Assembly: GCA_005772855.1 (NCBI GenBank)
Contig: SXIK01000241.1
Coordinates: forward strand, 1 to 64,000
Reading direction: 5' to 3'
Source: Planctomycetia bacterium
GTDB lineage: Bacteria > Planctomycetota > UBA8108 > SXIK01
DNA length: 64,000 nucleotides
Shown here: one piece after another, positions 1 through 64,000 of the stretch
How positions within the stretch are numbered: the first letter of the stretch is position 1
Layout of the letters: each line of letters opens with the position of its first letter
Made by a program: the position numbers and the translations under genes
Notes under the pieces: generated by a model
Seen by the model: the letters and a program-made list of their open reading frames with translations, nothing else
Told to the model about the DNA's origin: nothing
Database searches by the model: none

Positions 1-78
1 GACGTGGGCAATGATCGCGACATTTCGAATGTTCTGGATCGACAACGCTGGCTCGGTATTCATGGGAACGGTTGGCAT
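1..78 (-). CDS. typA: TypA/BipA-type translational GTPase, N-terminal fragment
   Basis: Only the first 26 codons are inside the window. Read on the minus strand from the ATG at 76-78, the sequence reaches NIRNVAIIAHV at the window edge. This is the start of the G1 region of TypA/BipA, which normally continues DHGKTT. TypA is a ribosome-associated GTPase involved in ribosome assembly and stress adaptation. LepA shares a similar start, but LepA usually reads NFSIIAHID, so TypA fits better. A second in-frame ATG (61-63) could be the true start. The gene is divergent from polX, with a shared 120-bp upstream region. The plus-strand open frames here read as its antisense. Confidence 0.8.
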   Translation of the reverse strand, partial: MPTVPMNTEPALSIQNIRNVAIIAHV

Positions 79-198
79 CTGGGCTCGGGAAGAAAGCGAC
101 GGGGTTTTGCGGAAAGCCAAGTATTATATCGGTCAAACCCAGGGCTACAACTCGCGAGAATCGTAGATCATGAGAAAGTGTAAGAATGGGGGTGGAAG

Positions 199-1920
199 AT
201 GCTGAAGGTTCAAGTGGCGGCTCAGCTCGAGGAAATTGCGGACTTGCTGGAGATCCAATCCGAGAATCCCTTTCAGCCGCGTGCCTTTCGGAATGCTGCA
301 CGTGCGCTGGAAGGGCTCGCCGAGGACCTTGAGGACGTGCTCGCCGAGGGACGCCTTCGCGGCATTCCCGCAATAGGAGATTCGATAGCGAACGAGATCT
401 CGGAGCTGGTTACAACGGGAGGCTCGAAGCGTCTCAGGGAGCTGCGTGCCTCCGTGCCGCCCGGGATTCTCGAAATGCTTCGCGTGCCGGGGCTAGGGCC
501 CAAGAAGGCCCGGGCGCTTCAGAAGGAGCTCCGGATCGAGAGCCTGGAGGCTCTGAAGAAGGCCTGTGAGTCGGGCGCGGTGGCTCAGGTCAAGGGATTC
601 GGCGAGAAGACCCAGCAGAAGATTCTTGATGGAATCGAGTACTTGAGCTCGGTCGCCGGGCGGTTCAGAGTCGACCAGGCGCTGCCCAGGGCTCTTGCGC
701 TCCTAGACCACCTGCGACAGTGCCCCGGGGTGACACGGGCAGAGCTGGCAGGCAGCTTGCGACGAGGCAAGGAAATAGTAAAGGATATCGATCTCGTCGC
801 CGCCTCGGCCGATCCAGTGGCGGTGATGGATCACTTCCTGCGGTCGCCGGATGTTGCGGGCGTTGTGGCGAAGGGGGAAACGAAGACGAGTGTGCGACTT
901 TCGAACGGTCTCGCAGCCGACCTGCGGGTGGTCTCCAGGATAGAGTTTCCAGCCGCTCTGCAATACTTCACGGGCTCGAAGGAGCACAACACCCAGTTAC
1001 GCGGGATCGCGAAGGAACTGGGGCTGAAGCTGAACGAATACGCCCTTTTTCGCGGCGAGGTAGCTCTGCCACTGCGGGATGAAGCGTCCATCTACGAGAT
1101 TCTGGGCCTTGGCTTCATCGAGCCGGAGCTGCGGGAGGGGCTGGACGAGATCCGTCTTGGTGCGGAGGGCCGGCTCCCCACGCTACTTGAACGTTCCGAC
1201 ATCGTGGGCATGATCCACGTTCACACGGACTGGAGTGATGGCGCGGCGACGCTGGAAGAGATGGTTGAAGCTGCTCGTGAACGCGGCTACCGCTACATTG
1301 GCATCACAGACCACAGTCAGAGTGCTTCGTATGCCGGAGGGCTGACGCCGGAGAGGGTTCGCAAGCAGCACGCCGAGATCGACAGGCTCAACAGCAAGCT
1401 TGCAGGTTTCCGGATCTTCAAGGGGATCGAGAGCGACATCCTTGCGGACGGATCCCTCGATTACGAGGACGACATGCTCGATCTCTTCGACTTCGTGGTC
1501 GCGAGCGTCCATTCGAGCTTCAAGATGCCGCAAGAGGCGATGACTGCCCGCGTCATCCGGGCATTGCAGGATCCTCGCACGACCATCTTGGGGCACCCCA
1601 CAGGGCGGCTTCTGCTGTCCCGAGACGCGTACGCGATCGACATGGGGCAGGTCTTGAAAGCTGCCGGCGAGCTCGGGGTAGCGGTTGAGATTAACGCGAG
1701 CCCCTATCGCCTCGACCTCGACTGGCGCCTTGGCCCAAGGGCGATGGAACTGGGCGTGAAGACGAGCATCAACCCTGACGCGCATTCGACCGATGGCATG
1801 GACGACGTGATCCATGGGGTAAAGATTGCCCGCAAGGCCGGATTTTCGAGGGAGGACGTCGTGAACACTCTTGGCATCGAAGCGTTCGCGAAATGGATCG
1901 CGAGACGAAAGTCTGGATAG
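199..1920 (+). CDS. polX: DNA polymerase X with C-terminal PHP domain
   Basis: Predicted family-X DNA polymerase of 573 residues, the usual length for bacterial PolX, which acts in gap-filling and base-excision repair. Residues 1-150 form the helix-hairpin-helix 8-kDa region (VPGLGPKKA and VKGFGEKT hairpins). The palm follows with GSLRRGKEIVKDIDLV near residue 190, giving two catalytic aspartates, and a third in ADLRV near 240. From about residue 337 comes a PHP phosphoesterase domain with metal-binding motifs MIHVHTDWSDG, GITDHS, ASVHSS, LGHPTG and INPDAHS, all apparently intact. This suggests active 3'-5' exonuclease or phosphatase activity. The ATG follows a GGGGGTGGA ribosome site. It is convergent with the lipoprotein gene at 1932, with only 11 bp between stops. 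Confidence 0.95.
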   Translation: MLKVQVAAQLEEIADLLEIQSENPFQPRAFRNAARALEGLAEDLEDVLAEGRLRGIPAIGDSIANEISELVTTGGSKRLRELRASVPPGILEMLRVPGLGPKKARALQKELRIESLEALKKACESGAVAQVKGFGEKTQQKILDGIEYLSSVAGRFRVDQALPRALALLDHLRQCPGVTRAELAGSLRRGKEIVKDIDLVAASADPVAVMDHFLRSPDVAGVVAKGETKTSVRLSNGLAADLRVVSRIEFPAALQYFTGSKEHNTQLRGIAKELGLKLNEYALFRGEVALPLRDEASIYEILGLGFIEPELREGLDEIRLGAEGRLPTLLERSDIVGMIHVHTDWSDGAATLEEMVEAARERGYRYIGITDHSQSASYAGGLTPERVRKQHAEIDRLNSKLAGFRIFKGIESDILADGSLDYEDDMLDLFDFVVASVHSSFKMPQEAMTARVIRALQDPRTTILGHPTGRLLLSRDAYAIDMGQVLKAAGELGVAVEINASPYRLDLDWRLGPRAMELGVKTSINPDAHSTDGMDDVIHGVKIARKAGFSREDVVNTLGIEAFAKWIARRKSG

Positions 1921-1931
1921 CAACGAGGGGC

Positions 1932-2597
1932 CTATTCCTGGACTTCTTCCAGGATGCTGAAGGACTCGAAGAACTTCGCCACGTCCGCCTCGATGCGGGC
2001 TGGCGCTGTCTTGCGGGAGTACTCGACGCCAAGCTGGTAGAGTGTTCCCTTGATCTTGAGTGTCCGAAGCCGCCCCAGTTTATCGCCGTCCTCGGTACGG
2101 ACTTCCAGTGCGGGATGGCCGAGGACTGTCAAGTTCTCTTGGCCCCTGACCTTTCCGCTCTTTCGCAGTTGATCGGCGATCTCCTCGAGGCTCGCGATGT
2201 GGATCTTCCCGTCCGACCGTCGGGTCCGAACTGCGGTGAAACGGGTGTCGTGCTCCGTCAAGGCTCCAATGGATTCGGCTGTCACGGTGACGCCATCTTC
2301 CACGGGCATCGTGACTGTCGAGTCGTTGAAGCTGGTGGGAAGTTTGACGGAGAAAGCTCCTTCCGTCGATTGCGCCACGCACCAGCCGGTAGAATCCGGC
2401 TCGCCAGCGTCCTTTCGGTGTACCCTGGTCCGGATCCCTTTTCTTGAAGCCGCGTCCGCCGTTGGAGATGTAGAGTTTGATGGGGCAGGTCCCACGGAAA
2501 CCCCGACTTCGTTGGTGCAGGAGACCGCCAGGGAAAGTGCCAGAGCGGTGCCAACTGCTATTTTCCCGACTTGGGCCGAAGGCATAGAGGTTCGCAT
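1932..2597 (-). CDS. Putative lipoprotein with PsbP/DcrB-like domain
   Basis: Predicted 221-residue exported protein. I chose the ATG at 2595-2597 because it puts a signal sequence at the N-terminus ending in a lipobox-like LAVSC; an upstream extension would be arginine-rich non-signal sequence. After a Ser/Thr/Pro-rich linker, residues 90-221 look like the small alpha/beta fold (PsbP/DcrB/DUF1795-like) common in bacterial lipoproteins, ending FFESFSILEE. Two other window proteins (36416 and 50230) have the same general layout without obvious sequence identity. The function is not known; the fold is inferred from the pattern only. Confidence 0.6.
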   Translation of the reverse strand: MRTSMPSAQVGKIAVGTALALSLAVSCTNEVGVSVGPAPSNSTSPTADAASRKGIRTRVHRKDAGEPDSTGWCVAQSTEGAFSVKLPTSFNDSTVTMPVEDGVTVTAESIGALTEHDTRFTAVRTRRSDGKIHIASLEEIADQLRKSGKVRGQENLTVLGHPALEVRTEDGDKLGRLRTLKIKGTLYQLGVEYSRKTAPARIEADVAKFFESFSILEEVQE

Positions 2598-2734
2598 GAG
2601 CGTTCGGAGAATTGTCTCACCTCGGGCCCGTGCTGCCCAGGGCCTGCCGGGGTGCTGCTGATCCCATGGCAGGCGGGTCGAGCAGTTCAGAGCTTCCTGG
2701 CAGCCGTCAGGAGCGTGGCTCCCCATCCCAGATC

Positions 2735-4375
2735 TCACGGCCCGCAGGGGGCGAAGCTCTCACAACCCAACCCGTCTGGCGTTGGGTCGCCTCCGCAGAC
2801 GCCGACGCTGGGCGGCAGAATTACCTTGCCGCCCTGGAAGAGATAAAGCAGCGTGTGGATGCCGTCGGTGATGTTCACGGCGCCGGAGTCGTCCGAGTCG
2901 GCGGCATCTTTACAGGTGATATCGCGGCCAGAGAAAAGATGCAGGAAGGTCATTACAGGGTCGGAAAGGTCGAGCTCGCCGCTGGCGTTGGTGTCCCCTC
3001 GAGAGAAATCGTGCTGCTCGCACTCGTCCGGGATTTCGTTCGAGTTCAAGTCCTGGCTCGTACTGGCTATCTTGATATCGATCACGTCGGGTAGACCGTT
3101 ACCGTTGCAGTCCTTGGGCAGTTGCAACATGGAAACTGCGGCCTGCGCATCGATTCTGCGGAAGTTCATGCCGGAAGCGGCGTCGTTCACTTCCACTCCC
3201 GTAGCTTCAAGGACTCCGAGGATCAACTGGGGGCTCAAGTTGGGCATCAGCTCCCGCAGGAGGCAGGTGAGCGCGACAGCGTGCGGGCAGGCTTGTGAGG
3301 TTCCGGCATACGTGCTGGTCGTGCCGCTGATTCCGGTCGATGTGATCGCATCGCCCGGAGCCAGGAGGTCAAGATCCGAGCTTCGGCTAGTGAAGCTGGA
3401 CACTCGATTGGGAAGCGTGTCCGCCGTCGATCCGACGGCAATCACGCTCGAGAGGCAAGCCGGGCTTGTCAGCTTGCTCAAGTGGCCGGTATTTCCCGAG
3501 GATGCGAATACCGCGATTCCCTGCTCCACGGCTGCCTTGCAAGCGTTTTCAAATGCGGTGTAGCTTGCATCGCAGGTGGAGCTGAAGGTCGCATCGCTCA
3601 CGAGGCTCATGTTGATCGCGTCCACCGTGAAAGTCCCCGCCTCCTGAAGATTCACGACATATTCGACGCCCGCTGCCCAATCGCTGATAAACCCGCGGTT
3701 GGAGTTGTCCAGGACCTTGATGGCGATCAGGCTTGCCCCGGGCGCCACTCCGCGTGGGGCTACAGTGCCTCTTGAAACCACGATCCCGGCGACGTTGGTT
3801 CCGTGGCCATGGCCGTCCTCGGCCCCGTCGCCAACGTCGGACAGATTTCCGAGGATGTGGTGCTGATGAACGATCGCCGGGGCGAGATCGGGGTGTGTCG
3901 TGGCGACTCCGGAGTCGAGCACTGCGGCCAATCGTCCCGTCCCCGAGATGCCCATGTCGTAGACCTGGTTGGCATGAATGAGTTGTCGGCTTTCGTTGAG
4001 GCCGCCAGACCCCGTGGGCACCATGCCCACAAACGTGACCCCGGGGGTCGCGCCGAGCGCTTCAATTGCTTCGGCATCCTGAATGTCGACGATGAGGGTG
4101 GGAGAGTAGCGAAACTCCCAGCGGATAGAAAGGGTGCTTGCGACTTGAGTTTTTCGAAAGGCCTCCCGGGCTTCCCGAAACGACTCGGCGCGGACGATCA
4201 TGGGATCGTCCGGCTGGGAAGTGTCCAGGAGGCAAACGCAGAGAGTCAGGGGACTTCCGTTCTCAAGAATTCGGACGGCATCTGGGTCGATGAAGGCGCT
4301 CTGGCCAACAAGGACTTGGGAGTACGCCAATACCGCGATGGTAGCGGCAACGGCCTGCGCTCGGACGTTCTTCAT
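2735..4375 (-). CDS. Exported subtilisin-like serine protease with dockerin-like tail
   Basis: Predicted S8 peptidase of 546 residues. The ATG at 4373-4375 is chosen because MKNVRAQ starts a clear signal peptide. A propeptide-like region follows, then the catalytic triad: Asp in VLDSGV, His in GHGHGTNVAGI and Ser in GTSQACPHA. The C-terminus carries two planctomycete-type modules. One is a DCNGNGLPD...NSNEIPDECE calcium-binding repeat. The other is a paired EF-hand/dockerin-like segment (RGDTNASGELDLSDP and DSDDSGAVNITDG) ending with the cysteine-rich CGGDPTPDGLGC signature. Such tails are thought to anchor or organise exported enzymes. The substrate is unknown. A family-B repeat lies just upstream. 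Confidence 0.9.
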   Translation of the reverse strand: MKNVRAQAVAATIAVLAYSQVLVGQSAFIDPDAVRILENGSPLTLCVCLLDTSQPDDPMIVRAESFREAREAFRKTQVASTLSIRWEFRYSPTLIVDIQDAEAIEALGATPGVTFVGMVPTGSGGLNESRQLIHANQVYDMGISGTGRLAAVLDSGVATTHPDLAPAIVHQHHILGNLSDVGDGAEDGHGHGTNVAGIVVSRGTVAPRGVAPGASLIAIKVLDNSNRGFISDWAAGVEYVVNLQEAGTFTVDAINMSLVSDATFSSTCDASYTAFENACKAAVEQGIAVFASSGNTGHLSKLTSPACLSSVIAVGSTADTLPNRVSSFTSRSSDLDLLAPGDAITSTGISGTTSTYAGTSQACPHAVALTCLLRELMPNLSPQLILGVLEATGVEVNDAASGMNFRRIDAQAAVSMLQLPKDCNGNGLPDVIDIKIASTSQDLNSNEIPDECEQHDFSRGDTNASGELDLSDPVMTFLHLFSGRDITCKDAADSDDSGAVNITDGIHTLLYLFQGGKVILPPSVGVCGGDPTPDGLGCESFAPCGP

Positions 4376-4837
4376 GGACGAGGCCTCGATTGCTGACGTC
4401 GTATGGAAGGTTGAAATCAATCGACCCGCCACAAGTGTACCAGGCCATGGCATCGGAACGATAGAGCCATGAAGGGGCTCCCTCCGCGCATTTATACCTC
4501 GTGCGCGCACACGTGAGACATTCCGAATGGGCAGAGGAGGACCATCTCAATTCTGCTGCTCGTTTCTGCTGGTGGGCGGACACTCCCCCACGTCGGCTCG
4601 CCGTCCGAGCGGAGCGAGGGCGGAGGCAACAACGACACGCGGCCCCTCCGGTCGCACGCTGCGCGTGCGCCTCGGGGCCAGGCTCCCGAGAGCCGTTTGC
4701 GGCTCCGCCAGCTCGCCGCAAACCCCCTCCTCGGCGCCTGGTGGGCGCCGGGCGCCTCTGGCGCGAGCAGCCGCAACCTTTCGCAGGCTGCAAGAGGTCT
4801 TTTCACTGTCCGCGTGCGGTCTATTCTCTCCGCGAAA
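4376..4837. other. 462-bp intergenic region holding repeat element B1
   Basis: This gap lies between two minus-strand genes: the subtilase start at 4375 and the stop of the SUMF1-like lipoprotein at 4838. Most of it is the family-B repeat at 4491-4822. The remaining roughly 115 bp next to the subtilase start must hold its promoter; I see no clear -35/-10 pair. The open frames crossing the region are repeat-derived, arginine- and alanine-rich, and not credible proteins. Confidence 0.7.
4491..4822. repeat. MITE-like repeat, family B (copy B1, long form)
   Basis: The left end TTTATACCTCGTGCGCGCAC is followed by about 80 bp that recur almost unchanged at 18164-18250, including GAGACATTCCGAATGGGCAG. 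The right half CCTCCTCGGCGCCTGGTGGG through CCGCGTGCGGT recurs at 18290-18390. B1 is about 100 bp longer because it has an extra inner module around 4610-4735. That module contains CCGGTCGCACGCTGCGCG, which is also found in the family-A element at 58812-59149 and, inverted, in the element at 17949-18147. The element ends about 16 bp from the stop of the lipoprotein gene. Confidence 0.8.
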
Positions 4838-5830
4838 TTACTTGCCTGTCTCGGCTACAGGCCTCAGGCAGAGCCGGAATCCCAATGCGTTGAAGGACAT
4901 TGCTGGCGAGATCCAACGGCGATACGCAGCACGGCATTCTTTGGCTCGTGCGCCCCGCCAGCCGCCGCCGCGGATGATACAGAATTCACCGATGTCGGGC
5001 CCCTTCGGATCCTTCACTGGTCCCTCGGGATAGGGCCCATGCCAATCAGTGCACAACTCCCACACGTTGCCAAGCATGTCATGTAGACCCCAGGCGTTGG
5101 GTCTCTTCTTGCCAACCTCGTGGACCGTGTTGGTGTTCTCACTAAACCAGGCAATTTCCGAAAGATCTTCCGTATACCTGGCGGTTGTTGTTCCCGCCCG
5201 ACAGGCATACTCCCATTGTGCCTCCGTGGGAAGACCATACTCATAACTCGCCGACAGCCTCTTGGCGTCACGCTCCCGTTTCGTGAGAATCGCACAAAAC
5301 TTGACCGCCATGATCCAGGTGACCGTTTCCACAGGGAACTTGCCCACCACGTGGGTCAAGCTGCTTGGCCGCTCGTTCATGATCTCCCGGTACTCGCCTT
5401 CAGTAACTTCAAACTTGCCGAGCCAAAAGCCCCTTGTAATTTCAACCAAGTGCTGGACTTCATTGTCTATTCGTTCCTCCTCGTCCTCAGGGCTTCCCAT
5501 CTGAAAAGTACCGGGCTGAATCCAGATCATTTCCATACCAAGCCCAGGCAGCGTGAAGCTCTTCCCTTGAGTTGGGTTACCTTCAGCAACGGGCGAGCCG
5601 AGACCCTCTGGCTGCTGCACGGATTTCGGTTGTGCAACGGCAACCTTCTCCTTCTTCAGGCTGTTCGAGTGCTCCTCTCCGCCGCCAGGGGACGTGTTCA
5701 CCTGAACCCCCAGTGTGTCTTGCGGCGCAGACTGCCCGGCGCCGCAGCCCACGAGGTGCAGGGTGCCTGCAAGAGCGCAGAGATACTTTCCAACGAAGAT
5801 CCCTTGCCTGAATCCCAGTTTTCTATGCAT
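4838..5830 (-). CDS. SUMF1/FGE-type lipoprotein
   Basis: Predicted 330-residue lipoprotein. The ATG at 5828-5830 gives a signal peptide with lipobox LVGC near residue 29. After a low-complexity linker, residues 100-330 form a formylglycine-generating-enzyme/sulfatase-modifying-factor fold: MEMIWIQPGTFQMGS, FEVTEGEYREIM, LPTEAQWEYACRAGT, GNVWELCTDWHGPYP and IRGGGWR...LGFRLCL. In planctomycetes this domain is common in surface proteins and often is not a true sulfatase activator. I do not see a clear pair of catalytic cysteines, so a binding or structural role is as likely as enzymatic activity. Confidence 0.88.
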   Translation of the reverse strand: MHRKLGFRQGIFVGKYLCALAGTLHLVGCGAGQSAPQDTLGVQVNTSPGGGEEHSNSLKKEKVAVAQPKSVQQPEGLGSPVAEGNPTQGKSFTLPGLGMEMIWIQPGTFQMGSPEDEEERIDNEVQHLVEITRGFWLGKFEVTEGEYREIMNERPSSLTHVVGKFPVETVTWIMAVKFCAILTKRERDAKRLSASYEYGLPTEAQWEYACRAGTTTARYTEDLSEIAWFSENTNTVHEVGKKRPNAWGLHDMLGNVWELCTDWHGPYPEGPVKDPKGPDIGEFCIIRGGGWRGARAKECRAAYRRWISPAMSFNALGFRLCLRPVAETGK

Positions 5831-6301
5831 GACCGTCTTTCGGAATAAATGTGCCAGTGCTGAAGGTCCTTGCTTACCGCCCGATGATATTGAAATCTCC
5901 CCGTAACGGTAATTCAAGGCGGCATTCCTCGCAGCTGCCTAGCGCCTCCCTCCTTCGGGCGCTCGCGTTTGGGCCTGCCGGTGACTCGCGGACTTGTTCA
6001 ACAGACTGGTAGAATCGGCCACCGCCAAGGGATTGAACTGAACGGTGGGTTGGGGGCCTCGTGGCAATCGCCAGGGTCGTCGTGGTCTCTTCCGGAGTCC
6101 TTATTTGCCTCAGGGCGGGACGATCTCCACGAGCTCCTGGGCCAGGGATGCCGAGGGCGGCCCGTGGGGATCCATGGCGTCCGCGGGAAAGTCTTGCCAG
6201 TTGTCCCTCGAGGTTTCCCGGTCTCTCTGGCTTCCGCCGGCTACACGGCGCTGCGCCGGTCGGGGCATTGCGGTGTCCGAGGGGGACTGGTTGGCGGCAT
6301 G
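5831..6301. other. 471-bp intergenic region
   Basis: This region lies upstream of the SUMF1-like lipoprotein and downstream of the LURP-one-like gene (both minus strand). No recognised gene, RNA or repeat was seen apart from a possible small open frame at 6110-6268. A short GC inverted repeat (GCGCC..GGGCGC) sits near 5943-5964. The SUMF1-like gene's promoter must lie in its first part. Confidence 0.5.
6110..6268 (-). CDS. Possible small ORF (52 aa) after the LURP-one-like gene
   Basis: An ATG at 6266-6268 opens 52 codons ending SLAQELVEIVPP. The frame follows the TAA of the LURP-one-like gene in phase, so readthrough or an old frame-preserving stop would extend that protein. Third codon positions are GC-rich as in neighbouring genes. 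There is no clear Shine-Dalgarno and I recognise no family. It could be chance or a decayed C-terminal extension. Confidence 0.2.
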   Translation of the reverse strand: MPRPAQRRVAGGSQRDRETSRDNWQDFPADAMDPHGPPSASLAQELVEIVPP

Positions 6302-6922
6302 TTAGCTCTTCGTTGGTCCCATCGACGCCTCCACGGCCAACACGAGCGCTAGCAGTGGGAGCGGATCCTCGCCCTTGAGCGATTCCAGCACGTAGTCCTT
6401 CCGTGGCAAGGATTCTCGTTCGCCGCGTTGCCAGGAGATGCTGGCGACCAGACGGCCCTGCTTCTTCACCTCGAACTCCCGGTCGGCCACATTGCCCTGG
6501 ATTTCGAGGGCGTTGCTTGGGGTCACGAAGTTGAGCTGCGGCCTCTTCTCTCCGGGTCTGGGCAATCGCACCTGGAGCCAGTCCTTGCCGGTGAGAAGCA
6601 CCTGAAGGCGGTCGCGAAAGAACAGGAACCCACGGACGATCTCAATCACACGATCCTGGCCCTTGAACACTGTCAAACGACGGGGTGTGGACTGAGCCCG
6701 CGGACCGGCAACCAGTTTCAGGCCGTTCGGCTCCTCGGTGACGAGGGTCACTGGCTCCAGGGACGGATTGTGGAGGGCGCCGAAGTGGATCCGGAAGCGC
6801 TTCCATCGAGTGGCCTCGGGAGGAGGGCTCGAAGGCGGCACGGGCTTTCTTGAGGTCCAGGCCACGAGAAGCACCCCGCCCGTCACGAGCGCTGAGAGAA
6901 GTAGGTACGAGCTATGGGTCAT
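6302..6922 (-). CDS. LURP-one-related / scramblase-like protein
   Basis: Predicted 206-residue protein. The ATG at 6920-6922 gives an N-terminal membrane anchor (SSYLLLSALVTGGVLLVAWT). The rest resembles the LURP-one-related (tubby/scramblase-like) beta-barrel fold: a strand-rich core with LQVLLTGKDWLQVRL, then EIQGNVADREFEV, VASISWQRG and the closing DYVLESLKGEDPLPLLALVL, which matches the typical family end where a hydrophobic helix fills the barrel. The function of bacterial members is unknown. Upstream in-frame codons are Arg/Pro-rich and not convincing. Confidence 0.65.
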   Translation of the reverse strand: MTHSSYLLLSALVTGGVLLVAWTSRKPVPPSSPPPEATRWKRFRIHFGALHNPSLEPVTLVTEEPNGLKLVAGPRAQSTPRRLTVFKGQDRVIEIVRGFLFFRDRLQVLLTGKDWLQVRLPRPGEKRPQLNFVTPSNALEIQGNVADREFEVKKQGRLVASISWQRGERESLPRKDYVLESLKGEDPLPLLALVLAVEASMGPTKS

Positions 6923-7202
6923 GGTTGGAGCATTGTGTCTCCTGCATTCAATGTCGACGGTGACGCAGCTAAAATCTAGGCGCTGCAGAGAATCGAACGT
7001 GTGATAATCCTCAAATAGCACTGCTGCAAAAGTGGCTGTCCACGAAACAGTCAGGATTTTCGGCCTGAAAGACGAATAAAGAGGTGAGAAACTTTCAACC
7101 AATGCCCGTCGCCCGCCCGACTTGGGCGTCGGCCCAGGCCGACGATTCGGTAGCGCGGTGAGCTGCCATGGGTGACGGGGCCGGCTCCACAGGAGTGAAG
7201 TC

Positions 7203-7703
7203 ATGCTTCAGCTTCCGCCCTTGTGTCGCGTCTTACTGCCACTGGCTCTCGCATCCTTCGGATGCGCTTCGAAATCGATCCCGCTTGTCAACTTGACGGC
7301 CGGTGACCGCCAGTGGGTTTGGCCTCATTTCGTGGATGGTCAGCCGACGGTTCTTGTCTTCTGGAGCACCAACGAGATGGAGTGCTACCGAAACGTGCCC
7401 GCGCTGCAGGGGCTTGATTCGCGGGCCGGCAGTTTGCAACTGGTGAGCGTCGTGACTGGACGCGACCGCCTGGAGATCCAGAAATGGATCCGCGAGAAGC
7501 GGATTGGTTACCCCGTGCTGCTGGACCTTGATGAGAGGCTTGCGGGGCATCTTGGCGTTGAGCGTTATCCTACCTTTATCCTGTTTGGCGCCGACGGCAA
7601 GGAGCGTGATCGCGAGGGGGACATTCGGCTGGTCAAGCCGTGGTTCACAAACGAGGACCGCTATTCTCGACTCGAGCCGACCTCGGGCTCCGACTTCGAC
7701 TGA
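7203..7703 (+). CDS. Thioredoxin-fold (TlpA/AhpC-like) lipoprotein lacking the CxxC motif
   Basis: Predicted 166-residue lipoprotein with signal peptide and lipobox ASFGC, behind a good AGGAG ribosome site. The thioredoxin-like core is visible: TVLVFWSTNEMECYRNVP, WIREKRIGYPVLLD and the cis-proline region VERYPTFILFGADGK. Where TlpA-type proteins have WCxxC, this one has STNEMEC, leaving one cysteine, so ordinary dithiol oxidoreductase activity is unlikely. It may act as a peroxiredoxin-like or binding protein. Its 3' end overlaps the convergent symporter gene by 43 bp. Confidence 0.75.
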   Translation: MLQLPPLCRVLLPLALASFGCASKSIPLVNLTAGDRQWVWPHFVDGQPTVLVFWSTNEMECYRNVPALQGLDSRAGSLQLVSVVTGRDRLEIQKWIREKRIGYPVLLDLDERLAGHLGVERYPTFILFGADGKERDREGDIRLVKPWFTNEDRYSRLEPTSGSDFD

Positions 7704-9178
7704 GGCGCTTCGGCGGCTGGTTGTGTTGCAACTCCCAATGCACCCACGGCGATCGTGACGGCGGTTCCGACGATGATCCAGTAGGGGTACGCCAACCCTG
7801 TTTGCTCGCACGCAAGTACCGCGGCAACACTCAGGAGCATTCCGGCCATGACGCTCTGGCCCGTGCCCCTCCGAGTGAAGATTCCAAGTGAGAAGGCTCC
7901 CAGCAGGGCGCCGTAGAAGTAGTTGAGGACCCGATACGCGAGATCGAGCACGTTCTTCTGGGATCCGCGAAAACCCAGAGCGATCAACACCAGGATGGCG
8001 CCCCAGGCGAGCGTCGTGACCCGTGAATAGAAGAGCGAGCGGGCTTCTGAGGGAACGGACCCTCTGCGCCGCTTCCAGGGCAAATAGAAGTCAGAGACAA
8101 CTGTGGAGGCGAGGGCATTCAGTACACTGGTGAAGCTCGAGACCGTTGCCGCCAGGAGGCCAGCCATCACAAAGCCACGGACTCCAGTCGGGAGTTCCTT
8201 CACAATGAACAGAGGAAAAAGGTGATCGAGATTGGCGGGTAGCACCGAGTCGGCCTCCTGGCTCCTGTGAAAGAAGTAAAGGCCGGTGCCCACGGCGAGA
8301 AAGAGAGCCATCAGGGGGAGAATCAGGAAGGCGCTCCCGAGCACACTGAGGATGCCTTCGCGGGAGTTCTTGCACGTTAACAGGCGCTGTGCGACGTCCT
8401 GGTCCGTTCCGTGTGTGGCAATGGTAAGGAAGAACCCGCCCAGCAGGCCTGCCAGGAGCGTGTTGTCGCGCAGGAGGTTCCAATCCACGACGATGAATCG
8501 TACCTTCGAGGAGAAGTCCGGCTGGTTCCAGATGCCGGAGGCCCCCCCGGGCAGCTCGAGGCCGAGGTAGGCGAGAGTGGCAACGCCGGCTGCCATGAAC
8601 GTCAGTCCCAGAAGGACGTCGGTCCAGACGACGGCGCGAATTCCGCCTGCCAGCGTGTAGATCGTTCCAAATGCACCGAGGAGCACGATCGCATGCTCGA
8701 TTGGAATCCCTGCTGCCACTTCGAGCGCGAGGCAGCCTGCATAGAGCCGCACGCCGCTGCCAATGACTCGGCCTGCAAGGAAGATGAGGGCGGCGGTGCA
8801 TCGCGCGCCGTCACCAAATCGTTGCTCCAGGTACCCGTAGACGGTCACGAGCTCCTGGCGGTAGAAGACATGGATGAAGAAGAATGCGAGGAAGATGCGG
8901 CCCAGGACAAGGCCCAAGACGAACTGGAGGAAGCTCCAGTCGCCTTCGAACGCCTTGCGGGGTGTGCCCATGAGCGTCACGGCGCTCGTCTCGGTAGCGA
9001 TGATGGACAATGACGCGGCCCACCATGGGAGCGAACGTCCACCGAGGAAGTAGTCGCGGGTCGAGGCCTGGCCTCGCGCTGAGCGTAAGCCGATCCAGGC
9101 GACAGCCGAGAAGTAGAAAATGACGACGATCCAATCGACGCTCAAGAGGCCAGCCTGCATTGCGGCCGAGTATAGCAT
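7661..9178 (-). CDS. Sodium:solute symporter (SSS family)
   Basis: Predicted 505-residue inner-membrane transporter with about 13 hydrophobic segments. Family features include the N-terminal YFLGGRSLPWWAASLSIIAT motif, which follows TM1 in SSS proteins, then GYLEQRFG, TDVLLGLTFM, GTDQDVAQRLLTCK and GFVMAGLLAATVSSFTSVLN. It would import a small solute with Na+; the substrate cannot be read from sequence. I prefer the ATG at 9176-9178, with GAAGGG upstream, over the ATG six codons later. The long upstream open frame is not typical protein. It is divergent from the selenoprotein gene. Confidence 0.9.
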   Translation of the reverse strand: MLYSAAMQAGLLSVDWIVVIFYFSAVAWIGLRSARGQASTRDYFLGGRSLPWWAASLSIIATETSAVTLMGTPRKAFEGDWSFLQFVLGLVLGRIFLAFFFIHVFYRQELVTVYGYLEQRFGDGARCTAALIFLAGRVIGSGVRLYAGCLALEVAAGIPIEHAIVLLGAFGTIYTLAGGIRAVVWTDVLLGLTFMAAGVATLAYLGLELPGGASGIWNQPDFSSKVRFIVVDWNLLRDNTLLAGLLGGFFLTIATHGTDQDVAQRLLTCKNSREGILSVLGSAFLILPLMALFLAVGTGLYFFHRSQEADSVLPANLDHLFPLFIVKELPTGVRGFVMAGLLAATVSSFTSVLNALASTVVSDFYLPWKRRRGSVPSEARSLFYSRVTTLAWGAILVLIALGFRGSQKNVLDLAYRVLNYFYGALLGAFSLGIFTRRGTGQSVMAGMLLSVAAVLACEQTGLAYPYWIIVGTAVTIAVGALGVATQPAAEAPQSKSEPEVGSSRE

Positions 9179-9364
9179 GCTGCCCTTCGGGCCACAGCGT
9201 CGTGCTACAAATTGCCCTGTCCCTTCCTGCCGTGTTGCTGAAGTCCGTATGCGGTGTTTCGTACCCCGCGATCTCCGTTTAGCTTTCTGGCCCGCCATTT
9301 GACTCACGGGCGTTCGCAGTCCTCGGAGGAAGTTGCCGGGTGGTCTCTGAAAGGCTCTTTCCGA

Positions 9365-9394
9365 CTGAAACTGGGGACTGCCCCGAGTTATACT
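9365..9394 (+). promoter_or_regulatory. Candidate promoter for the selenoprotein gene
   Basis: A CTGAAA -35-like and TATACT -10-like pair with an 18-bp spacer, about 55 bp upstream of the ATG at 9450. The spacer contains the small inverted repeat GGGG-ACTG-CCCC. Confidence 0.35.
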
Positions 9395-9449
9395 GCATAG
9401 TAAGAAGCATCCTTGAAAAGAAGGTCCCTTGCGCGAAGGAGTCAACGTT

Positions 9450-9683
9450 ATGCCCACTGCCAAGCCCAGCGTATCCATCGAATTCTGCATGCAGTGAAAC
9501 TACAAACCGCGCGCGGTCAGTCTGGCCGACGCCATTGACAGGAAGTTCAAGGTTCGTCCCCGGCTGATTGAGGGGAAAGGCGGTGTCTTCGAGGTCGTGA
9601 GCCAGGGAAACCTCATCTTTAGCAAGAAAGCCACGGGGCGATTTCCCGAGAATGAGGAGATCTTGGAGCTGCTCTCGAAGTGA
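9450..9683 (+). CDS. SelW-like (Rdx family) selenoprotein with in-frame UGA
   Basis: An ATG with an AAGGAG ribosome site 8 nt upstream opens 77 codons if the TGA at 9495-9497 (codon 16) is read as selenocysteine. The context is C13-M-Q-U16-N-Y, the CxxU redox motif of SelW/Rdx proteins. Downstream are the family's PRAVSLADAI, GGVFEVVSQG and FSKKATGRFPENEEI. All downstream codons stay in frame to the TGA at 9681. Proteins of this family are small thioredoxin-fold redox proteins. A conventional reading would give a 15-residue peptide and leave the conserved part untranslated. The required SelA/SelB/SelC/SelD genes are not in this window. Confidence 0.85.
9498..9532 (+). promoter_or_regulatory. 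Candidate bacterial SECIS hairpin
   Basis: Just downstream of the UGA, CGGTC (9514-9518) pairs with GGCCG (9524-9528) around a five-base loop AGTCT. GCG and CGC extend the stem with one bulged A. The apical loop begins 21 nt after the UGA, within the range reported for bacterial SECIS elements, and contains a GU. The pairing is my own reading, not a computed fold. Confidence 0.5.
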
Positions 9684-9706
9684 GAGGTCCGACGTGAGTC
9701 CCGGCT

Positions 9707-9859
9707 TGTACTCGTCGCGGCCATGACAGGGACAATCTTGACCAAGGCTTGTCCACCATCGGCGCCGGGGGTGCCCGGCGCATCTCGAGCGCCGAGGAGG
9801 GGGAAGACGGCGCCAGCCGGCCGGTTAAGGGGAGGTTTTCCTCCCCCGCGAGGAGTATA
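9707..9859. repeat. MITE-like repeat, family A (copy A1)
   Basis: The ends are TGTACTCGTCGCGG and CCGCGAGGAGTATA. The inner blocks ACCATCGGCGCCGG and GAGCGCCGAGGAGGGG recur at 19286-19441, 34561-34710 (inverted), 47255-47397 (inverted) and 58812-59149 (inverted). The right end contains GAGGAG, which sits 9 nt before the mutS2 ATG and so acts as its Shine-Dalgarno. Confidence 0.85.
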
Positions 9860-9861
9860 GG

Positions 9862-12000
9862 TTGATGAACGACTCCACCTGGCATGCGTTGCGGGTGCTC
9901 GAGTATGAGCGCATCCGTGAGATTGTGGGCTCCTATGCGACAACGGCGCTCGGCAAGGAGCTGGCCCGCACGATGACTCCACTGCGGGCTGCCGAGGCGA
10001 TCCGAAAACGCCTGGCGCAGACGGAGGAAATGCGGACGCTCCTCGGGCGTTCGAGGCTGCCTCTCGCGGGGATTCACGACGTTGCCCGGGGTATTGATGA
10101 TGCGATTGCTGCGGGGCGTCCGGGTGAGCCGGAGCTGCTATATCAAGTCGTCGAGCTTTCCAGGGCCGCGCTGAGCGTCCGCGAGACTCTCACCAGGAAC
10201 CCTTCGGAGTTGCCTGGGCTGGCAGACATCGGCCTGGGGCTTGATGACTTGCCAGTCTTGCGTGAAAACATTCTGGCTTGCATTGACCCCAGAGGCGGCG
10301 TGTGTGATAGCGCGACCGAGAAGCTCTTGGGGCTCCGGCGTGATGCGGAGCAGCTTCGCACTTCGCTTCGTTTCCGCGCCACACGGATTCTCTCGGACTC
10401 GAAGCTCCGTCCTGCCTTTCAGTCGGAAGGCCTTACCTTCAAGAATGATCGTTATCTACTTCCTGTGAAGGTGGAATACCGCTCCTGGATTCGTGGCTCC
10501 ATTCGTGACCGTTCGCAGAGCGGTTCGACTCTGTACGTCGAGCCGGAGGAGCTCACGCAGGAAGGTGACCGTCTACTCGATGTTCTCGAAGCTGAACGGG
10601 CCGAGGTAACTCGTGTCCTCTGGGAGTTGACCCGGCAGGTGATCGCGTCCAAGGAAACCTTGCAGGCGACGCAGGACCGCCTGGCGCTGGTCGATTTCGT
10701 TGCTGCCAAGGCCGCGTACGCCGGGGCTTTTGGGCTGGTAACTCCAGAGATCAACGAAACGGGTTGTCTGGATCTGCGGGAGGTACGGCATCCGTATCTG
10801 CTGTGGCTTGCGCGCGATCAGCGAAGAGACTTGAGGGACGTCGATCTGGAGGCTGCACGAGCACGTGTCGTGCCAATAGATTTGCGACTGGGCGAGAACT
10901 TCCAGATCCTGGTGATCACGGGACCCAACACGGGCGGAAAAACCGTGGTGTTGAAGACTGCCGGGCTCAGTGTGCTGATGGCCCTGAGTGGTCTGGCCAT
11001 CGCGGCAGCGCCGGGTTCCAGGGTGCCCTGCTATCACGATGTTTTTGCCGATATTGGGGACGAGCAGTCGATCGAACAGAGCTTGAGTACGTTTTCATCT
11101 CACTTGAAGCACGTGATGGAGATCCTCGAGAAGGCCGATGACCGTTCCTTGATCCTTCTCGACGAGGTGGGCGCTGGAACGGATCCTCTGGAAGGGGCGG
11201 CACTCGGCCGCGCGCTCCTTGACAGGTTCCTAGCGAAGGGCTGGAACGCGGTGATCACGACGCACATCGGCAGCTTGAAGGAACTTGCATATTCGAGGGA
11301 CGGGGTCGAGAACGCAGCGATGGAGTTTGACCCCCGAACCCTGCAGCCGACCTATCGGTTGCTCCTTGGCGTTCCAGGCAGCTCGAACGCCCTTCTTGTT
11401 GCCCGTCGAATCGGGCTCGACGGTGACATTCTCGAGGCTGCGGAGCGTGAAATGTCGCAGGTCGAGGAGCCCACCCGGGAGATTCTCGGCCGTATGGAAA
11501 AGTCTCGCAGGCGGGTTGAGAAGGAGCGGCGGAGAGCTGAACGTGTCCGACGCAGGGTGCAGGGGGAAGCCAAGGTTTATGGGGATCGCCTGCGGGAAAT
11601 TGAGGCGCTGGAGGATGCTCTCGAGTCCGAGGCTCAACAGGTCATCGACGACTCCATACGGGGAGCGAAGGAGCAGCTTGCGGCGCTAGTAGCGCAGCTC
11701 AAGAGTGTCCCCAAGACACACAAGGCGGTCGTCGATACACTTGCCGCAGAGATCGACCGGCTCCTCGTGAGCACGCCGCTCGGGGCAAGAAGAGAGGCCT
11801 TCGCCCGCTCGCTCAAGAAAGAAGACGAGGTATACATCCCGAAGTTTCGTGACAGGGCGAAAGTCAAGAAGACGGACAAGGGTGGTCGCAAGTTGACGGT
11901 GCTGCTCAACGGGATTTTGATGGAGATTGGTTTTGATGACGTGTCGTGGATTGTCGGGCCTGCAGCTTACGGGACGGCGGGGAGTGAAGGACTAAAGTGA
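9862..12000 (+). CDS. mutS2: MutS2 ATPase without Smr domain
   Basis: Predicted 712-residue MutS2, known for suppressing recombination or rescuing stalled and collided ribosomes. It has the N-terminal core/lever region, the ABC ATPase with Walker A GPNTGGKT and Walker B LILLDEVGAGTDPLEGAA, a long Arg/Glu-rich coiled coil (residues about 530-620) and a KOW-like C-terminal segment. The C-terminal Smr nuclease domain, which brings typical MutS2 to about 780 residues, is absent; the protein stops after GTAGSEGLK and overlaps the next gene by 4 nt. The start is the TTG at 9862 or ATG at 9865, both after GAGGAG supplied by repeat A1. Confidence 0.93.
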   Translation: MMNDSTWHALRVLEYERIREIVGSYATTALGKELARTMTPLRAAEAIRKRLAQTEEMRTLLGRSRLPLAGIHDVARGIDDAIAAGRPGEPELLYQVVELSRAALSVRETLTRNPSELPGLADIGLGLDDLPVLRENILACIDPRGGVCDSATEKLLGLRRDAEQLRTSLRFRATRILSDSKLRPAFQSEGLTFKNDRYLLPVKVEYRSWIRGSIRDRSQSGSTLYVEPEELTQEGDRLLDVLEAERAEVTRVLWELTRQVIASKETLQATQDRLALVDFVAAKAAYAGAFGLVTPEINETGCLDLREVRHPYLLWLARDQRRDLRDVDLEAARARVVPIDLRLGENFQILVITGPNTGGKTVVLKTAGLSVLMALSGLAIAAAPGSRVPCYHDVFADIGDEQSIEQSLSTFSSHLKHVMEILEKADDRSLILLDEVGAGTDPLEGAALGRALLDRFLAKGWNAVITTHIGSLKELAYSRDGVENAAMEFDPRTLQPTYRLLLGVPGSSNALLVARRIGLDGDILEAAEREMSQVEEPTREILGRMEKSRRRVEKERRRAERVRRRVQGEAKVYGDRLREIEALEDALESEAQQVIDDSIRGAKEQLAALVAQLKSVPKTHKAVVDTLAAEIDRLLVSTPLGARREAFARSLKKEDEVYIPKFRDRAKVKKTDKGGRKLTVLLNGILMEIGFDDVSWIVGPAAYGTAGSEGLK

Positions 12001-12863
12001 TAAAGCATTACACCGGGCTCCTGCTCGTGGGGCTGTTGTCGTGGACAGACGCTGGATGGACTCAGGAAGGCGGCAAGGACGCGAACAAACGCGCCGCTCT
12101 GGACTCGCAGGCCGGAGTCGATCCGGAGCAGGCACCTGCGAACGAAATGTTGGTTCCACACGGCAAGAAGGCGGGCAGAGATTCCCCCCCGCTGGACGCC
12201 GAGCACATTTGGGTCAAGTTCAAGGGCGACTGGCTCGGGTTTGGCAACTGGGCCCTGTTTCTGTCCATCGGGACTTCGATGCTCATGGCCGTCGCCCTCG
12301 CTGCGCTGATCGCTTATCACCCCCGAAGCTATGGCAAGGCCGCCACGCTCGAGGAGGTGGAGCAGCCGAAGATCTTTCTCATGTACGCCCTCGTTGGAGC
12401 CGTCGTGGCCCAGACCGTGAAGGCGTTCCCGGACATGGCACTCGTTGTCTTTGCCATTGGCGGCCTCTTTCGCTTTCGAACGGACACCGGCCAGGCGCGC
12501 GACACGGGGCGCGTCATTCTTGTCACCTGCGTGGGCCTTTGCTGCGGCCTCGGGATATACCCCGTCGGGGCAGTGGCTGTGGCTTTTGCATGGATCTTGA
12601 TTTACCTGCTCGAGGCGCGTGTGACCCACAAGGTGCTGGTCAAGGGCATTGAACCACCCATCCTTGCGCAGACGGCCGACGCCTACCGCGAGGTCCTCGT
12701 CGAAAACGGGTTTGTCATCATCAGTGAGAAGAAGAATGTGGTGAAGAAGCAGGCATCGTTCGTCTTTCGAGCCCCCGGGGAGTTCGACAGGGACGAGCTC
12801 GAGGGGCTATTCAAGGACATTCCGCCCAAGCTTCAGGGCGCGGTGGACTGGGAGTCGAGCTAA
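11997..12863 (+). CDS. DUF4956-like integral membrane protein
   Basis: Predicted 288-residue membrane protein. It starts at a GTG that overlaps the mutS2 stop (GTGA), with GAAGGA upstream, so the two are probably co-translated. There is an N-terminal signal-like helix, a charged linker, then four or five membrane helices (residues about 85-215). The segment VVFAIGGLFRFRTDTGQARD followed by a glycine-rich helix matches the conserved RFR...RD motif of the DUF4956/MgtC-like group. About 65 soluble residues form the C-terminus. The function is unknown. Confidence 0.7.
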   Translation: MIKHYTGLLLVGLLSWTDAGWTQEGGKDANKRAALDSQAGVDPEQAPANEMLVPHGKKAGRDSPPLDAEHIWVKFKGDWLGFGNWALFLSIGTSMLMAVALAALIAYHPRSYGKAATLEEVEQPKIFLMYALVGAVVAQTVKAFPDMALVVFAIGGLFRFRTDTGQARDTGRVILVTCVGLCCGLGIYPVGAVAVAFAWILIYLLEARVTHKVLVKGIEPPILAQTADAYREVLVENGFVIISEKKNVVKKQASFVFRAPGEFDRDELEGLFKDIPPKLQGAVDWESS

Positions 12864-12922
12864 CAACTCCTTGAACAAGTCATCGCGGTATTTCGCCTCG
12901 GCATAGCGTGCCGGGAGTTGTT
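12862..12922. terminator. Inverted repeat in a convergent spacer, possible bidirectional terminator
   Basis: AACAACTCC (12862-12870) is an exact inverted repeat of GGAGTTGTT (12914-12922), between the convergent DUF4956-like gene and bamA. The intervening 43 nt may fold further. No T-run follows, so factor-independent termination is uncertain. Confidence 0.35.
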
Positions 12923-12932
12923 GGACGCACCG

Positions 12933-15344
12933 TCAGAACGGTGCCCCGATCGTGAAGAGGAAGAGCCTTGTTTGGTCCTCGTCTTCTTTCTTCAGCGGTG
13001 CGCCAAGATAGAGGCCGATCGGCAGCGGCGACCCAAGAAAAGGGAAGTTGATGCGGATTCCGCCGCCCACTGCACAACGCATCTCGGAGAAGCTGAAGTC
13101 GCCGACTTCCCTCGAGACATTTCCGTAGTCCAGAAAGAAGACCCCACGGAGGATCTTCAGGAAAATCGGGAAGCTGTACTCGAGGTTCCCGTAGAGCATG
13201 CCATCGCCGCCGATGGGGTCGTTCCCCTCATGGGGGCCCAGGCCCCTGAAGCGAAAACCTCGGACGGTGTTGGCGCCCCCCAGGAAGAACCGCTCGAAGA
13301 TGGGAATCGAGTCGTTTGAATCTTGCGGCTCAATCACACCGACCCGGTTCACGAGGGAGATTACATGGTGCATCGACGTGGTTCCGCTGCCCTGTGTGTA
13401 GAGCGACCAATAAAATTCATTCGAAAGCTCCAGTTTGTGGAAGTCAACCTCGCCGCCGAGCACGCCGCCACCGTACTCATATTCGATTCCACTCAAGGTG
13501 CCTTCGTAGTTACCCTCCAGGTATTCGAAGAGGCGCTTGTCGTACGACACGCCGGTGCTTGCGGCAACAATGGAGGTGAAACCCTCAGCGAGAAATGCAT
13601 CGGTGGGGGCACTGCTCTCCACCCGGGAGATCTGGACCTCTTCGAGCCGGCTCCCGAGCGAAAAGACGAAGTCTCGGTCGAAATCGAAGGCATGAGACAG
13701 GCGAGGGTTGAAAGTGGCCCGGTCCTCGTCGTAATCGGGGCGCAGGATTGTCAGCTTGGAAGCCGACAGAGTCAGCGCGTTCCGGGTGTCGAACAGGTAG
13801 GGCTCGACAACCGTGAAACGATAGAGCGAGCGTCGCGTGCCGGGCTGTGCCTGAATGCTAAGAGTCTGGCCAGCTCCCGTAAACGACTCCTGTAGTTCGG
13901 TAAGCGAGAACGAATCGGGCAGGTCGGTGATGTCGAAGTTGCGCTTGATGATACTGAAATTACCGATCACTCCAAACCCGCTCGTGACGCCGAAACCGAT
14001 GATGAGCCGTCCGCTTTGTTCCTCTTCAATCTTTACAACGACCGTCTTGTCGTTGGGGGAGGATCCGTTCTCGTAGGAGTAGTCCACGGATTTGAAAATC
14101 AGAAGGCGATTCAAGTTCGAGCGGCTCTTTGCCAGGACGGACCGATCGATCTTCTCTCCCGGGTAGAACTCGAGCTCCCGCCGAATGACGTTGTCCCTGG
14201 TTTTCTCATTTCCTTCGATCTTTATCTCCTCCACGTACACCTCGCTGGACTCGTCGATCTCAAGCTTCATGTGGACATCGTGCCCCGAGACGGAGACCTG
14301 CGGCTTCGCAGTTACCTTGGCGAAAATGTAGGCGCGGTCGCCGTAGTAATTCTTGATCTCCTGTTGATCCTTTTGGAGCACGTCAGCGTTGAACGGCTGG
14401 CCAGGGATGGCGCTGGTGAGGGCGAGGAGCGTCTGCTCGGAGAACACTGCATTTTTTGCGAATCGGTACCCGCGAAATGTGTACTGAGAGCCTTCTCGGA
14501 TGCGAATAGTGACGGTCATGTGCTGCTTGGCAGCGTCCAGCGCAACATCGTACGCCTCCGCCTTGGCGTCAAAGTAACCGAAGCGGCGGTAGTAGTTCAT
14601 GAGGTTGATGAGGTCATCCCCCAGGGCTTCGCTGCTGTAAAATCCAGGCCGCACGAGGCCCAAAAACCAGAAGTCCTTCTCGCGCGTCGTGAGGAGACTC
14701 AGCAACGTCCCCGAGCTGAAAGCCTTGTTGCCGACGAATCTGACCTCCCGAATGCGGACTCGCGTGCCTTCTTCAATCAGAAAAGTTACTCGAACCCCGA
14801 GGGCTGATTCACGAATCTCGGTGCTTACGTCAGCAAATAGGTGTCCCGCCTCGAGATACTTTTCGAGGACAAGCTCCCGGTCCCTCTGGAGGCTGGCTTC
14901 GCTGAAGAGGCCGCCTGGTTTGGTGTCGAGGTCTGGCTTGATCTTGCCTTCGCCAAGCGCTTTGCGGCCTTGAAGCTCGACGGACTGTACCAGGGGACGT
15001 TCCTCAACCACGAAGGTGACAGCCACTCCGTTCTCGATCTCGGTAACCTGTGGTGGATCCACCCTGCGGAACTTTTTCGTTGCGTAGAGGCCACCCGTTT
15101 CGAGACTTACCTTACGAGGGTCGTACGGCTCGCCGATGCGTATTTTCAGGCTTTCCAGTATCTTGGCTTCAGACTCCCGCTGCAGGCCCTGAATTGTGAT
15201 CTGCCGGATCGTGCGGTCTCGGGGTTGCGAATCCTGCCCGATCGTGGCCCCCTGGCTCGCCAGAAGGAAGAGGGTGACGCCGAGCATGGAAAGTGGTTGA
15301 TGTTTGTGCGCGGCTACGCCGCCTTTCCCTCTCTGAAATTGCAT
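12933..15344 (-). CDS. bamA: Outer-membrane assembly factor BamA (Omp85)
   Basis: Predicted 803-residue outer-membrane protein. The ATG at 15342-15344 precedes a signal sequence (SMLGVTLFLLASQGATIG). Roughly residues 40-400 hold repeated POTRA domains, for example IRQITIQGL, VQSVELQGRKAL and VEEIKIEGNEKTRDNVIRRE. The C-terminal half is a beta-barrel with the family motif VRGFRFRGLGP. The last residue is phenylalanine, as in most outer-membrane barrels. It inserts barrel proteins into the outer membrane and so implies a diderm cell. It is divergent from the DUF2203 gene. No clear Shine-Dalgarno was seen; an inner ATG at 15287 is a weaker alternative. Confidence 0.93.
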   Translation of the reverse strand: MQFQRGKGGVAAHKHQPLSMLGVTLFLLASQGATIGQDSQPRDRTIRQITIQGLQRESEAKILESLKIRIGEPYDPRKVSLETGGLYATKKFRRVDPPQVTEIENGVAVTFVVEERPLVQSVELQGRKALGEGKIKPDLDTKPGGLFSEASLQRDRELVLEKYLEAGHLFADVSTEIRESALGVRVTFLIEEGTRVRIREVRFVGNKAFSSGTLLSLLTTREKDFWFLGLVRPGFYSSEALGDDLINLMNYYRRFGYFDAKAEAYDVALDAAKQHMTVTIRIREGSQYTFRGYRFAKNAVFSEQTLLALTSAIPGQPFNADVLQKDQQEIKNYYGDRAYIFAKVTAKPQVSVSGHDVHMKLEIDESSEVYVEEIKIEGNEKTRDNVIRRELEFYPGEKIDRSVLAKSRSNLNRLLIFKSVDYSYENGSSPNDKTVVVKIEEEQSGRLIIGFGVTSGFGVIGNFSIIKRNFDITDLPDSFSLTELQESFTGAGQTLSIQAQPGTRRSLYRFTVVEPYLFDTRNALTLSASKLTILRPDYDEDRATFNPRLSHAFDFDRDFVFSLGSRLEEVQISRVESSAPTDAFLAEGFTSIVAASTGVSYDKRLFEYLEGNYEGTLSGIEYEYGGGVLGGEVDFHKLELSNEFYWSLYTQGSGTTSMHHVISLVNRVGVIEPQDSNDSIPIFERFFLGGANTVRGFRFRGLGPHEGNDPIGGDGMLYGNLEYSFPIFLKILRGVFFLDYGNVSREVGDFSFSEMRCAVGGGIRINFPFLGSPLPIGLYLGAPLKKEDEDQTRLFLFTIGAPF

Positions 15345-15612
15345 AAGGCGAACGGTGTAAGGGAGACTCCTGACCAAGTCAAGCCCGGGGGCGAAAACGT
15401 ACCATTCATGGACGATGGAGCGATTCCCTGGATCCTGGCTCTTACCCGGGAATTCCCAGGAGCCTTCCTGTCGCAGAAAACTTGGGAGTTTGCTGGTTTC
15501 AACTGCAGTGGATGAGTCCAAGATCCGAGGCGGCATGCCCATTGCTCCTCTGCCTCTCATAAAGTGACGCCCCCAAGAACGTAGATCCCCCAAAAATCTC
15601 GCCGAGGCTTGC

Positions 15613-16068
15613 ATGGAGTCCAAATTGATATCGATTGAAGAAGCAAACAGGATGCTGCCACTTCTGCGTCAGATCGTCGGCGACATCATGACAAACTGGG
15701 AGCGCATCATCTATCAGCGCACCGAGCTTGAGTGCCTGGAGAAGGGGATCGATTCCACAGATGGAATCACAGATCCTCCCTCGAGGGCAGACGCACTTCA
15801 GAACTTGAAGCAGGATCTCAACTCCCTGATTGATCGCATTAACAACTACATTCGAGAAGTGGAGGATTTGGGCTGCTTCGTCGAGGAGTTCAAGAGAGGA
15901 ATTATCAACTTCCCCTCGCTTCACAACGGCAGGAAGGTCTTCCTGTGCTGGAAGCCAGACGAGCCCAATGTCTGCCACTGGCACGAACTCGACGAAAGCT
16001 TCAACGACAGAGTGCGGATCCGGGACGTGGGTGAGTTTCTTTACCACAAGCCCCGGGTCCAGGGCTGA
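15613..16068 (+). CDS. DUF2203 family protein
   Basis: Predicted 151-residue cytoplasmic protein matching DUF2203: N-terminal ISIEEANRMLPLLRQIVGDI, a helical middle, then GCFVEEFKRGIINFP and VFLCWKPDEPNVCHWHELDE near the C-terminus. The conserved Trp/His/Glu cluster suggests ligand or metal binding, but no function is established for the family. It is divergent from bamA and convergent with yebC. Confidence 0.85.
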   Translation: MESKLISIEEANRMLPLLRQIVGDIMTNWERIIYQRTELECLEKGIDSTDGITDPPSRADALQNLKQDLNSLIDRINNYIREVEDLGCFVEEFKRGIINFPSLHNGRKVFLCWKPDEPNVCHWHELDESFNDRVRIRDVGEFLYHKPRVQG

Positions 16069-16099
16069 GAGCCGACAAAGTACTGAGCACGCAGCCGGG

Positions 16100-16906
16100 C
16101 TACTCCGATGAGATCTGTTCGAGCACGTCGGCGGGAATGTCGAAGTCGCTGAAGACGTTCTGTACGTCCTCGTGGTCTTCAAGGTCGCTGAGAAGACTCA
16201 ATGTCTGTTGGGCGCGCTCTCCCTCCAGTGGGACGGGCGCCTGGGGGAGATAAACGAGTTCGTTGCGAGAAAACAACGGCCGCTCGTCCTCCACGTCGCC
16301 CCACTTCTTGTCAGGCTTCTGGCGCTTCTTTTCGACCAATGCCTGAAGCGCAGAACGGACGCGGTCAAAGTCGTCAACCTTCGTGTAGACGATAAAGCCG
16401 CCTTCTTCCGCCTCGACGTTGTCCGCCCCGGCCTCAATGCTTGCTTCAAAGAGCTCCTCTTCAGTGAGGTCTGAGGAGGATATGCCAATGACGCCCTTGC
16501 GGTCAAACTTCCACACAACACTGTTGGTCTTTCCCAGCGACCCGCCCCGTTTCTCAAGCAGGTTGCGGATTTCGCCGCCTGTCTTGTTTCGATTCCCGGT
16601 CAAAGCCTCGATGATCAGCGAGACGCCCCCAGCCCCGATTCCCTCGTAGACCAGCTCCACGAGCTCTTCGCCCTGCAACTCACCAGTGCCCTTCTTGACC
16701 GCTCGCTCGATCGAGTCCTTCGGCATGGAGACCGCCCGAGCGCGATCGACAGCGTATCTTAGACGCAGATTGTCAGCAAGATTGCCGCCGCCGTTCCTGG
16801 CGGCGACCGTGATAAGCTTGGCAAACTTCGAGAAGACCTTGCCGCGCCGTGCATCGGCCGCGCCTTTCTTGTTCTTTATAGACTTCCAGTGTGAGTGGCC
16901 TGCCAT
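16100..16906 (-). CDS. yebC: YebC/PmpR family protein
   Basis: Predicted 268-residue protein, slightly longer than the usual 240-250. It has the signature N-terminus MAGHSHWKSIKNKKGAADA and the internal YEGIGAGGVSLIIEALTGNRN. Family members were annotated as transcriptional regulators, and some have been linked to translation of difficult (for example polyproline) stretches. The extra length is in a Lys/Arg-rich insert near residue 195 and at the C-terminus. Confidence 0.95.
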   Translation of the reverse strand: MAGHSHWKSIKNKKGAADARRGKVFSKFAKLITVAARNGGGNLADNLRLRYAVDRARAVSMPKDSIERAVKKGTGELQGEELVELVYEGIGAGGVSLIIEALTGNRNKTGGEIRNLLEKRGGSLGKTNSVVWKFDRKGVIGISSSDLTEEELFEASIEAGADNVEAEEGGFIVYTKVDDFDRVRSALQALVEKKRQKPDKKWGDVEDERPLFSRNELVYLPQAPVPLEGERAQQTLSLLSDLEDHEDVQNVFSDFDIPADVLEQISSE

Positions 16907-16973
16907 GGTAGCTCGGCGGAGTGCGTGTGAGGCAATGGCTGCGGTAGCGAGATCCGTCAGGTGTTCCCGAGAT

Positions 16974-17813
16974 TCAACGCGATATTTTCCTCAGGGGCTT
17001 GTGCTTCGCTATGTCCCTTGGCTTCGAAGCTCTTGGTGCTTTTGCGGAGCGATCCTTACTGTGACGGGCGGCAGGTCGAGCGTTTTTCTCCTGGATCCTC
17101 CGTGGCTTCTTTCCGCTCCTTGCATAGAATGCGCACATGTGCCGGAGATTACAACTTGGGCAATCGATCTCGTTCTCATCGGGGGGGCAAACCTCCACCG
17201 CATGGTTCAGGAGATAGTGGTGGAGCAGGAGAGATTGGGACGGGTCCAAGCTCTCGTGGAGGGTCTTTTCATTCTTGGGTCGGCTGTCCCCCTTGCCAAG
17301 GATCCCCAAGCGGTTGAGGACCACCTCCATGGAGTGGCTGAGAGGCAGAACGGGGTGTTCCCTTCGCGTTCTGATAAGGAACTCTGCAGTCGAAGTATCG
17401 AGGGTACGAAATCGCTTCAGATACTGGCGGATCTCGCCCAGGCTCTTCTCGGCGAGAAACTCGAGGCTGACGTCCTGCCGCTCGCGATGGAGCAACTCGA
17501 GCAGATCCTTGATAAACACAGATAGTTCGAGAGAGTTAGGACAGAGACCCAGCGCCTCCTGAATTTCCCGTATCGAACTGACTCGGACCTCATTCCAGTC
17601 CACGAAATCCTCCTTGAGCGCCCTGTAGCCTCGAAGGGCATGCTCTGCGCTCAGGACAACGTGAAGCTGGTGGAAAATGACGAGGTCCAGGAGCTTCTGG
17701 GGGTAATCGCGCTCACCGCCTTCGGTCTTGCGGAGGGAATTCCTGGGTGACCACTGCTTCCCAAAGGAAACGGCTTCTTCCACCAAGGTTTGGAGTTTGT
17801 CGTGAGCTTTCAA
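16974..17813 (-). CDS. Endonuclease III-like HhH-GPD protein with FeS motif
   Basis: Predicted 279-residue protein with overall EndoIII-like layout: helical core (ALRGYRALKEDFVDWNEV), a degenerate helix-hairpin-helix region and a cysteine cluster CPPDENEIDCPSCNLRHMC (C-x8-C-x2-C-x5-C; EndoIII has C-x6-C-x2-C-x5-C). Where EndoIII has VDTH with its catalytic aspartate, this one has LSHS, and the catalytic lysine is not evident, so glycosylase activity is doubtful. The last 45 residues are Lys/Arg-rich. The start is a TTG at 17811-17813 after GGAGGG. An AT-rich stretch with inverted CCTAA/TTAGG lies upstream. Confidence 0.6.
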   Translation of the reverse strand: MKAHDKLQTLVEEAVSFGKQWSPRNSLRKTEGGERDYPQKLLDLVIFHQLHVVLSAEHALRGYRALKEDFVDWNEVRVSSIREIQEALGLCPNSLELSVFIKDLLELLHRERQDVSLEFLAEKSLGEIRQYLKRFRTLDTSTAEFLIRTRREHPVLPLSHSMEVVLNRLGILGKGDSRPKNEKTLHESLDPSQSLLLHHYLLNHAVEVCPPDENEIDCPSCNLRHMCAFYARSGKKPRRIQEKNARPAARHSKDRSAKAPRASKPRDIAKHKPLRKISR

Positions 17814-18394
17814 TCGCCCTCCGGGATGACCTACCTAAGTATTTATATAAAATTAGGTTAGGATCTTTCTTGGCCCGCCTGAACGGGGCAAAGCGCCTGA
17901 GAATTGCGACAAAAGTATACAAAAAACGGATCACCATTGTAAACAGGCATTCCTGGAGCTTCCAGGAACTGGCGAAATGGCGCGGCCGCCAACCGCTCGA
18001 AGCGACAGCTGGGGGCTCCCGAGAGCCTGGCCCGGAGGCGCACGCATAGCGTGCGACCGGAGGGGCCCGGAGCACCTGCGTAGCACGTGACGGAGGGGCG
18101 CAGCCAGGCGGCCGGTGCGTAGAAGGTCTTCTTCTCAAGCCAGGAATATATCTTCCTACAGCAATTTATACCTCGCGCGCCCACACATGAGACATTCCGA
18201 ATGGGCAGAGGAAGACCGTCTCAAGTCTGCTGCTCGTTTCTGCTGGTGGGGGAGGCGGACCCTCCCCCACGACGGCCGCGACACGCGTCCTCCCCCTCCT
18301 CGGCGCCTGATGGGCGCCGGGCGCCTCTGGCGCGAGCAGTCGCAACCTTTCGCAGGCTGCAAAAGGTCTCATCACTGCCCGCGTGCGGTATAAT
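17814..18394. other. 581-bp intergenic region dominated by two repeat elements
   Basis: It lies between the EndoIII-like start (17813) and the xdhC stop (18395). From the left it holds an AT-rich, promoter-like stretch at 17835-17860, the diverged family-A element at 17949-18147, and family-B element B2 at 18164-18397. No gene is seen. Confidence 0.7.
17949..18147. repeat. Diverged MITE-like element (A/C type)
   Basis: The ends ATTCCTGG (17949-17956) and CCAGGAAT (18140-18147) are inverted repeats. The right part (CAGGCGGCCGGTGCGTAGAA, then GGTCTTC) matches the interior of family A. The left part carries, in inverted orientation, the CCGGTCGCACGCT / GGCTCTCGGGAGCC module seen in B1 and the 58812 element. 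A perfect 7-bp hairpin (TTCCTGG-agctt-CCAGGAA) sits at the left end. Confidence 0.6.
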
Positions 18395-18397
18395 TTA
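18164..18397. repeat. MITE-like repeat, family B (copy B2, short form)
   Basis: The ends ATTTATACC and GGTATAATTTA form imperfect inverted repeats. The body is nearly identical to B1 over two blocks: GAGACATTCCGAATGGGCAG onward, and CTCCTCGGCGCCTG through CCGCGTGCGGT. The inner GC module of B1 is missing. The right end runs into the xdhC stop codon. Confidence 0.8.
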
Positions 18398-19282
18398 GGT
18401 GTCATCTGTCACTTCAGGCAAGGGCGCAATCAAGGAATCCTGCCCGCCCCGGCCTGCCTCGTGATCGAGGACGGAACGCTGTTGAGCGAGGCGGGAGGAG
18501 TCGTTGCCCTTCACGAACGCTCGGCGTCGATGGGCGATGAGCTGGGCTGCAATGCTGATAGCAATCTCCTCGGGAGATCGCGCCCCGATATCGAGACCAA
18601 TGGGAGCCTTGACTCGCCTCAAGACGTCGTCCGCAATGCCCTCGTTCCGCAGCGTGCGGAAGATCCGGGTGATCTTGGCTCTGCTGCCAATCAGCCCCAC
18701 GAAGGAGGCTTGGGTTTTGACGGCCTTCGAGAGCACGAGCTGGTCGTGCTTGTGGCCCCTGGTCACAATCACCATGGAGACCGGGGCATTGACGGGGATT
18801 CTTTCGAAGGCCACCTCAAAGTTGCTTACGAGGATCTCGGTTGCGTCAGGGAAGTTGGCCTGGTTTGCAAACTGCTCCCGGTCGTCAACGATCGTGGTGT
18901 TGAACCCGACGCCGGCGAGTAGCGGCGTGAGCATCCGGGCAATATGGCCGGCCCCAAAGATGATCACAATGGGGTTTCCGACAGGCTCTATGAAGATCTC
19001 CACGACTCCACCACAGGCGAGCCCTTCCTCCTCGGCGGCTTGGGGCGTAAGCTTGAAACTTCGGCGGAGGGGCCGGTCGGTGTCCATCACCTCTCGAGCC
19101 AGCGCCCAGACCTCGGCCTCCGTGCAGCCGCCTCCTATCGTGCCAAAGGTGCTACCGTCGTCTCGGATTAGCATCTTGGCGGATTCCTTCCCCGGAGTTG
19201 AACCCCGGGATCCGATAACAGTTGCCAGGGCCCCTCTTTGCCCGGATTCCATGAGGCTCAGGATTTCCTTGTAGATCTTCAT
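18395..19282 (-). CDS. xdhC: XdhC/CoxI family molybdenum-hydroxylase maturation protein
   Basis: Predicted 295-residue protein. The N-terminal XdhC domain shows GALATVIGSRGSTPGKESAK, FGTIGGGCTEAEVW and LACGGVVEIFIEP. A C-terminal Rossmann domain follows with IIFGAGHIARMLTPL, IVDDRE and VGLIGSRAK. XdhC proteins help insert or sulfurate the molybdenum cofactor of xanthine-dehydrogenase-type enzymes; no such enzyme is in this window. I chose the ATG at 19280-19282. The stop lies within the end of repeat B2 and the start is 3 bp from the end of repeat A2, so the gene fills the space between two mobile-type repeats. Confidence 0.88.
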   Translation of the reverse strand: MKIYKEILSLMESGQRGALATVIGSRGSTPGKESAKMLIRDDGSTFGTIGGGCTEAEVWALAREVMDTDRPLRRSFKLTPQAAEEEGLACGGVVEIFIEPVGNPIVIIFGAGHIARMLTPLLAGVGFNTTIVDDREQFANQANFPDATEILVSNFEVAFERIPVNAPVSMVIVTRGHKHDQLVLSKAVKTQASFVGLIGSRAKITRIFRTLRNEGIADDVLRRVKAPIGLDIGARSPEEIAISIAAQLIAHRRRAFVKGNDSSRLAQQRSVLDHEAGRGGQDSLIAPLPEVTDDT

Positions 19283-19285
19283 GGT

Positions 19286-19441
19286 TATACTTCGCGCGGC
19301 CATGATTGGGACAACCTGGCCAACGCTCACGGACCATCGGCGCCGGAGGAGCCCGGCGCTTGTCGAGCGCGGATGAGGGGGCGGACGCCGCCAGGCGGCC
19401 GGTGCGGGGAAAGCCTTCCCCTCTCCCGTGCGAGGAGTATA
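19286..19441. repeat. MITE-like repeat, family A (copy A2)
   Basis: The ends are TATACTTCGCGCGG and TGCGAGGAGTATA. The inner blocks ACCATCGGCGCCGGAGGAG and CGCCAGGCGGCCGGTGCGGG match copies A1, A3 and A4. The left end abuts the xdhC start codon. The remaining 150 bp to the GGDEF gene hold nothing I recognise. Confidence 0.85.
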
Positions 19442-19592
19442 GGAGGTCACAGGCCCTGAACACAACTCCTACCGCGCCCTCCCCGGGGCAAGGGGGTCGA
19501 GAATTCAGTTATCGCTCCCTCAACAGGCCGATCTGCCGGGTCCATGCTATTCTTCCAGGCCAGCTTGGCCGTCGAGTTGGCGCTAAAAGCCC

Positions 19593-21092
19593 ATGCATCC
19601 AAAGGAAAAGAGATCTCTGACGACCGAGACGGTCAAGTTGCCCGCGGTGGGTAATCTGCCGGTGTCGGCTTCGTCATCCTTTCTCAACGACGACTTGGCA
19701 CTGATTTTTGGCACTTGCCTGCCGTATGCGGCGTTTGTCATGGACCCTGAGGAAGGCGTGGTGGTCGCAGCAAACTCAAAGTTCACGAGCTTCGTGCAGG
19801 CGGAGCTCGAGGATTTCGCCTCGCCTGGTCTCAAGTGGGAGAGCTTGATCGAGCCAGAGGACAGAGGAATCTTCCGAACCTGGGAGCGGGCACTCACAGC
19901 CGGCGCGCACGCTCAGTTCGAGATCCGTTTTCAGAACACTGACCCTCCGCTGATCCCCACACAGGTGAGCTTGACCGAAATCTACTGGCGCCAGAGGCGT
20001 TACCTCCTGGGATTTTTGCGGGAGACCTCCGAGGCCGAGCGCAAGGAAGAGGAGTGGAAGTACCAGTTGGAGCAGCAGAAACTTCGTGCATTCGAAGCGA
20101 TCAAGTCCTCGCTACGCCTTTACCAGCTCAACGAGAAGATTCGAAGGACGCCCCAGCTTGCCAGAAAGCTTCTCCACACCGGAAGCGAGGAGGAGCTCTT
20201 TGAGCAGGCCGCCCAGGTGCTCACCTGGGAGGAAGGTCTGGGCTACCGCGGCGTAACTTTTTTTGTTCTCGAGGGCAGCGTTCTGAGAGTTGTCTATTCG
20301 ACCCAGGACGACAGCACGAAGACTTTCTCGCTCACGGAGGAGAATCGGTTCTCGAAATTTGTGCGGAAAAGCCTCAAGCCGGGCGGAAGCTCCGAGCAGG
20401 GGATCTTGGTTCCGCTCGAAAGCCGCGGCAACCTGCTGGGCTTCTACGAAGTCCTTCCGCACACAAAGGAAAAGGTCCTCTTCGACGAGATTGGGATCGT
20501 CAACGAATGGCAACACGACGTCTTGTGCGATATTGGGGGGATTATCGCCCTCATCCTTGATAATTTGCGATTGAACCGCGACATCCGACGGCAGTCATTC
20601 ATTGATCCGCTGACTCAGACCTACAACCGGCATTACTTCGTTTCGCGGCTCGCTTCCGAGGTGGAACGGGCCGTTCGATATGCTCGGCCCGTCAGCCTCT
20701 TGTTCTTAGATTTGGATTCGTTCAAGGAGATTAACGACGAGCATGGCCACCTTCAGGGGGATGAGGCCCTCCGGAGCGTGAGTGATCTATTTCGTAAGTC
20801 TCTTCGTGAACTCGACGTCATTTGTAGATATGGTGGGGATGAATTCGTAATCCTCCTGCCGGAAACGCCGCAACCCTTGGCGGAACTGGTAGCGGAGAAG
20901 CTGATCCGAGCTGTTAGCGAACACCGTGTTGCCAACCTGGATGCGCCCGGCGAATACCTGTCCCTGACCGTGAGTATGGGGCTTTGCACGCTCAAAGCAG
21001 GGATGAACGAAAAGGACATTCTCAAAGCTGCCGATGCGGCGCTCTACAGAGCCAAGACCCGAGGTCGGAACCGGCTGGAGATCATGGAGTAG
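19593..21092 (+). CDS. Diguanylate cyclase with PAS- and GAF-like sensor domains
   Basis: Predicted 499-residue cytoplasmic signalling protein. Residues 35-150 look PAS-like, residues 150-180 form a Glu/Lys-rich helix, and 190-320 look GAF-like (GILVPLESRGNLLGFYEVL). Residues 335-497 are a complete GGDEF domain: DPLTQTYNRHYF, FLDLDSFKEINDEHGH and YGGDEFVILLP. The active site is intact, so it should make cyclic di-GMP. RELD five residues before GGDEF is a good product-inhibition I-site. There are no membrane segments. The ATG lacks a strong Shine-Dalgarno. Confidence 0.93.
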   Translation: MHPKEKRSLTTETVKLPAVGNLPVSASSSFLNDDLALIFGTCLPYAAFVMDPEEGVVVAANSKFTSFVQAELEDFASPGLKWESLIEPEDRGIFRTWERALTAGAHAQFEIRFQNTDPPLIPTQVSLTEIYWRQRRYLLGFLRETSEAERKEEEWKYQLEQQKLRAFEAIKSSLRLYQLNEKIRRTPQLARKLLHTGSEEELFEQAAQVLTWEEGLGYRGVTFFVLEGSVLRVVYSTQDDSTKTFSLTEENRFSKFVRKSLKPGGSSEQGILVPLESRGNLLGFYEVLPHTKEKVLFDEIGIVNEWQHDVLCDIGGIIALILDNLRLNRDIRRQSFIDPLTQTYNRHYFVSRLASEVERAVRYARPVSLLFLDLDSFKEINDEHGHLQGDEALRSVSDLFRKSLRELDVICRYGGDEFVILLPETPQPLAELVAEKLIRAVSEHRVANLDAPGEYLSLTVSMGLCTLKAGMNEKDILKAADAALYRAKTRGRNRLEIME

Positions 21093-21142
21093 CAGGGACT
21101 CAAATGTCAGTGCGCGGGTGATCTCTCGCTCCGAGGTGTCGT

Positions 21143-21165
21143 GTGCCAGAGGAGGCTTCTGGCAC
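21143..21165. terminator. Hairpin downstream of the GGDEF gene
   Basis: GTGCCAGA (21143-21150) pairs perfectly with TCTGGCAC (21158-21165) around a 7-nt loop, 50 bp after the GGDEF stop. It lies between two convergent genes. There is no clear T-run. Confidence 0.4.
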
Positions 21166-21346
21166 TGATCTGCTCCTGGGGTCTTGCTCCAAGAGGCCTG
21201 TTGCAACCGCTTCTCAGGAGTGGGCTGAGGACAAACCCAGGCATGTCCCGTTGTGAGAAGAGAGCTTCGTACAGTTCGAAGACTCGACCCGCAAGGGCTC
21301 AAGGGGGGCGGGCACGGTTATCCCCGACAGGCCAAGAATTTGAGCA

Positions 21347-21763
21347 CTATCGGTCGTCGTAATCCCTGCCGTAGCCGTTGTCGTCGTCCTCGCCCTTTTC
21401 ATCGTCTTCGTCTTCGTACTCTTCTTCCTCCTCATCCTCCTCGTCTTCGTCCTCGTCGAAATCCTCATCGAAATCCTCGTCGAAGTCTTCCTCGTCGAAG
21501 TCTTCCTCGTCCTTGTCGGTATCTTCAGCTTCGCCGGCATCCTTGTCGAAATCGGCGTCCACTGCCGCGTCGTCTTCAACAAGCTTCAAGTCATACTCGT
21601 CGCTGTCTTCAGAGTCGGGGCCACCGGCAGTGCGCGCAGCCTTGACACCGCTGTCCTCCTCCTCGGCATCGTCTGGGGAAGCCGCCCTTTGGGTTGGCTT
21701 CTTGGCCAAATTCTCGGGCTCCTCGTCAGTCTTGTTCGTCTTTCTTGAAGGTTTCTTTGCCAT
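21347..21763 (-). CDS. Highly acidic low-complexity protein
   Basis: Predicted 138-residue protein starting MAKKPSRKTNKTDEEP. Its second half is almost entirely Asp/Glu with Tyr/Phe. The start lies inside the end of rbfA (38-bp overlap), so it is probably the last gene of the nusA-infB-rbfA cluster. The reading frame is repetitive (GAAGAC/GATGAG codons), and the opposite strand is equally open as poly-Ser. I favour this strand because of the overlap and the Lys-rich N-terminus. It recalls acidic tails such as that of RNA polymerase delta, but no homology can be claimed. Confidence 0.5.
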   Translation of the reverse strand: MAKKPSRKTNKTDEEPENLAKKPTQRAASPDDAEEEDSGVKAARTAGGPDSEDSDEYDLKLVEDDAAVDADFDKDAGEAEDTDKDEEDFDEEDFDEDFDEDFDEDEDEEDEEEEEYEDEDDEKGEDDDNGYGRDYDDR

Positions 21764-22139
21764 CTTGCTCTCTGCTTCCTTGGGTCTTACTCTCCCGGAT
21801 CAGGGCCTCTATGCGTGAGGCCTTGTCATGAGAATTGTCGAAAACGAAATGGAGAACCGGAGTATTTCGCGTTTCGAGGCTCTTGCCGACCTCGCACTGG
21901 ATAAATCCGCGGGCCTGCGTGAGGGCATGCTCCGCTTTTGAGCGATCCCCGGCTGACCCGAAGACAGAAACATAAACTTTCGCTTCTTTCAAGTCCTCAG
22001 TTGGTTTTACCTCAAGGATCGTGACAAGTCCGATTCGAGGATCACGCAACTCGCGTAATATGACGTTACTAATCAAGAACTTGATTCGGCTCGCGATTCG
22101 TTGAACGCGCCGTGAAGATTGTTCCTGTTTTTCACCCAT
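21726..22139 (-). CDS. rbfA: 30S ribosome-binding factor RbfA
   Basis: Predicted 137-residue ribosome maturation factor for the small subunit and 16S rRNA 5' end processing. Family features are RRVQRIASRIKFLISNVILR, LRDPRIGLVTILEVKPTEDL, AKVYVSVFG and TPVLHFVFDNSHDKASRIEAL. The ATG at 22137-22139 is preferred; an in-frame GTG at 22160 is possible. It follows infB, the usual order in bacteria. Confidence 0.92.
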   Translation of the reverse strand: MGEKQEQSSRRVQRIASRIKFLISNVILRELRDPRIGLVTILEVKPTEDLKEAKVYVSVFGSAGDRSKAEHALTQARGFIQCEVGKSLETRNTPVLHFVFDNSHDKASRIEALIRESKTQGSREQDGKETFKKDEQD

Positions 22140-22243
22140 CCTTACCAGGCTTCCTTGCACCCGAAGAGAAGATGCTCAGCGCCTCGAAAGGCCTGACCGC
22201 GGCAGATTTTCACACGATCCGATGTACACCTGAAGCTATAACT

Positions 22244-24595
22244 CTATAGCATTCGAGCCTTTTCAACGACTGTAAAGGCCTCGATAACGTCGCCCTCCTT
22301 GATATCGTCATAGTCAGAAATCTTGATTCCACACTCAAAGCCTTCCTTGACCTCTCGGGCGTCGTCCTTGAAGCGCTTGAGTGAGCTCAGCAAACCTGAG
22401 ACGACGATTCGGCCGTCCCGAACGAGACGGACCTTGTCGTTGCGCCCGATGACGCCGTCGGTCACAACGCAGCCAGCGATGTTTCCGATCTTGGAAGCTT
22501 TGTAAATCTGACGAATTTCTGCGTGTCCCCGGATCTCCTCGTGCAACTGCGGGGAGAGGCGGGACTGCATGGCCGCCCGGATGTCATCAACGGCCTTGTA
22601 GATGATCTGGTAAACGTGGACTTCCACCTTCTTTTCGTCTGCCAGGTTTCTCGCTCGTTCATCGGCGGTGACATTGAAGCCGATGACCATTGCATGGGAG
22701 GCGTGGGCCAAGCCTATATCCGCCTGGCTGACCGCGCCCACCCCCTTGTGGAGGATCTTGACCTTGACTTCATTCGTCGAGAGGCTCTCAATCTCGCGGG
22801 AAAGAGCTTCGAGTGAGCCCCGGACATCCGTCTTGAGGATCACCCGGACTTCTTCGACCTTCTCTTTGCTCGTCAGAGTGCTAAGAATGTTCTCCTGAGT
22901 GATCAGTTGGCGGCCGGCCCGATCCAATTCACGTTGCCGACGCTCCCTTGTCTCCGCAATCGCGCGAGCCTGCTGAGTGTCCGCGAATACGTAGAACTTC
23001 TCTCCCGCTTCGGGCACGAGGCTGAGGCCAGTGACCTTTACGGGTGTTGAGGGGCCGGCTTCCTTCATGGGCTTGATACCATTCAACCACATCCCTTTGA
23101 TGCGCCCGTGGGCAGGACCGCAGAGGACGTAGTCGCCGGTACGGAGCGTTCCTTCGCGGATGAGAAGCGTGGCAAGGACTCCACGGCTCGTGGAGGCTTC
23201 CGCCTCGAGTACGACCCCCAGCGCGGGCCGCTTCGGGTCTGCCTTCAGCGCCAGGATCTCGGAGGTCAAACTCAGGGTCTCCAGGAGGTTGTCGAGGCCC
23301 TGACCCGTGATCGCCGATACTTCCACAAACTCTGTCTCGCCACCCCATTCCACTGGAGTGAGGCCGAGCTTCATGAGCTGTTGTTTCGCTCGAAGGACAT
23401 TGGCTGTCGGTTTGTCAACCTTGTTGATGGCAACAACGATGGGAACCTTGGCGGCCCGGGCGTGATTGAGGGCCTCCTCTGTTTGAGGCATGACGCCGTC
23501 ATCCGCAGCGACGATCAGAACCGCGACGTCGGTGACATTGGCTCCTCGAGCCCGCATTTCGGTGAAGGCTTGGTGGCCGGGCGTATCGATGAATACCACA
23601 TGAGCATTCCCACGGTCTACTCGATAGGCGCCGAGGTGTTGCGTAATTCCACCGGCCTCTTTTAGAGTGATGCTGGTTTCCCGAATCTTGTCAAGGAGAG
23701 ACGTCTTGCCGTGGTCGACGTGTCCAAGGAAAGTCACCACAGGGGCCCTTGTCTTGAGCTCCTCCGGAGTCGATAGTGTCTCCTCGATCTTCTTGACAGC
23801 ATCCTCGACATCAGCGGTTCGCTGTTTGAAGGTGACGTCGACACCTGACTCCACCGATACGATGGTGACTAGATCCTCATCGATAAACTGGTTAATGTGC
23901 ACAGGGTGGTTGTGCCCCATCAAGTACTTCAAGATTGCGGAAGCCTTCAGCCCCATCAGGCGGGAGAGGTCTTTTACGGTGATGGGGAGAGCTACTTCAA
24001 CCTTCTCAGGCCGCTGCATCACCGTTGTCCCGCCCGACGGTTGTCCGCCGTCCCGGGAGGACTTGGGGCGGTACGTCATCTTGCGCTTTCCAGCACCGAA
24101 GCGCGGACCGCTGTCGTAGATGTCGTCCTTGGAAGGGAAGAATCGCTTACGTGCCGCCGGAGCTTCCTCTGTCTTTTTTTCCCTGAGCCTTTTCTCGCGC
24201 TCGGCGGTTGTCTCAACGGGCCCGGCTGCAGCTGCGGCAGGCCGCTCGCCAGGACTTACCCGTCCACTTCGCGGGGCGTCGGGGCCAAATCGGTTCCCGC
24301 GATCTGTTTCGGGATGACCGGCAGGTCTGCCAGCTCGCTGGGTTGCGGCATCACGTCCGGCGGCCGTCGTGGGGCCGCCACTCATCCCGGGCGGCTTGGC
24401 CTTGGGCTTTTCGGCTGCAACCTTTTCCTTCGGCTTGACCTTGGGTTTGTAGCGGTCACGAAGAATTTGCGCCACGGTGTCCGAGAGGGTCGACATGTGG
24501 CTCGTGAAGACGTGCCCCTGCGTCTTGAGGAAGTCGATAAGCTCCTTGGAAGAGATTTCGAGCTCCTTGGCGAGGCTAAAGATTCGTACTGGCAA
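22244..24595 (-). CDS. infB: Translation initiation factor IF-2
   Basis: Predicted 783-residue IF-2, which brings initiator tRNA to the 30S subunit and promotes subunit joining. It has the N-terminal [21 protein letters not shown] domain, a Lys/Pro/Ala-rich variable linker (residues 55-200), the IF2 N2 region, and a GTPase with G1 [12 protein letters not shown] (about residue 292), DTPGHQAF (G3) and NKVDKP (G4). Domains II-IV follow. The start is a TTG at 24593-24595 with AGGAAGG eight bases upstream. Confidence 0.97.
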
Positions 24596-24760
24596 GAATG
24601 GGTCCTTCCTGTGATTCCGCTAAAAAATCCCGTGCGAGGCGGCTGAACCGGCTGGATCTCGCTTGCGGGCTCTCGCAAGAGGTATGCACTCACTGGAGCG
24701 GAGACCGGTCGAGCGAGCGCCTGGCATCAACAAGCTTTATTCTGATCTCTGGAGCGTCTT

Positions 24761-25960
24761 CTATCCAGTCCCATCCGGCTCAGAAACCTCCTCCGGAGCA
24801 TCTGTGGGCTCCAACGTCTCAACTGATTCCAGGTCTTGCTGAACCTCCGTACGGCCGATCCGGGGAGATTCGGTATCTACAACGGCTTCTGCCACGCTGG
24901 TGTCGGCCCTGCTCTTCCGTTCACTCTCGAGAGCCGCCGCTGCTGCCTCGCGATCCGGGAAAACCGACTTTGCCGTGAGGGGCTGCCCCTCCTGCGGCAC
25001 GTCGCCCTTGCGGAGCTTCTCAATTTCTGCATCGGAGACTGTGACGATGTCCAGGTCCCACTTGGTAAGCCTGGAGGCAAGCCGGACATTCTGTCCTCGC
25101 TTCCCGATGGCCAGCGACTGCTGGTCGGGTTTGACGTACACGACAGCTTTTCTTGCGGCGTAATCGAGATCGATGGAGGTGATCTCCGCTGGTTTGAGCG
25201 CGTACATGATGAGAACCTCAATCGATTCGTTCCACCGAACGATGTCGATCTTCTCTCCAAAGAGCTCGTCCACGATGTTCTTGATTCGGGACCCCCTCAC
25301 GCCCACGCAGGCGCCAACGCAATCGACATTGTGATCGTAGGTCGTGACTGCGATCTTGGTCCTGTAGCCGGGTTCGCGCACGATCTCCATGATCTCAATG
25401 ACCTTCTCGGCGATCTCGGGGACCTCGAGCTCGAAGAGCGCCTTGACGAGCAATGGACTTGTCCGTGACAGAATGATCTTGACCCAGCTGGCGTTCTTCT
25501 TGATCTCCTTGATGATCACCTTGATTCGCTCGCCAACCCGAAATTTCTCGCCAGGGGCCTGCTCGCTGCGGGGGAGGAGACATTCGATCTTTCCGAGATT
25601 GACAATCAGATTGGGGCCTTCCGCGCGCGCCACTGCGCCGGTCACAAGCTTGCCTGTCTTCTCCTCATACTCGCCGTAAACCTTGTCCCTTTCGGCTTCC
25701 CGAATTCTCTGAAAGAGAACCTGCTTCCCTGTCATTGCGGCCAGGCGCCCCAGGTCGACATGTTCAAGGACTTTCTCGCCATCAAGTACGGTCGACTCAC
25801 CGGAGACGCGGTCGATCACGACCTTGAGGGTCTCCAGGTCGCCTAGTTTCTTCTTCACCGCAGAGAGAAGGGCTGCCTCCACTCCCTGGAAAATTATTTC
25901 CTTGTCGATATCTTTGTCGCGGTGGATAGTGTCCACCAGCCGAAGAATCTCGCCATTCAT
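24761..25960 (-). CDS. nusA: Transcription termination/antitermination factor NusA
   Basis: Predicted 399-residue NusA that binds RNA polymerase and nascent RNA. It has an N-terminal polymerase-binding domain (EILRLVDTIHRDKDIDKEII), an S1 domain, KH1 (DCVGACVGVRGSRIKNIVDEL) and KH2 (KPDQQSLAIGKRGQNVRLA). An acidic, probably disordered tail of about 60 residues follows. The ATG at 25958-25960 is used; a TTG three codons upstream has better spacing to AGGAAGG and may be the real start. RimP and YlxR genes, which often flank it, are absent here. Confidence 0.95.
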   Translation of the reverse strand: MNGEILRLVDTIHRDKDIDKEIIFQGVEAALLSAVKKKLGDLETLKVVIDRVSGESTVLDGEKVLEHVDLGRLAAMTGKQVLFQRIREAERDKVYGEYEEKTGKLVTGAVARAEGPNLIVNLGKIECLLPRSEQAPGEKFRVGERIKVIIKEIKKNASWVKIILSRTSPLLVKALFELEVPEIAEKVIEIMEIVREPGYRTKIAVTTYDHNVDCVGACVGVRGSRIKNIVDELFGEKIDIVRWNESIEVLIMYALKPAEITSIDLDYAARKAVVYVKPDQQSLAIGKRGQNVRLASRLTKWDLDIVTVSDAEIEKLRKGDVPQEGQPLTAKSVFPDREAAAAALESERKSRADTSVAEAVVDTESPRIGRTEVQQDLESVETLEPTDAPEEVSEPDGTG

Positions 25961-26214
25961 GGGTAGCAAAGGCCTTCCTGAGTTTCAAAGGGACGCGAGT
26001 CAGAGCGTATAAAAGGCCTCCTCCAACGACCGTCTTCAAGGGCCGATCCCTGGGGGTCGCTGACTTCAGACTGCGGAGGGTTGCCTTTCGAGCTTGCGGC
26101 CACGCCGGAGTTGTTCTCCGGCTTAGCCAGCAGAGCTTCGGATCAAGTAAGTTACATAGTAGTGGCCATTTAGTAAAGTGGAACTTTCAAAATGGCTGGG
26201 GCGTAGTAACGGGC

Positions 26215-26994
26215 TCAGGGTCCTGGTTTGAGCCTCATAGCCCCAAGAGTGCTGGTCGTGCTGGGGGCGACTCCACCTGCCTCGTCGACGAGCCTTTCCC
26301 GGAGGGCAAGCAAGTCCTCCCTGGTGTCGATGTCCGGAAGTTCTTCGAGTAGGAAGGTTTCCAGGCCCAGCTCGTCCGCCCGTTCGAGGGTGCGTACAAG
26401 CACCCGAGGGGTGCTCCATGGAATCCTCTGGAACAGTTGGCGCTGGGGTTGGCGAAGGCCGATCAAGTAGTACCCACCATCGCGGGCCGGGCCCAAAACC
26501 AGATCACGTCTCCGCAAGGCCCGTAATGCCTGCTCCAAGTGTTTGGGCTGCAGGAGGGGACAGTCCGAGCCGACGGCCAGGACTGTCCGTGCACCTTCTC
26601 GAAAGGCCCGATCGAAAGCAGTGGCGAGCCTTTTCCCCAGCGTGCCCCTGGGCTGAGGCACAAGACGGAAGCGTTTTCGGAGCTCCAGGGGTATTAGAGC
26701 GCGGATGCGGTTCGGCGAGGCTGTCCCGGGCTCGAAGTGGGCCTCGAGCGCCCAGTTCCTGGGTCCAGCCACAGTTGAAAGCGTGTCCGCAAGGAAAGCC
26801 CGATAGAGCCGGGCGGCATTCTGATAGCCAACGGTGAGGCCAAGACGGGTCTTGACCTTGCCCGCCCTGGGTTCCTTCAAGAAGACCAAGACTCGTATGC
26901 CATTCACCGCCGTTCTTGCGGCCCCTGGAGGCTGCCCACGGGTTGCTTTCGGGGGCAATTGCGGTTTTCTGGGCTTTTGGTTTGCTTGACTCAT
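26215..26994 (-). CDS. DUF2064 / TIGR04282 glycosyltransferase-like protein
   Basis: Predicted 259-residue protein of the nucleotide-diphospho-sugar transferase fold family often named 'arsenosugar biosynthesis-associated glycosyltransferase'. Visible motifs are VFLKEPRAGKVKTRLG, LAVGSDCPLL, LGPARDGGYYLIGL and PDIDTREDLLAL. The exact substrate is unknown. The first 30 residues are basic and Pro-rich. It is divergent from mcsA across a 289-bp gap. Confidence 0.85.
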   Translation of the reverse strand: MSQANQKPRKPQLPPKATRGQPPGAARTAVNGIRVLVFLKEPRAGKVKTRLGLTVGYQNAARLYRAFLADTLSTVAGPRNWALEAHFEPGTASPNRIRALIPLELRKRFRLVPQPRGTLGKRLATAFDRAFREGARTVLAVGSDCPLLQPKHLEQALRALRRRDLVLGPARDGGYYLIGLRQPQRQLFQRIPWSTPRVLVRTLERADELGLETFLLEELPDIDTREDLLALRERLVDEAGGVAPSTTSTLGAMRLKPGP

Positions 26995-27283
26995 GGGGGG
27001 GCGAGTGCTAACATGCCAACTATTGTAATTGTTTTATTGTAAAGACTTTAGCTGGCTTTTCTGATATTCCAACCGCGGGCCACGTTCCCGCGGGCTCATT
27101 CAGCGTGGCGCCAGGGTGGGTGCCTTGAACTTGCCGTGATCCGGGGCAGAAAAGAGAAGAAAAGTAAGCCCCGGAAACTGTCGATTCATAGGGGGTCGCC
27201 TCCGAATCCTGCGACATATTTCGCGGCCCCTTTTGGGGGCTGCAAGCCTGGAAGCCGGCCCGGCGTAAAGGGATCCTTTTACC

Positions 27284-27796
27284 ATGCAGTGCGAATCGTG
27301 CCAGAAGAACGCGGCCACCGTGCACTTGACCGACGTTTCAAATAACACGAAGCGTGAGATCCACCTCTGCGAGTCCTGCGCGAAGACTCAGGGGGTCACG
27401 ATCAAGAGCTACCTGAACAAATCACCTTCGTATCCTGAGCTTCTGAATCAACTTGTGCACTCCCAGGCTGAGGGGGTGACTGCGGAAGAAAAGGATCTGG
27501 CGTGCCCCAAGTGCGGAATTACTTACCGGAAGTTCCGAAGCACCGGGAAGTTTGGATGTCCGAATGACTACATGGTCTTCAAGAAGGGGCTTCTTAGCCT
27601 CCTGGAGAAAATTCACGGCAAGGTGGAGCACAAGGGAAAGGTGCCCTTGAAGGCAACCGACCAGATTGCCAAGCAAAAGGAACTACGCTCCCTGAGAGCC
27701 GACCTCGAGAAGGCTGTGAGGGACGAAGCTTATGAGAAGGCCGCACGCCTCCGCGATAGAATTCATGCCCTTGAGGGGCGAGAGTCGGAGGCGTGA
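27284..27796 (+). CDS. mcsA: McsA-like zinc-binding activator of arginine kinase
   Basis: Predicted 170-residue protein with two pairs of CxxC zinc ligands (CESCQKN and CESCAK), a further CPKCG...C set, and a C-terminal UVR motif (LRADLEKAVRDEAYEKAARL). In Firmicutes McsA activates the McsB protein-arginine kinase and regulates CtsR/ClpC. It overlaps the mcsB frame end to start and begins a three-gene cluster with mcsB and clpC. No ctsR gene is present. Confidence 0.9.
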   Translation: MQCESCQKNAATVHLTDVSNNTKREIHLCESCAKTQGVTIKSYLNKSPSYPELLNQLVHSQAEGVTAEEKDLACPKCGITYRKFRSTGKFGCPNDYMVFKKGLLSLLEKIHGKVEHKGKVPLKATDQIAKQKELRSLRADLEKAVRDEAYEKAARLRDRIHALEGRESEA

Positions 27797-27825
27797 TTCG
27801 AAGTTGGGCACGAAGGAACTCACCC

Positions 27826-28920
27826 ATGGACTTAAACGATCTCCAGACAAGCGCAGGCGAGTGGTTGGGGGGCACCGGACCCGATTCGGACATTGTCATG
27901 AGCTCCCGAGTTCGCCTCGCCCGCAATCTCGCCGAGTTCCCTTTCCTGTCCCGAGCGACTCCCAAGGATCGGGGCCAGATTGAGCGTCGGATTCAAACCG
28001 AGCTCAAGCGAGCTCTTCCGGCTCCTGATCTTCGCTATTTCAGCCTGCCTCCGTTGCCGCCCGTTGATCGCCAGTTTCTTGTCGAACGGCACTTGATTAG
28101 CAGAGAACATGCCTATGGTAAGGGGCCGAGGGGCGTCTGCCTCGGAGGCGGCGAGACGATCAGCATCATGGTCAACGAGGAGGACCACTTGCGACTGCAG
28201 GCGCTCCGCTCGGGATTTCAACTCCGCTCGACCTGGGAGCAGGTGGACGACGTGGACTCTCGCCTTGAGAAAGTGCTCGACTTCGCGTTCTCACCGCAGT
28301 TCGGCTACCTCACGGTTTGCCCTACCAACGTAGGAACAGGCATGCGGGCATCCGTCATGCTTCACTTGCCCGCCCTGGTCATGTCGCAGCAAATCAACAA
28401 GGTTTTTCAGGCCGTCTCGAAAATTAACCTCGCCGTTCGAGGCCTTTATGGTGAAGGTACCCAGGCGTCGGGCGATTTCTACCAATTCTCGAACCAGCCG
28501 ACATTGGGCAAGAGCGAACTGGAGATTATCGAGACGATCGAACGTGTGATCCCAAAGATCATCGAGTACGAGCGTACCGTGAGGGAACAGCTCGTTGAGC
28601 AGCGCCGCGAAGTGATCGAGGACAAGGTCTGGCGAGCCTATGGCATGCTGCAGACAGCCCGTACGATCAATAGCGAGGAGACCATGGATTTGCTCTCCGC
28701 GGTGCGTTTGGGGGTGAACCTGAAAATTATCAGGGACGTCGGGATTTCAACCGTGAACGAGCTGTTTATACTGACGCAGCCGGCGCATCTGCAGAAATTG
28801 GAGCGGTCCGAGTTGAACGGGCCAGAGCGTGATATCACCCGGGCGACCTACATTCGTAACAGGCTCGCCGCCCGGGGCCCGTCGAGTAATGGTGCGACGA
28901 AAGGGGAATCGAAGAGTTGA
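27826..28920 (+). CDS. mcsB: Protein-arginine kinase McsB
   Basis: Predicted 364-residue phosphagen-kinase-fold enzyme that phosphorylates protein arginine to mark proteins for ClpCP. Motifs are MSSRVRLARNLAEFPFL, LGGGETISIMVNEEDHLRL and VCPTNVGTGMRASVMLHLP (reactive-cysteine loop), with a C-terminal arginine-binding region. The ATG at 27826 has AAGGA nine bases upstream. A GTG eleven codons earlier overlaps mcsA but lacks support. Confidence 0.95.
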   Translation: MDLNDLQTSAGEWLGGTGPDSDIVMSSRVRLARNLAEFPFLSRATPKDRGQIERRIQTELKRALPAPDLRYFSLPPLPPVDRQFLVERHLISREHAYGKGPRGVCLGGGETISIMVNEEDHLRLQALRSGFQLRSTWEQVDDVDSRLEKVLDFAFSPQFGYLTVCPTNVGTGMRASVMLHLPALVMSQQINKVFQAVSKINLAVRGLYGEGTQASGDFYQFSNQPTLGKSELEIIETIERVIPKIIEYERTVREQLVEQRREVIEDKVWRAYGMLQTARTINSEETMDLLSAVRLGVNLKIIRDVGISTVNELFILTQPAHLQKLERSELNGPERDITRATYIRNRLAARGPSSNGATKGESKS

Positions 28921-29068
28921 CGACGGGGTTGAGGTCGCCCGACTGTCGTCCTTGGAGAAACCTCCCCAGTGGCAATTTGGTGAATACTTGTCAAAATATG
29001 TTCGACTCGTTGGATGTTCGAAGCGCCTGACTTGGTTCTGTGAGTCTTCTTCCAAGGAAAATAAATAG

Positions 29069-31612
29069 ATGTTCGACCGCTTTACGGACCGGGCTCGCAA
29101 AGTGATGGCTCTTGCGCGGAAGGAAGCGCAACGGTTCAACCACGATTTCATAGGTACCGAGCACATCCTCCTGGGCTTGATTCAGGAGGGGAGTGGCGTG
29201 GCCGCCAATGTCCTGAAGAACCTTGGTGTCGAGGTTGAAAAGATTCGCCGGGAAATCGAGAAGAATGTCCAGTCGGGGCCTTCGATGGTCACGATGGGCC
29301 AACTCCCTTTTACTCCTCGCGCCAAGAAGGTCCTCGAGCTCTCGATGGAAGAGGCCAACGAACTCGGGCACAACTACATAGGCACCGAGCACATTCTCTT
29401 GGGACTTATTCGCGAAAATGACGGAGTCGCTGCGCAGGTGCTCCTCGATTTGAACTTGAAGCTTGAAGACGTACGCGCAGAGGTTCTTGAGCTTCTGGGA
29501 GCCGAGATGCAATCGGAGAGTAACTCCATTCCGCCGGCGGCAGGATCCTCGCAGCCCAAGAGTGCTCGGTCGAAGACCCCGGCACTCGATGCCTTCGGCC
29601 GGGACCTCACCGAACTGGCTCGCGAGGGCAAGCTTGACCCCGTGATTGGACGTCACGATGAGATCGAACGCGTCATCCAGATCTTGAGCCGCCGAACGAA
29701 GAACAATCCGGTTCTCCTGGGTGAGCCGGGTGTCGGTAAGACCGCTAGTGTTGAAGGCCTCGCGCAGGACGTCCTTAACGGCAATGTGCCGGAGATCCAT
29801 CGTGACCGCCGCATTGTTGTGCTTGACCTGGCCATGATGGTGGCTGGCACGAAGTATCGGGGCCAGTTTGAGGAGCGAATCAAGGCGGTCATGACCGAGG
29901 TCCGCCGGGTCAAGAACGTGATCCTCTTCATCGACGAGCTACACACGCTTGTGGGAGCGGGAGGTGCCGAAGGTGCGATCGATGCCTCGAATGTCTTGAA
30001 GCCGGCCCTGAGCCGCGGCGAAGTTCAATGCATTGGCGCCACGACACTCGATGAATACCGCAAGTTCATCGAGAAAGATGGAGCCCTCGAGCGTCGCTTC
30101 CAGATCATCGTCGTCAACCCGCCTTCGAAGGCCGAGACGGTGGAGATTTTGAAAGGCCTCAGGGACAAGTACGAGGCTCACCACCGGGTCCAGATCACTG
30201 ACGGCGCGATCGAGACGTCCGTCGAGCTTTCGACTCGTTACATATCCGGCCGCTTTCTTCCGGACAAGGCCATCGATGTCATCGACGAGGCTGGGTCCCG
30301 TGTCCGCATGCGTACCATGACCCGCCCTCCCGATCTGAAGGACCTTGAGCGTGAGATCGAGGAACTCAACAAGGAGAAGGAGGCGGCTGTCGCGCAGCAG
30401 GATTTTGAGCGTGCCGCAAACCTCCGGGACCAAGCCGACAAACTCAAGAAGAAGAAGGAGCAGATCAAGCGCGAGTGGCGGGAGCAGTCGAGCGAGTCGG
30501 GCGGGATCGTGGACGAGGAGGTCGTTGCCGAGACCGTCTCGAAGATGACAGGTATTCCGCTCACTCGGCTGGAGAAAGCCGAGTCCGAGCGCCTTCTCAC
30601 CATGGAGGGGGAGCTTGAGAAGAGCGTTGTCTCGCAGCAGGCGGCCATTAGCTCGATTTGCCGAGCTGTCCGCCGTTCACGTTCTGGCTTGAAGGATCCC
30701 AAGCGGCCTGTTGGCTCGTTCATTTTCCTCGGTCCCACGGGCGTCGGGAAAACACTGGTTGCCAAGGCCCTCGCGAAGTTCATGTTTGGCGAGGAAGACG
30801 CTCTGATCCAAATCGACATGTCCGAGTACATGGAGAAGCACAATGTCTCCAGGCTCGTCGGTGCCCCGCCAGGCTATGTCGGGTTTGAGGAGGGCGGCCA
30901 ACTGACGGAGAAGGTACGCCGCCGCCCTTATGCGGTGATCCTTTTCGACGAAATCGAGAAGGCTCACTCGGACGTATTCAACATGCTCCTCCAGATCATG
31001 GAGGAGGGAAAGCTTACGGACAGCTTCGGTCGTCATATTGATTTCCGCAACACGGTCTTGATCATGACTTCCAACATCGGGGCGAACATCATCAAGAACC
31101 AGGCGAGCCTGGGCTTCAAGCGTACCTCGAGTGACCGTAACTATCAGGAGATGAAAAAGGAGCTCTTGGATGAGGTTGAGAAGCACTTCAGGCCGGAGTT
31201 CTTGAATCGCCTCGATGAGGTGATTGTGTTCCAGAGCCTTCTCAAGGAAGACTTGCGCAAGATCATCGATATCGAAGTCAGGCACGTGCAGGAGCGTCTC
31301 AAGGGCATGGGGCTGGAGGTCTCGCTTTCGGATGAGGCTCGTGATCTTCTCATCGAGAAGGGCTACAACCCCGAGTTCGGCGCCCGCCCGCTGCGCCGGG
31401 CGATCGAGCAGTATATCGAGGATCCGCTGGCCGAGGAGATGCTTCGGGGCGCCTACGAAGGCAAGGCCTCGCTTCACATCGGCGTACGGGATGACCACCT
31501 CTACTTTGAAGCGGTCATCCGGGAGCCAGAGCCGGCCAACGAGCCCGTGCCCGCGGGTGTTGCTGGCGGAAGCTCCGATGACTCAAAGCCGGCGAGAAAG
31601 CCGAAAAAATAG
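29069..31612 (+). CDS. clpC: AAA+ protease unfoldase ClpC
   Basis: Predicted 847-residue ATPase that unfolds substrates for ClpP. It has two Clp-N repeats (residues 1-150), the first AAA+ module with Walker A GEPGVGKT (about 218), a UVR-containing middle domain (about 425-460) and a second AAA+ module with Walker A GPTGVGKT (about 555). The C-terminal ClpB D2-small domain precedes a Pro/Lys tail. The order mcsA-mcsB-clpC fits a phospho-arginine degradation pathway. It has a strong AAGGAAA ribosome site and is convergent with folC, 6 bp apart. Confidence 0.97.
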   Translation: MFDRFTDRARKVMALARKEAQRFNHDFIGTEHILLGLIQEGSGVAANVLKNLGVEVEKIRREIEKNVQSGPSMVTMGQLPFTPRAKKVLELSMEEANELGHNYIGTEHILLGLIRENDGVAAQVLLDLNLKLEDVRAEVLELLGAEMQSESNSIPPAAGSSQPKSARSKTPALDAFGRDLTELAREGKLDPVIGRHDEIERVIQILSRRTKNNPVLLGEPGVGKTASVEGLAQDVLNGNVPEIHRDRRIVVLDLAMMVAGTKYRGQFEERIKAVMTEVRRVKNVILFIDELHTLVGAGGAEGAIDASNVLKPALSRGEVQCIGATTLDEYRKFIEKDGALERRFQIIVVNPPSKAETVEILKGLRDKYEAHHRVQITDGAIETSVELSTRYISGRFLPDKAIDVIDEAGSRVRMRTMTRPPDLKDLEREIEELNKEKEAAVAQQDFERAANLRDQADKLKKKKEQIKREWREQSSESGGIVDEEVVAETVSKMTGIPLTRLEKAESERLLTMEGELEKSVVSQQAAISSICRAVRRSRSGLKDPKRPVGSFIFLGPTGVGKTLVAKALAKFMFGEEDALIQIDMSEYMEKHNVSRLVGAPPGYVGFEEGGQLTEKVRRRPYAVILFDEIEKAHSDVFNMLLQIMEEGKLTDSFGRHIDFRNTVLIMTSNIGANIIKNQASLGFKRTSSDRNYQEMKKELLDEVEKHFRPEFLNRLDEVIVFQSLLKEDLRKIIDIEVRHVQERLKGMGLEVSLSDEARDLLIEKGYNPEFGARPLRRAIEQYIEDPLAEEMLRGAYEGKASLHIGVRDDHLYFEAVIREPEPANEPVPAGVAGGSSDDSKPARKPKK

Positions 31613-31618
31613 GACGAC

Positions 31619-32920
31619 TCACCTCGTTCGAATCAGCCGTCGCAAGGCCCCCGCAAGGTAAAATGAGCCTGTCACCACGATGGGCCACCCCCGGTCAAGT
31701 GCTCGAGAGAGGGCAGCCTCGCTCGAACACTCCACTGTTCCATGCCCCGCCAGTTCCAGAAGCGCCTCCGGAGGAACTGACCGTTTCGGATCGGCGAGTG
31801 TCCAGATCACATCCTCTGCGATCTTTGGTAGCTCCTGGAGGATTTCGGGTAGGTTTTTGCCGGCGGAAATCGAAAATACGAGAGTCCGGGGCCTTGGATA
31901 GGCAATTTCATCGAGTGTAAGGCGGAGCGCGCGGATTGATTCGGCGGTGTGGGCGGCGTCGAGCACAACCGGTGGATCTCCGTCGAAGCGCTCCACCCTC
32001 GCCGGCAAGACCAGCGGCGATAACGCAGCCAGAACCCTGTCTCGACTCGGCTTTCGGCCGAGGGTCGCCAAGATTTGTGCCTCGAGTGTCAAGGCCAAGC
32101 CGAGGTCGGTTCTCAAGGCCGGGCCCAAGATTGCACCGGAGGGAAGGCTCCCAAGCCCTTGAACTTGCAGTGTTCCCTGGCACGGTGAAGTCACAAGGCA
32201 ATCGTTGAGCATCGAGACGGGAGCCTGTCGCATTTGCGCGGTCTCGAGGATGACATCGAGCGCGTCCTTCGGAAGGGGGCCGAGCAGGAGCGGCGTTCCA
32301 GGCTTTACGATGCCAGCTTTTTCCTTTGCTATCTTCGCGAGTGTATTCCCGAGCTGTTGCGTGTGCTCGAGACCGATGCTGGTTATGCAGGTGAATTGTG
32401 GCTCGAGGATGTTGGTCGCGTCGAGCCGCCCCCCAAGGCCAACCTCGAAGATAGCCCAATCTACCAAGTGGGCCTTGAAGCTGACCATGGCAAGGGCTGT
32501 CATGAGCTCGAAAAAGCTCGGGAAAGACGCCGGGCCCTCTGCCTGAAGCAGTTCAAGGATGGGCAGAATCTTGTTCGTCTGCTCCACGAGCACCTCATCC
32601 CTGGCGGGTTCGCCTCCCACCCGAATCCTCTCTCTGAGAGTCTCGACGTGGGGAGATGTGTAGGTTCCCACGAGCAGGCCCTCTGCCCTGAGGAGGGCAT
32701 CGAGGATCAGAGTTGTCGAGCCCTTGCCCTTGGTGCCGGCGATATGAACCGACGGAAAGCTCCGGTGCGGCTCGCCAAGCGCGGCAGAGAAGCGCTTCAT
32801 GCGGGTGAGCCCCAGCGAAGCCGCGTCGAATTTTGCCGGTGGCACGCGCTCGTAATTGGTGAAACTTGAGAGGAAGCTCTGGAATTCCTCAAAGTCGGCG
32901 AGCTTGTGGTCGGGGTGCAT
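31619..32920 (-). CDS. folC: Folylpolyglutamate / dihydrofolate synthase
   Basis: Predicted 433-residue ATP-dependent ligase adding glutamate to folates, and probably also joining dihydropteroate and glutamate. It has the Mur-ligase P-loop SVHIAGTKGKGSTT, TSPHVETLRERI, FEVGLGGRLDATNI and LEHTQQLGNTLAKIAKEKAGI, and the C-terminal VVLDAAHTAESIRAL. The ATG at 32918-32920 fits the family; the open frame upstream is low-quality sequence. It is divergent from lpxB with 76 bp between starts. Confidence 0.93.
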   Translation of the reverse strand: MHPDHKLADFEEFQSFLSSFTNYERVPPAKFDAASLGLTRMKRFSAALGEPHRSFPSVHIAGTKGKGSTTLILDALLRAEGLLVGTYTSPHVETLRERIRVGGEPARDEVLVEQTNKILPILELLQAEGPASFPSFFELMTALAMVSFKAHLVDWAIFEVGLGGRLDATNILEPQFTCITSIGLEHTQQLGNTLAKIAKEKAGIVKPGTPLLLGPLPKDALDVILETAQMRQAPVSMLNDCLVTSPCQGTLQVQGLGSLPSGAILGPALRTDLGLALTLEAQILATLGRKPSRDRVLAALSPLVLPARVERFDGDPPVVLDAAHTAESIRALRLTLDEIAYPRPRTLVFSISAGKNLPEILQELPKIAEDVIWTLADPKRSVPPEALLELAGHGTVECSSEAALSRALDRGWPIVVTGSFYLAGALRRLIRTR

Positions 32921-32996
32921 TTGGAGTTTCGAGAACCGCGAATTGTCGATTGCCGATTGCCGCTTGTCGAACGAAAAGATATATTCCCGATGTTCC

Positions 32997-34160
32997 ATGG
33001 GCACGAAACTGATTGTCTCGGCAGGTGAACGCTCCGGCGACACGCACGCAGCCAACCTGGTCCGGGAGGTTATGCGGCGCCGCCCCGATGTGGAATTTGA
33101 AGGCTTTGGCGGAGAGCTCCTCTCTGGCGCTGGATGCAAGGTCCATGAGGACTTGGTCAGCGTGGCGTCGATGGGGTTCGGCTTCGTGACCCACCTTCGG
33201 CAGTACCTGCGCGTAATTCGGACGTTTGACAGACTCCTGTGCGAATCGAGGCCGGCGTGCGTTGTGCTTGTCGACTCGCCGGGCCTCAACTTTGCCCTGG
33301 CGCGCCTTGCCAAGTGGCGCCGCGTGCCCGTCGTGTACTACATATGTCCTCAGATTTGGGCCTGGGCGCCGTGGCGCCTGGCCAAGGTGATCCACTACAC
33401 TGATTTGCTCCTCACGATCCTCCCCTTCGAGAAGAGCCTCTATGCGAATGAACGTGTTCCGGTCGTTTCAGTGGGGCACCCCGTGGGTGACTCGCTCGCC
33501 AGGGTATCTCCGCGCGGGGGCGAAGAGCTCAGGCGGCGTCTCCGAATCCGCCGATCCGACCGGGTCATCGCGATCCTTCCCGGAAGCCGTGAGCACGAGA
33601 TCGTCGATCTCATGCCGCTCTTTCGCAAAATTATTGACCGGATGGAGCTCGACCCTCGCCGGCACCGACTGCTGATCAGCTCCTTCAAGGAGAAATTCAG
33701 AGCCGACGTGGAGGGGGCCCTGTTCGGTTGCCGAATACCACACGAGGTCCTCGCGGACGATTCGCGCGTGATCACACAGGCGAGTGATCTCGTCCTTGTG
33801 GCCTCGGGGACGGCGAGCCTGGAAGTCGCATTCTACGAGAAGCCCATGCTTGTCCTTTACCAGGCGAGCGCCCTGAAGCGCCTCTTCTTCGACTTCTTTT
33901 CTGTGACACCCTTCATCGCCATGCCCAATATTCTCGGTGCCTCGCTCAATGGAGGCGAGCCCGTGGTGCTCGAACGCCTGTGTCACGGGGACGAAGCCGA
34001 GGACCTTGCCCGGATCGCCCGATCTCTCCTCACCGCGGGAGAGGAGAGATCACGGAGCATCGCGAAGCTCAAGCTTCTGAAGGAACAGGGGATCGCTCCT
34101 GGAGCCTCGGCCCGGGCGGCGGAGGCCTTGCTGGAGTTCCTCGCAAGAGACGGGCTATAA
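32997..34160 (+). CDS. lpxB: Lipid-A-disaccharide synthase
   Basis: Predicted 387-residue inner-membrane-associated glycosyltransferase that joins UDP-2,3-diacylglucosamine and lipid X in lipid A synthesis. Motifs are VSAGERSGDTHAANLV, VDSPGLNFALARLA, YICPQIWAWAPWR, LPGSREHEI and VASGTASLEVAFYEKPMLVLY. Its presence supports an LPS-bearing outer membrane, in line with bamA. The start MGTKL is chosen by family alignment; there is no strong Shine-Dalgarno. Confidence 0.95.
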   Translation: MGTKLIVSAGERSGDTHAANLVREVMRRRPDVEFEGFGGELLSGAGCKVHEDLVSVASMGFGFVTHLRQYLRVIRTFDRLLCESRPACVVLVDSPGLNFALARLAKWRRVPVVYYICPQIWAWAPWRLAKVIHYTDLLLTILPFEKSLYANERVPVVSVGHPVGDSLARVSPRGGEELRRRLRIRRSDRVIAILPGSREHEIVDLMPLFRKIIDRMELDPRRHRLLISSFKEKFRADVEGALFGCRIPHEVLADDSRVITQASDLVLVASGTASLEVAFYEKPMLVLYQASALKRLFFDFFSVTPFIAMPNILGASLNGGEPVVLERLCHGDEAEDLARIARSLLTAGEERSRSIAKLKLLKEQGIAPGASARAAEALLEFLARDGL

Positions 34161-34167
34161 TCCCTCC

Positions 34168-35310
34168 ATGCGTTTTGGAATGCGACCGAGATCCAGCTCC
34201 CCGCGAGGGATGTCCCGATCCTCCAGGGTGCAGCTTTCAGTTTGCATTCTCCTGCTCGTCGCCTTGAGTGTGCTTTCGTGGCGGCTTGAAAAGATGAGCG
34301 ATCGGCCCAGAGCTCCTGAGGGCCGCGAGGGCTATACGCCGCCTCTCTTCGGAAGTTCCATCGATCCCTGGAAAGAAACCGTTCCGTCGGTCACGGACCC
34401 GGACCTTCAGGGCTCGGGGGAGTCAGCAGGCCAAAAGCCGGCGGAGCCTTTCGTGGAGCGTCCTGACCTGCTCGCCCTTGCCTCGAGAAAGGACCGCACT
34501 CTGGAGGTTGAGGAGCAGACCTTGATCCATCTCCTCCACAAGGCCCGAACCGAGAAAGACAGACTCCTCGCGGGGGAGGAAGACCTCCCCCGCAGCGGCC
34601 GCCAGGCGGCATCCTCCCCCTCCCCGGCGCTCGATAAGCGCCGGGCGCCTCCGGCCCCGATGGTGCGTGAGCCTTGGTCAAGATGTCCCAATCATGGCCT
34701 CGCGGAGTGCGAAGATTGCGGGAAGTCGTTCGCGTTTCTCTCTCCGGCACTGAGCCTTGAGCGGAATGATCGAGTCTTTCAGGAGCTTCTGGACCACCCC
34801 GAGAAATATCGCGGCAAGCTCGTCGAGATCAAGGGGAACGTGGTGGGTGAAGGCCGAATTTACCCCTTGCGATTGATAGGTCTCGACACACCCAACTCAA
34901 GTGGCCTCGACCGAGCGTTTCAGTCCTACTGTCTTGACACGCAGGGCAAGTTTTACCTTGTGGCGACGGCCCACAAGCGGCGGGAGCTTGAGCACATGGA
35001 CGGCGTCACGCTTCGTGCCTACTTCGCTCAGCTGTACACGGGTGATGTGCTGGTTCAAGGACAGATTCGGAAGGGGACGATCCCCTTCCTTGTCGGGTAC
35101 GACTACGAGGCTCTCGAGCCGCCCGTGAGAGCCGTTCCCTCTGTGCTCCTCCTTCCGTTGGCAGCGGCGCTCGGCGTCGTGGCCTTCATCCTGGTCGTTA
35201 TTTCTCGACAGCGGTCACGGCGCGATTTTGACTCCAGACGAGTTGCGGCCAAGCAATCAAGGCTCTCAGGTCCAGGTGCCTTGCCAAATACTCGAGGAGC
35301 CACGAGTTGA
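34168..35310 (+). CDS. Two-TM membrane protein with in-frame MITE-derived segment
   Basis: Predicted 380-residue protein of unknown function. It has an N-terminal membrane helix (VQLSVCILLLVALSVLSW), a long soluble part, a strand-rich OB-like domain (KYRGKLVEIKGNVVGEGRIY, residues about 210-310) and a C-terminal helix (VLLLPLAAALGVVAFILVVI). Residues 131-180 are encoded by the family-A repeat at 34561-34710, which is exactly 50 codons and has no stop in this orientation. Those residues are Arg/Pro/Ser-rich, unlike the flanks. The stop overlaps the aroB start (TTGA). An alternative start is the ATG at 34210. Confidence 0.7.
   Translation: MRFGMRPRSSSPRGMSRSSRVQLSVCILLLVALSVLSWRLEKMSDRPRAPEGREGYTPPLFGSSIDPWKETVPSVTDPDLQGSGESAGQKPAEPFVERPDLLALASRKDRTLEVEEQTLIHLLHKARTEKDRLLAGEEDLPRSGRQAASSPSPALDKRRAPPAPMVREPWSRCPNHGLAECEDCGKSFAFLSPALSLERNDRVFQELLDHPEKYRGKLVEIKGNVVGEGRIYPLRLIGLDTPNSSGLDRAFQSYCLDTQGKFYLVATAHKRRELEHMDGVTLRAYFAQLYTGDVLVQGQIRKGTIPFLVGYDYEALEPPVRAVPSVLLLPLAAALGVVAFILVVISRQRSRRDFDSRRVAAKQSRLSGPGALPNTRGATS
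34561..34710. repeat. MITE-like repeat, family A (copy A3), inside a coding sequence
   Basis: Inverted orientation relative to A1. The ends are AGACTCCTCGCGGGGG and CCTCGCGGAGTGC. Inner blocks CGGCCGCCAGGCGGC, CGGCGCTCGATAAGCGCCGG and CCGATGGTGCGTGAGCC match the other copies. The length of about 150 bp keeps the host reading frame open. Confidence 0.85.
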
Positions 35311-36410
35311 GGCTTTGCCGTTTCCGAGTGCCTGTCAAGGAGGGTGCCTACCCGATCTGGATTGGCGCTGGCGCTCGAGAAAAGATCCCCGAGGCCCTGC
35401 GCTCACTGAAGGATCCGCCGCCGCATGTCCATGTCGTGACGGATGTTGACGTGGCGAGGCACCACGCGCGAGGACTCCTTCGAATCCTCGCGCGTGGGGG
35501 CTTCAGGTCATCGTTAACCACCGTTCCCCCGGGCGAAAAGTCCAAATCAGCACGGGAATTGACGCGTGTCTGGAGAGAGGCCGTCCGCGCCGGCTGCGAC
35601 CGGCGCTCTGCGATTCTGGCCCTGGGCGGCGGTGTGGTTGGGGACCTCGCCGGATTCGCTGCTGCAAGCCTCCTCCGTGGAATCCCATTCCTGCAGGTTC
35701 CCACGACCCTTCTTTCCATGGTGGACGCCTCCGTTGGAGGGAAAACTGGCATCAACTTGCCGGAAGGGAAGAACCTTGTGGGCGCGTTTCATCAACCCAT
35801 GGCGGTCGTCATGGACCTCGAGTATCTGCGAACGCTACCTCCCCGTGAATTGCGTGCAGGCTGGGCCGAAGTTTTGAAGACGGCTGTGATCCAAGATCCG
35901 GCTTTCGTTCGTCAGCTCGAGCGAGATCGCAGTCGCATCCTCGCCGGAGACGCGTTGCTCGTGGCCAGAGCGGTGGAGCGTACGGCGCGGATCAAGGCTG
36001 CAATCGTTGGGGCTGATGAGAGAGAGTCTGGCTTGCGAATGGTCCTCAATTTTGGCCATACGCTGGCTCACGCGATTGAGGCCGCGCAGCGCTATGGCGG
36101 ACTACTCCATGGCGAGGCGGTTGCGGTCGGGATGGTCTTCGCGGCCCGTCTGGGCGAGGCCCTGGGGCATACAGCCCCGGGCGTTGCAGCGCGGCTGGCG
36201 GAGCTCATCCGCTCCTATGGCTTGCCCGCCTCCACGCGGGGCCTCTCGGTGCGCAAGCTCCTGGAGAACATGGAGCGGGACAAGAAGCGGGGCTCAAAGG
36301 GAATTCGTTGGGTGTTCCTGGAGAGTTTCGGACATGCGACATTTATTGACTCCGTACCCAGGGAGAGTGTCGAGACGGAGTTGGCATCGTTTCTAAAGAC
36401 TCGGAAGTGA
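35307..36410 (+). CDS. aroB: 3-dehydroquinate synthase
   Basis: Predicted 367-residue cytosolic enzyme, the second step of the shikimate pathway (DAHP to 3-dehydroquinate, NAD and Zn dependent). Motifs are ALGGGVVGDLAGFAA, VPTTLLSMVDASVGGKTG, GWAEVLKTAVI, LNFGHTLAHAIE and LLHGEAVAVGM. The TTG start overlaps the previous stop by 4 nt, with GAGGAG seven bases upstream, so it is probably translationally coupled. The next gene's candidate GTG start also overlaps its stop. Confidence 0.96.
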   Translation: MRLCRFRVPVKEGAYPIWIGAGAREKIPEALRSLKDPPPHVHVVTDVDVARHHARGLLRILARGGFRSSLTTVPPGEKSKSARELTRVWREAVRAGCDRRSAILALGGGVVGDLAGFAAASLLRGIPFLQVPTTLLSMVDASVGGKTGINLPEGKNLVGAFHQPMAVVMDLEYLRTLPPRELRAGWAEVLKTAVIQDPAFVRQLERDRSRILAGDALLVARAVERTARIKAAIVGADERESGLRMVLNFGHTLAHAIEAAQRYGGLLHGEAVAVGMVFAARLGEALGHTAPGVAARLAELIRSYGLPASTRGLSVRKLLENMERDKKRGSKGIRWVFLESFGHATFIDSVPRESVETELASFLKTRK

Positions 36411-36415
36411 AGGAC

Positions 36416-37198
36416 ATGAAAGCATCACAAGATCGAATTGTACTCATGGGTCTCCTATCTGTCGGCCTCTTTGCATGCGATAGCTCCACGGAGCCGACGG
36501 GCTCCGTCACGCCCCCTGTGCACCCCGCGATGGAGGGCTCTGTGGGGCGAAAATCGTTGGGGGTTCCCCACTCCGGCAGGCCTTCCGGTGAGCTGCCTCC
36601 TGATCACCCACCGATCCAGCCCGGCGCTCGGACGTCGATACCGGGTGGTGCTTCCAGCTCGGGAACGACGGGTGGCGTTTCAAGCGCAAGAGCAGCTGGG
36701 GGCGCGGTCGAGGCACCGCCGGGAACGCTCGGGGTTGAGCGGCGGCTTGCCGCGGCAGGGCTTGTGTGCAAGCTGCCGCAGGGTTGGCTCGAGGAGCCGC
36801 CGTCGAACTCCATGCGGCTGGGGCAGGCCCGCCTCTCCCGAGTTGCCACGGATGCCGAGGACGGAGAAATCTCGATAAGCCAGGCCGTGGGCTCTGTCGA
36901 GGCCAACGTGAATCGTTGGAGCGAACAGTTTGTAGAAAAGCCAACTCCGACACTGACCGATCGGAAAGTCGGAGACATCAAGATTGTCCTCGTCGAGATG
37001 GAAGGCACGTTTACTTCGGGCGGCCCCATGATGAAAGCCGTGGGGGGGCCGAAGCCCGGGACCAAGCTCATTGGATTGATCGTGATCGTGCCTGGCAGCC
37101 AGCAAACGTTTTTCTTCAAGGCCTGGGGACCCAAAGTCACGATGGAGCATTGGAAGCCTAGCTTTGACGAGCTTGTCAGCTCGTTTGGCAAGGCCTGA
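36416..37198 (+). CDS. Planctomycete-type lipoprotein, PsbP/Mog1-like
   Basis: Predicted 260-residue lipoprotein with signal sequence and lipobox GLFAC. A Ser/Gly/Pro-rich linker (residues 30-105) leads to a C-terminal domain beginning LVCKLPQGWLEEPPSNSMRL and containing GSVEANVNRWSEQF and GLIVIVPGSQQTFFFKAWGP. I recognise this conserved pattern from many planctomycete genomes, where it has no assigned function. The start is ATG 36416 (or GTG 36407, overlapping aroB). The stop overlaps the next ATG. Confidence 0.7.
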   Translation: MKASQDRIVLMGLLSVGLFACDSSTEPTGSVTPPVHPAMEGSVGRKSLGVPHSGRPSGELPPDHPPIQPGARTSIPGGASSSGTTGGVSSARAAGGAVEAPPGTLGVERRLAAAGLVCKLPQGWLEEPPSNSMRLGQARLSRVATDAEDGEISISQAVGSVEANVNRWSEQFVEKPTPTLTDRKVGDIKIVLVEMEGTFTSGGPMMKAVGGPKPGTKLIGLIVIVPGSQQTFFFKAWGPKVTMEHWKPSFDELVSSFGKA

Positions 37199-38631
37199 TG
37201 GAAGTTGTAAGACCCTGTTCCAGTGAGCCACCGGAGAGAAACGAGCCATCAATGGAGCTGGATATCCAAAGACTGATTGGGGAGCGAGCCAAGGAAAACG
37301 TGGACTTGCACGCCGCGCACGTGAACCCGCAGTTCGCGAAGGTTCTCCGCACGATCGGTTTTGACAAGAGCTGGATTCGAGGCCAGGGGCCTTACCTCTA
37401 CGACACCGACGGCCGTGAGTATCTCGACATGCTTTCGGGGTACGGCATGTTCAACGTTGGCCGCAACCACCCGAAGGTGAAGAAGATTCTTTCCGACTTC
37501 CTGGCGATGGACCATGCCTCGCTCGTGCAAATGGAGGCGCCGATTACCTCGGGGCTCCTGGCCGAGGAGCTCAAGAAGCGAGTGCCTTCGAGTCTCGACA
37601 CGGTCTACTTCACGAACTCCGGCACGGAGTCAAACGAGACAGCGATCAAGTTTGCTCACTGCGCGACGAGGAGACCGAGGATTGTCTATTGTCATCATGC
37701 GTTTCATGGGCTCACGAACGGATCACTCTCGATCAACGGCGAGGAGTTTTTTCGTTCCGGCTTCTCGCCGCTTCTGCCTGATTGCACGCCCATTGCGCTC
37801 GGCGACCTGGCTGCCCTGAATGCGGAGCTTTCAAGGGGTGATGTGGCCGGCTTCGTCCTCGAGCCGATTCAGGGGAAAGGTGTCCACGTCGCCTCCGACG
37901 AGTTTCTTCGCGGCGCTGCCGAGTGCTGCCGCAAGCACGGCACGCTCTTCATCCTCGACGAGGTCCAGACCGGTTTTGGCCGAACCGGCAAGCTCTTCGC
38001 GATGGAGCATTCCGGTGTTGTGCCAGACGTCCTACTCCTGTCGAAGGCTCTCTCCGGCGGGTACGTGCCGGTGGGAGCCGTCATGACTCGTCGCGAAGTG
38101 TTCCTCAAGGTCTTCACGAGCATGGAACGTTGTGTCGTGCACTCCTCGACCTTTGGCCAGGGGGCCTTCGCCATGGTGGCCGGTCTCGCTGCGTTGAGCG
38201 TTCTCGACGAGGAGAAGCTTGTCGAGAACGCTCAACGCATGGGTGGATTGCTTTTCAGCGGGCTTGAGCAGCTGAAGGAGAGGTTCGAGCTGATTCAGGA
38301 GGTTCGAGGCAAGGGCCTCATGATTGGGATCGAGTTCGGCAGGCCGAAGTCGTTTACTCTGCGCATGGGCTGGGACCTCGCGCACAAGATGTCGAGCAGT
38401 CTCTTTGGGCAAGCCATCGTAATCCCGCTTCTGGCGGACCATGCCATTGTGACGCAGGTGAGTGGCCACGGCATCGACGTGGTGAAGTTGATCCCCCCTC
38501 TCGTGATCACGGAGAGGGACGTTGATCGATTCCTGACGGCCTTTGAGCAGGTGGTGGAGAAGGCTCATCACTTTCCCGGTCCGGTCTGGGAGGTTACGTC
38601 GAGGCTCGCAAAGTTCGCCCTCAAGCGGTGA
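37198..38631 (+). CDS. Class III (ornithine/acetylornithine-type) aminotransferase
   Basis: Predicted 477-residue PLP enzyme. Motifs are FTNSGTESNETAIKFA, VYCHHAFHGLTNGSLSI, LFILDEVQTGFGRTGKLFA and LLLSKALSGGYVPVGAVM, which contains the PLP lysine. The substrate cannot be told: putrescine, acetylornithine and ornithine enzymes share these motifs. The ATG overlaps the upstream stop; an ATG at 37252 after GGAGAG is an alternative start. It appears to close the lpxB-to-aminotransferase gene run. Confidence 0.85.
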   Translation: MEVVRPCSSEPPERNEPSMELDIQRLIGERAKENVDLHAAHVNPQFAKVLRTIGFDKSWIRGQGPYLYDTDGREYLDMLSGYGMFNVGRNHPKVKKILSDFLAMDHASLVQMEAPITSGLLAEELKKRVPSSLDTVYFTNSGTESNETAIKFAHCATRRPRIVYCHHAFHGLTNGSLSINGEEFFRSGFSPLLPDCTPIALGDLAALNAELSRGDVAGFVLEPIQGKGVHVASDEFLRGAAECCRKHGTLFILDEVQTGFGRTGKLFAMEHSGVVPDVLLLSKALSGGYVPVGAVMTRREVFLKVFTSMERCVVHSSTFGQGAFAMVAGLAALSVLDEEKLVENAQRMGGLLFSGLEQLKERFELIQEVRGKGLMIGIEFGRPKSFTLRMGWDLAHKMSSSLFGQAIVIPLLADHAIVTQVSGHGIDVVKLIPPLVITERDVDRFLTAFEQVVEKAHHFPGPVWEVTSRLAKFALKR

Positions 38632-38851
38632 TCGCGGCGTGGCCGGTCAAGCTGCCAAGGGATCCTGGGGTCCCCGTCCGGTCAAGAAATGCTGTGCCCC
38701 CCGGCAAGGCCTCCGAGCGGGAACGGTTCCAGGAATGACTTCCGACCAACGCAAGCAGGGCTGGCGGGCACGGAGACGGAATCATCAACTTGAGCCATCG
38801 CACTGTCCATGCGGCATGTGTCGTGCCGCCAGTCCCGGCCACCCGGACATT

Positions 38852-38880
38852 CGCTGATCTCCAAGGAATGGAGATCAGCG
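38852..38880. other. 11-bp perfect hairpin
   Basis: CGCTGATCTCC (38852-38862), loop AAGGAAT, GGAGATCAGCG (38870-38880). No T-run follows. It is 220 bp after the aminotransferase stop and 109 bp before the glycosyltransferase, and could be a terminator, a leader structure or an operator. Confidence 0.55.
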
Positions 38881-38904
38881 GGGTTGGAGGGCGTGCCCAG
38901 TCCA

Positions 38905-38931
38905 GGGCAGCCCCCATGCGACGGGCTGCCC
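38905..38931. other. 9-bp perfect GC hairpin
   Basis: GGGCAGCCC (38905-38913), a 9-nt loop, GGGCTGCCC (38923-38931). It follows the previous hairpin by 24 nt. Confidence 0.55.
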
Positions 38932-38988
38932 GTCCGAGGGCCGTCTTGCCGACACTCTTGACGGGGACGGGGTACAATCCTTGAACGC

Positions 38989-40134
38989 ATGCGGATCTCG
39001 ATTCCCATTGACGTTTGGGACCCTGGTCGTGGCGGGGCGGAGCGATACCTCGATCGACTTTCCCGAGAGCTCAAGGCGCGGGGTCACGAGATCGTCATCC
39101 TCTGCCAGCGTGTGTTGAGCGGAGCTGGGGCCGGGGATTCTCCGCGAATAGAGGTTCTTGACGTGCCGTGGTTTCCCCGTTGGTTGCGGGAGCTACGCTT
39201 TGCCAGGGCTGCTGTCAGGGCGCATCGGAGCTCCGGGCGGGAAATTCTTTTCCAGGTTCGGCATGCGCTGGAAGCTGACGTCTACCAGCCGCACGGCGGA
39301 TCTTACCTGGCCTCGCGAGATGCCCAGGGCAGGGCGCTTTCCACGGGTCGTCGGCTCCTGCGGGATGCTGCGGCCTTCTTGCGTCCGTCGCACCATGTCC
39401 TGCGTGGGCTCGATCATGCCGTTTTTGATCGCTCACCCCATGTGACCACCCTGAGCGTCTCGGCCAAGGTGGAAGAGGACTACCGGAGAGTCTATCCGGC
39501 TCGCCACTTTCGCTTCGAGCGACTCCATAACCCTGTAGACAGCGAGGCCTTTCATGACCGAGACCGTGCCGAATGCCGGGCTCGCCTCCTTGCGCGATTT
39601 CAAATACCTTCGAACCAACGAATCGCCCTCTTCGCGGCCCACCACTTTCGTCCCAAGGGCCTCCAGTTTGCAATCCGGGCCTTGCGGCAGGCCACTGGCT
39701 GGGATCTTGTCGTCCTGGGGCGTGATGAGGTCCGTCCCTTTGAGCGTCTTGCCCGTCGCCTGCGAGTGGAGCGTCGGACGCATTTTGCCGGTGTCGTGAA
39801 AGATATCCGATCTTTTCACGCCGGCTCCGACGCGTTTCTCCTTCCGACCCTTTACGATCCGTGCTCCTTGAGTGTCCTCGAGGCCCTCGCCTGCGGAACC
39901 CCCGCCGTCACGACGTTCCTGAATGGGGCCTCGGACTCGCTTGTTGCTGGCAGCTCGGGATTCGCCCTCGAAAATCCGGCGGATGACGCCGCAATCGCTC
40001 GATCTCTGAAAACAATTGACGACCGTTGGGAAGAGATGCACGCCGGTGCACGTGCCGCCGCGCTCCAGCTGGGATGGAAAGATCACGTGGATCGGTTGGA
40101 AATGGTCCTGTGCCAGATTGGTCGGAGAACATAG
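38989..40134 (+). CDS. GT4 family glycosyltransferase (LPS-type)
   Basis: Predicted 381-residue GT-B glycosyltransferase. N-terminal acceptor domain features are DVWDPGRGGAERYLDRLSRE and EADVYQPHGGSYLASRD, the latter resembling WaaG-type core LPS enzymes. C-terminal donor domain features are IALFAAHHFRPKGLQFAIRA, VLGRDE, DAFLLPTLYDPCSLSVLEAL and CGTPAVTT with the catalytic E-x7-E pattern. It probably builds cell-surface polysaccharide; the sugar specificity is unknown. No clear ribosome site was seen before the ATG. Confidence 0.9.
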   Translation: MRISIPIDVWDPGRGGAERYLDRLSRELKARGHEIVILCQRVLSGAGAGDSPRIEVLDVPWFPRWLRELRFARAAVRAHRSSGREILFQVRHALEADVYQPHGGSYLASRDAQGRALSTGRRLLRDAAAFLRPSHHVLRGLDHAVFDRSPHVTTLSVSAKVEEDYRRVYPARHFRFERLHNPVDSEAFHDRDRAECRARLLARFQIPSNQRIALFAAHHFRPKGLQFAIRALRQATGWDLVVLGRDEVRPFERLARRLRVERRTHFAGVVKDIRSFHAGSDAFLLPTLYDPCSLSVLEALACGTPAVTTFLNGASDSLVAGSSGFALENPADDAAIARSLKTIDDRWEEMHAGARAAALQLGWKDHVDRLEMVLCQIGRRT

Positions 40135-40188
40135 AATCCCGGGCTTGGTAAACTCGAGCAACACCCATCCAGAGAGGAGTTCATAGTC

Positions 40189-40500
40189 ATGAAGCAGCGC
40201 CCACCCGAAAAGCTCGTCGTCGCCCTCCGGGCAAAGAGTCCGCAAGAGGCCGAGATCGTTCGATCTGTCCTGGAGAACGAGGAGATCTTCGTCATCGTTC
40301 CCGACAAGAATACGCCTCTCCCCATCGACCTGAGCCCCCTCGACGGTGAGTACTCCCTCCTGGGCTGCGATGTGCTCGTCCGCCCGGGAGATTTGAAGAA
40401 AGCCCAGCGAGTTATCCAGGAGGCCCGAGAAGCCGGGGAGCTCGAGGACGATGACGACGATGACGAGGTTGAAAACGAAGACAACTTCAATGACGACTGA
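40189..40500 (+). CDS. DUF2007 family protein
   Basis: Predicted 103-residue protein of the DUF2007 (putative signal-transducing) family: LRAKSPQEAEIVRSVLENEEI, then LLGCDVLVRPGDLKKAQRVI. A short acidic Asp/Glu tail ends it. A strong GAGGAG ribosome site precedes it. Confidence 0.85.
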   Translation: MKQRPPEKLVVALRAKSPQEAEIVRSVLENEEIFVIVPDKNTPLPIDLSPLDGEYSLLGCDVLVRPGDLKKAQRVIQEAREAGELEDDDDDDEVENEDNFNDD

Positions 40501-40528
40501 AGACTGACTCGCCCCGAGGGGGATGGAG

Positions 40529-41554
40529 TCACTTGCCCTCGCGAAGCAGAGACTCCATCAAATAGCCTTCAGCCGTTTTCTTGGGACCAGGAACCCCGGA
40601 CATTGCTCGATAGTCCGCTCGGAGCCTGCGCCGGCAGTAAGAGTTGTAAATCTGCTCGGCGCTCGGATCGCCCAGAAGCGGCGCGTGCACTCGGTCCGTG
40701 AGGACCTCCTTGACCTGTGACGGTGTGATCACGTGCACGTTGTGATCCTTCATGTAAGCTCGAAGCTTCTCAAGCTCTTCGTAAGAAAGCGCGAAGAGGA
40801 ACTCCTGGAACGCCTCTTTCTCATCTGAAGTTGCATGGTCGCGAATGAAGTAATTCACAAAGCGCGACTCGCACTCCTCCTTGATAAGGTTGAAAAGCTC
40901 GGTGACGCCCATGAGCGTGCCGTACATGGCCCGGACCTTGCCTCGAGCTTTCCAGGCGCTCAAGAGGACAGGGGGGAACTCTCCAACGGGCACCTGAAGC
41001 CGATTACTCCACATCCTGAGCAGCTCTTGTGCAGCAAGACGTTTGAGGTCGAGAGGGTTGTGCGGATTGGAGATTGCGGCGGTGAGAAGCTCCTCGGCTA
41101 GCTTGGAGAAGATCGTATCGCTGATCGTTTCCTTCACCTGCTGCGCCGCAGAGCTTGCACGATCTCCGGCATTCTCAAGCGCATAACCGAGCGCCTTCAA
41201 AAAGTTTAACTTGGCGAGGATAAAGGCTCGTCCAAGGATGGCTCTCGTCGGCATTTCGAATTCGATGTTGCCGTTGTCGCTTTGGCACAGGGCTTCGATG
41301 AGAGATTTTGCGTTCCTTACCCGGTTCCCCAGGCGTTGATTCTCGAGCACGTTGGGGCAGGCCTCGATGGATTCCGCGACTGGGGGCAGACTTCGCATCG
41401 CCTGCTGGAAGACCTCCTTGATTTCCTCAGCCGCCCCCGGATCCAGCTCGGGCAGAATCCGAAGGGCCTCCATCAGGCGGCGAGCTTCCAGTGGCGGGAA
41501 GCACTTCCATAGTGAGCCATACTCCTGTGGGTCAGGCACTTGGCCGAACGGCAT
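40529..41554 (-). CDS. Unknown helical protein
   Basis: Predicted 341-residue protein, mostly alpha-helical and rich in Leu, Glu and Ala, with no signal peptide or membrane segment. I do not recognise a family. The ATG at 41552-41554 has GGAG seven bases upstream, and codon use matches neighbours, so it is probably a real cytoplasmic protein. It is convergent with the DUF2007 gene and upstream of nothing obviously related. Confidence 0.7.
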   Translation of the reverse strand: MPFGQVPDPQEYGSLWKCFPPLEARRLMEALRILPELDPGAAEEIKEVFQQAMRSLPPVAESIEACPNVLENQRLGNRVRNAKSLIEALCQSDNGNIEFEMPTRAILGRAFILAKLNFLKALGYALENAGDRASSAAQQVKETISDTIFSKLAEELLTAAISNPHNPLDLKRLAAQELLRMWSNRLQVPVGEFPPVLLSAWKARGKVRAMYGTLMGVTELFNLIKEECESRFVNYFIRDHATSDEKEAFQEFLFALSYEELEKLRAYMKDHNVHVITPSQVKEVLTDRVHAPLLGDPSAEQIYNSYCRRRLRADYRAMSGVPGPKKTAEGYLMESLLREGK

Positions 41555-41582
41555 TCGCGGTCTCCGTGGTCGAGATCAATAG

Positions 41583-41990
41583 CTAAGTTACTGATTGTCT
41601 GGCCTCTGCGCGCCCGTGTAAAAGAAAAACAAGGGCCAGGCAGACCCAGCTCGCAAGGAAGGCCGCACCGCCCACCGGCGTCACCACTCCAAGTTCCTTC
41701 ACTCCGGTAAAGGCGAGAACGTAAAGGCTACCACTGAAAAGAACGATGCCCACGAGGAGTAGCCCCAAGCCCACCCGGAAGAGCTTCGTTTGGGCTATTT
41801 CGCGTGCCTCCAGTGAGCCAACTGCCACCATGGCCAGGGCATGATACTGGTGATAGTTCACTCCCGTTTCGAAGATTGCGAACATCTCCGCGTTCAGCCG
41901 TGCCTTGAGGAAATGGGCGCCGAATGCCCCCAGAAGGACGCTCAAGAATGCCAGAACACACCCGACCCATGCCCAGAAATACTTTTGCAT
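41583..41990 (-). CDS. DUF423 small membrane protein
   Basis: Predicted 135-residue inner-membrane protein with four hydrophobic helices. It matches DUF423 (YgdD-like): FLSVLLGAFGAHFLKARL, MFAIFETGVNYHQYHALAMV and GIVLFSGSLYVLAFTGV. GGAGG precedes the ATG. It directly follows lpd on the minus strand (16 bp). Confidence 0.9.
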   Translation of the reverse strand: MQKYFWAWVGCVLAFLSVLLGAFGAHFLKARLNAEMFAIFETGVNYHQYHALAMVAVGSLEAREIAQTKLFRVGLGLLLVGIVLFSGSLYVLAFTGVKELGVVTPVGGAAFLASWVCLALVFLLHGRAEARQSVT

Positions 41991-42006
41991 TCAGCCTCCG
42001 ACTCCT

Positions 42007-43398
42007 TCAGGCGCCGATCACCTCGCCGGCCCAGTCGGCGGCGGCTTCCATGATCGCCTCCGACAGGGTTGGATGGGCGTGAACTGCGCCGTGAATGTCG
42101 TGCACTGTCATTTCGGTCGCTTTGGCGAGCGAAAGTTCGTTGATCAGCTCTGTGGCCTCCGCGCCGATGATGTGGGCGCCCAGGATCTCTCCATGCTTTC
42201 TGTCAGCCACAATCTTTACAAAACCCTCTCCGTCTCCCACGGCCACGCTCTTGCCGTTTGCCCCGAAGGGAAACTTTCCAATCTTCACGTCGTGGCCCTT
42301 GTCCACGGCTTCCTTCTCGGTGAGGCCAACTGTCCCGATTTGAGGATGGCAGTATACGCAGGCGGGGATGCTCGAGTAGTCGAGCGGTCGAGGGTCGTGC
42401 CCTGCCATGTGCTCCGCAGCGTGTAGCCCTTCCGCGCTTGCCACATGGGCCAGTGCCGGCGGTCCGGCGACGTCGCCAATCGCATAGACGCTTTGGATGC
42501 TGGTGCGTAGATGTTCGTCGACCCTGATCACATTCCTCTCGAGCGCGACGCCGATCTCCTCCAGTCCGAGGTTTTCAACGTTGGCCTGGACTCCCGTCGC
42601 AACCAGTGTGATCTCGGAGTCCACCGTCTCCTCCTTGCCAGCCTTCTCGAAGACCGTACGCGTCCCATCCTTGGTGGCCTTGACGCTCTTCACCTTGCTG
42701 GAGGTATGTGACTCGATTCCCCGCTTCTTGAACGATCGGGTCAGCTGCGAGCAGACGTCCAGGTCTCCGGCGGGAAAGAGGCGATCGAGATATTCAATGA
42801 TCGTTACCCGAGTTCCAAGGACGCTGTAGAAGTAAGCGAACTCGAGCCCAATCGCGCCAGCCCCGATGACCGTGAGAGACTTGGGCTGACTGGGCAGAAC
42901 CATCGCCTCCCTGTAGTTGATCACCTGTTTGCCGTCGTAGGCAACTCCTGGTAGCGTTGCGGCACGAGCGCCTGTCGCCAGAATGGATCGCTTGGTTGAG
43001 ACCTCGGACGTCTTCCCGTCCGCGGCCTTCACTTGAATGCGGTTGGGGGTCAGGTAGCGTGCTTCGCCGAAGATCACGGTGATCTTGTGCTTTTTCACGA
43101 GCAGCCCGACGCCCTTCGACAGCTTTTCCGAGGCCTCGCGGCTTCTCGACACGACCCTCGGCCAGTCGACGCTGACATTGCCTGTCTTGAATCCGCGGTT
43201 GGACGCGTCCTTCAAAATCTCGAATTCTTCCGCGACCTTCAGGAGTGCCTTGGTGGGGATGCAGCACCAGTTCAGGCAAATCCCTCCCAGACGGTCACGT
43301 TCAATAATTGCGGTCTTCATCCCGAGTTGGGAGGCTCGGATCGCGGCTACATAGCCCCCGGGGCCAGCGCCGATTACCGTCAAGTCAAAAGATTCCAT
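42007..43398 (-). CDS. lpd: Dihydrolipoyl dehydrogenase (E3)
   Basis: Predicted 463-residue FAD flavoprotein that reoxidises E2 lipoyl groups with NAD+. It has the FAD motif VIGAGPGGYVAAIRA, redox disulfide GGICLNWCCIPTKALL, NAD motif VIGAGAIGLEFAYF, and C-terminal His-Glu dyad AVHAHPTLSEAI. An extra cysteine sits beside the second redox cysteine (WCC instead of the usual VGC). It is the last gene of the PDH cluster. Confidence 0.95.
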   Translation of the reverse strand: MESFDLTVIGAGPGGYVAAIRASQLGMKTAIIERDRLGGICLNWCCIPTKALLKVAEEFEILKDASNRGFKTGNVSVDWPRVVSRSREASEKLSKGVGLLVKKHKITVIFGEARYLTPNRIQVKAADGKTSEVSTKRSILATGARAATLPGVAYDGKQVINYREAMVLPSQPKSLTVIGAGAIGLEFAYFYSVLGTRVTIIEYLDRLFPAGDLDVCSQLTRSFKKRGIESHTSSKVKSVKATKDGTRTVFEKAGKEETVDSEITLVATGVQANVENLGLEEIGVALERNVIRVDEHLRTSIQSVYAIGDVAGPPALAHVASAEGLHAAEHMAGHDPRPLDYSSIPACVYCHPQIGTVGLTEKEAVDKGHDVKIGKFPFGANGKSVAVGDGEGFVKIVADRKHGEILGAHIIGAEATELINELSLAKATEMTVHDIHGAVHAHPTLSEAIMEAAADWAGEVIGA

Positions 43399-43460
43399 GA
43401 GTGAGTTTGCTCAACTTCTTGGGGGTAATTGGGCGCTCCAGCAACGAGCTGCCCGGGAGG

Positions 43461-44792
43461 CTATAGCGCGAGTGACACTGGGCTCTCGAGGATCTGCCTC
43501 ATGTCCCTCATGAACTGTGCCGCCAGCGCGCCATCGACCACTCGATGGTCGCTTGAGAGAGTCAGGCTCATCCGGTGGCCAGGCACAATGGTTCCGCTCT
43601 CGACCACGGGCACCTCTTCGATGGCGCTCACGGCGAGGATGCAGGCTTCGGGCGGATTGATGATAGCTGTGAAATGCTTGACGCCAAACATGCCAAGATT
43701 CGAGACGGTGAAAGTGCCGCCCTTGTAGTCATCGGGTGTCAAGCGCTTGGCTCTGGCTTTCTCTGCGAGGTCCTTGATCTCCTGCGAGATCATTCCCAGG
43801 CTCTTGAGCTGGCACGCACGGACCACTGGGGTGATGAGCCCGTCAGGAAGGGCCACGGCCACGCCGATGTCAATCGACTTGTAGTAGCGAATGAAGTCGC
43901 CTTGCCAGGAGGCGTTGATCAATGGGTGACGAGCAAGACAGAGCGCCACGGCCTTTATGACCAAGTCGTTGTAGGTCACATTGACGCCAGAGATCTTGTT
44001 CAGCTGGTCTCGTGCGCGGATCGATGACTTCATATCCACCTCGACCGTGACGTAGAAGTGGGGGGCCTGGATCTTGGACTCGACCAGCCGAGCGCCGATA
44101 ATGCGGCGCATCGAAGACACGGGCACATCCTCGTACGCCTTGTCGGGCAGGGTGGAAAGCGAGGGCGCACGGTAGGGCGCGCCCTCCTGTCTCTTCGCTA
44201 CCGGGGCATCTGTGACGGCGATGGCACGAGCGGCCGGGGTTGCCTTGCTATTCACTTGTATCACGTCGCGTTTCACTATCCTGCCAGCGGGGCCGCTGCC
44301 CGGGATCACCGAGAGATCGAGGCCGAGTTCCGCAGCCATTCGGGCTGCAAGCGGGGAAGCAAGGATCCGCCCCTGCACTCGGGCGCCAGGACTTGCAGCC
44401 TGCGGTACTTCGGGAGGAGACCGTACGGCTGTTACCGCAGCCCTGGATGGCGCAACTGGCGGTGGCTTGTCAGGTGCCGCGTGGGCCAAGCCGCCTGCTG
44501 GTTTACTCGCGGCGTTCTGGGTCCCGGAAATTGCCTCGGAGAAGTCCTCGCTGAGAGTCTCGGTGAAGATGGCGATGAGTGTCCCCACTGAGGCCGAGCT
44601 GCCCGCCGGGATGAAGATCTTTCGAAGGTAACCCGGGTCGACGGCTTCCATTTCCATGTTGGCCTTGTCGCTTTCGATCTCGGCGATGACCTCTCCCGCC
44701 CGGACCTTGTCGCCCTCCGATTTCTTCCACGTCAGAATCTTTCCCTCGCTCATCGTGTCGGAGAGCTTCGGCATCTCGATCTTGATGACCAC
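43461..44792 (-). CDS. pdhC: Pyruvate dehydrogenase E2 (dihydrolipoyl acetyltransferase)
   Basis: Predicted 443-residue acyltransferase core of the PDH complex. It has one lipoyl domain (residues 1-78, lipoyl lysine in EIESDKANMEME), an Ala/Pro linker, a peripheral-subunit binding domain (ASPLAARMAAELGLDLS), a second linker, and a catalytic domain ending in SSDHRVVDGALAAQFM with the HxxxDG active site. The GTG start at 44790-44792 has GAGGAG nine bases upstream. Confidence 0.95.
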   Translation of the reverse strand: MVIKIEMPKLSDTMSEGKILTWKKSEGDKVRAGEVIAEIESDKANMEMEAVDPGYLRKIFIPAGSSASVGTLIAIFTETLSEDFSEAISGTQNAASKPAGGLAHAAPDKPPPVAPSRAAVTAVRSPPEVPQAASPGARVQGRILASPLAARMAAELGLDLSVIPGSGPAGRIVKRDVIQVNSKATPAARAIAVTDAPVAKRQEGAPYRAPSLSTLPDKAYEDVPVSSMRRIIGARLVESKIQAPHFYVTVEVDMKSSIRARDQLNKISGVNVTYNDLVIKAVALCLARHPLINASWQGDFIRYYKSIDIGVAVALPDGLITPVVRACQLKSLGMISQEIKDLAEKARAKRLTPDDYKGGTFTVSNLGMFGVKHFTAIINPPEACILAVSAIEEVPVVESGTIVPGHRMSLTLSSDHRVVDGALAAQFMRDMRQILESPVSLAL

Positions 44793-44816
44793 GCTAAAAC
44801 TCCTCAGTCTGAAGGC

Positions 44817-45797
44817 CTAGACGTACAGGACCTTTTTTACCGCCTCGATAACCCGACCGACGTTCGGGAGCACAGCGCTCTCGAGCGAGTGCGCATACGG
44901 CATGGGCACATCGTGAGACGTCACTCGCTCCACCGGAGCGTCGAGGTCGTCGAAACAGCGGTTGTAGATCCGTTCACTGATCTCGCTGCCGACACCGCAG
45001 AATTTGAAGTTCTCCTCCACGATCACCACACGGTTTGTCTTGCGGACGGAATCAAAGATCAGTTCCTCATCGAGTGGCTTGATCGTCCGCGGATCGACGA
45101 CCTCCGCTTGAATGCCCATCTTGGCGAGTTCTTCTGCCGCAGGCAGGGCGAGCTGCCCTACCAGCTTGGACCATGCGATGATCGTGACGTCGGTACCTGG
45201 GCGCTTTACTTCACCGACGCCAAGGGGGATGGTGTACTCCCCGTCGGGAACATCGCCTTGTTGACCGTAGGTCATCTCGCTCTCGAGAAAGATGACGGGG
45301 TCATCATCACGGATCGCGGTCTTCAGGAGGCCTTTTGCGTCCTTCGCGTCGGAGTAGGTCACAACTTTGAGTCCCGGAACCTGCGCATAGAATGACTCGA
45401 AGCTCTGCGAGTGCTGCGCTGCCAGCATGTGCGCGGCGCCGTTGGGGCCACGAAAAACGATCGGGATGCAGAACTGGCCGCCGGACATGAGGTGCATCTT
45501 CGCGGCGTTGTTGACGATCTGATCAATGGCCTGCAGTGCAAAGTTGAACGTCATCATCTCAATGATCGGGCGCAAACCCGTCATCGCCGCTCCGATGCCC
45601 AAGCCTGCAAATCCGCCTTCGGTGATGGGCGTATCATAGACTCTCTGCGGTCCGAACTGGGCCAACATGCCCTTGGAAACCTTGTAAGCGCCGTTGTAGG
45701 CCCCAACTTCCTCGCCCATGAGGAAGACCATGGGGTCTCGCGCCATTTCTTCCGTCATGGCTTGGTTAAGCGCGTCACGAATGCTCAGATTTGCCAT
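44817..45797 (-). CDS. pdhB: Pyruvate dehydrogenase E1 component, beta subunit
   Basis: Predicted 326-residue beta subunit. Motifs are FLMGEEVGAYNGAYKVSKGM, DTPITEGGFAGLGIGAAM, AAHMLAAQHSQSFE, VPGLKVVTYSDAKDAKGLL and VVDPRTIKPLDEELI. With the alpha subunit it decarboxylates pyruvate and reductively acetylates E2. It sits between pdhA and pdhC. Confidence 0.95.
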   Translation of the reverse strand: MANLSIRDALNQAMTEEMARDPMVFLMGEEVGAYNGAYKVSKGMLAQFGPQRVYDTPITEGGFAGLGIGAAMTGLRPIIEMMTFNFALQAIDQIVNNAAKMHLMSGGQFCIPIVFRGPNGAAHMLAAQHSQSFESFYAQVPGLKVVTYSDAKDAKGLLKTAIRDDDPVIFLESEMTYGQQGDVPDGEYTIPLGVGEVKRPGTDVTIIAWSKLVGQLALPAAEELAKMGIQAEVVDPRTIKPLDEELIFDSVRKTNRVVIVEENFKFCGVGSEISERIYNRCFDDLDAPVERVTSHDVPMPYAHSLESAVLPNVGRVIEAVKKVLYV

Positions 45798-45872
45798 TAT
45801 TCTTGATGACCTTGGGACGATTCTCCTCGCGAGGAACTTTGTTGGAGCAGCCAGAGGAGCAGGATGCTTGCT

Positions 45873-46919
45873 TCAGCGTCGGGTTCCGGGACGAATAGGG
45901 TTCTTGTAAATGTAGTCGAACACCGTTGCCGGATCGGGCTCCGGGCTTGCGAGGGCAGCGTCCATTGCCGCGCGGATCTCGGCAGATACCTGCCGTTCAA
46001 GCTCGCTCAATTCTTCGTCTGTGATGAGGCCATGATTTTTCATGTGCTCGGTGAGAAGGAGGATGGGATCCTGCTCTCGATAGCATTCGACCTCTTCCTT
46101 GGTGCGGTAGTGGGAGTGGACTGGGTCCGACATGGAATGTCCCCTGAAACGATAGCAAGTCATTTCAAGGAAACAGGGGATCCCCGCTCGCGCACCGGCG
46201 ATGGCTCGTTTCGACTGCTCGTAAACCTCGAGCACGTCCATCCCGTTAACTATTCCGTGAGCCATGCCATAGGATTCCGCCTTCTTGTGCAGGTCGACCA
46301 CTTTGGTCGTTCTCTCCACAGCGGTTCCCATGCCATAGCGGTTGTTCTCACAAACGAAGACGATGGGAAGACCCCACAAGCTGGCCAGGTTAAGGCTCTC
46401 GTGGAAGCCGCCATTGTGTACCGCGCCCTCGCCGAAGAAACAAAGGACCACGCGATCCTCGCCCCGGTATTTGGAGGAGAAGGCAGCCCCTGTGCCAAGC
46501 GCGATGTGGCCCCCGACGATGCCGTGACCGCCGAGAAAGTTGAGCTGCTTGTCAAACATGTGCATGGATCCGCCACGCCCCTTGGAGCACCCGATGACGC
46601 GCCCGAAGAGCTCACCCAGGATCGCTACTGGCTGAATTCCCCGGGCAAGGGCCATCCCATGGTCCCGGTAGGTCGTGAGGACATAATCGTCCGGCCTCGT
46701 CGCGGCCACAGCGCCGACGGCGACGGCCTCCTGGCCAATGTAGAGGTGGCAGAAGCCGCCAATCTTGCCCTGGCCGTACGCCTGGGCTGAACGCTCCTCC
46801 AGGCTCCGGATCTGGCGCATCTGACGCAAGAAATGGAAGAGTTGCTGTTTCGAGAGGGCGAGTTTCTGTTGTTTGGGCGCCTCTACTGCCACGGCTTCTG
46901 CTTTCTTCTTGACGGGCAT
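45873..46919 (-). CDS. pdhA: Pyruvate dehydrogenase E1 component, alpha subunit
   Basis: Predicted 348-residue thiamine-diphosphate-binding subunit. Motifs are GFCHLYIGQEAVAVGAVA, YRDHGMALARG, the ThDP-Mg motif FFGEGAVHNGGFHESLNLA with ENNRYGMGT, and the phosphorylation-loop-like YRFRGHSMSDP. First gene of pdhA-pdhB-pdhC-lpd; the ATG follows AGGGA. Confidence 0.95.
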   Translation of the reverse strand: MPVKKKAEAVAVEAPKQQKLALSKQQLFHFLRQMRQIRSLEERSAQAYGQGKIGGFCHLYIGQEAVAVGAVAATRPDDYVLTTYRDHGMALARGIQPVAILGELFGRVIGCSKGRGGSMHMFDKQLNFLGGHGIVGGHIALGTGAAFSSKYRGEDRVVLCFFGEGAVHNGGFHESLNLASLWGLPIVFVCENNRYGMGTAVERTTKVVDLHKKAESYGMAHGIVNGMDVLEVYEQSKRAIAGARAGIPCFLEMTCYRFRGHSMSDPVHSHYRTKEEVECYREQDPILLLTEHMKNHGLITDEELSELERQVSAEIRAAMDAALASPEPDPATVFDYIYKNPIRPGTRR

Positions 46920-47013
46920 AGATCCCTGAGAGCTCTGGGGGGTTCAAAAATCAAACGGGGGAAGATACCGTGATTCCTGGAATGGGGCAAGGGGGGTGTG
47001 AAAAAGGTCAAGG

Positions 47014-47154
47014 TCAACGCCTCTCTCTGCGTTTCGTGTCAACGAGGAGGTAGCCGATTCCCATAATGATCAGGGGGACCAACACTGTGGCCATGGCGCA
47101 ATACGCTAAATACATTGCCTGAACCTTGCGGTTGAAGGAAGAACGCAGGGCCAT
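47014..47154 (-). CDS. Small single-TM protein (46 aa), tentative
   Basis: ATG at 47152-47154, stop TGA at 47014-47016. The peptide begins MALRSSFNRKVQAMYLAYCA, has a hydrophobic helix MATVLVPLIIMGIGYLLV and ends DTKRRERR. The positive C-terminal cap and well-formed helix look like a real membrane miniprotein. No strong Shine-Dalgarno and no known family. It lies upstream of the PDH genes on the same strand. Confidence 0.4.
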   Translation of the reverse strand: MALRSSFNRKVQAMYLAYCAMATVLVPLIIMGIGYLLVDTKRRERR

Positions 47155-47493
47155 AAGGATCGCCGGGAAGCCGGCCGGATTCAAAGAAAAAGACTTGGGG
47201 GAATGCGTGCAGGATTTGGGAAATGTTCCAGCAATGCAGAAGGAGCTTGTGAAGTATATTCCTCGCGGGGGAGGAAGACCTCTTCTCTACCGGCCGCCCG
47301 GCGGCGGCGTCCCCCTCCTCGGCGCTCGAGAAGCGCCGGGTGTTTCCTGCGCCGACGGTGAGGGAAAATTGTCCCAATAGTGGCCGCGAGGAGCGTAATT
47401 GCTCTCCACGGACCTCTTCTGAAGGTTAATATTGGCCACTTGTCTGAATGAGGAAATGCTCAAAAGGTCTCCAAGCTCCTGAGGACTTCGCAA
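47155..47493. other. 339-bp intergenic region with repeat A4
   Basis: Lies between the miniprotein start and the alkaline phosphatase start. It contains family-A repeat A4 (47255-47397); the rest should hold the phoA promoter. No gene was seen. Confidence 0.6.
47255..47397. repeat. MITE-like repeat, family A (copy A4)
   Basis: Inverted orientation relative to A1. The ends are TATATTCCTCGCGGGGGAGG and CCGCGAGGAGCGTA. Inner blocks CCCTCCTCGGCGCTCGAGAA and CACCGTCGGCGCAGG (on the reverse strand) match the family. It lies about 97 bp upstream of the alkaline phosphatase start. Confidence 0.85.
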
Positions 47494-48816
47494 GTGCAAA
47501 CCCTGCTCAAATTGTCCCTCCTTTTCGTCTGCATGAGTCTGTTCCCCTTGGCGGCGGCGGATGAGCCCAAGGCGCCCAGGAATGTAATCCTCATGATCGG
47601 CGACGGCATGGGCTTCAATCAGTTGGTCTCGGCGCGTTACTTGAAGGGGCCGCTTGCCGTGGAGAACATGAAACACATGGGGGTTTCCCACACGCACAGT
47701 CTGAGCAGCCATGTCACGGACTCAAGCGCGTCGGCGACCGCGCTTGCCAGCGGATACCTGATCGTCAATGGCGAGGTTGGGATGCACCCGGACGGAACAC
47801 CGACGAAGCTGATCGTTGAGTACGCGGAGGAACAAGGCAAGTGGACGGGGCTTGTCGCGACTTGTCGGATTACCCACGCGACGCCCGCATCCATGGTTGC
47901 CCACCTCAAGAGCCGAGGCAGCGAGGACGACATCGCGGTCCAGATCGCTCAAAGCGAAGTGGACGTCATTCTTGGCGGGGGATGGGACAAGTTCCTCCCC
48001 GGGCTGGAACAAAAAAACCGACTGGATCTCCCGCCACTTCCGATCGACACGGCTCTGTTGAAAGATGCAGAGTCGCTGTTCGCGAGCTTTCGCGACCATC
48101 GGGAGCGCTCGATGCCAGTGACCGCGGAGGTTCCCCTCCTGAAGAACAACGCTCCCTATGGGACCCGCACTGACGGGCGTAATTTGATCGGCGAGATGAC
48201 TGCCCGGGGTTACCGGTTCATTCGAACGGGGGCCGAGCTGAGTTTGATCACCTCGGGCCCGCCGGGCAAGGTTCTCGGGCTCTTCCACTCCGGGCCCATG
48301 GCGAAGGTCTCTGAGGGCCGAACGCCCAGCCTTTCAGCGATGTCGGTGGCTGCACTCAAGATTCTCTCCCAGTCGCCGAAGGGGTTCTTCCTCATGATAG
48401 AGGGCTCGCAGATCGATTGGGGTGGCCACGCGAACGACTTCGACTATACGCAGAATGAAGCTGCTGACTTCGATACTGCGATCGGCGCGGTCCTCCGCCA
48501 CTTGAAGGACAATGACATGGAGAATGAGACCCTCGTTGTGATCACTGCCGATCACGAGACAGGAGGTCTTTCTCTCAACGGGCACCCACAGCTCGCGTTG
48601 GGTATGGAGCCGAAGTGGACCACGACCAGCCACACGGGCGCGCCGGTTCCTGTCTTCTCGGCGGGTCCGCTTGCAGAGCAATTTTTGGGGATTCAGGATC
48701 ATGAACGTATCGGTCGGAGGTTGATAGAGGCGGTTGTGGGCTCAAGGGTGCAGTTTCGCTATCCGCCCTCACCCCCGTCGGCGCCGACCGCCATGCCTCC
48801 CTCGCGGAGATTTTGA
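47494..48816 (+). CDS. phoA: Alkaline phosphatase (PhoA type)
   Basis: Predicted 440-residue exported phosphatase with signal peptide (LLKLSLLFVCMSLFPLAAA). Motifs are LMIGDGMGFNQL (metal Asp), VTDSSASATALASG (catalytic Ser), ATCRITHATPASMVAH, SQIDWGGHANDFDY and ITADHETGGLSLNG (zinc ligands). It should release phosphate from phosphomonoesters outside the cytoplasm. The start is GTG 47494, with GAGGA upstream. Confidence 0.95.
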   Translation: MQTLLKLSLLFVCMSLFPLAAADEPKAPRNVILMIGDGMGFNQLVSARYLKGPLAVENMKHMGVSHTHSLSSHVTDSSASATALASGYLIVNGEVGMHPDGTPTKLIVEYAEEQGKWTGLVATCRITHATPASMVAHLKSRGSEDDIAVQIAQSEVDVILGGGWDKFLPGLEQKNRLDLPPLPIDTALLKDAESLFASFRDHRERSMPVTAEVPLLKNNAPYGTRTDGRNLIGEMTARGYRFIRTGAELSLITSGPPGKVLGLFHSGPMAKVSEGRTPSLSAMSVAALKILSQSPKGFFLMIEGSQIDWGGHANDFDYTQNEAADFDTAIGAVLRHLKDNDMENETLVVITADHETGGLSLNGHPQLALGMEPKWTTTSHTGAPVPVFSAGPLAEQFLGIQDHERIGRRLIEAVVGSRVQFRYPPSPPSAPTAMPPSRRF

Positions 48817-49050
48817 CTGCCAGTCTCGAGATATCATCCACGCGGCCCGAGACCGTGCGGATATCCCATGCCACGTGTGCCTGGCGAAATGGCCGCCATC
48901 CCTATGGTTGCGTGTAGAAGCCAGTCAATGAGCGACGATCACCAACACGCGGGAAGTTGCCTTCTGGAAGGTCGTTGCTTGCAACCGGTGCCTACTCGGT
49001 GCATCCTGGGTTCCCGTGTTGTTGAAGCTTCTGTGAGTCAGAAGGATTCC

Positions 49051-49482
49051 ATGCCCAACCCAAGCAGCAAGACCCACGAGTCTCAGTGTCCCCGGTGTCG
49101 ACTGCCCCTTCGACGAATAGATTACGAGGGTGTGGCGGCCGACATGTGCGAATCCTGCTGGGGGTTTTTCCTCGAGACCGGAGAGCTTGAGCAGATCCTT
49201 TCAGAGAAGGCCCTGCACTTCACGGAGGAGGAGAAGGCGCGAATTCTTGATATACGTACTGCCTCAAAGTTCGGGCCAAGCGCCCCAGCTCCGTGCCCCA
49301 AGTGTGGTCATGTGATGGAACGCATCCACTATGACGCCGAAGTTCACCTACTCATCGACAAGTGCGTGGAGGACGGAATCTGGCTCGACACCGGGGAGAT
49401 CAAGAAGGTCCAGGCGCTTGCGGAGAAGTCGATGTCGCTTCACCAGCTACTTCTCAGGAAACTGGGGCTCTTCAAGAACTGA
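49051..49482 (+). CDS. Double zf-TFIIB-like zinc-ribbon protein
   Basis: Predicted 143-residue protein with two zinc-ribbon-like repeats. The first is CPRCRLPLRRIDYEG...CESCWGFFLETGEL. The second is CPKCGHVMERIHYDAEVHLL...DKCVEDGIWLDTGEIKKV, where the second zinc pair has Cys and Asp (CVED) instead of CxxC, so zinc binding there may be altered. Repeat features GIWLD and GE fit the zf-TFIIB family. The ATG has AAGGA six bases upstream. The role is unknown. Confidence 0.8.
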   Translation: MPNPSSKTHESQCPRCRLPLRRIDYEGVAADMCESCWGFFLETGELEQILSEKALHFTEEEKARILDIRTASKFGPSAPAPCPKCGHVMERIHYDAEVHLLIDKCVEDGIWLDTGEIKKVQALAEKSMSLHQLLLRKLGLFKN

Positions 49483-49493
49483 GACGATGCACG

Positions 49494-50114
49494 TTGAAGT
49501 TTGACCTTGAGCAAGCTGCAACGGGGCTCTTCCTTGGTCTACTCGGCTGCGGAGTCGTTGTTCTGTACACCCGCTTCAACCGGCGCGCACGGCTAAAGGG
49601 TTCCTTGTCGCACTGGGCAACGGGCTGGCTGTTCGGATTTTTCGGCATGACCATCCTTGGCACCGCCTGGGTGCTCTTGTGTTTCGCCAGACCTCATTTC
49701 TCCAGCCAGATCTGCCAGGTGCTCGGTGGGATTTTGTGCGCGCTCAGCCTTGCGATCTATGTGCTGAGCGCCCGTCGCGTCGGCCGTTGGCGGTCTCCAT
49801 CCCGATACTCCTTGAGCCTCTCAACTGAGGGAATCCACGGTTGGGTGCGTCACCCGCAGGCATTGTCTCTTTGCGTGCTACCCCTGGGCCTCGGTCTGCT
49901 GAGCTGTTCGGTCCCATTTCTCCTGACGGTCCCCGTCTGGATCGCATTTTGGGCTCTCTATACCTGGCTCGAGGAGCGGTTGGAGCTGATCCCAACCTTT
50001 GGTGAGGAGTATCTGCGCTACCGGGAAACAACGCCGCGACTGATTCCCCTGTGCTGGCGGAAGCGTCCAACATCCGATAAGAGGCTGAAAACTCCTCATT
50101 CGCAGTCGTCCTGA
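49494..50114 (+). CDS. Isoprenylcysteine-carboxymethyltransferase-like membrane protein
   Basis: Predicted 206-residue membrane protein with about five helices. The C-terminal half carries the ICMT/phospholipid-methyltransferase pattern GIHGWVRHPQALSLCVLPLG, LEERLELIPTFGEEYLRYRE and TPRLIPLC. These are SAM-dependent methyltransferases; the substrate is unknown in bacteria. The start is uncertain: the best is TTG 49494, just after the zinc-ribbon gene. Confidence 0.75.
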   Translation: MKFDLEQAATGLFLGLLGCGVVVLYTRFNRRARLKGSLSHWATGWLFGFFGMTILGTAWVLLCFARPHFSSQICQVLGGILCALSLAIYVLSARRVGRWRSPSRYSLSLSTEGIHGWVRHPQALSLCVLPLGLGLLSCSVPFLLTVPVWIAFWALYTWLEERLELIPTFGEEYLRYRETTPRLIPLCWRKRPTSDKRLKTPHSQSS

Positions 50115-50229
50115 GCATTATCGGACGCCTCAAGTTCCGGGGGTTGCGCGTTTAAGGTCCATTCTGCATAGTTCTCTGGAACGAGCGGATAACTCCGCTA
50201 CACGGAACTCGGCGAGAAAGGAAGTGACG

Positions 50230-50916
50230 GTGCGCGCTTTTCAAAGCTTGATCGCAATACTTGTGCTGGCCTTTGCGGCCGGTAAGCTCCAGGCCGAGAC
50301 TTGCACACTCGGCGGACTCCGGTGGGACCTCTCTGACGACTGGCGCTGCGATGGTGAGACCTGGGCACTCGAGGGAGAGTCGACGCCGTCAGCGCAGCTC
50401 TTGGCCACGGTCCTCCCTGGCCCGATGTCGCATGCTGTTCTGGCCGCTCCGCGAGCTGAATCAGCACTCGAGGTTGCAATGCACTTTCGAGGGTTCCAGG
50501 GCGCCGAGGTCCTGGAGTCGAGCCGCACGAGCATCGACGGCGCTCCTGCATGGCGTGTACGTATGAGGGCCGAGATCGAAGGCCGGCGTATCGAGCAGGT
50601 CCTCTGGGTTCTAAGAGCTCGCGAAACGGTTGCCTTGACATTCACCTGTGACGAGGAAGATTTCAGGAAGCTCGAGCCCGAGTTCTCTCGGGTGGCGCAG
50701 AGCATGTTTGTCCTCGAGCGGCCGAGGCTCATCGAGGAGTCGCCAGCATCGCTTTGCGGGGCGCTTCTCGGTCTGCTTGCCGGAGTCTGCTGTGCAGCCT
50801 GGCGACGCCGACACCCCGGTCGACGGCCCGCTTCATTCACGCTTTTACGGTTGACGCCCTCCCTGCCAACAGCCACATTACAACCATGCTCATCGACACA
50901 ATCCGCGACGACTTGA
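50230..50916 (+). CDS. Exported protein with PsbP/DcrB-like domain
   Basis: Predicted 228-residue protein with a signal peptide (FQSLIAILVLAFAAGKLQAE). The core (residues 25-165) resembles small lipoprotein-type alpha/beta domains: GLRWDLSDDWRCDGETW, GAPAWRVRMRAEIEGRRIEQ and EPEFSRVAQSMFV. It has a C-terminal hydrophobic helix (LCGALLGLLAGVCCAAW). The start is GTG 50230 with AGGA seven bases upstream. Its 3' end overlaps yqeY by 31 bp. Confidence 0.6.
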   Translation: MRAFQSLIAILVLAFAAGKLQAETCTLGGLRWDLSDDWRCDGETWALEGESTPSAQLLATVLPGPMSHAVLAAPRAESALEVAMHFRGFQGAEVLESSRTSIDGAPAWRVRMRAEIEGRRIEQVLWVLRARETVALTFTCDEEDFRKLEPEFSRVAQSMFVLERPRLIEESPASLCGALLGLLAGVCCAAWRRRHPGRRPASFTLLRLTPSLPTATLQPCSSTQSATT

Positions 50917-51326
50917 AGACCGCCATGAAGTCCAGGGAGGCTGCGAGAGTGGAAGTGCTCCGCTTCCTCCTATCCGAGGTCAAGAACATTGGCATCAATG
51001 AGAAGAAGGAACTTGACGACGGCGTCGTCACGCAAGTGCTTCAAAAACTCGCGAAGCAGCGTCGCGACGGTTGTGAGCAGTTCAAGGGCGCCGGCCGGCA
51101 GGATCTCGCCGACAAGGAGCTTGCGGAGCTCGCCATTCTCGAGCACTACCTGCCAAGGCAGATGTCGGATGCGGATGTCGAGGCCGTCGTTCGTGCGGTT
51201 GCTGGCGAGGTGGGTGCCACGAGCAAGAAAGACGTGGGCAAAGTCATGAAGGCCGTGCTCGAAAAGCTCAAGGGCGCCGCTGAAGGGAAGCGGGTCCAGG
51301 CGGCGGTTGCAAAGGTTCTTCCCTAG
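50886..51326 (+). CDS. yqeY: GatB/YqeY domain protein
   Basis: Predicted 146-residue protein of the YqeY family: IRDDLKTAMKSREAARVEVL, LAILEHYLPRQMSDADVEAV and KDVGKVMKAVLEKLKG. The fold is related to the tRNA-binding domain of GatB amidotransferase; the free-standing form has no established role. It is convergent with the next gene. Confidence 0.93.
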   Translation: MLIDTIRDDLKTAMKSREAARVEVLRFLLSEVKNIGINEKKELDDGVVTQVLQKLAKQRRDGCEQFKGAGRQDLADKELAELAILEHYLPRQMSDADVEAVVRAVAGEVGATSKKDVGKVMKAVLEKLKGAAEGKRVQAAVAKVLP

Positions 51327-51340
51327 CGGCAGGAAATCCT

Positions 51341-52420
51341 TTACGGCTTGACCAGGCAGCCATCCCCGAGCTCGAAGAGGAGGGGCGAGTAATTGGCGTA
51401 CTCACCAGCAGGTTGCGCGTCCTTGCGCGCGCGGTAGTTGGTGCCGACTGAGTCGGGGTCGTTCACGATCCAGAGTCTTCCAGTCGCGGGATCGAGTGCC
51501 ACGCCCTCCGGGGAGGCCCACTCGAGGCGCTCGCCCTGCGGGTCGATCAGGTTGAGATCCACTATTCGAGGGATATCGTTCCTCTCAAGGTCGAGGATGC
51601 AAAGCCTCTCCTGGTCGCGCAGGACGGCAACGAGTGCACACCGACCATTCAGCCTGAAAAACTGAATATCGTTCAAGTTGAGGCGGGCCTGCTCCTTGCC
51701 GGCTCTTCGAGGCACCGCTGCGAAGGGAAGCGGAATCTCCTTGATCTCAAGCGGTGTCCCGGAGCAAGCAAGCTCGAGGGGTGCCTGATAGACCCGTGGG
51801 AGCTCATCTTCTGTGCGCTCGAAGGCGAGGTAGAGGGTCTTTGAGTCATCGCTCACTGCACAGCCTTCGAACCGATAGTTGCTGTCTTCGCGCCAGGACT
51901 TGAGTTCCGCCGGGAAACTGATGCGCGTGAGTTGTGCGATCCTCGCTCTGTGTCCGCTACCCGACTCCTCGATGCGAATATCGACGACCCACGACGTCTT
52001 GTCCTCGGTGATGGCCACGAATCGATTCGGGTTGCCAGGCACGAGGGCGAGGCCTTCGAAGTCGGGGTTCCCCCCCGGGATTCCGCGGAACTCGGCGAAG
52101 TCTTTGCGCTCTCCCCCCGCCCTTGCCGGCAGCTCCAGCGGAACGGGTAGGCCTAGCAACCGTCCGGTCCCCGGATCGATCCGAAAGAGCGTGCCGGGAA
52201 ACTCGCTGCGCTGGTCGCCGATGGACCAGAGTTCGCCCTTGCGGAAGGCCAGCCCCGAGGGCTGAAGGCCTCGCTTGAATTTCCCTGGAGGAAATGGTTT
52301 GCCCTCCGCGCTCAAAACCCAGACCCCCTTGACAGTTACAGGCTCGATGGATTGCCCTTGGGAATTCTCGGAGGCGCAGCAGTGGAGGAGCCAGAGCGGG
52401 AAAAAAAAATTGGCGAACAA
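51341..52420 (-). CDS. Lipoprotein, phytase-like / esterase-like beta-propeller
   Basis: Predicted 359-residue exported protein. TTG at 52418-52420 is preferred because GGAGAAA lies six bases upstream and the signal helix FANFFFPLWLLHCC with a lipobox-like cysteine follows. Repeats such as PSGLAFRKGELWSIGDQ, DFEGLALVPGNPNRFVAITED, FEGCAVSDDSKTLYLAFER and EGVALDPATGRLWIVND form a beta-propeller typical of the 'esterase-like activity of phytase' family. The substrate is unknown. A run of nine A in the plus strand (52401-52409) encodes the Phe run and could favour slippage. Confidence 0.7.
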   Translation of the reverse strand: MFANFFFPLWLLHCCASENSQGQSIEPVTVKGVWVLSAEGKPFPPGKFKRGLQPSGLAFRKGELWSIGDQRSEFPGTLFRIDPGTGRLLGLPVPLELPARAGGERKDFAEFRGIPGGNPDFEGLALVPGNPNRFVAITEDKTSWVVDIRIEESGSGHRARIAQLTRISFPAELKSWREDSNYRFEGCAVSDDSKTLYLAFERTEDELPRVYQAPLELACSGTPLEIKEIPLPFAAVPRRAGKEQARLNLNDIQFFRLNGRCALVAVLRDQERLCILDLERNDIPRIVDLNLIDPQGERLEWASPEGVALDPATGRLWIVNDPDSVGTNYRARKDAQPAGEYANYSPLLFELGDGCLVKP

Positions 52421-52650
52421 ATGTTTCTCCAGTGGAGCTCTTGACGGGCACACTGATTGTCGTTGAACATCCTCCTGCCCGCAAGGCATCCCGCGGCCTC
52501 CTCGCTCCCGATCCTCGGACGCAGCTCAAGCGCCGCCAGGGAATCGAGATGTACCTCTCCGAGCGTGCGGAGGGTTCGAGATGTCCTGGGGCGGCTGGCC
52601 CTGGGAGCTGATGGGGCGCAGGGAAAACACCGAAGGAGAAACGAGAGAAC

Positions 52651-53109
52651 ATGGCGACTCGAGCTGGCTGGGATGAGTATTTCATGCGAATTGCGGTGGA
52701 TGTGGCGACCCGTTCGACGTGTGATCGCAAGCACGTGGGGGCGGTGATTGTTCGGGAGAGGAACATTCTGTCGACGGGCTACAACGGCTCGATCGCCGGC
52801 ATGCCGCACTGTGATGATGTCGGGCACATGATGGACAATGGCCACTGCATCGCGACGATCCACGCCGAGGCGAATGCGATCATTCAAGCCGCCAAGAACG
52901 GCGTCATGATCAACAACGCCTCTATTTACACGACGGCGAGTCCCTGCTGGAACTGCTTCAAGATCATCGTCAACAGTGGCATGAAGCGCATCCTGTTCGG
53001 CGAGTTCTACAGGGACGACAGAATCTTCAGCGTGGCGGAGCGGCTCAAGATCGATTTGGTGGACTTGTCTCGCGTGTTTCAGGAGGCGAACAAGTCCGTG
53101 ACGGCATGA
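52651..53109 (+). CDS. Deoxycytidylate (dCMP) deaminase
   Basis: Predicted 152-residue zinc enzyme converting dCMP to dUMP for dTTP synthesis. Motifs are HVGAVIVRERNILSTGYNGS, TIHAEANAIIQAA (zinc His and catalytic Glu) and SPCWNCFKIIVNSG (zinc Cys pair). It has a GGAGAAA ribosome site. ComEB proteins share this fold; dCMP deaminase is the likelier activity. Confidence 0.9.
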   Translation: MATRAGWDEYFMRIAVDVATRSTCDRKHVGAVIVRERNILSTGYNGSIAGMPHCDDVGHMMDNGHCIATIHAEANAIIQAAKNGVMINNASIYTTASPCWNCFKIIVNSGMKRILFGEFYRDDRIFSVAERLKIDLVDLSRVFQEANKSVTA

Positions 53110-53179
53110 GAATGTCTTGCGAGTTGGCTCGGGATGAGCACCGAGGAATAGCAAGCCTCTCCGGGCTCGATCTGGGAGG

Positions 53180-53677
53180 TTACTTCGTTCCAGAGTTTGG
53201 TGCCCAATCCGAGAGCGCCGTCTCGAAGGGTTCCCGGCCGGCGCGGGAAATTCCCAAAAAAGCAGCGGAGAGAGCCGCCGAGGCAAGGAGCTCGTCGATA
53301 CCGCTCCTGAGCGCTACCGGACCTGCGAGGGAGGAGACCAGGACAGGCAGGTTGGGCGCCAGGTCGCGGCTCTCGCGAGCCTCCATCTGTTTGAACGTGC
53401 TCAGGACTGGATCGAGCACGGAGTGCGCCAAGCCCGGGGCGGCACGCTCGAGATCCTGGACGAAGCTCTTCGCGGAAGCCCGAGGATCCTCCTCGAACCA
53501 GTAACGCGCGACGAGGCTCTCACCGCCTGGCGCGCCGCTGAGGAGCTGGCGGATCGCAGCGAGGGTACGTCGGGGAGCTCCGTTGAGTTTCCGGTTCTCG
53601 TGGTAGGCCGTCAGAATCCACTGTCGCAGAGGTGCCTCATCCAGCACGAACGTTGACGCCATGAGATCAAACCCCAT
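53180..53677 (-). CDS. Unknown protein coupled to the fused E1 gene
   Basis: Predicted 165-residue protein starting at the ATG at 53675-53677, which overlaps the stop of the fused E1 gene. An alternative ATG is 53660-53662. The protein is mainly helical (LRQWILTAYHENRKLNG, AAIRQLLSGAPGG, ELLASAALSAAFLGI) with a weakly hydrophobic C-terminal helix. I recognise no family. The overlap implies translational coupling, so its role may relate to the dehydrogenase. Confidence 0.6.
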   Translation of the reverse strand: MGFDLMASTFVLDEAPLRQWILTAYHENRKLNGAPRRTLAAIRQLLSGAPGGESLVARYWFEEDPRASAKSFVQDLERAAPGLAHSVLDPVLSTFKQMEARESRDLAPNLPVLVSSLAGPVALRSGIDELLASAALSAAFLGISRAGREPFETALSDWAPNSGTK

Positions 53678-56132
53678 CCCGGTGGTCACGCAGTCTCGCA
53701 GCGATCGATCGGTCGCTCTCCGGGCTGTAGCCTTGGAGAGGCAGGATCGAAGTATGAATCGCATCGAGGATCCACCCCGAATTGGGGAAGAAGAGGTCCT
53801 CCATTTCCGCAGCCGGGGTGATCCAGTTCTTCGCGCCCACCACGGTAACGGGGGCATCGAGGTGGTCGAACGCGAGCTCCTGGATGTTGGCGCTGATCGT
53901 GTGGAGAAAGCTGCCTCGTTCGCACGCGTCTGAGGCCAGGAGGATTCTCCCTGTCTTTCTCACTGACTCGATCACCGGGCCGTAATCGAAAGGCACAAGG
54001 CTGCGAGCGTCGATGATCTCGGTCGACAGCCCGAACTCCTTTTCCAGCCGATCCGCAGCCTCGACGGCGCGGTACAGGGTCGAGCCGATCGTCAGAATGG
54101 TCAGGTCCTTTCCTTGCCGCTTGACGTCCGGGAGCCCAATGGGAATGGTGTAATAGCCGTCAGGTACTTCCTTCTGAAACCACTCGGTGAAACCATAGAC
54201 GCGCTGCGACTCGAAGAAAATGACGGGGTCGTTGCCCTTCAGGGCAGAGGCCATCAGGCCCTTGGCGTCATGGGGAGTCGCCGGGAAAACGACCTTGAGC
54301 CCGGGAATGTGCGCCACGAGCGAGCTCCAGTCCTGCGAGTGCTGGGCGCCGTACTTGCTTCCGACCGATACGCGGAGCACCACGGGCATCTTGAGCACAC
54401 CGGCCGACATCGATTGCCACTTGGAGAGCTGATTGAAGATCTCGTCTCCGGCACGGCCCATGAAGTCGCAATACATGAGCTCGACCAGGGCGCGCCCGCC
54501 TTCCATGGCGTAACCGACGGCAGTGCCCACGATCGCAGCCTCCGAGATCGGCGAGTTGAAGAGCCGGTGGTAGGGGAGTGCCTCCGTCATGCCTCGGTAG
54601 ACCGCGAAGGCACCGTCCCAATCACGATTCTCCTCTCCGTAGGCGATGAGACGATGGTCGTGATAAAAGTGATGGATAATGGCCTCGAAGAGGCCGTCGC
54701 GGAATGAGACGGCCCTGTTCTCCCCGAGTCTTTCTCCCGACTTCGGGTCGATTCCGGATCGGCTCTTTTTCGCGATGGATTGCACCCGGCTGTTCTCGGA
54801 GAGCGGCTTCAGAACCGCATTGTGCCCTATTCCGGGCAATTCAGCTTCGGGACGATGGGAGAACATCACGCGGGCAATTTCCTTGCCGGCGAGCCTCGGG
54901 GAGAGGTCGAGATCCACTGCGAGACGGCAGGCCTTGAGCATCTTCTGGCTTGCGTACTCCGATAAGTGGTCAAGCTCGGCCTCGGTAGCCGCATGAGCGG
55001 TGATAATCTGCGACCTGAACTCCCGAATGGGATCGACCTGCTTCCACATTTCCACCTCCTCACGGGTGCGGTAAGCGCTGGCGTCGCTGGGGGAGTGGCC
55101 GCTCTGGCGATAGGCAATGATTTCCAGAAGCACCGGGCCTTCGCCTGCGGCAATCACCTCGATCTTGCGTCGCATGGCATCGATGACGGCGAGCGGGTTG
55201 TTGCCGTCAACCGTCTCCGCGTGGAGGTTGAAGGGGTTGAGCCCGGCACCAATGGTCGCAAGGCGGTCGAAGCCCATCGTTTCGCCTCGGGTCTGACCCC
55301 CCATGCCGTAAAAGTTGTTCATGAAGGCGAAGATGACAGGTAGCCCGCCTCTGTATTCTGGCTCCCACAGGTTCCAGAGTTGTCCCATGGTGGCGAAGTT
55401 CATCGCCTCCCACACTGGGCCGCAACCCGTTGACGCGTCGCCGATGTTGGCGATGGAGATCCCGGGACGTTTTTGTGTTTTCTTGTAGAGGGCGGAGCCG
55501 ACGGCGATGTCGGCGCTTCCACCGACAAGGGCATTATTTGGATAGATGCCCAGCGGTGGAAAAAATGCATGCATGGAGCCGCCGAGGCCCCGGTTGAAGC
55601 CGGTTGCCCGCCCAAAAACCTCGGCGAGAAGGCCATAGATCAGATAGTCAACGGCCAGCTCCTTCACGCTTGGGGCAGGGTCCTTTTCGACCACGCGGAG
55701 GATGTCACCACCCAGATACTCCTCCATGATTTTCTTGAGCTGCGACTCGCCCAGGCGGTGGATCGCGCTCAGCCCCTTCGCGATAATCTCGCCGTGGCTA
55801 CGGTGGCTGCCGAAGAGGTGACTTTCAACCTCGAGCAAGAATGCTTCGCCGACGGCAGCCGCCTCCTGGCCAACGGAGAGATGCGCGGGGCCCTTGTGGT
55901 CGTAGGGGATTCCCTTGTAGCTCGAGAGCCGCTTGATCTCTCCCAGCATCTCCTCGAACTCGCGGATGAGAAGCATGTCGCGATAGATTCGTAAGGCATC
56001 TGCGGGGCTCAACCAGCCCCTACGGATTTCATCCGACAGGGTCTTCCTGTAGACGTTGACCGGGATTCTCCCAAGCTCGATTTCAGCATGCTTGCGGGCT
56101 TCATCGGGGACGATCGTCAGGCTCTTTACCAT
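53667..56132 (-). CDS. Fused alpha-beta 2-oxoacid dehydrogenase E1
   Basis: Predicted 821-residue thiamine-diphosphate enzyme with both E1 subunits in one chain. Alpha half (residues 1-430): GPAHLSVGQEAAAVGEAFLL, ThDP motif ANIGDASTGCGPVWEAMNFA followed by FMNNFYGMGG, and RQSGHSPSDASAYRTREE. Beta half (residues 480-821): YGEENRDWDGAFAVYRGMTE, NSPISEAAIVGTAVGYAME, GSKYGAQHSQDWSS and IIDARSLVPFDYGPVI. The fusion resembles branched-chain 2-oxoacid dehydrogenase-type E1s. No E2/E3 is adjacent, so it may share the PDH E2/E3. AAGGA precedes the ATG. Confidence 0.9.
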   Translation of the reverse strand: MVKSLTIVPDEARKHAEIELGRIPVNVYRKTLSDEIRRGWLSPADALRIYRDMLLIREFEEMLGEIKRLSSYKGIPYDHKGPAHLSVGQEAAAVGEAFLLEVESHLFGSHRSHGEIIAKGLSAIHRLGESQLKKIMEEYLGGDILRVVEKDPAPSVKELAVDYLIYGLLAEVFGRATGFNRGLGGSMHAFFPPLGIYPNNALVGGSADIAVGSALYKKTQKRPGISIANIGDASTGCGPVWEAMNFATMGQLWNLWEPEYRGGLPVIFAFMNNFYGMGGQTRGETMGFDRLATIGAGLNPFNLHAETVDGNNPLAVIDAMRRKIEVIAAGEGPVLLEIIAYRQSGHSPSDASAYRTREEVEMWKQVDPIREFRSQIITAHAATEAELDHLSEYASQKMLKACRLAVDLDLSPRLAGKEIARVMFSHRPEAELPGIGHNAVLKPLSENSRVQSIAKKSRSGIDPKSGERLGENRAVSFRDGLFEAIIHHFYHDHRLIAYGEENRDWDGAFAVYRGMTEALPYHRLFNSPISEAAIVGTAVGYAMEGGRALVELMYCDFMGRAGDEIFNQLSKWQSMSAGVLKMPVVLRVSVGSKYGAQHSQDWSSLVAHIPGLKVVFPATPHDAKGLMASALKGNDPVIFFESQRVYGFTEWFQKEVPDGYYTIPIGLPDVKRQGKDLTILTIGSTLYRAVEAADRLEKEFGLSTEIIDARSLVPFDYGPVIESVRKTGRILLASDACERGSFLHTISANIQELAFDHLDAPVTVVGAKNWITPAAEMEDLFFPNSGWILDAIHTSILPLQGYSPESDRSIAARLRDHRDGV

Positions 56133-56273
56133 GGGGGGAGATCCTTGTGGGGTCGCAGTCTCCTCGCTTCACAAGATGGCGAGGAAAACTACGTAGTGTA
56201 GGGGGCCGGGGGAGGGCGGGCAATAGGCGGCTCACGGGGACAGGGGCCCCCTGGGAGGCGCTACCAGGACCTG

Positions 56274-57428
56274 TTATTGCGGCGTCGGCGAGGCCCTTGG
56301 TGTGCCGAGCAGCATCTCCGCAAACCGGTGGATATCGAGGACCAGAGGAACCCTCGGGTCGCTCGAGTTGATGGTCACTCGGCCCATGCTCAGATTCTCT
56401 GCAGCCTGGCGGGCAACGTAAATTTGTCCTCCCGCCGTCGAGAGCGCCTCGCTTCGCAGCTGCGTCAGAAGCGCTTCGGCCTTGTCGATGGCGAGCTTGC
56501 CATCTGCGATCTTTACCTGCGACTTTGCGTCGGCCTCCGCGCGGGTCTTCTTGGAGTACTGAAGCGCCTCGGACTGAATCGTGGCGACTTGAATGCCGTA
56601 CTCTGCCCGGAGCATCTCGGTTTTCTTCTCCCACTCGGCAAGGCTCAGGGCCTCGGCCGCCGCGATCTCCTTCTCGATGGTGCCCGTGCGGAGCACTTCG
56701 ACGAGCTTCAAGGTATCGGCCTGGTTGAGTCGGGCTTTCTGGGTGAAGAGTTGCTTTTGTTGGAGCTTGACCTCGTACTCGGGCGGGAATGCGACGCGCC
56801 GAATCAGGACCGCTTCGGCCCTCACATGGAACTGGTTGAGCTTCTGCTGGAGAACCTCCAGGGCCTTGGCGCTTGTGGCAAGGCGCTTGTCGAGGTCGAT
56901 CAAGGCGTCGTTCGACATCTCCGGAAGCACCTCTCTGAGGACCGACTCTACCGTGGCTTTCACACGTTCCTGATAAAAAGACTTCAGTCCGTCCTCGACG
57001 AGCCTGTGCGCCTGGCCCTTGATGATCTGATAGGGCACGCTGATGTCGATCGTGACCACGTTGCCATCGCGGTTGCGGATCTCGAGGGCGGGGTAACGAT
57101 CATGGACGGGCGTCGAGAGATCCTCGGGGCCAGCGTGCCTTGGGTAGAGACTTTTCGAGGTCTCCGTGGGTCGGACGCCCTGCCGTTCGTCCGCAGCCAC
57201 GAACTCGAGAAAGTGGGTCGAGGCATCGAGCAAGTGCCACTTGTGGATTCCGGTAATTCCAAGGTGATACCCTGTTCCGCAGTCCTCGGGCACAATGCCG
57301 CCCGCCCAGATGTACTGCTTCACACCGTAGGTACGAACTGGGACGCGTTCGAACACGAGGATTGTGATTCCGGTGATGACCGCGACGGTAAACAAGAAAA
57401 CAAAGATCCAGCGGGTGAGTCGATCCAT
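56274..57428 (-). CDS. SPFH/Band 7 protein (HflC-like)
   Basis: Predicted 384-residue membrane-anchored protein. It has an N-terminal helix (IFVFLFTVAVITGITILVF), an SPFH domain (residues about 60-200) with VTIDISVPYQIIKGQAHRLV, and a long coiled coil (residues 210-340) rich in Glu, Ala and Lys. SPFH pairs form large cages that organise membrane proteases and lipid domains. An excellent AAGGAGG precedes the ATG. It lies 14 bp after its partner. Confidence 0.85.
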   Translation of the reverse strand: MDRLTRWIFVFLFTVAVITGITILVFERVPVRTYGVKQYIWAGGIVPEDCGTGYHLGITGIHKWHLLDASTHFLEFVAADERQGVRPTETSKSLYPRHAGPEDLSTPVHDRYPALEIRNRDGNVVTIDISVPYQIIKGQAHRLVEDGLKSFYQERVKATVESVLREVLPEMSNDALIDLDKRLATSAKALEVLQQKLNQFHVRAEAVLIRRVAFPPEYEVKLQQKQLFTQKARLNQADTLKLVEVLRTGTIEKEIAAAEALSLAEWEKKTEMLRAEYGIQVATIQSEALQYSKKTRAEADAKSQVKIADGKLAIDKAEALLTQLRSEALSTAGGQIYVARQAAENLSMGRVTINSSDPRVPLVLDIHRFAEMLLGTPRASPTPQ

Positions 57429-57442
57429 GATGTGCCTCCTTG

Positions 57443-58561
57443 TTACTTTGCTTGCCGTTCCGTTGCCTGCGCGGCGGCTGCAGCCGCCGGCTCCACTTCG
57501 ATGCGAGTGGGCGCGCCGCTGCGTTGATACGGTACGACGTCGATCTGGATCTGCGCAAGTTTTTGCGTCAGCGCCTCGACCACTACAATCTTGCCTTGCT
57601 TCGCAAGCGCATCCGTTTTGGCAAGGAGGCCTTGCGCTTCCTTCTGGTACTTGTCGGTCAGGCCTCTCGCCTCCTCGATCTTCGACAAACGCTCGGCCTC
57701 GGCCTCACCCGTCCTCTGGATCATGTAGGTGTCGGCCTCTCTGCGTAGCTTGATCACTTGAGCCTCGGCAGTCGTCTTTCCGGCGGCAAGAGTTCCCTTG
57801 AGCTCCGCGAACTCTTGCCCCTGCAAGCTTTCGATCTCTGCCAGTCGCTTCGCCTTTTCCTTTTCGAGCTGCAGCGCCTTCGCCTTCAGGCGCTCGACCT
57901 CCTGGTCAGCGAGCTTGCGATCCTCGATCGCCTTCTCGTAGTCGTCAGCAAACTTGGGCTTCGGAATCGTGATTTGCCTGACCTCGAGTCCATGCTCAGC
58001 GAGGGCCTGGTTCAAGCGCTCCTGAGCTTTCATGCTGGCGGTCGAGTAGTAGCTTGGGTTCGAGATCTCCTCGGGGTCGAACCTGCCAAACTCATCGCGG
58101 AGAATACTGCGGGCGAAGGACATGAGCCAGAATTTCTTGAAAGCGTCGCCTGTGCCGGAGTCCTGAAGCACCTCGATGGCCTTTGAGGGCAGAAGTTGGT
58201 ACTGGATTTCGATCGTATCGAACCAAAAGTTGCTGCCGTCTCGAGCCCGCACAGTCAGCTCCCTTACATGGTCTGTTGCAACGTCTCCTTTGCCCTCCAT
58301 ACGGAACTTGTTGGGGCTCTTGTCGAGAGTGAAGACCTCCTCCACGAACGGGATGAAGATCTTGTTTCCTGGAATCAGGTCAACCTGAATGTTTTTGGTG
58401 ACGTAGTTGACGATGACGGCGACCTGGTGGTCCTTGACTTCGACGATACCCTCGACCCCGAGGAGCCCAAGAGCCAGGAAGAAGAGCGCCAGGAGGCCCA
58501 GCGCGACGTATCTGAGTGCTTGTTGAGGCGATACTTGATAATCGGGGGGACGAGGTCTCAT
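57443..58561 (-). CDS. SPFH/Band 7 protein (HflK-like)
   Basis: Predicted 372-residue membrane protein. It has an N-terminal helix (YVALGLLALFFLALGLLGV), SPFH domain (residues 40-190, VNYVTKNIQVDLIPGNKIFI) and a coiled coil (residues 200-345). The C-terminus is Ala/Pro-rich. Probably forms a hetero-oligomer with the next gene's product. The upstream region has repeat elements. Confidence 0.85.
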   Translation of the reverse strand: MRPRPPDYQVSPQQALRYVALGLLALFFLALGLLGVEGIVEVKDHQVAVIVNYVTKNIQVDLIPGNKIFIPFVEEVFTLDKSPNKFRMEGKGDVATDHVRELTVRARDGSNFWFDTIEIQYQLLPSKAIEVLQDSGTGDAFKKFWLMSFARSILRDEFGRFDPEEISNPSYYSTASMKAQERLNQALAEHGLEVRQITIPKPKFADDYEKAIEDRKLADQEVERLKAKALQLEKEKAKRLAEIESLQGQEFAELKGTLAAGKTTAEAQVIKLRREADTYMIQRTGEAEAERLSKIEEARGLTDKYQKEAQGLLAKTDALAKQGKIVVVEALTQKLAQIQIDVVPYQRSGAPTRIEVEPAAAAAAQATERQAK

Positions 58562-59171
58562 GAAAGGGTCTTTCTCCGTTTTGGCCTTCGCAAGGGGGGA
58601 GCCCGCGCACTGGCCTCTACCGTTGAGGCTATCGAGGCGGGGACTCTACACTTTCTTGAGCCAACATGAAAGGGGAAGAAATCATTCGATTCTCCTGGTG
58701 GCCCAGGTAGTTGCCGCGTTGCACACGATGGTTTGGGAGAAGAGACTTCGCTGCCCGGGAGTTCGCCCCTGAGCAGGGAGTCCGCCCGGTGTCGAAGCAG
58801 GTCGGCAAAGATATACTCCTCGCGAGGGAGGAACACCTCCCCCGCACCGGGCGACTGGCGGCGTCCCCTCCGGTCGCACGCTGCGCGCGCGCCTCGGGTC
58901 CAGGCTCTCGGCAGCCCCCCAGCTCTCGCTGGCGCCGGCTCCCTCCGAAGCTGATCGTGGCTGCGCGAGCTCGCCGCAAACCCTGCGTCGGCGACCGTTT
59001 CGCGGCTCCCCGCGGCCTCCGGCTGCCAGGGCTCCCGCCCTGGTCGCTCTGGCCCCTCTCCTCGGTGCTCGCCAAGCGCCGGGCGCCCCCAGCGCCGATG
59101 GCGGGTGAGCCCGGGTCGAGATGTTCCAATCAGGGCCGCGCGGAGTGTGGCGTTGGACCCGCTCGCCTCGT
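58562..59171. other. 610-bp intergenic region holding repeat A5
   Basis: This region lies between the SPFH gene start (58561) and the TPR gene stop (59172). Most of it is the composite family-A element at 58812-59149. Open frames here are Arg/Ala-rich repeat products. No gene was recognised. Confidence 0.65.
58812..59149. repeat. MITE-like repeat, family A, long composite (copy A5)
   Basis: The ends are TATACTCCTCGCGAGGGAGG and GGCCGCGCGGAGTG. The flanks are family A (CACCTCCCCCGCACCGGGCG; CTCCTCGGTGCTCGCCAAGC; AGATGTTCCAATCAGGG). About 190 bp is inserted in the middle, starting CCGGTCGCACGCTGCGCG, which is the module seen in B1 (4649) and, inverted, in 17949-18147. GC-rich with many small inverted repeats. 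Confidence 0.8.
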
Positions 59172-59603
59172 CTACCCGTGCAGTGGCCTCGATCCGTCCT
59201 GGAGCTCTCGAAGTAGAGTCTCATAGCGGCCATCCTTCTTCAGGTTGGCCAGATCGGGGTCCTCGATCATCTGTTCCAGCTTGTTGTAGCCCAGCTGGAC
59301 GGCCCGAAAAAGCGCCTGGAATGCCGGATCGATGTGGCCCAGAAGGCTGTGAGTGCAGGCCAGGTTGTAATAATAGAGGGGCTCTTTGGGCTGAATCTCC
59401 ACAAGCTTTTGGTCGATTTTCAAGCCCTTGTCCAGCTCGCCGTTTCGGGAATAGAGGTCGCCGAGTATCATGAGAACCTCGACGTTTTCTGGCTCCACCT
59501 GCGTAATGGCCTCATAAAGCCCCATCTCAAAATTTGCCTGGAGCTTGGTTGCGGTCTTTTCTGGAAGCCGGGCATCTTTCCAAGTCCAGGATTGACGTTT
59601 CAT
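59172..59603 (-). CDS. TPR-repeat protein
   Basis: Predicted 143-residue cytoplasmic protein with two or three tetratricopeptide-like helices (EPENVEVLMILGDLYSRNGE and YYYNLACTHSLLGHIDPAFQ), ending in DLANLKKDGRYETLLREL. This C-terminal pattern is common in planctomycete TPR proteins. TPRs mediate protein contacts; the partner is unknown. The start is the ATG at 59601-59603. Confidence 0.75.
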   Translation of the reverse strand: MKRQSWTWKDARLPEKTATKLQANFEMGLYEAITQVEPENVEVLMILGDLYSRNGELDKGLKIDQKLVEIQPKEPLYYYNLACTHSLLGHIDPAFQALFRAVQLGYNKLEQMIEDPDLANLKKDGRYETLLRELQDGSRPLHG

Positions 59604-59808
59604 GAGTACGAACCTTGAGAATGTTTTCTCTTTACCCTTTGAGTAACGCCCTCTTCTCCAGGGCATCTATGACTGTTGGATTTTAGCATTGCCTGAGCAG
59701 CCCGGCAAACAGGACGGCGGTATCGCGTCCTTGACTCCATCCTACCTGACCTTAGCATAGCCCGTTTCTATTCTTGTCCCATTCGCACGCTTCTCCGAGG
59801 CTTCCAAA

Positions 59809-61290
59809 GTGCGCTTGATCCCGGTACTCTCAAGGAATTCCGTGCCCGAGCCGAGAGCCGCCACTGGCACTGTTGTGCCCATCGACAAGCTCTCCACCTC
59901 CTCCGACGGCGAGGTTCTGGGTTCAGGCGGTGCGCCCGAAGTGCCATGGGAGAAGCGTGTTTACTTCGAGGTCTTCGGTTGTCAGATGAACAAGCTCGAC
60001 TCCGAGCTCATGGTGGGGGCGCTTGAGGAGGAGGGTTACCGCCTCACGGATGATGTCGAGGACGCCGGGGTTATTCTTTACAACACCTGCGCCGTGCGCG
60101 AGCAGGCGGAGAACCGTGTCTTCTCGAAGGTCGGGGCCTTGAAGCCGCTCAAGCGCAAGCGGCCCGATCTAGTGATCGGAGTCCTGGGCTGTAGCGCGCA
60201 AAACCACCGCGAGAAGATCTTTGCTCGCCTGCCGCAGGTTGGCATTGTCTGCGGCACGGGGGAATTTCTCCGCCTTCCAGAGCTCATCGAGACTGCCCGC
60301 AAGCAGGGCCGGGTGGCTGCGCTGAAGCTTGATCTCGAGACGACGCCGCGCTTCACCCGGACCAGGAACCTTGGGCCCAACCCGTTCAGCGCGTTCGTTT
60401 CGGTCATGCGTGGCTGCGATCAGGCCTGTACTTTCTGCGTCGTTCCGAAGACACGGGGCAAGGAGCTTAGCCGACCAGTCATCGAGATTGTGGACGAGGC
60501 TCGCTCGCTCGTCGACGGCGGTGTGCGGGAGATCACCCTTCTTGGACAGACGGTCAATTCCTATGGCAAGCGGCTCGCGAAGGGCCGTTCGATCGGGTTG
60601 CAACACGTACTCCACGAACTCAACAAGATCCGTGGGCTTGAGCGTATTCGCTTCATCACTTCGCACCCCCGTTTCATGAACTCCGAGCTGGTGGACGCCA
60701 TGGCCGCCCTCGAGAAGGTCTGCGAATACCTTCATCTCCCGGTTCAGTCCGGTGCCGACAGCGTTCTCAAACGCATGCTTCGCACTTACACGATCGAGCA
60801 GTACAGAAGCGTCATCTCCCAGTGCCGAGAAAAAATTCACGGATTTGCCGTTGCGACAGATCTCATCGTGGGCTTCTGTGGTGAGACTGAGGACGAGTTC
60901 CAGGCGACGGTCCGCCTCATGGAGGAAATCAAGTTCCAGGGGTCCTTCGTATTTCGGTACTCGCAGAGGGAGGGCACCCGGGCCGCGGAGGACTACCGTG
61001 ATGACGTACCCGAGGAGGTGAAGCGCGAAAGAAACCAGATACTCCTCAAGCTGCAGCAGAAAATTTCGGGTGAGATCAACACCGAACGGATCGGGTTGAC
61101 CGAGGAGGTGCTCGTGGAAGGTCCGAGCAAGTTTGATGCGGCACGGCTGACCGGGCGTAACCGCGCAAACCAGATCGTCGTTTTCCCCGGTAAAGTCGAC
61201 GAAAGCCTCGTAGGAAAGCTCGTCCCTGTCCTGATCCAGGAAGCGAAGCCGCTCGTCCTGGTGGGTGAGCGAGTGGGGCCGGGCCGTTGA
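59809..61290 (+). CDS. miaB: tRNA methylthiotransferase MiaB
   Basis: Predicted 493-residue radical-SAM enzyme that methylthiolates N6-isopentenyladenosine-37 of tRNA. It has the N-terminal UPF0004 domain (VYFEVFGCQMNKLDSELM, NTCAVREQAENRVF, GVLGCSAQ), radical SAM motif VMRGCDQACTFCVVPKTRG (CxxxCxxC), and a C-terminal TRAM domain. An extra roughly 45 N-terminal residues precede the conserved start. The GTG at 59809 follows GAGG; a GTG at 59941 is an alternative. Confidence 0.95.
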   Translation: MRLIPVLSRNSVPEPRAATGTVVPIDKLSTSSDGEVLGSGGAPEVPWEKRVYFEVFGCQMNKLDSELMVGALEEEGYRLTDDVEDAGVILYNTCAVREQAENRVFSKVGALKPLKRKRPDLVIGVLGCSAQNHREKIFARLPQVGIVCGTGEFLRLPELIETARKQGRVAALKLDLETTPRFTRTRNLGPNPFSAFVSVMRGCDQACTFCVVPKTRGKELSRPVIEIVDEARSLVDGGVREITLLGQTVNSYGKRLAKGRSIGLQHVLHELNKIRGLERIRFITSHPRFMNSELVDAMAALEKVCEYLHLPVQSGADSVLKRMLRTYTIEQYRSVISQCREKIHGFAVATDLIVGFCGETEDEFQATVRLMEEIKFQGSFVFRYSQREGTRAAEDYRDDVPEEVKRERNQILLKLQQKISGEINTERIGLTEEVLVEGPSKFDAARLTGRNRANQIVVFPGKVDESLVGKLVPVLIQEAKPLVLVGERVGPGR

Positions 61291-61299
61291 CGGAGGCCC

Positions 61300-62481
61300 A
61301 TGCTGCCGTCTGACCCACACGCAGTGAAAGCCGCGAACTGGATGCGCGGGGCCTTGGTGCTTGCGAAGCTGGGCCTGGAAGGTGTGAGCCCGAATCCGCT
61401 CGTGGGCGCAGTGCTCGTCAAGGGTCGCGAGATCATTGGCTCCGGTTTTCACAAGCGTTTCGGCGGCGCTCATGCCGAGGTGGAGGCCCTCCTTGATGCA
61501 CGGCGGCGAGGAGAGCCCCTCAAGGGCGCCACGCTCTACGTGACTCTCGAGCCCTGTGGCCACCACGGCAAGACGCCCCCTTGCGCCCAGGCGATCATCG
61601 AGGCCGGTGTGGCGTGTGTCGTCTATGCGGTGCGAGACCCCAACCCGCTCACGCGGGGCGTGGGACCGCGAATGTTGCGGCGCGCAGGAATCTCTGTCAG
61701 GGAAGGAGTGCTCGGAGAGGAATGCACGCACCTGAACGCTCCCTTCTTTCACTGGATCAAGACTCGCACTCCGTGGGTGATTCTCAAGTGGGCGATGACT
61801 CTCGATGGCCGTACGGCGGCGCCGGGGGGAGAGTCAAAGTGGATCACGGGCAAGGCCGCTCGCGCTCGTGCCCATGCCTTGAGGCGGCGCGTTGATGCTG
61901 TCCTGGTTGGGACGGGCACAGTGCTCAAGGACGATCCGTTGCTTTCGCCTCGCCCGGCGCGCGGTCGAAAGCCGCTGCGGGTCTTCCTTGACCGACGGGG
62001 ACTCCTACCGCTTCACCTCCAGCTTCTCAAGGAATCCCCAGGGGATGTGGGGCCCCGGCTCTGCGTCACCTCGAGCCGGCTCCCGCCGAGGAGGGCAGCA
62101 TTCCTTCGTTCCCGTGGGGTTGAGTCCATCGTGGTGCCGGAGAGGGAGGGAGCACTGGACCTCGAGGAGCTTCTCCTTGAGCTTGGGGCTCGCGGCGTGT
62201 CTCAGATGCTCGTGGAAGGTGGCGCGTCGCTCCATGGTAGCTTTCTCAGGCGAGGTCTCGCGCATGAAGTCGCGGCCTTCATCGCGCCCCGCCTCCTCGG
62301 AACGAAAGGGGCCTTGCCGGCTATTGATGGCGCCGGGATTAGCAGGATCGCTGACACTCCATGGCTCGAGAACATGGGAATCGAGCAGCTCGGCGCGGAC
62401 GTGCTGATTTCTGGGCGGTTACGCCCCGCCTCTTCCCGGCGTCCTACGAAAGGATATTCACTCTCGGTGCGGGATCCCTGA
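61300..62481 (+). CDS. ribD: Bifunctional riboflavin biosynthesis deaminase/reductase RibD
   Basis: Predicted 393-residue enzyme for two successive riboflavin steps. The N-terminal deaminase (residues 1-150) has PNPLVGAVLV, GGAHAEVEALL and LEPCGHHGKTPPCAQAII (zinc ligands). The C-terminal reductase has LKWAMTLDGRTAA, GTGTVLKDDPLL and MLVEGGASLHGSFL. It starts 10 bp after miaB and may be co-transcribed. No FMN riboswitch was seen. Confidence 0.95.
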   Translation: MLPSDPHAVKAANWMRGALVLAKLGLEGVSPNPLVGAVLVKGREIIGSGFHKRFGGAHAEVEALLDARRRGEPLKGATLYVTLEPCGHHGKTPPCAQAIIEAGVACVVYAVRDPNPLTRGVGPRMLRRAGISVREGVLGEECTHLNAPFFHWIKTRTPWVILKWAMTLDGRTAAPGGESKWITGKAARARAHALRRRVDAVLVGTGTVLKDDPLLSPRPARGRKPLRVFLDRRGLLPLHLQLLKESPGDVGPRLCVTSSRLPPRRAAFLRSRGVESIVVPEREGALDLEELLLELGARGVSQMLVEGGASLHGSFLRRGLAHEVAAFIAPRLLGTKGALPAIDGAGISRIADTPWLENMGIEQLGADVLISGRLRPASSRRPTKGYSLSVRDP

Positions 62482-62590
62482 TGCTTGCTCGAATGACCGT
62501 CCCGCCAGAGGAGCTCCAGGAACGGTAGACTTGATGGAACCTGAGGCCGAGATTGTGTTGGGTCTTCCAATGTAGACGGGGAGAATTTGA

Positions 62591-64000
62591 ATGCTATTTG
62601 GAAAAACCATCTTGCCATGGGCGTGCCTGCCTCTCATTGCAGGCTTCTCATTGCCCCCTCTACAAGCTTCCTTCCGCTGGATCGACGAATCGGAGAGCGG
62701 ACGATTGCTCACGTTTGAGGAGAGCTTCGAGGGCGAGCTCCATATCCGAATCGACGAGCAGTTCGTCGACGATTACCCTGGATTTTCCGTGGAAGACGCG
62801 CCTCTGGCCGGGGTTGACGTCACCATTCGAATCGATCGCACATCCGCAAAATTGTCGCCTGCCGTCTGGAAGCAGGCTTCAGGATGGAGCCCCATTGACG
62901 TGCTTGAAAGTGCGAGCGGTTTTGCCTTCCACGTCCGCGTGCAAGGCGCGCGCACTGTTCTGCGTTTGTGGGGCGACAAGGACGAGGCTGGTAGCCTTGC
63001 TCGGGGCCACGGAGGCGACGCTCCCGGATTTCGGTCCCTGAGCCAGTGCGTGGATGCCTGCTATGCTCCGGAAAACCCCTTTTGCTACGACTTCAGACGT
63101 ATTCGTTGCCACGTCAATTTCGTCGCACGCCAGCCGCATGTCCGAGTTGGCCTGCTCGGATGGACCCAGCCGTGCTCTGGCGAGGAATCGACGCATTGGC
63201 CCCGAGAGATCTACAAGCTGCGGATCACGAATGAAAGCGTTCCTCTCAACAAGAAGGTGCGCATCTTGCTCACAAGTCGGGCCCATGGCGGGGAACGGCT
63301 GGCCAGCTTCATAGTTGAAGGAATCATCGACTACGCCCTCGGGCTTCCTGTTGTGGGCGAGGGTGGGCTCCTGTCCCCTGTCCCGCCCAGGCCTGCGGAC
63401 CTGCTCGAGAAGCTCGATATCCTCGTCTACCCTTGCCTCAACCCGGATGGCTCATCGGATTTGGACGGTGACGGCCTCGCCGATTTTGACCGACTCAAGT
63501 GTGGGATCGATATGAACCGACGGTGGGGGACGCCTGCGGAAGCTACAGAGGCCCGAGAAGTGTACCTTGTTCACCAGGACATCCTCGCCGAGGCGAAGCT
63601 GCAGCCATTTCGGTACCACCGCGACTTCCACGGTTGGGGCCGCTCTGTCCAGGGTGGTATACGGCACGGCGTTGGAGCCTGGGTGGATGGCTTGGGCTTC
63701 GAGGCGATCCACGTAAGTGAGCAATACTTTGAGCAGGAGTCCTCGGTCCTCGAAGCCGAACACGCGGTTATCCCGTACCGGAATCCAGGCAACTATCTGG
63801 TGGGGACGCCTGGGGACCCGCCCACGCCTGGGACTGCCAGATTCGCACTGTACCGGGAGCTGTCCGAGACGGGGCTCATCTCGAACACAAGCGAGTCCTC
63901 ATGGATCAGAGAAAACGGAAAGACTCTCTCCGATCCGAGCTATCTGAGTGGTGACGACTTGCGCCTGGAGGGCGCATGGCTGCTGCACGCCTGGTATCAC
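62591..64000 (+). CDS. Exported M14 zinc metallocarboxypeptidase, 3' end cut by window
   Basis: 470 codons are open from the ATG at 62591 (GGGGAGAA upstream) to the window edge. It has a signal peptide (LPWACLPLIAGFSLPPLQAS), a roughly 200-residue N-terminal beta-rich region, then an M14 peptidase domain: VRILLTSRAHGGERLASFIV with the HxxE zinc pair near residues 232-235, LDILVYPCLNPDG, and GIDMNRRWGTPA (substrate Arg). The third zinc His is in RDFHGWG near residue 345. The loop DLDGDGLADFD looks calcium-binding. The catalytic Glu would lie beyond the window. It probably trims C-terminal residues from extracellular peptides. Confidence 0.85.
   Translation, partial: MLFGKTILPWACLPLIAGFSLPPLQASFRWIDESESGRLLTFEESFEGELHIRIDEQFVDDYPGFSVEDAPLAGVDVTIRIDRTSAKLSPAVWKQASGWSPIDVLESASGFAFHVRVQGARTVLRLWGDKDEAGSLARGHGGDAPGFRSLSQCVDACYAPENPFCYDFRRIRCHVNFVARQPHVRVGLLGWTQPCSGEESTHWPREIYKLRITNESVPLNKKVRILLTSRAHGGERLASFIVEGIIDYALGLPVVGEGGLLSPVPPRPADLLEKLDILVYPCLNPDGSSDLDGDGLADFDRLKCGIDMNRRWGTPAEATEAREVYLVHQDILAEAKLQPFRYHRDFHGWGRSVQGGIRHGVGAWVDGLGFEAIHVSEQYFEQESSVLEAEHAVIPYRNPGNYLVGTPGDPPTPGTARFALYRELSETGLISNTSESSWIRENGKTLSDPSYLSGDDLRLEGAWLLHAWYH

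Follow-up and report, generated by a model that had tools for sequence, protein, structure and literature searches.

Bacterial SelW-like selenoproteins had been described by 2005 (Zhang et al. 2005, PMC1088965; further 2006, PMC1794560, and 2008, PMC2398784), and they make up the most abundant selenoprotein family in both the Sargasso Sea (PMC1088965) and the Global Ocean Sampling data (PMC2398784). Proteins of the SelW family are usually inferred to act in thiol/selenol redox reactions (PMC1088965). Here we analyze a member of this family encoded in the window, that is, in the whole 64,000-nt stretch of DNA studied, which belongs to a Planctomycetota MAG (5.03 Mb, 244 contigs, 96% complete). 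Taken together, the evidence presented below makes it almost certain that this is a genuine SelW-like selenoprotein gene with a UGA-encoded selenocysteine (Sec) at position 16. The original prediction had called it an overlooked SelW-like selenoprotein. The selenoprotein part of that claim stands; the gene can hardly be called overlooked, since the family is known and the corresponding NCBI model is itself titled ‘(seleno)protein’. Only gene callers that take no account of Sec miss it, and annotation blind to Sec would truncate it at codon 15. The features discussed in the text are listed in Table 1.

Table 1. Features of the selW-like locus and related genes of the same genome. Coordinates refer to the window unless a contig is given.
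Feature	Location	Strand	Basis
Shine-Dalgarno AAGGAG	9436..9441	+	Sequence; 8 nt 5' of ATG 9450
SelW-like (Rdx) selenoprotein gene, CxxU, 77 residues	9450..9683	+	PF10262, NF041051, orthologues
UGA for selenocysteine, codon 16	9495..9497	+	Aligned UGA in relatives; Cys there in PDB relatives and G341
Bacterial SECIS hairpin (putative) GCGCGGUCA-GUC-UGGCCG(A)CGC, within coding sequence	9511..9532	+	Published model, covariation, codon constraint
SECIS apical loop GUC (G, then U)	9520..9522	+	Loop G in 37/37 orthologues
True stop codon UGA	9681..9683	+	Where Rdx homology ends
MutS2-type gene (MutS domain V), downstream neighbour	9865..12000	+	Pfam PF00488, 2.5e-27
SelD, itself UGA-containing at the usual site (CAG-U-ASKL)	L012, G000:C36:17289-18212	-	Sequence
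FdhA (formate dehydrogenase alpha subunit), UGA in NRT-U-HAPSV	L111, G000:C93:118779-120647	-	Sequence
Second Rdx gene, CEVG replacing CxxU	G000:C221:4283-4492 (L062 4175-4597)	-	

Reading frame, family and predicted fold

As originally predicted, the gene is preceded by a Shine-Dalgarno sequence, and its frame runs through a UGA to a second stop. From the ATG, the codon 16 TGA is the sole interruption before the terminal TGA. With this UGA read as Sec, the product is MPTAKPSVSIEFCMQUNYKPRAVSLADAIDRKFKVRPRLIEGKGGVFEVVSQGNLIFSKKATGRFPENEEILELLSK.

The Rdx/SelW pattern that had been noted on either side of the UGA is well supported by profile searches. The Pfam Rdx model PF10262 matches residues 8–76 (70.1 bits, E=1.8e-19, cut-off 22.6), and this match is unbroken across the UGA. 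NF041051, the NCBIfam model for SelT/SelW/SelH family (seleno)proteins, also scores above its cut-off (92 bits, E=2e-26, cut-off 88), as does TIGR02174. The CxxU motif, C13-M-Q-U16, follows the strand formed by residues 8–13, and both of its columns are invariant in the orthologue alignment. The AlphaFold model (mean pLDDT 84) has the order strand-helix-strand-strand-strand-helix and places CxxU at the end of strand 1. In a Foldseek search of the PDB it matches bacterial SelW-family crystal structures with TM scores of 0.83–0.89, in agreement with a PDB sequence search. The product is thus predicted to be a small thioredoxin-like (Rdx) protein with the SelW fold and, judging from family and fold, is most likely a small thiol/selenol oxidoreductase.

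The same data bear on whether the locus might consist of two translation units, a 15-codon leader ending at the UGA as a regulated stop and a second ORF behind it. At a bacterial Sec codon, insertion and termination usually compete, and a short product may indeed also arise. However, the UGA comes only after the first beta strand and the CxxU cysteine, and Rdx homology is continuous across it, which leaves a two-unit arrangement extremely improbable.

Downstream of the selW-like gene, after 181 nt, lies the MutS2-type gene, while the upstream neighbour is a divergent sodium:solute symporter gene. In the genome G001, selW is flanked by the same symporter and MutS2-type genes, the former being separated from it by a KDPG-aldolase-type gene. 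The stop codon of selW and the start codon of mutS2 overlap there as ATGA, and therefore the two genes may be co-transcribed in G001.

Selenocysteine decoding machinery

The original prediction implied that the genome should hold selA, selB, selC and selD, and all four were found. SelA (545 bits), SelB (353 bits) and SelD (347 bits) score above their curated cut-offs, and tRNA-Sec (66.4 bits) is above its gathering score and has the anticodon UCA according to ARAGORN. The decoding set is therefore complete rather than absent. Both SelD and FdhA are encoded with an internal UGA, which in FdhA occupies what we take to be the active-site position. Since the selW-like gene, selD and fdhA each contain a UGA, the genome has at least three selenoprotein genes. 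A hairpin with GGUC within the loop region is present in the selD gene, and the fdhA UGA is accompanied by a SECIS-like hairpin with the loop core CGGUCUG. A MoaA-like radical SAM gene (L003 364-1428; judged by eye) adjoins selA on the opposite strand.

A frame that stays open through UGA might also be expected if UGA were reassigned throughout the genome, for example to Trp or Gly, and coded for an ordinary residue. Against this, UGA terminates 14 of the 28 long nonoverlapping ORFs in the window as well as the selW-like gene itself, and the genome encodes tRNA-Sec together with SelA, SelB and SelD. Reassignment is accordingly a very unlikely explanation.

Conservation of the UGA codon

Conservation was assessed in a set of 59 relatives, in which the genome containing the window is itself counted. 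An Rdx match was detected in 36 of them, and in 35 of these 36 the gene has the UGA form; every UGA-form relative that was read residue by residue contains CxxU. Thus, instead of mutated or frameshifted copies lacking Cys or Sec at this site, UGA is kept in 35 of the 59 relatives, and Cys occupies the position in PDB relatives; the UGA coincides with the Cys/Sec site of the family. SelA is above the cut-off in 32 of the 35 UGA-form relatives versus 14 of the remaining 24. The three UGA-form genomes lacking a SelA match (G024, G027 and G048) are fragmented MAGs, and the missing SelA is probably due to their incompleteness.

A phylum-wide search with the paralogue described below as a query (E up to 0.001) matched 139 of 392 genomes, nearly all with one internal UGA. 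Where present in Planctomycetota, SelW is thus predominantly a selenoprotein. In G341 CxxU is replaced by CGGC, which provides a natural Cys/Sec pair. Beyond the phylum, UGA forms of SelW occur in Obscuribacterales, Desulfocapsa, KSB1, Marinimicrobia and one Actinomycetota MAG. The nearest named relative, L022, is a Planctomycetota MAG and matches the same-family genome G001. Comparison of the post-UGA sequence with L022 (dN 0.138, dS 1.22, dN/dS ~0.11) points to purifying selection on the region 3' of the UGA.

These results also settle the question of a pseudogene or sequencing error, in which UGA would represent a disrupted sense codon, whether for Cys or for another residue. Although TGA is a single base away from TGC and TGT, the reading is refuted by the conservation of UGA in independent assemblies: the same codon is UGA in 35 independent genomes. 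Purifying selection downstream and the conserved SECIS likewise speak against an error, the chance of which we regard as negligible.

The SECIS element

The hairpin containing GU, proposed originally as a candidate SECIS, was compared with a published bacterial SECIS model that specifies a loop of 3–9 nt, a stem of 4–16 bp, G in the first two loop positions, a distance of 16–37 nt from the UGA and a minimum free energy of at most -7.5 kcal/mol (PMC13188914). It fits the model in all respects, having GUC as its loop, a stem of 9 bp with a single bulge, a spacing of 22 nt past the UGA and an energy of -11.3 kcal/mol. The same model is passed by 11% of the 1968 UGAs in the window, and a simple implementation of it misses 7 of 37 orthologues, mostly by a small energy margin. 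Moreover, the folding energy of the hairpin is no better than that of shuffled sequence (z = -0.35). Single-sequence folding was therefore rejected as evidence, and the case for the SECIS rests on conservation rather than stability. A strict loop-motif scan of the window listed no UGA site, the selW-like SECIS also falling outside the motif (U in the stem where C is asked for). At the locus, Rfam gave only a sub-threshold match to RAGATH-10 (E 0.94), taken as chance.

Covariation was analyzed in 37 distinct gapless orthologues. Because RNAalifold recovered just 4 of 8 pairs from the orthologue alignment, the 8-pair hairpin itself was specified as the structure to be tested. Across the set, 87.8% of cells are paired, and the covariation score is 0.343, versus a shuffled mean of 0.171 and values of at most 0.128 when the structure is slid along the alignment. 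The loop overlaps a Ser/Gly codon (alignment columns 25–27, corresponding to window positions 9519–9521). Where this codon encodes Ser, it is AGU in 28 of 28 orthologues from several phyla, whereas AGU accounts for 79 of 927 Ser codons (8.5%) in the long ORFs of the window and, at other positions of these orthologues, for 26 of 180. Where it encodes Gly, it is GGU in seven of eight cases, against a background of 13.5%. The choice of AGU or GGU is not explained by protein-level selection, and that of AGU is imposed by the RNA. The loop core, (A/G)GU(C/U)UG, resembles CAGGUCUG of E. coli fdhF as well as CGGUCUG in FdhA from the same genome. Comparative support for a conserved SECIS downstream of the UGA is therefore strong. 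In addition, the 37-sequence set illustrates clearly how RNA structure can dictate the choice of a codon, the Ser codon AGU being fixed by the loop.

Proposed mechanism

Computation established the reading frame and its homology, the conservation of the UGA and of the SECIS, the complete machinery and the predicted fold. During translation, SelB with Sec-tRNA(UCA) would bind the hairpin 22 nt past the UGA, and Sec would be inserted at position 16. The product would fold into a thioredoxin-like (Rdx) protein, in which Cys13 and Sec16 would form the redox motif CxxU and would presumably cycle through a selenenyl-sulphide between the two residues.

A second SelW paralogue with a CxxG motif

The second Rdx gene of the genome has CEVG in place of CxxU. 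Its counterparts have CELG in G001, CVPG in G004, G006, G008 and G009, and SEPA in G003. Among the CVPG genes dN/dS is ~0.06–0.12, a range indicative of purifying selection. No conserved neighbourhood of the CxxG paralogue was found in the two genomes looked at. In the phylogenetic tree (43 rows, 74 columns) the Gly forms cluster together (87/76), then with the SxxA form (96/92) and then with the Sec form of G005 (90/84). This topology suggests that the Gly paralogue descends from a Sec ancestor, provisionally, as the tree has only 74 columns. The presence in this genome and its order of a paralogue in which Gly, not Cys, has replaced Sec was a less expected finding. Gly at a Sec site is not without precedent: Gly homologues of the FmdB selenoprotein have been reported in planctomycetes (PMC4807772).

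There is, in our estimate, an even chance that the order keeps two SelW lineages alongside its Sec machinery, namely the Sec form and a paralogue under purifying selection (CxxG, once SxxA) that would be monothiol or non-redox and act in binding or as a partner. If so, SelW can outlast its selenol without becoming a Cys protein. The CxxG paralogue would represent a natural test of the SelW role without the selenol.

Comparison with known systems

The window protein resembles the described bacterial SelW-like selenoproteins in its Rdx domain, in CxxU and in having the UGA followed by a SECIS inside the coding sequence, and differs only in the host lineage, here a Planctomycetota MAG. It passes the NF041051 cut-off, although the name of that model, SelTWH_Campy, points to campylobacters, a different phylum. 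The Cys-form SelW-related structures 2fa8, 2obk, 2oka and 2p0g have the same fold (TM 0.87–0.89, 28–33% identity) in longer chains; in the alignments, 2oka and 2fa8 have CxxC, with Cys where the window protein has Sec. Mouse SelW (2npb) belongs to the same fold family yet is distant (24% identity, TM 0.66). The eukaryotic SECIS sits in the 3' UTR. Overall, the selW-like gene adds a well-supported selenoprotein of a known family to a Planctomycetota lineage.
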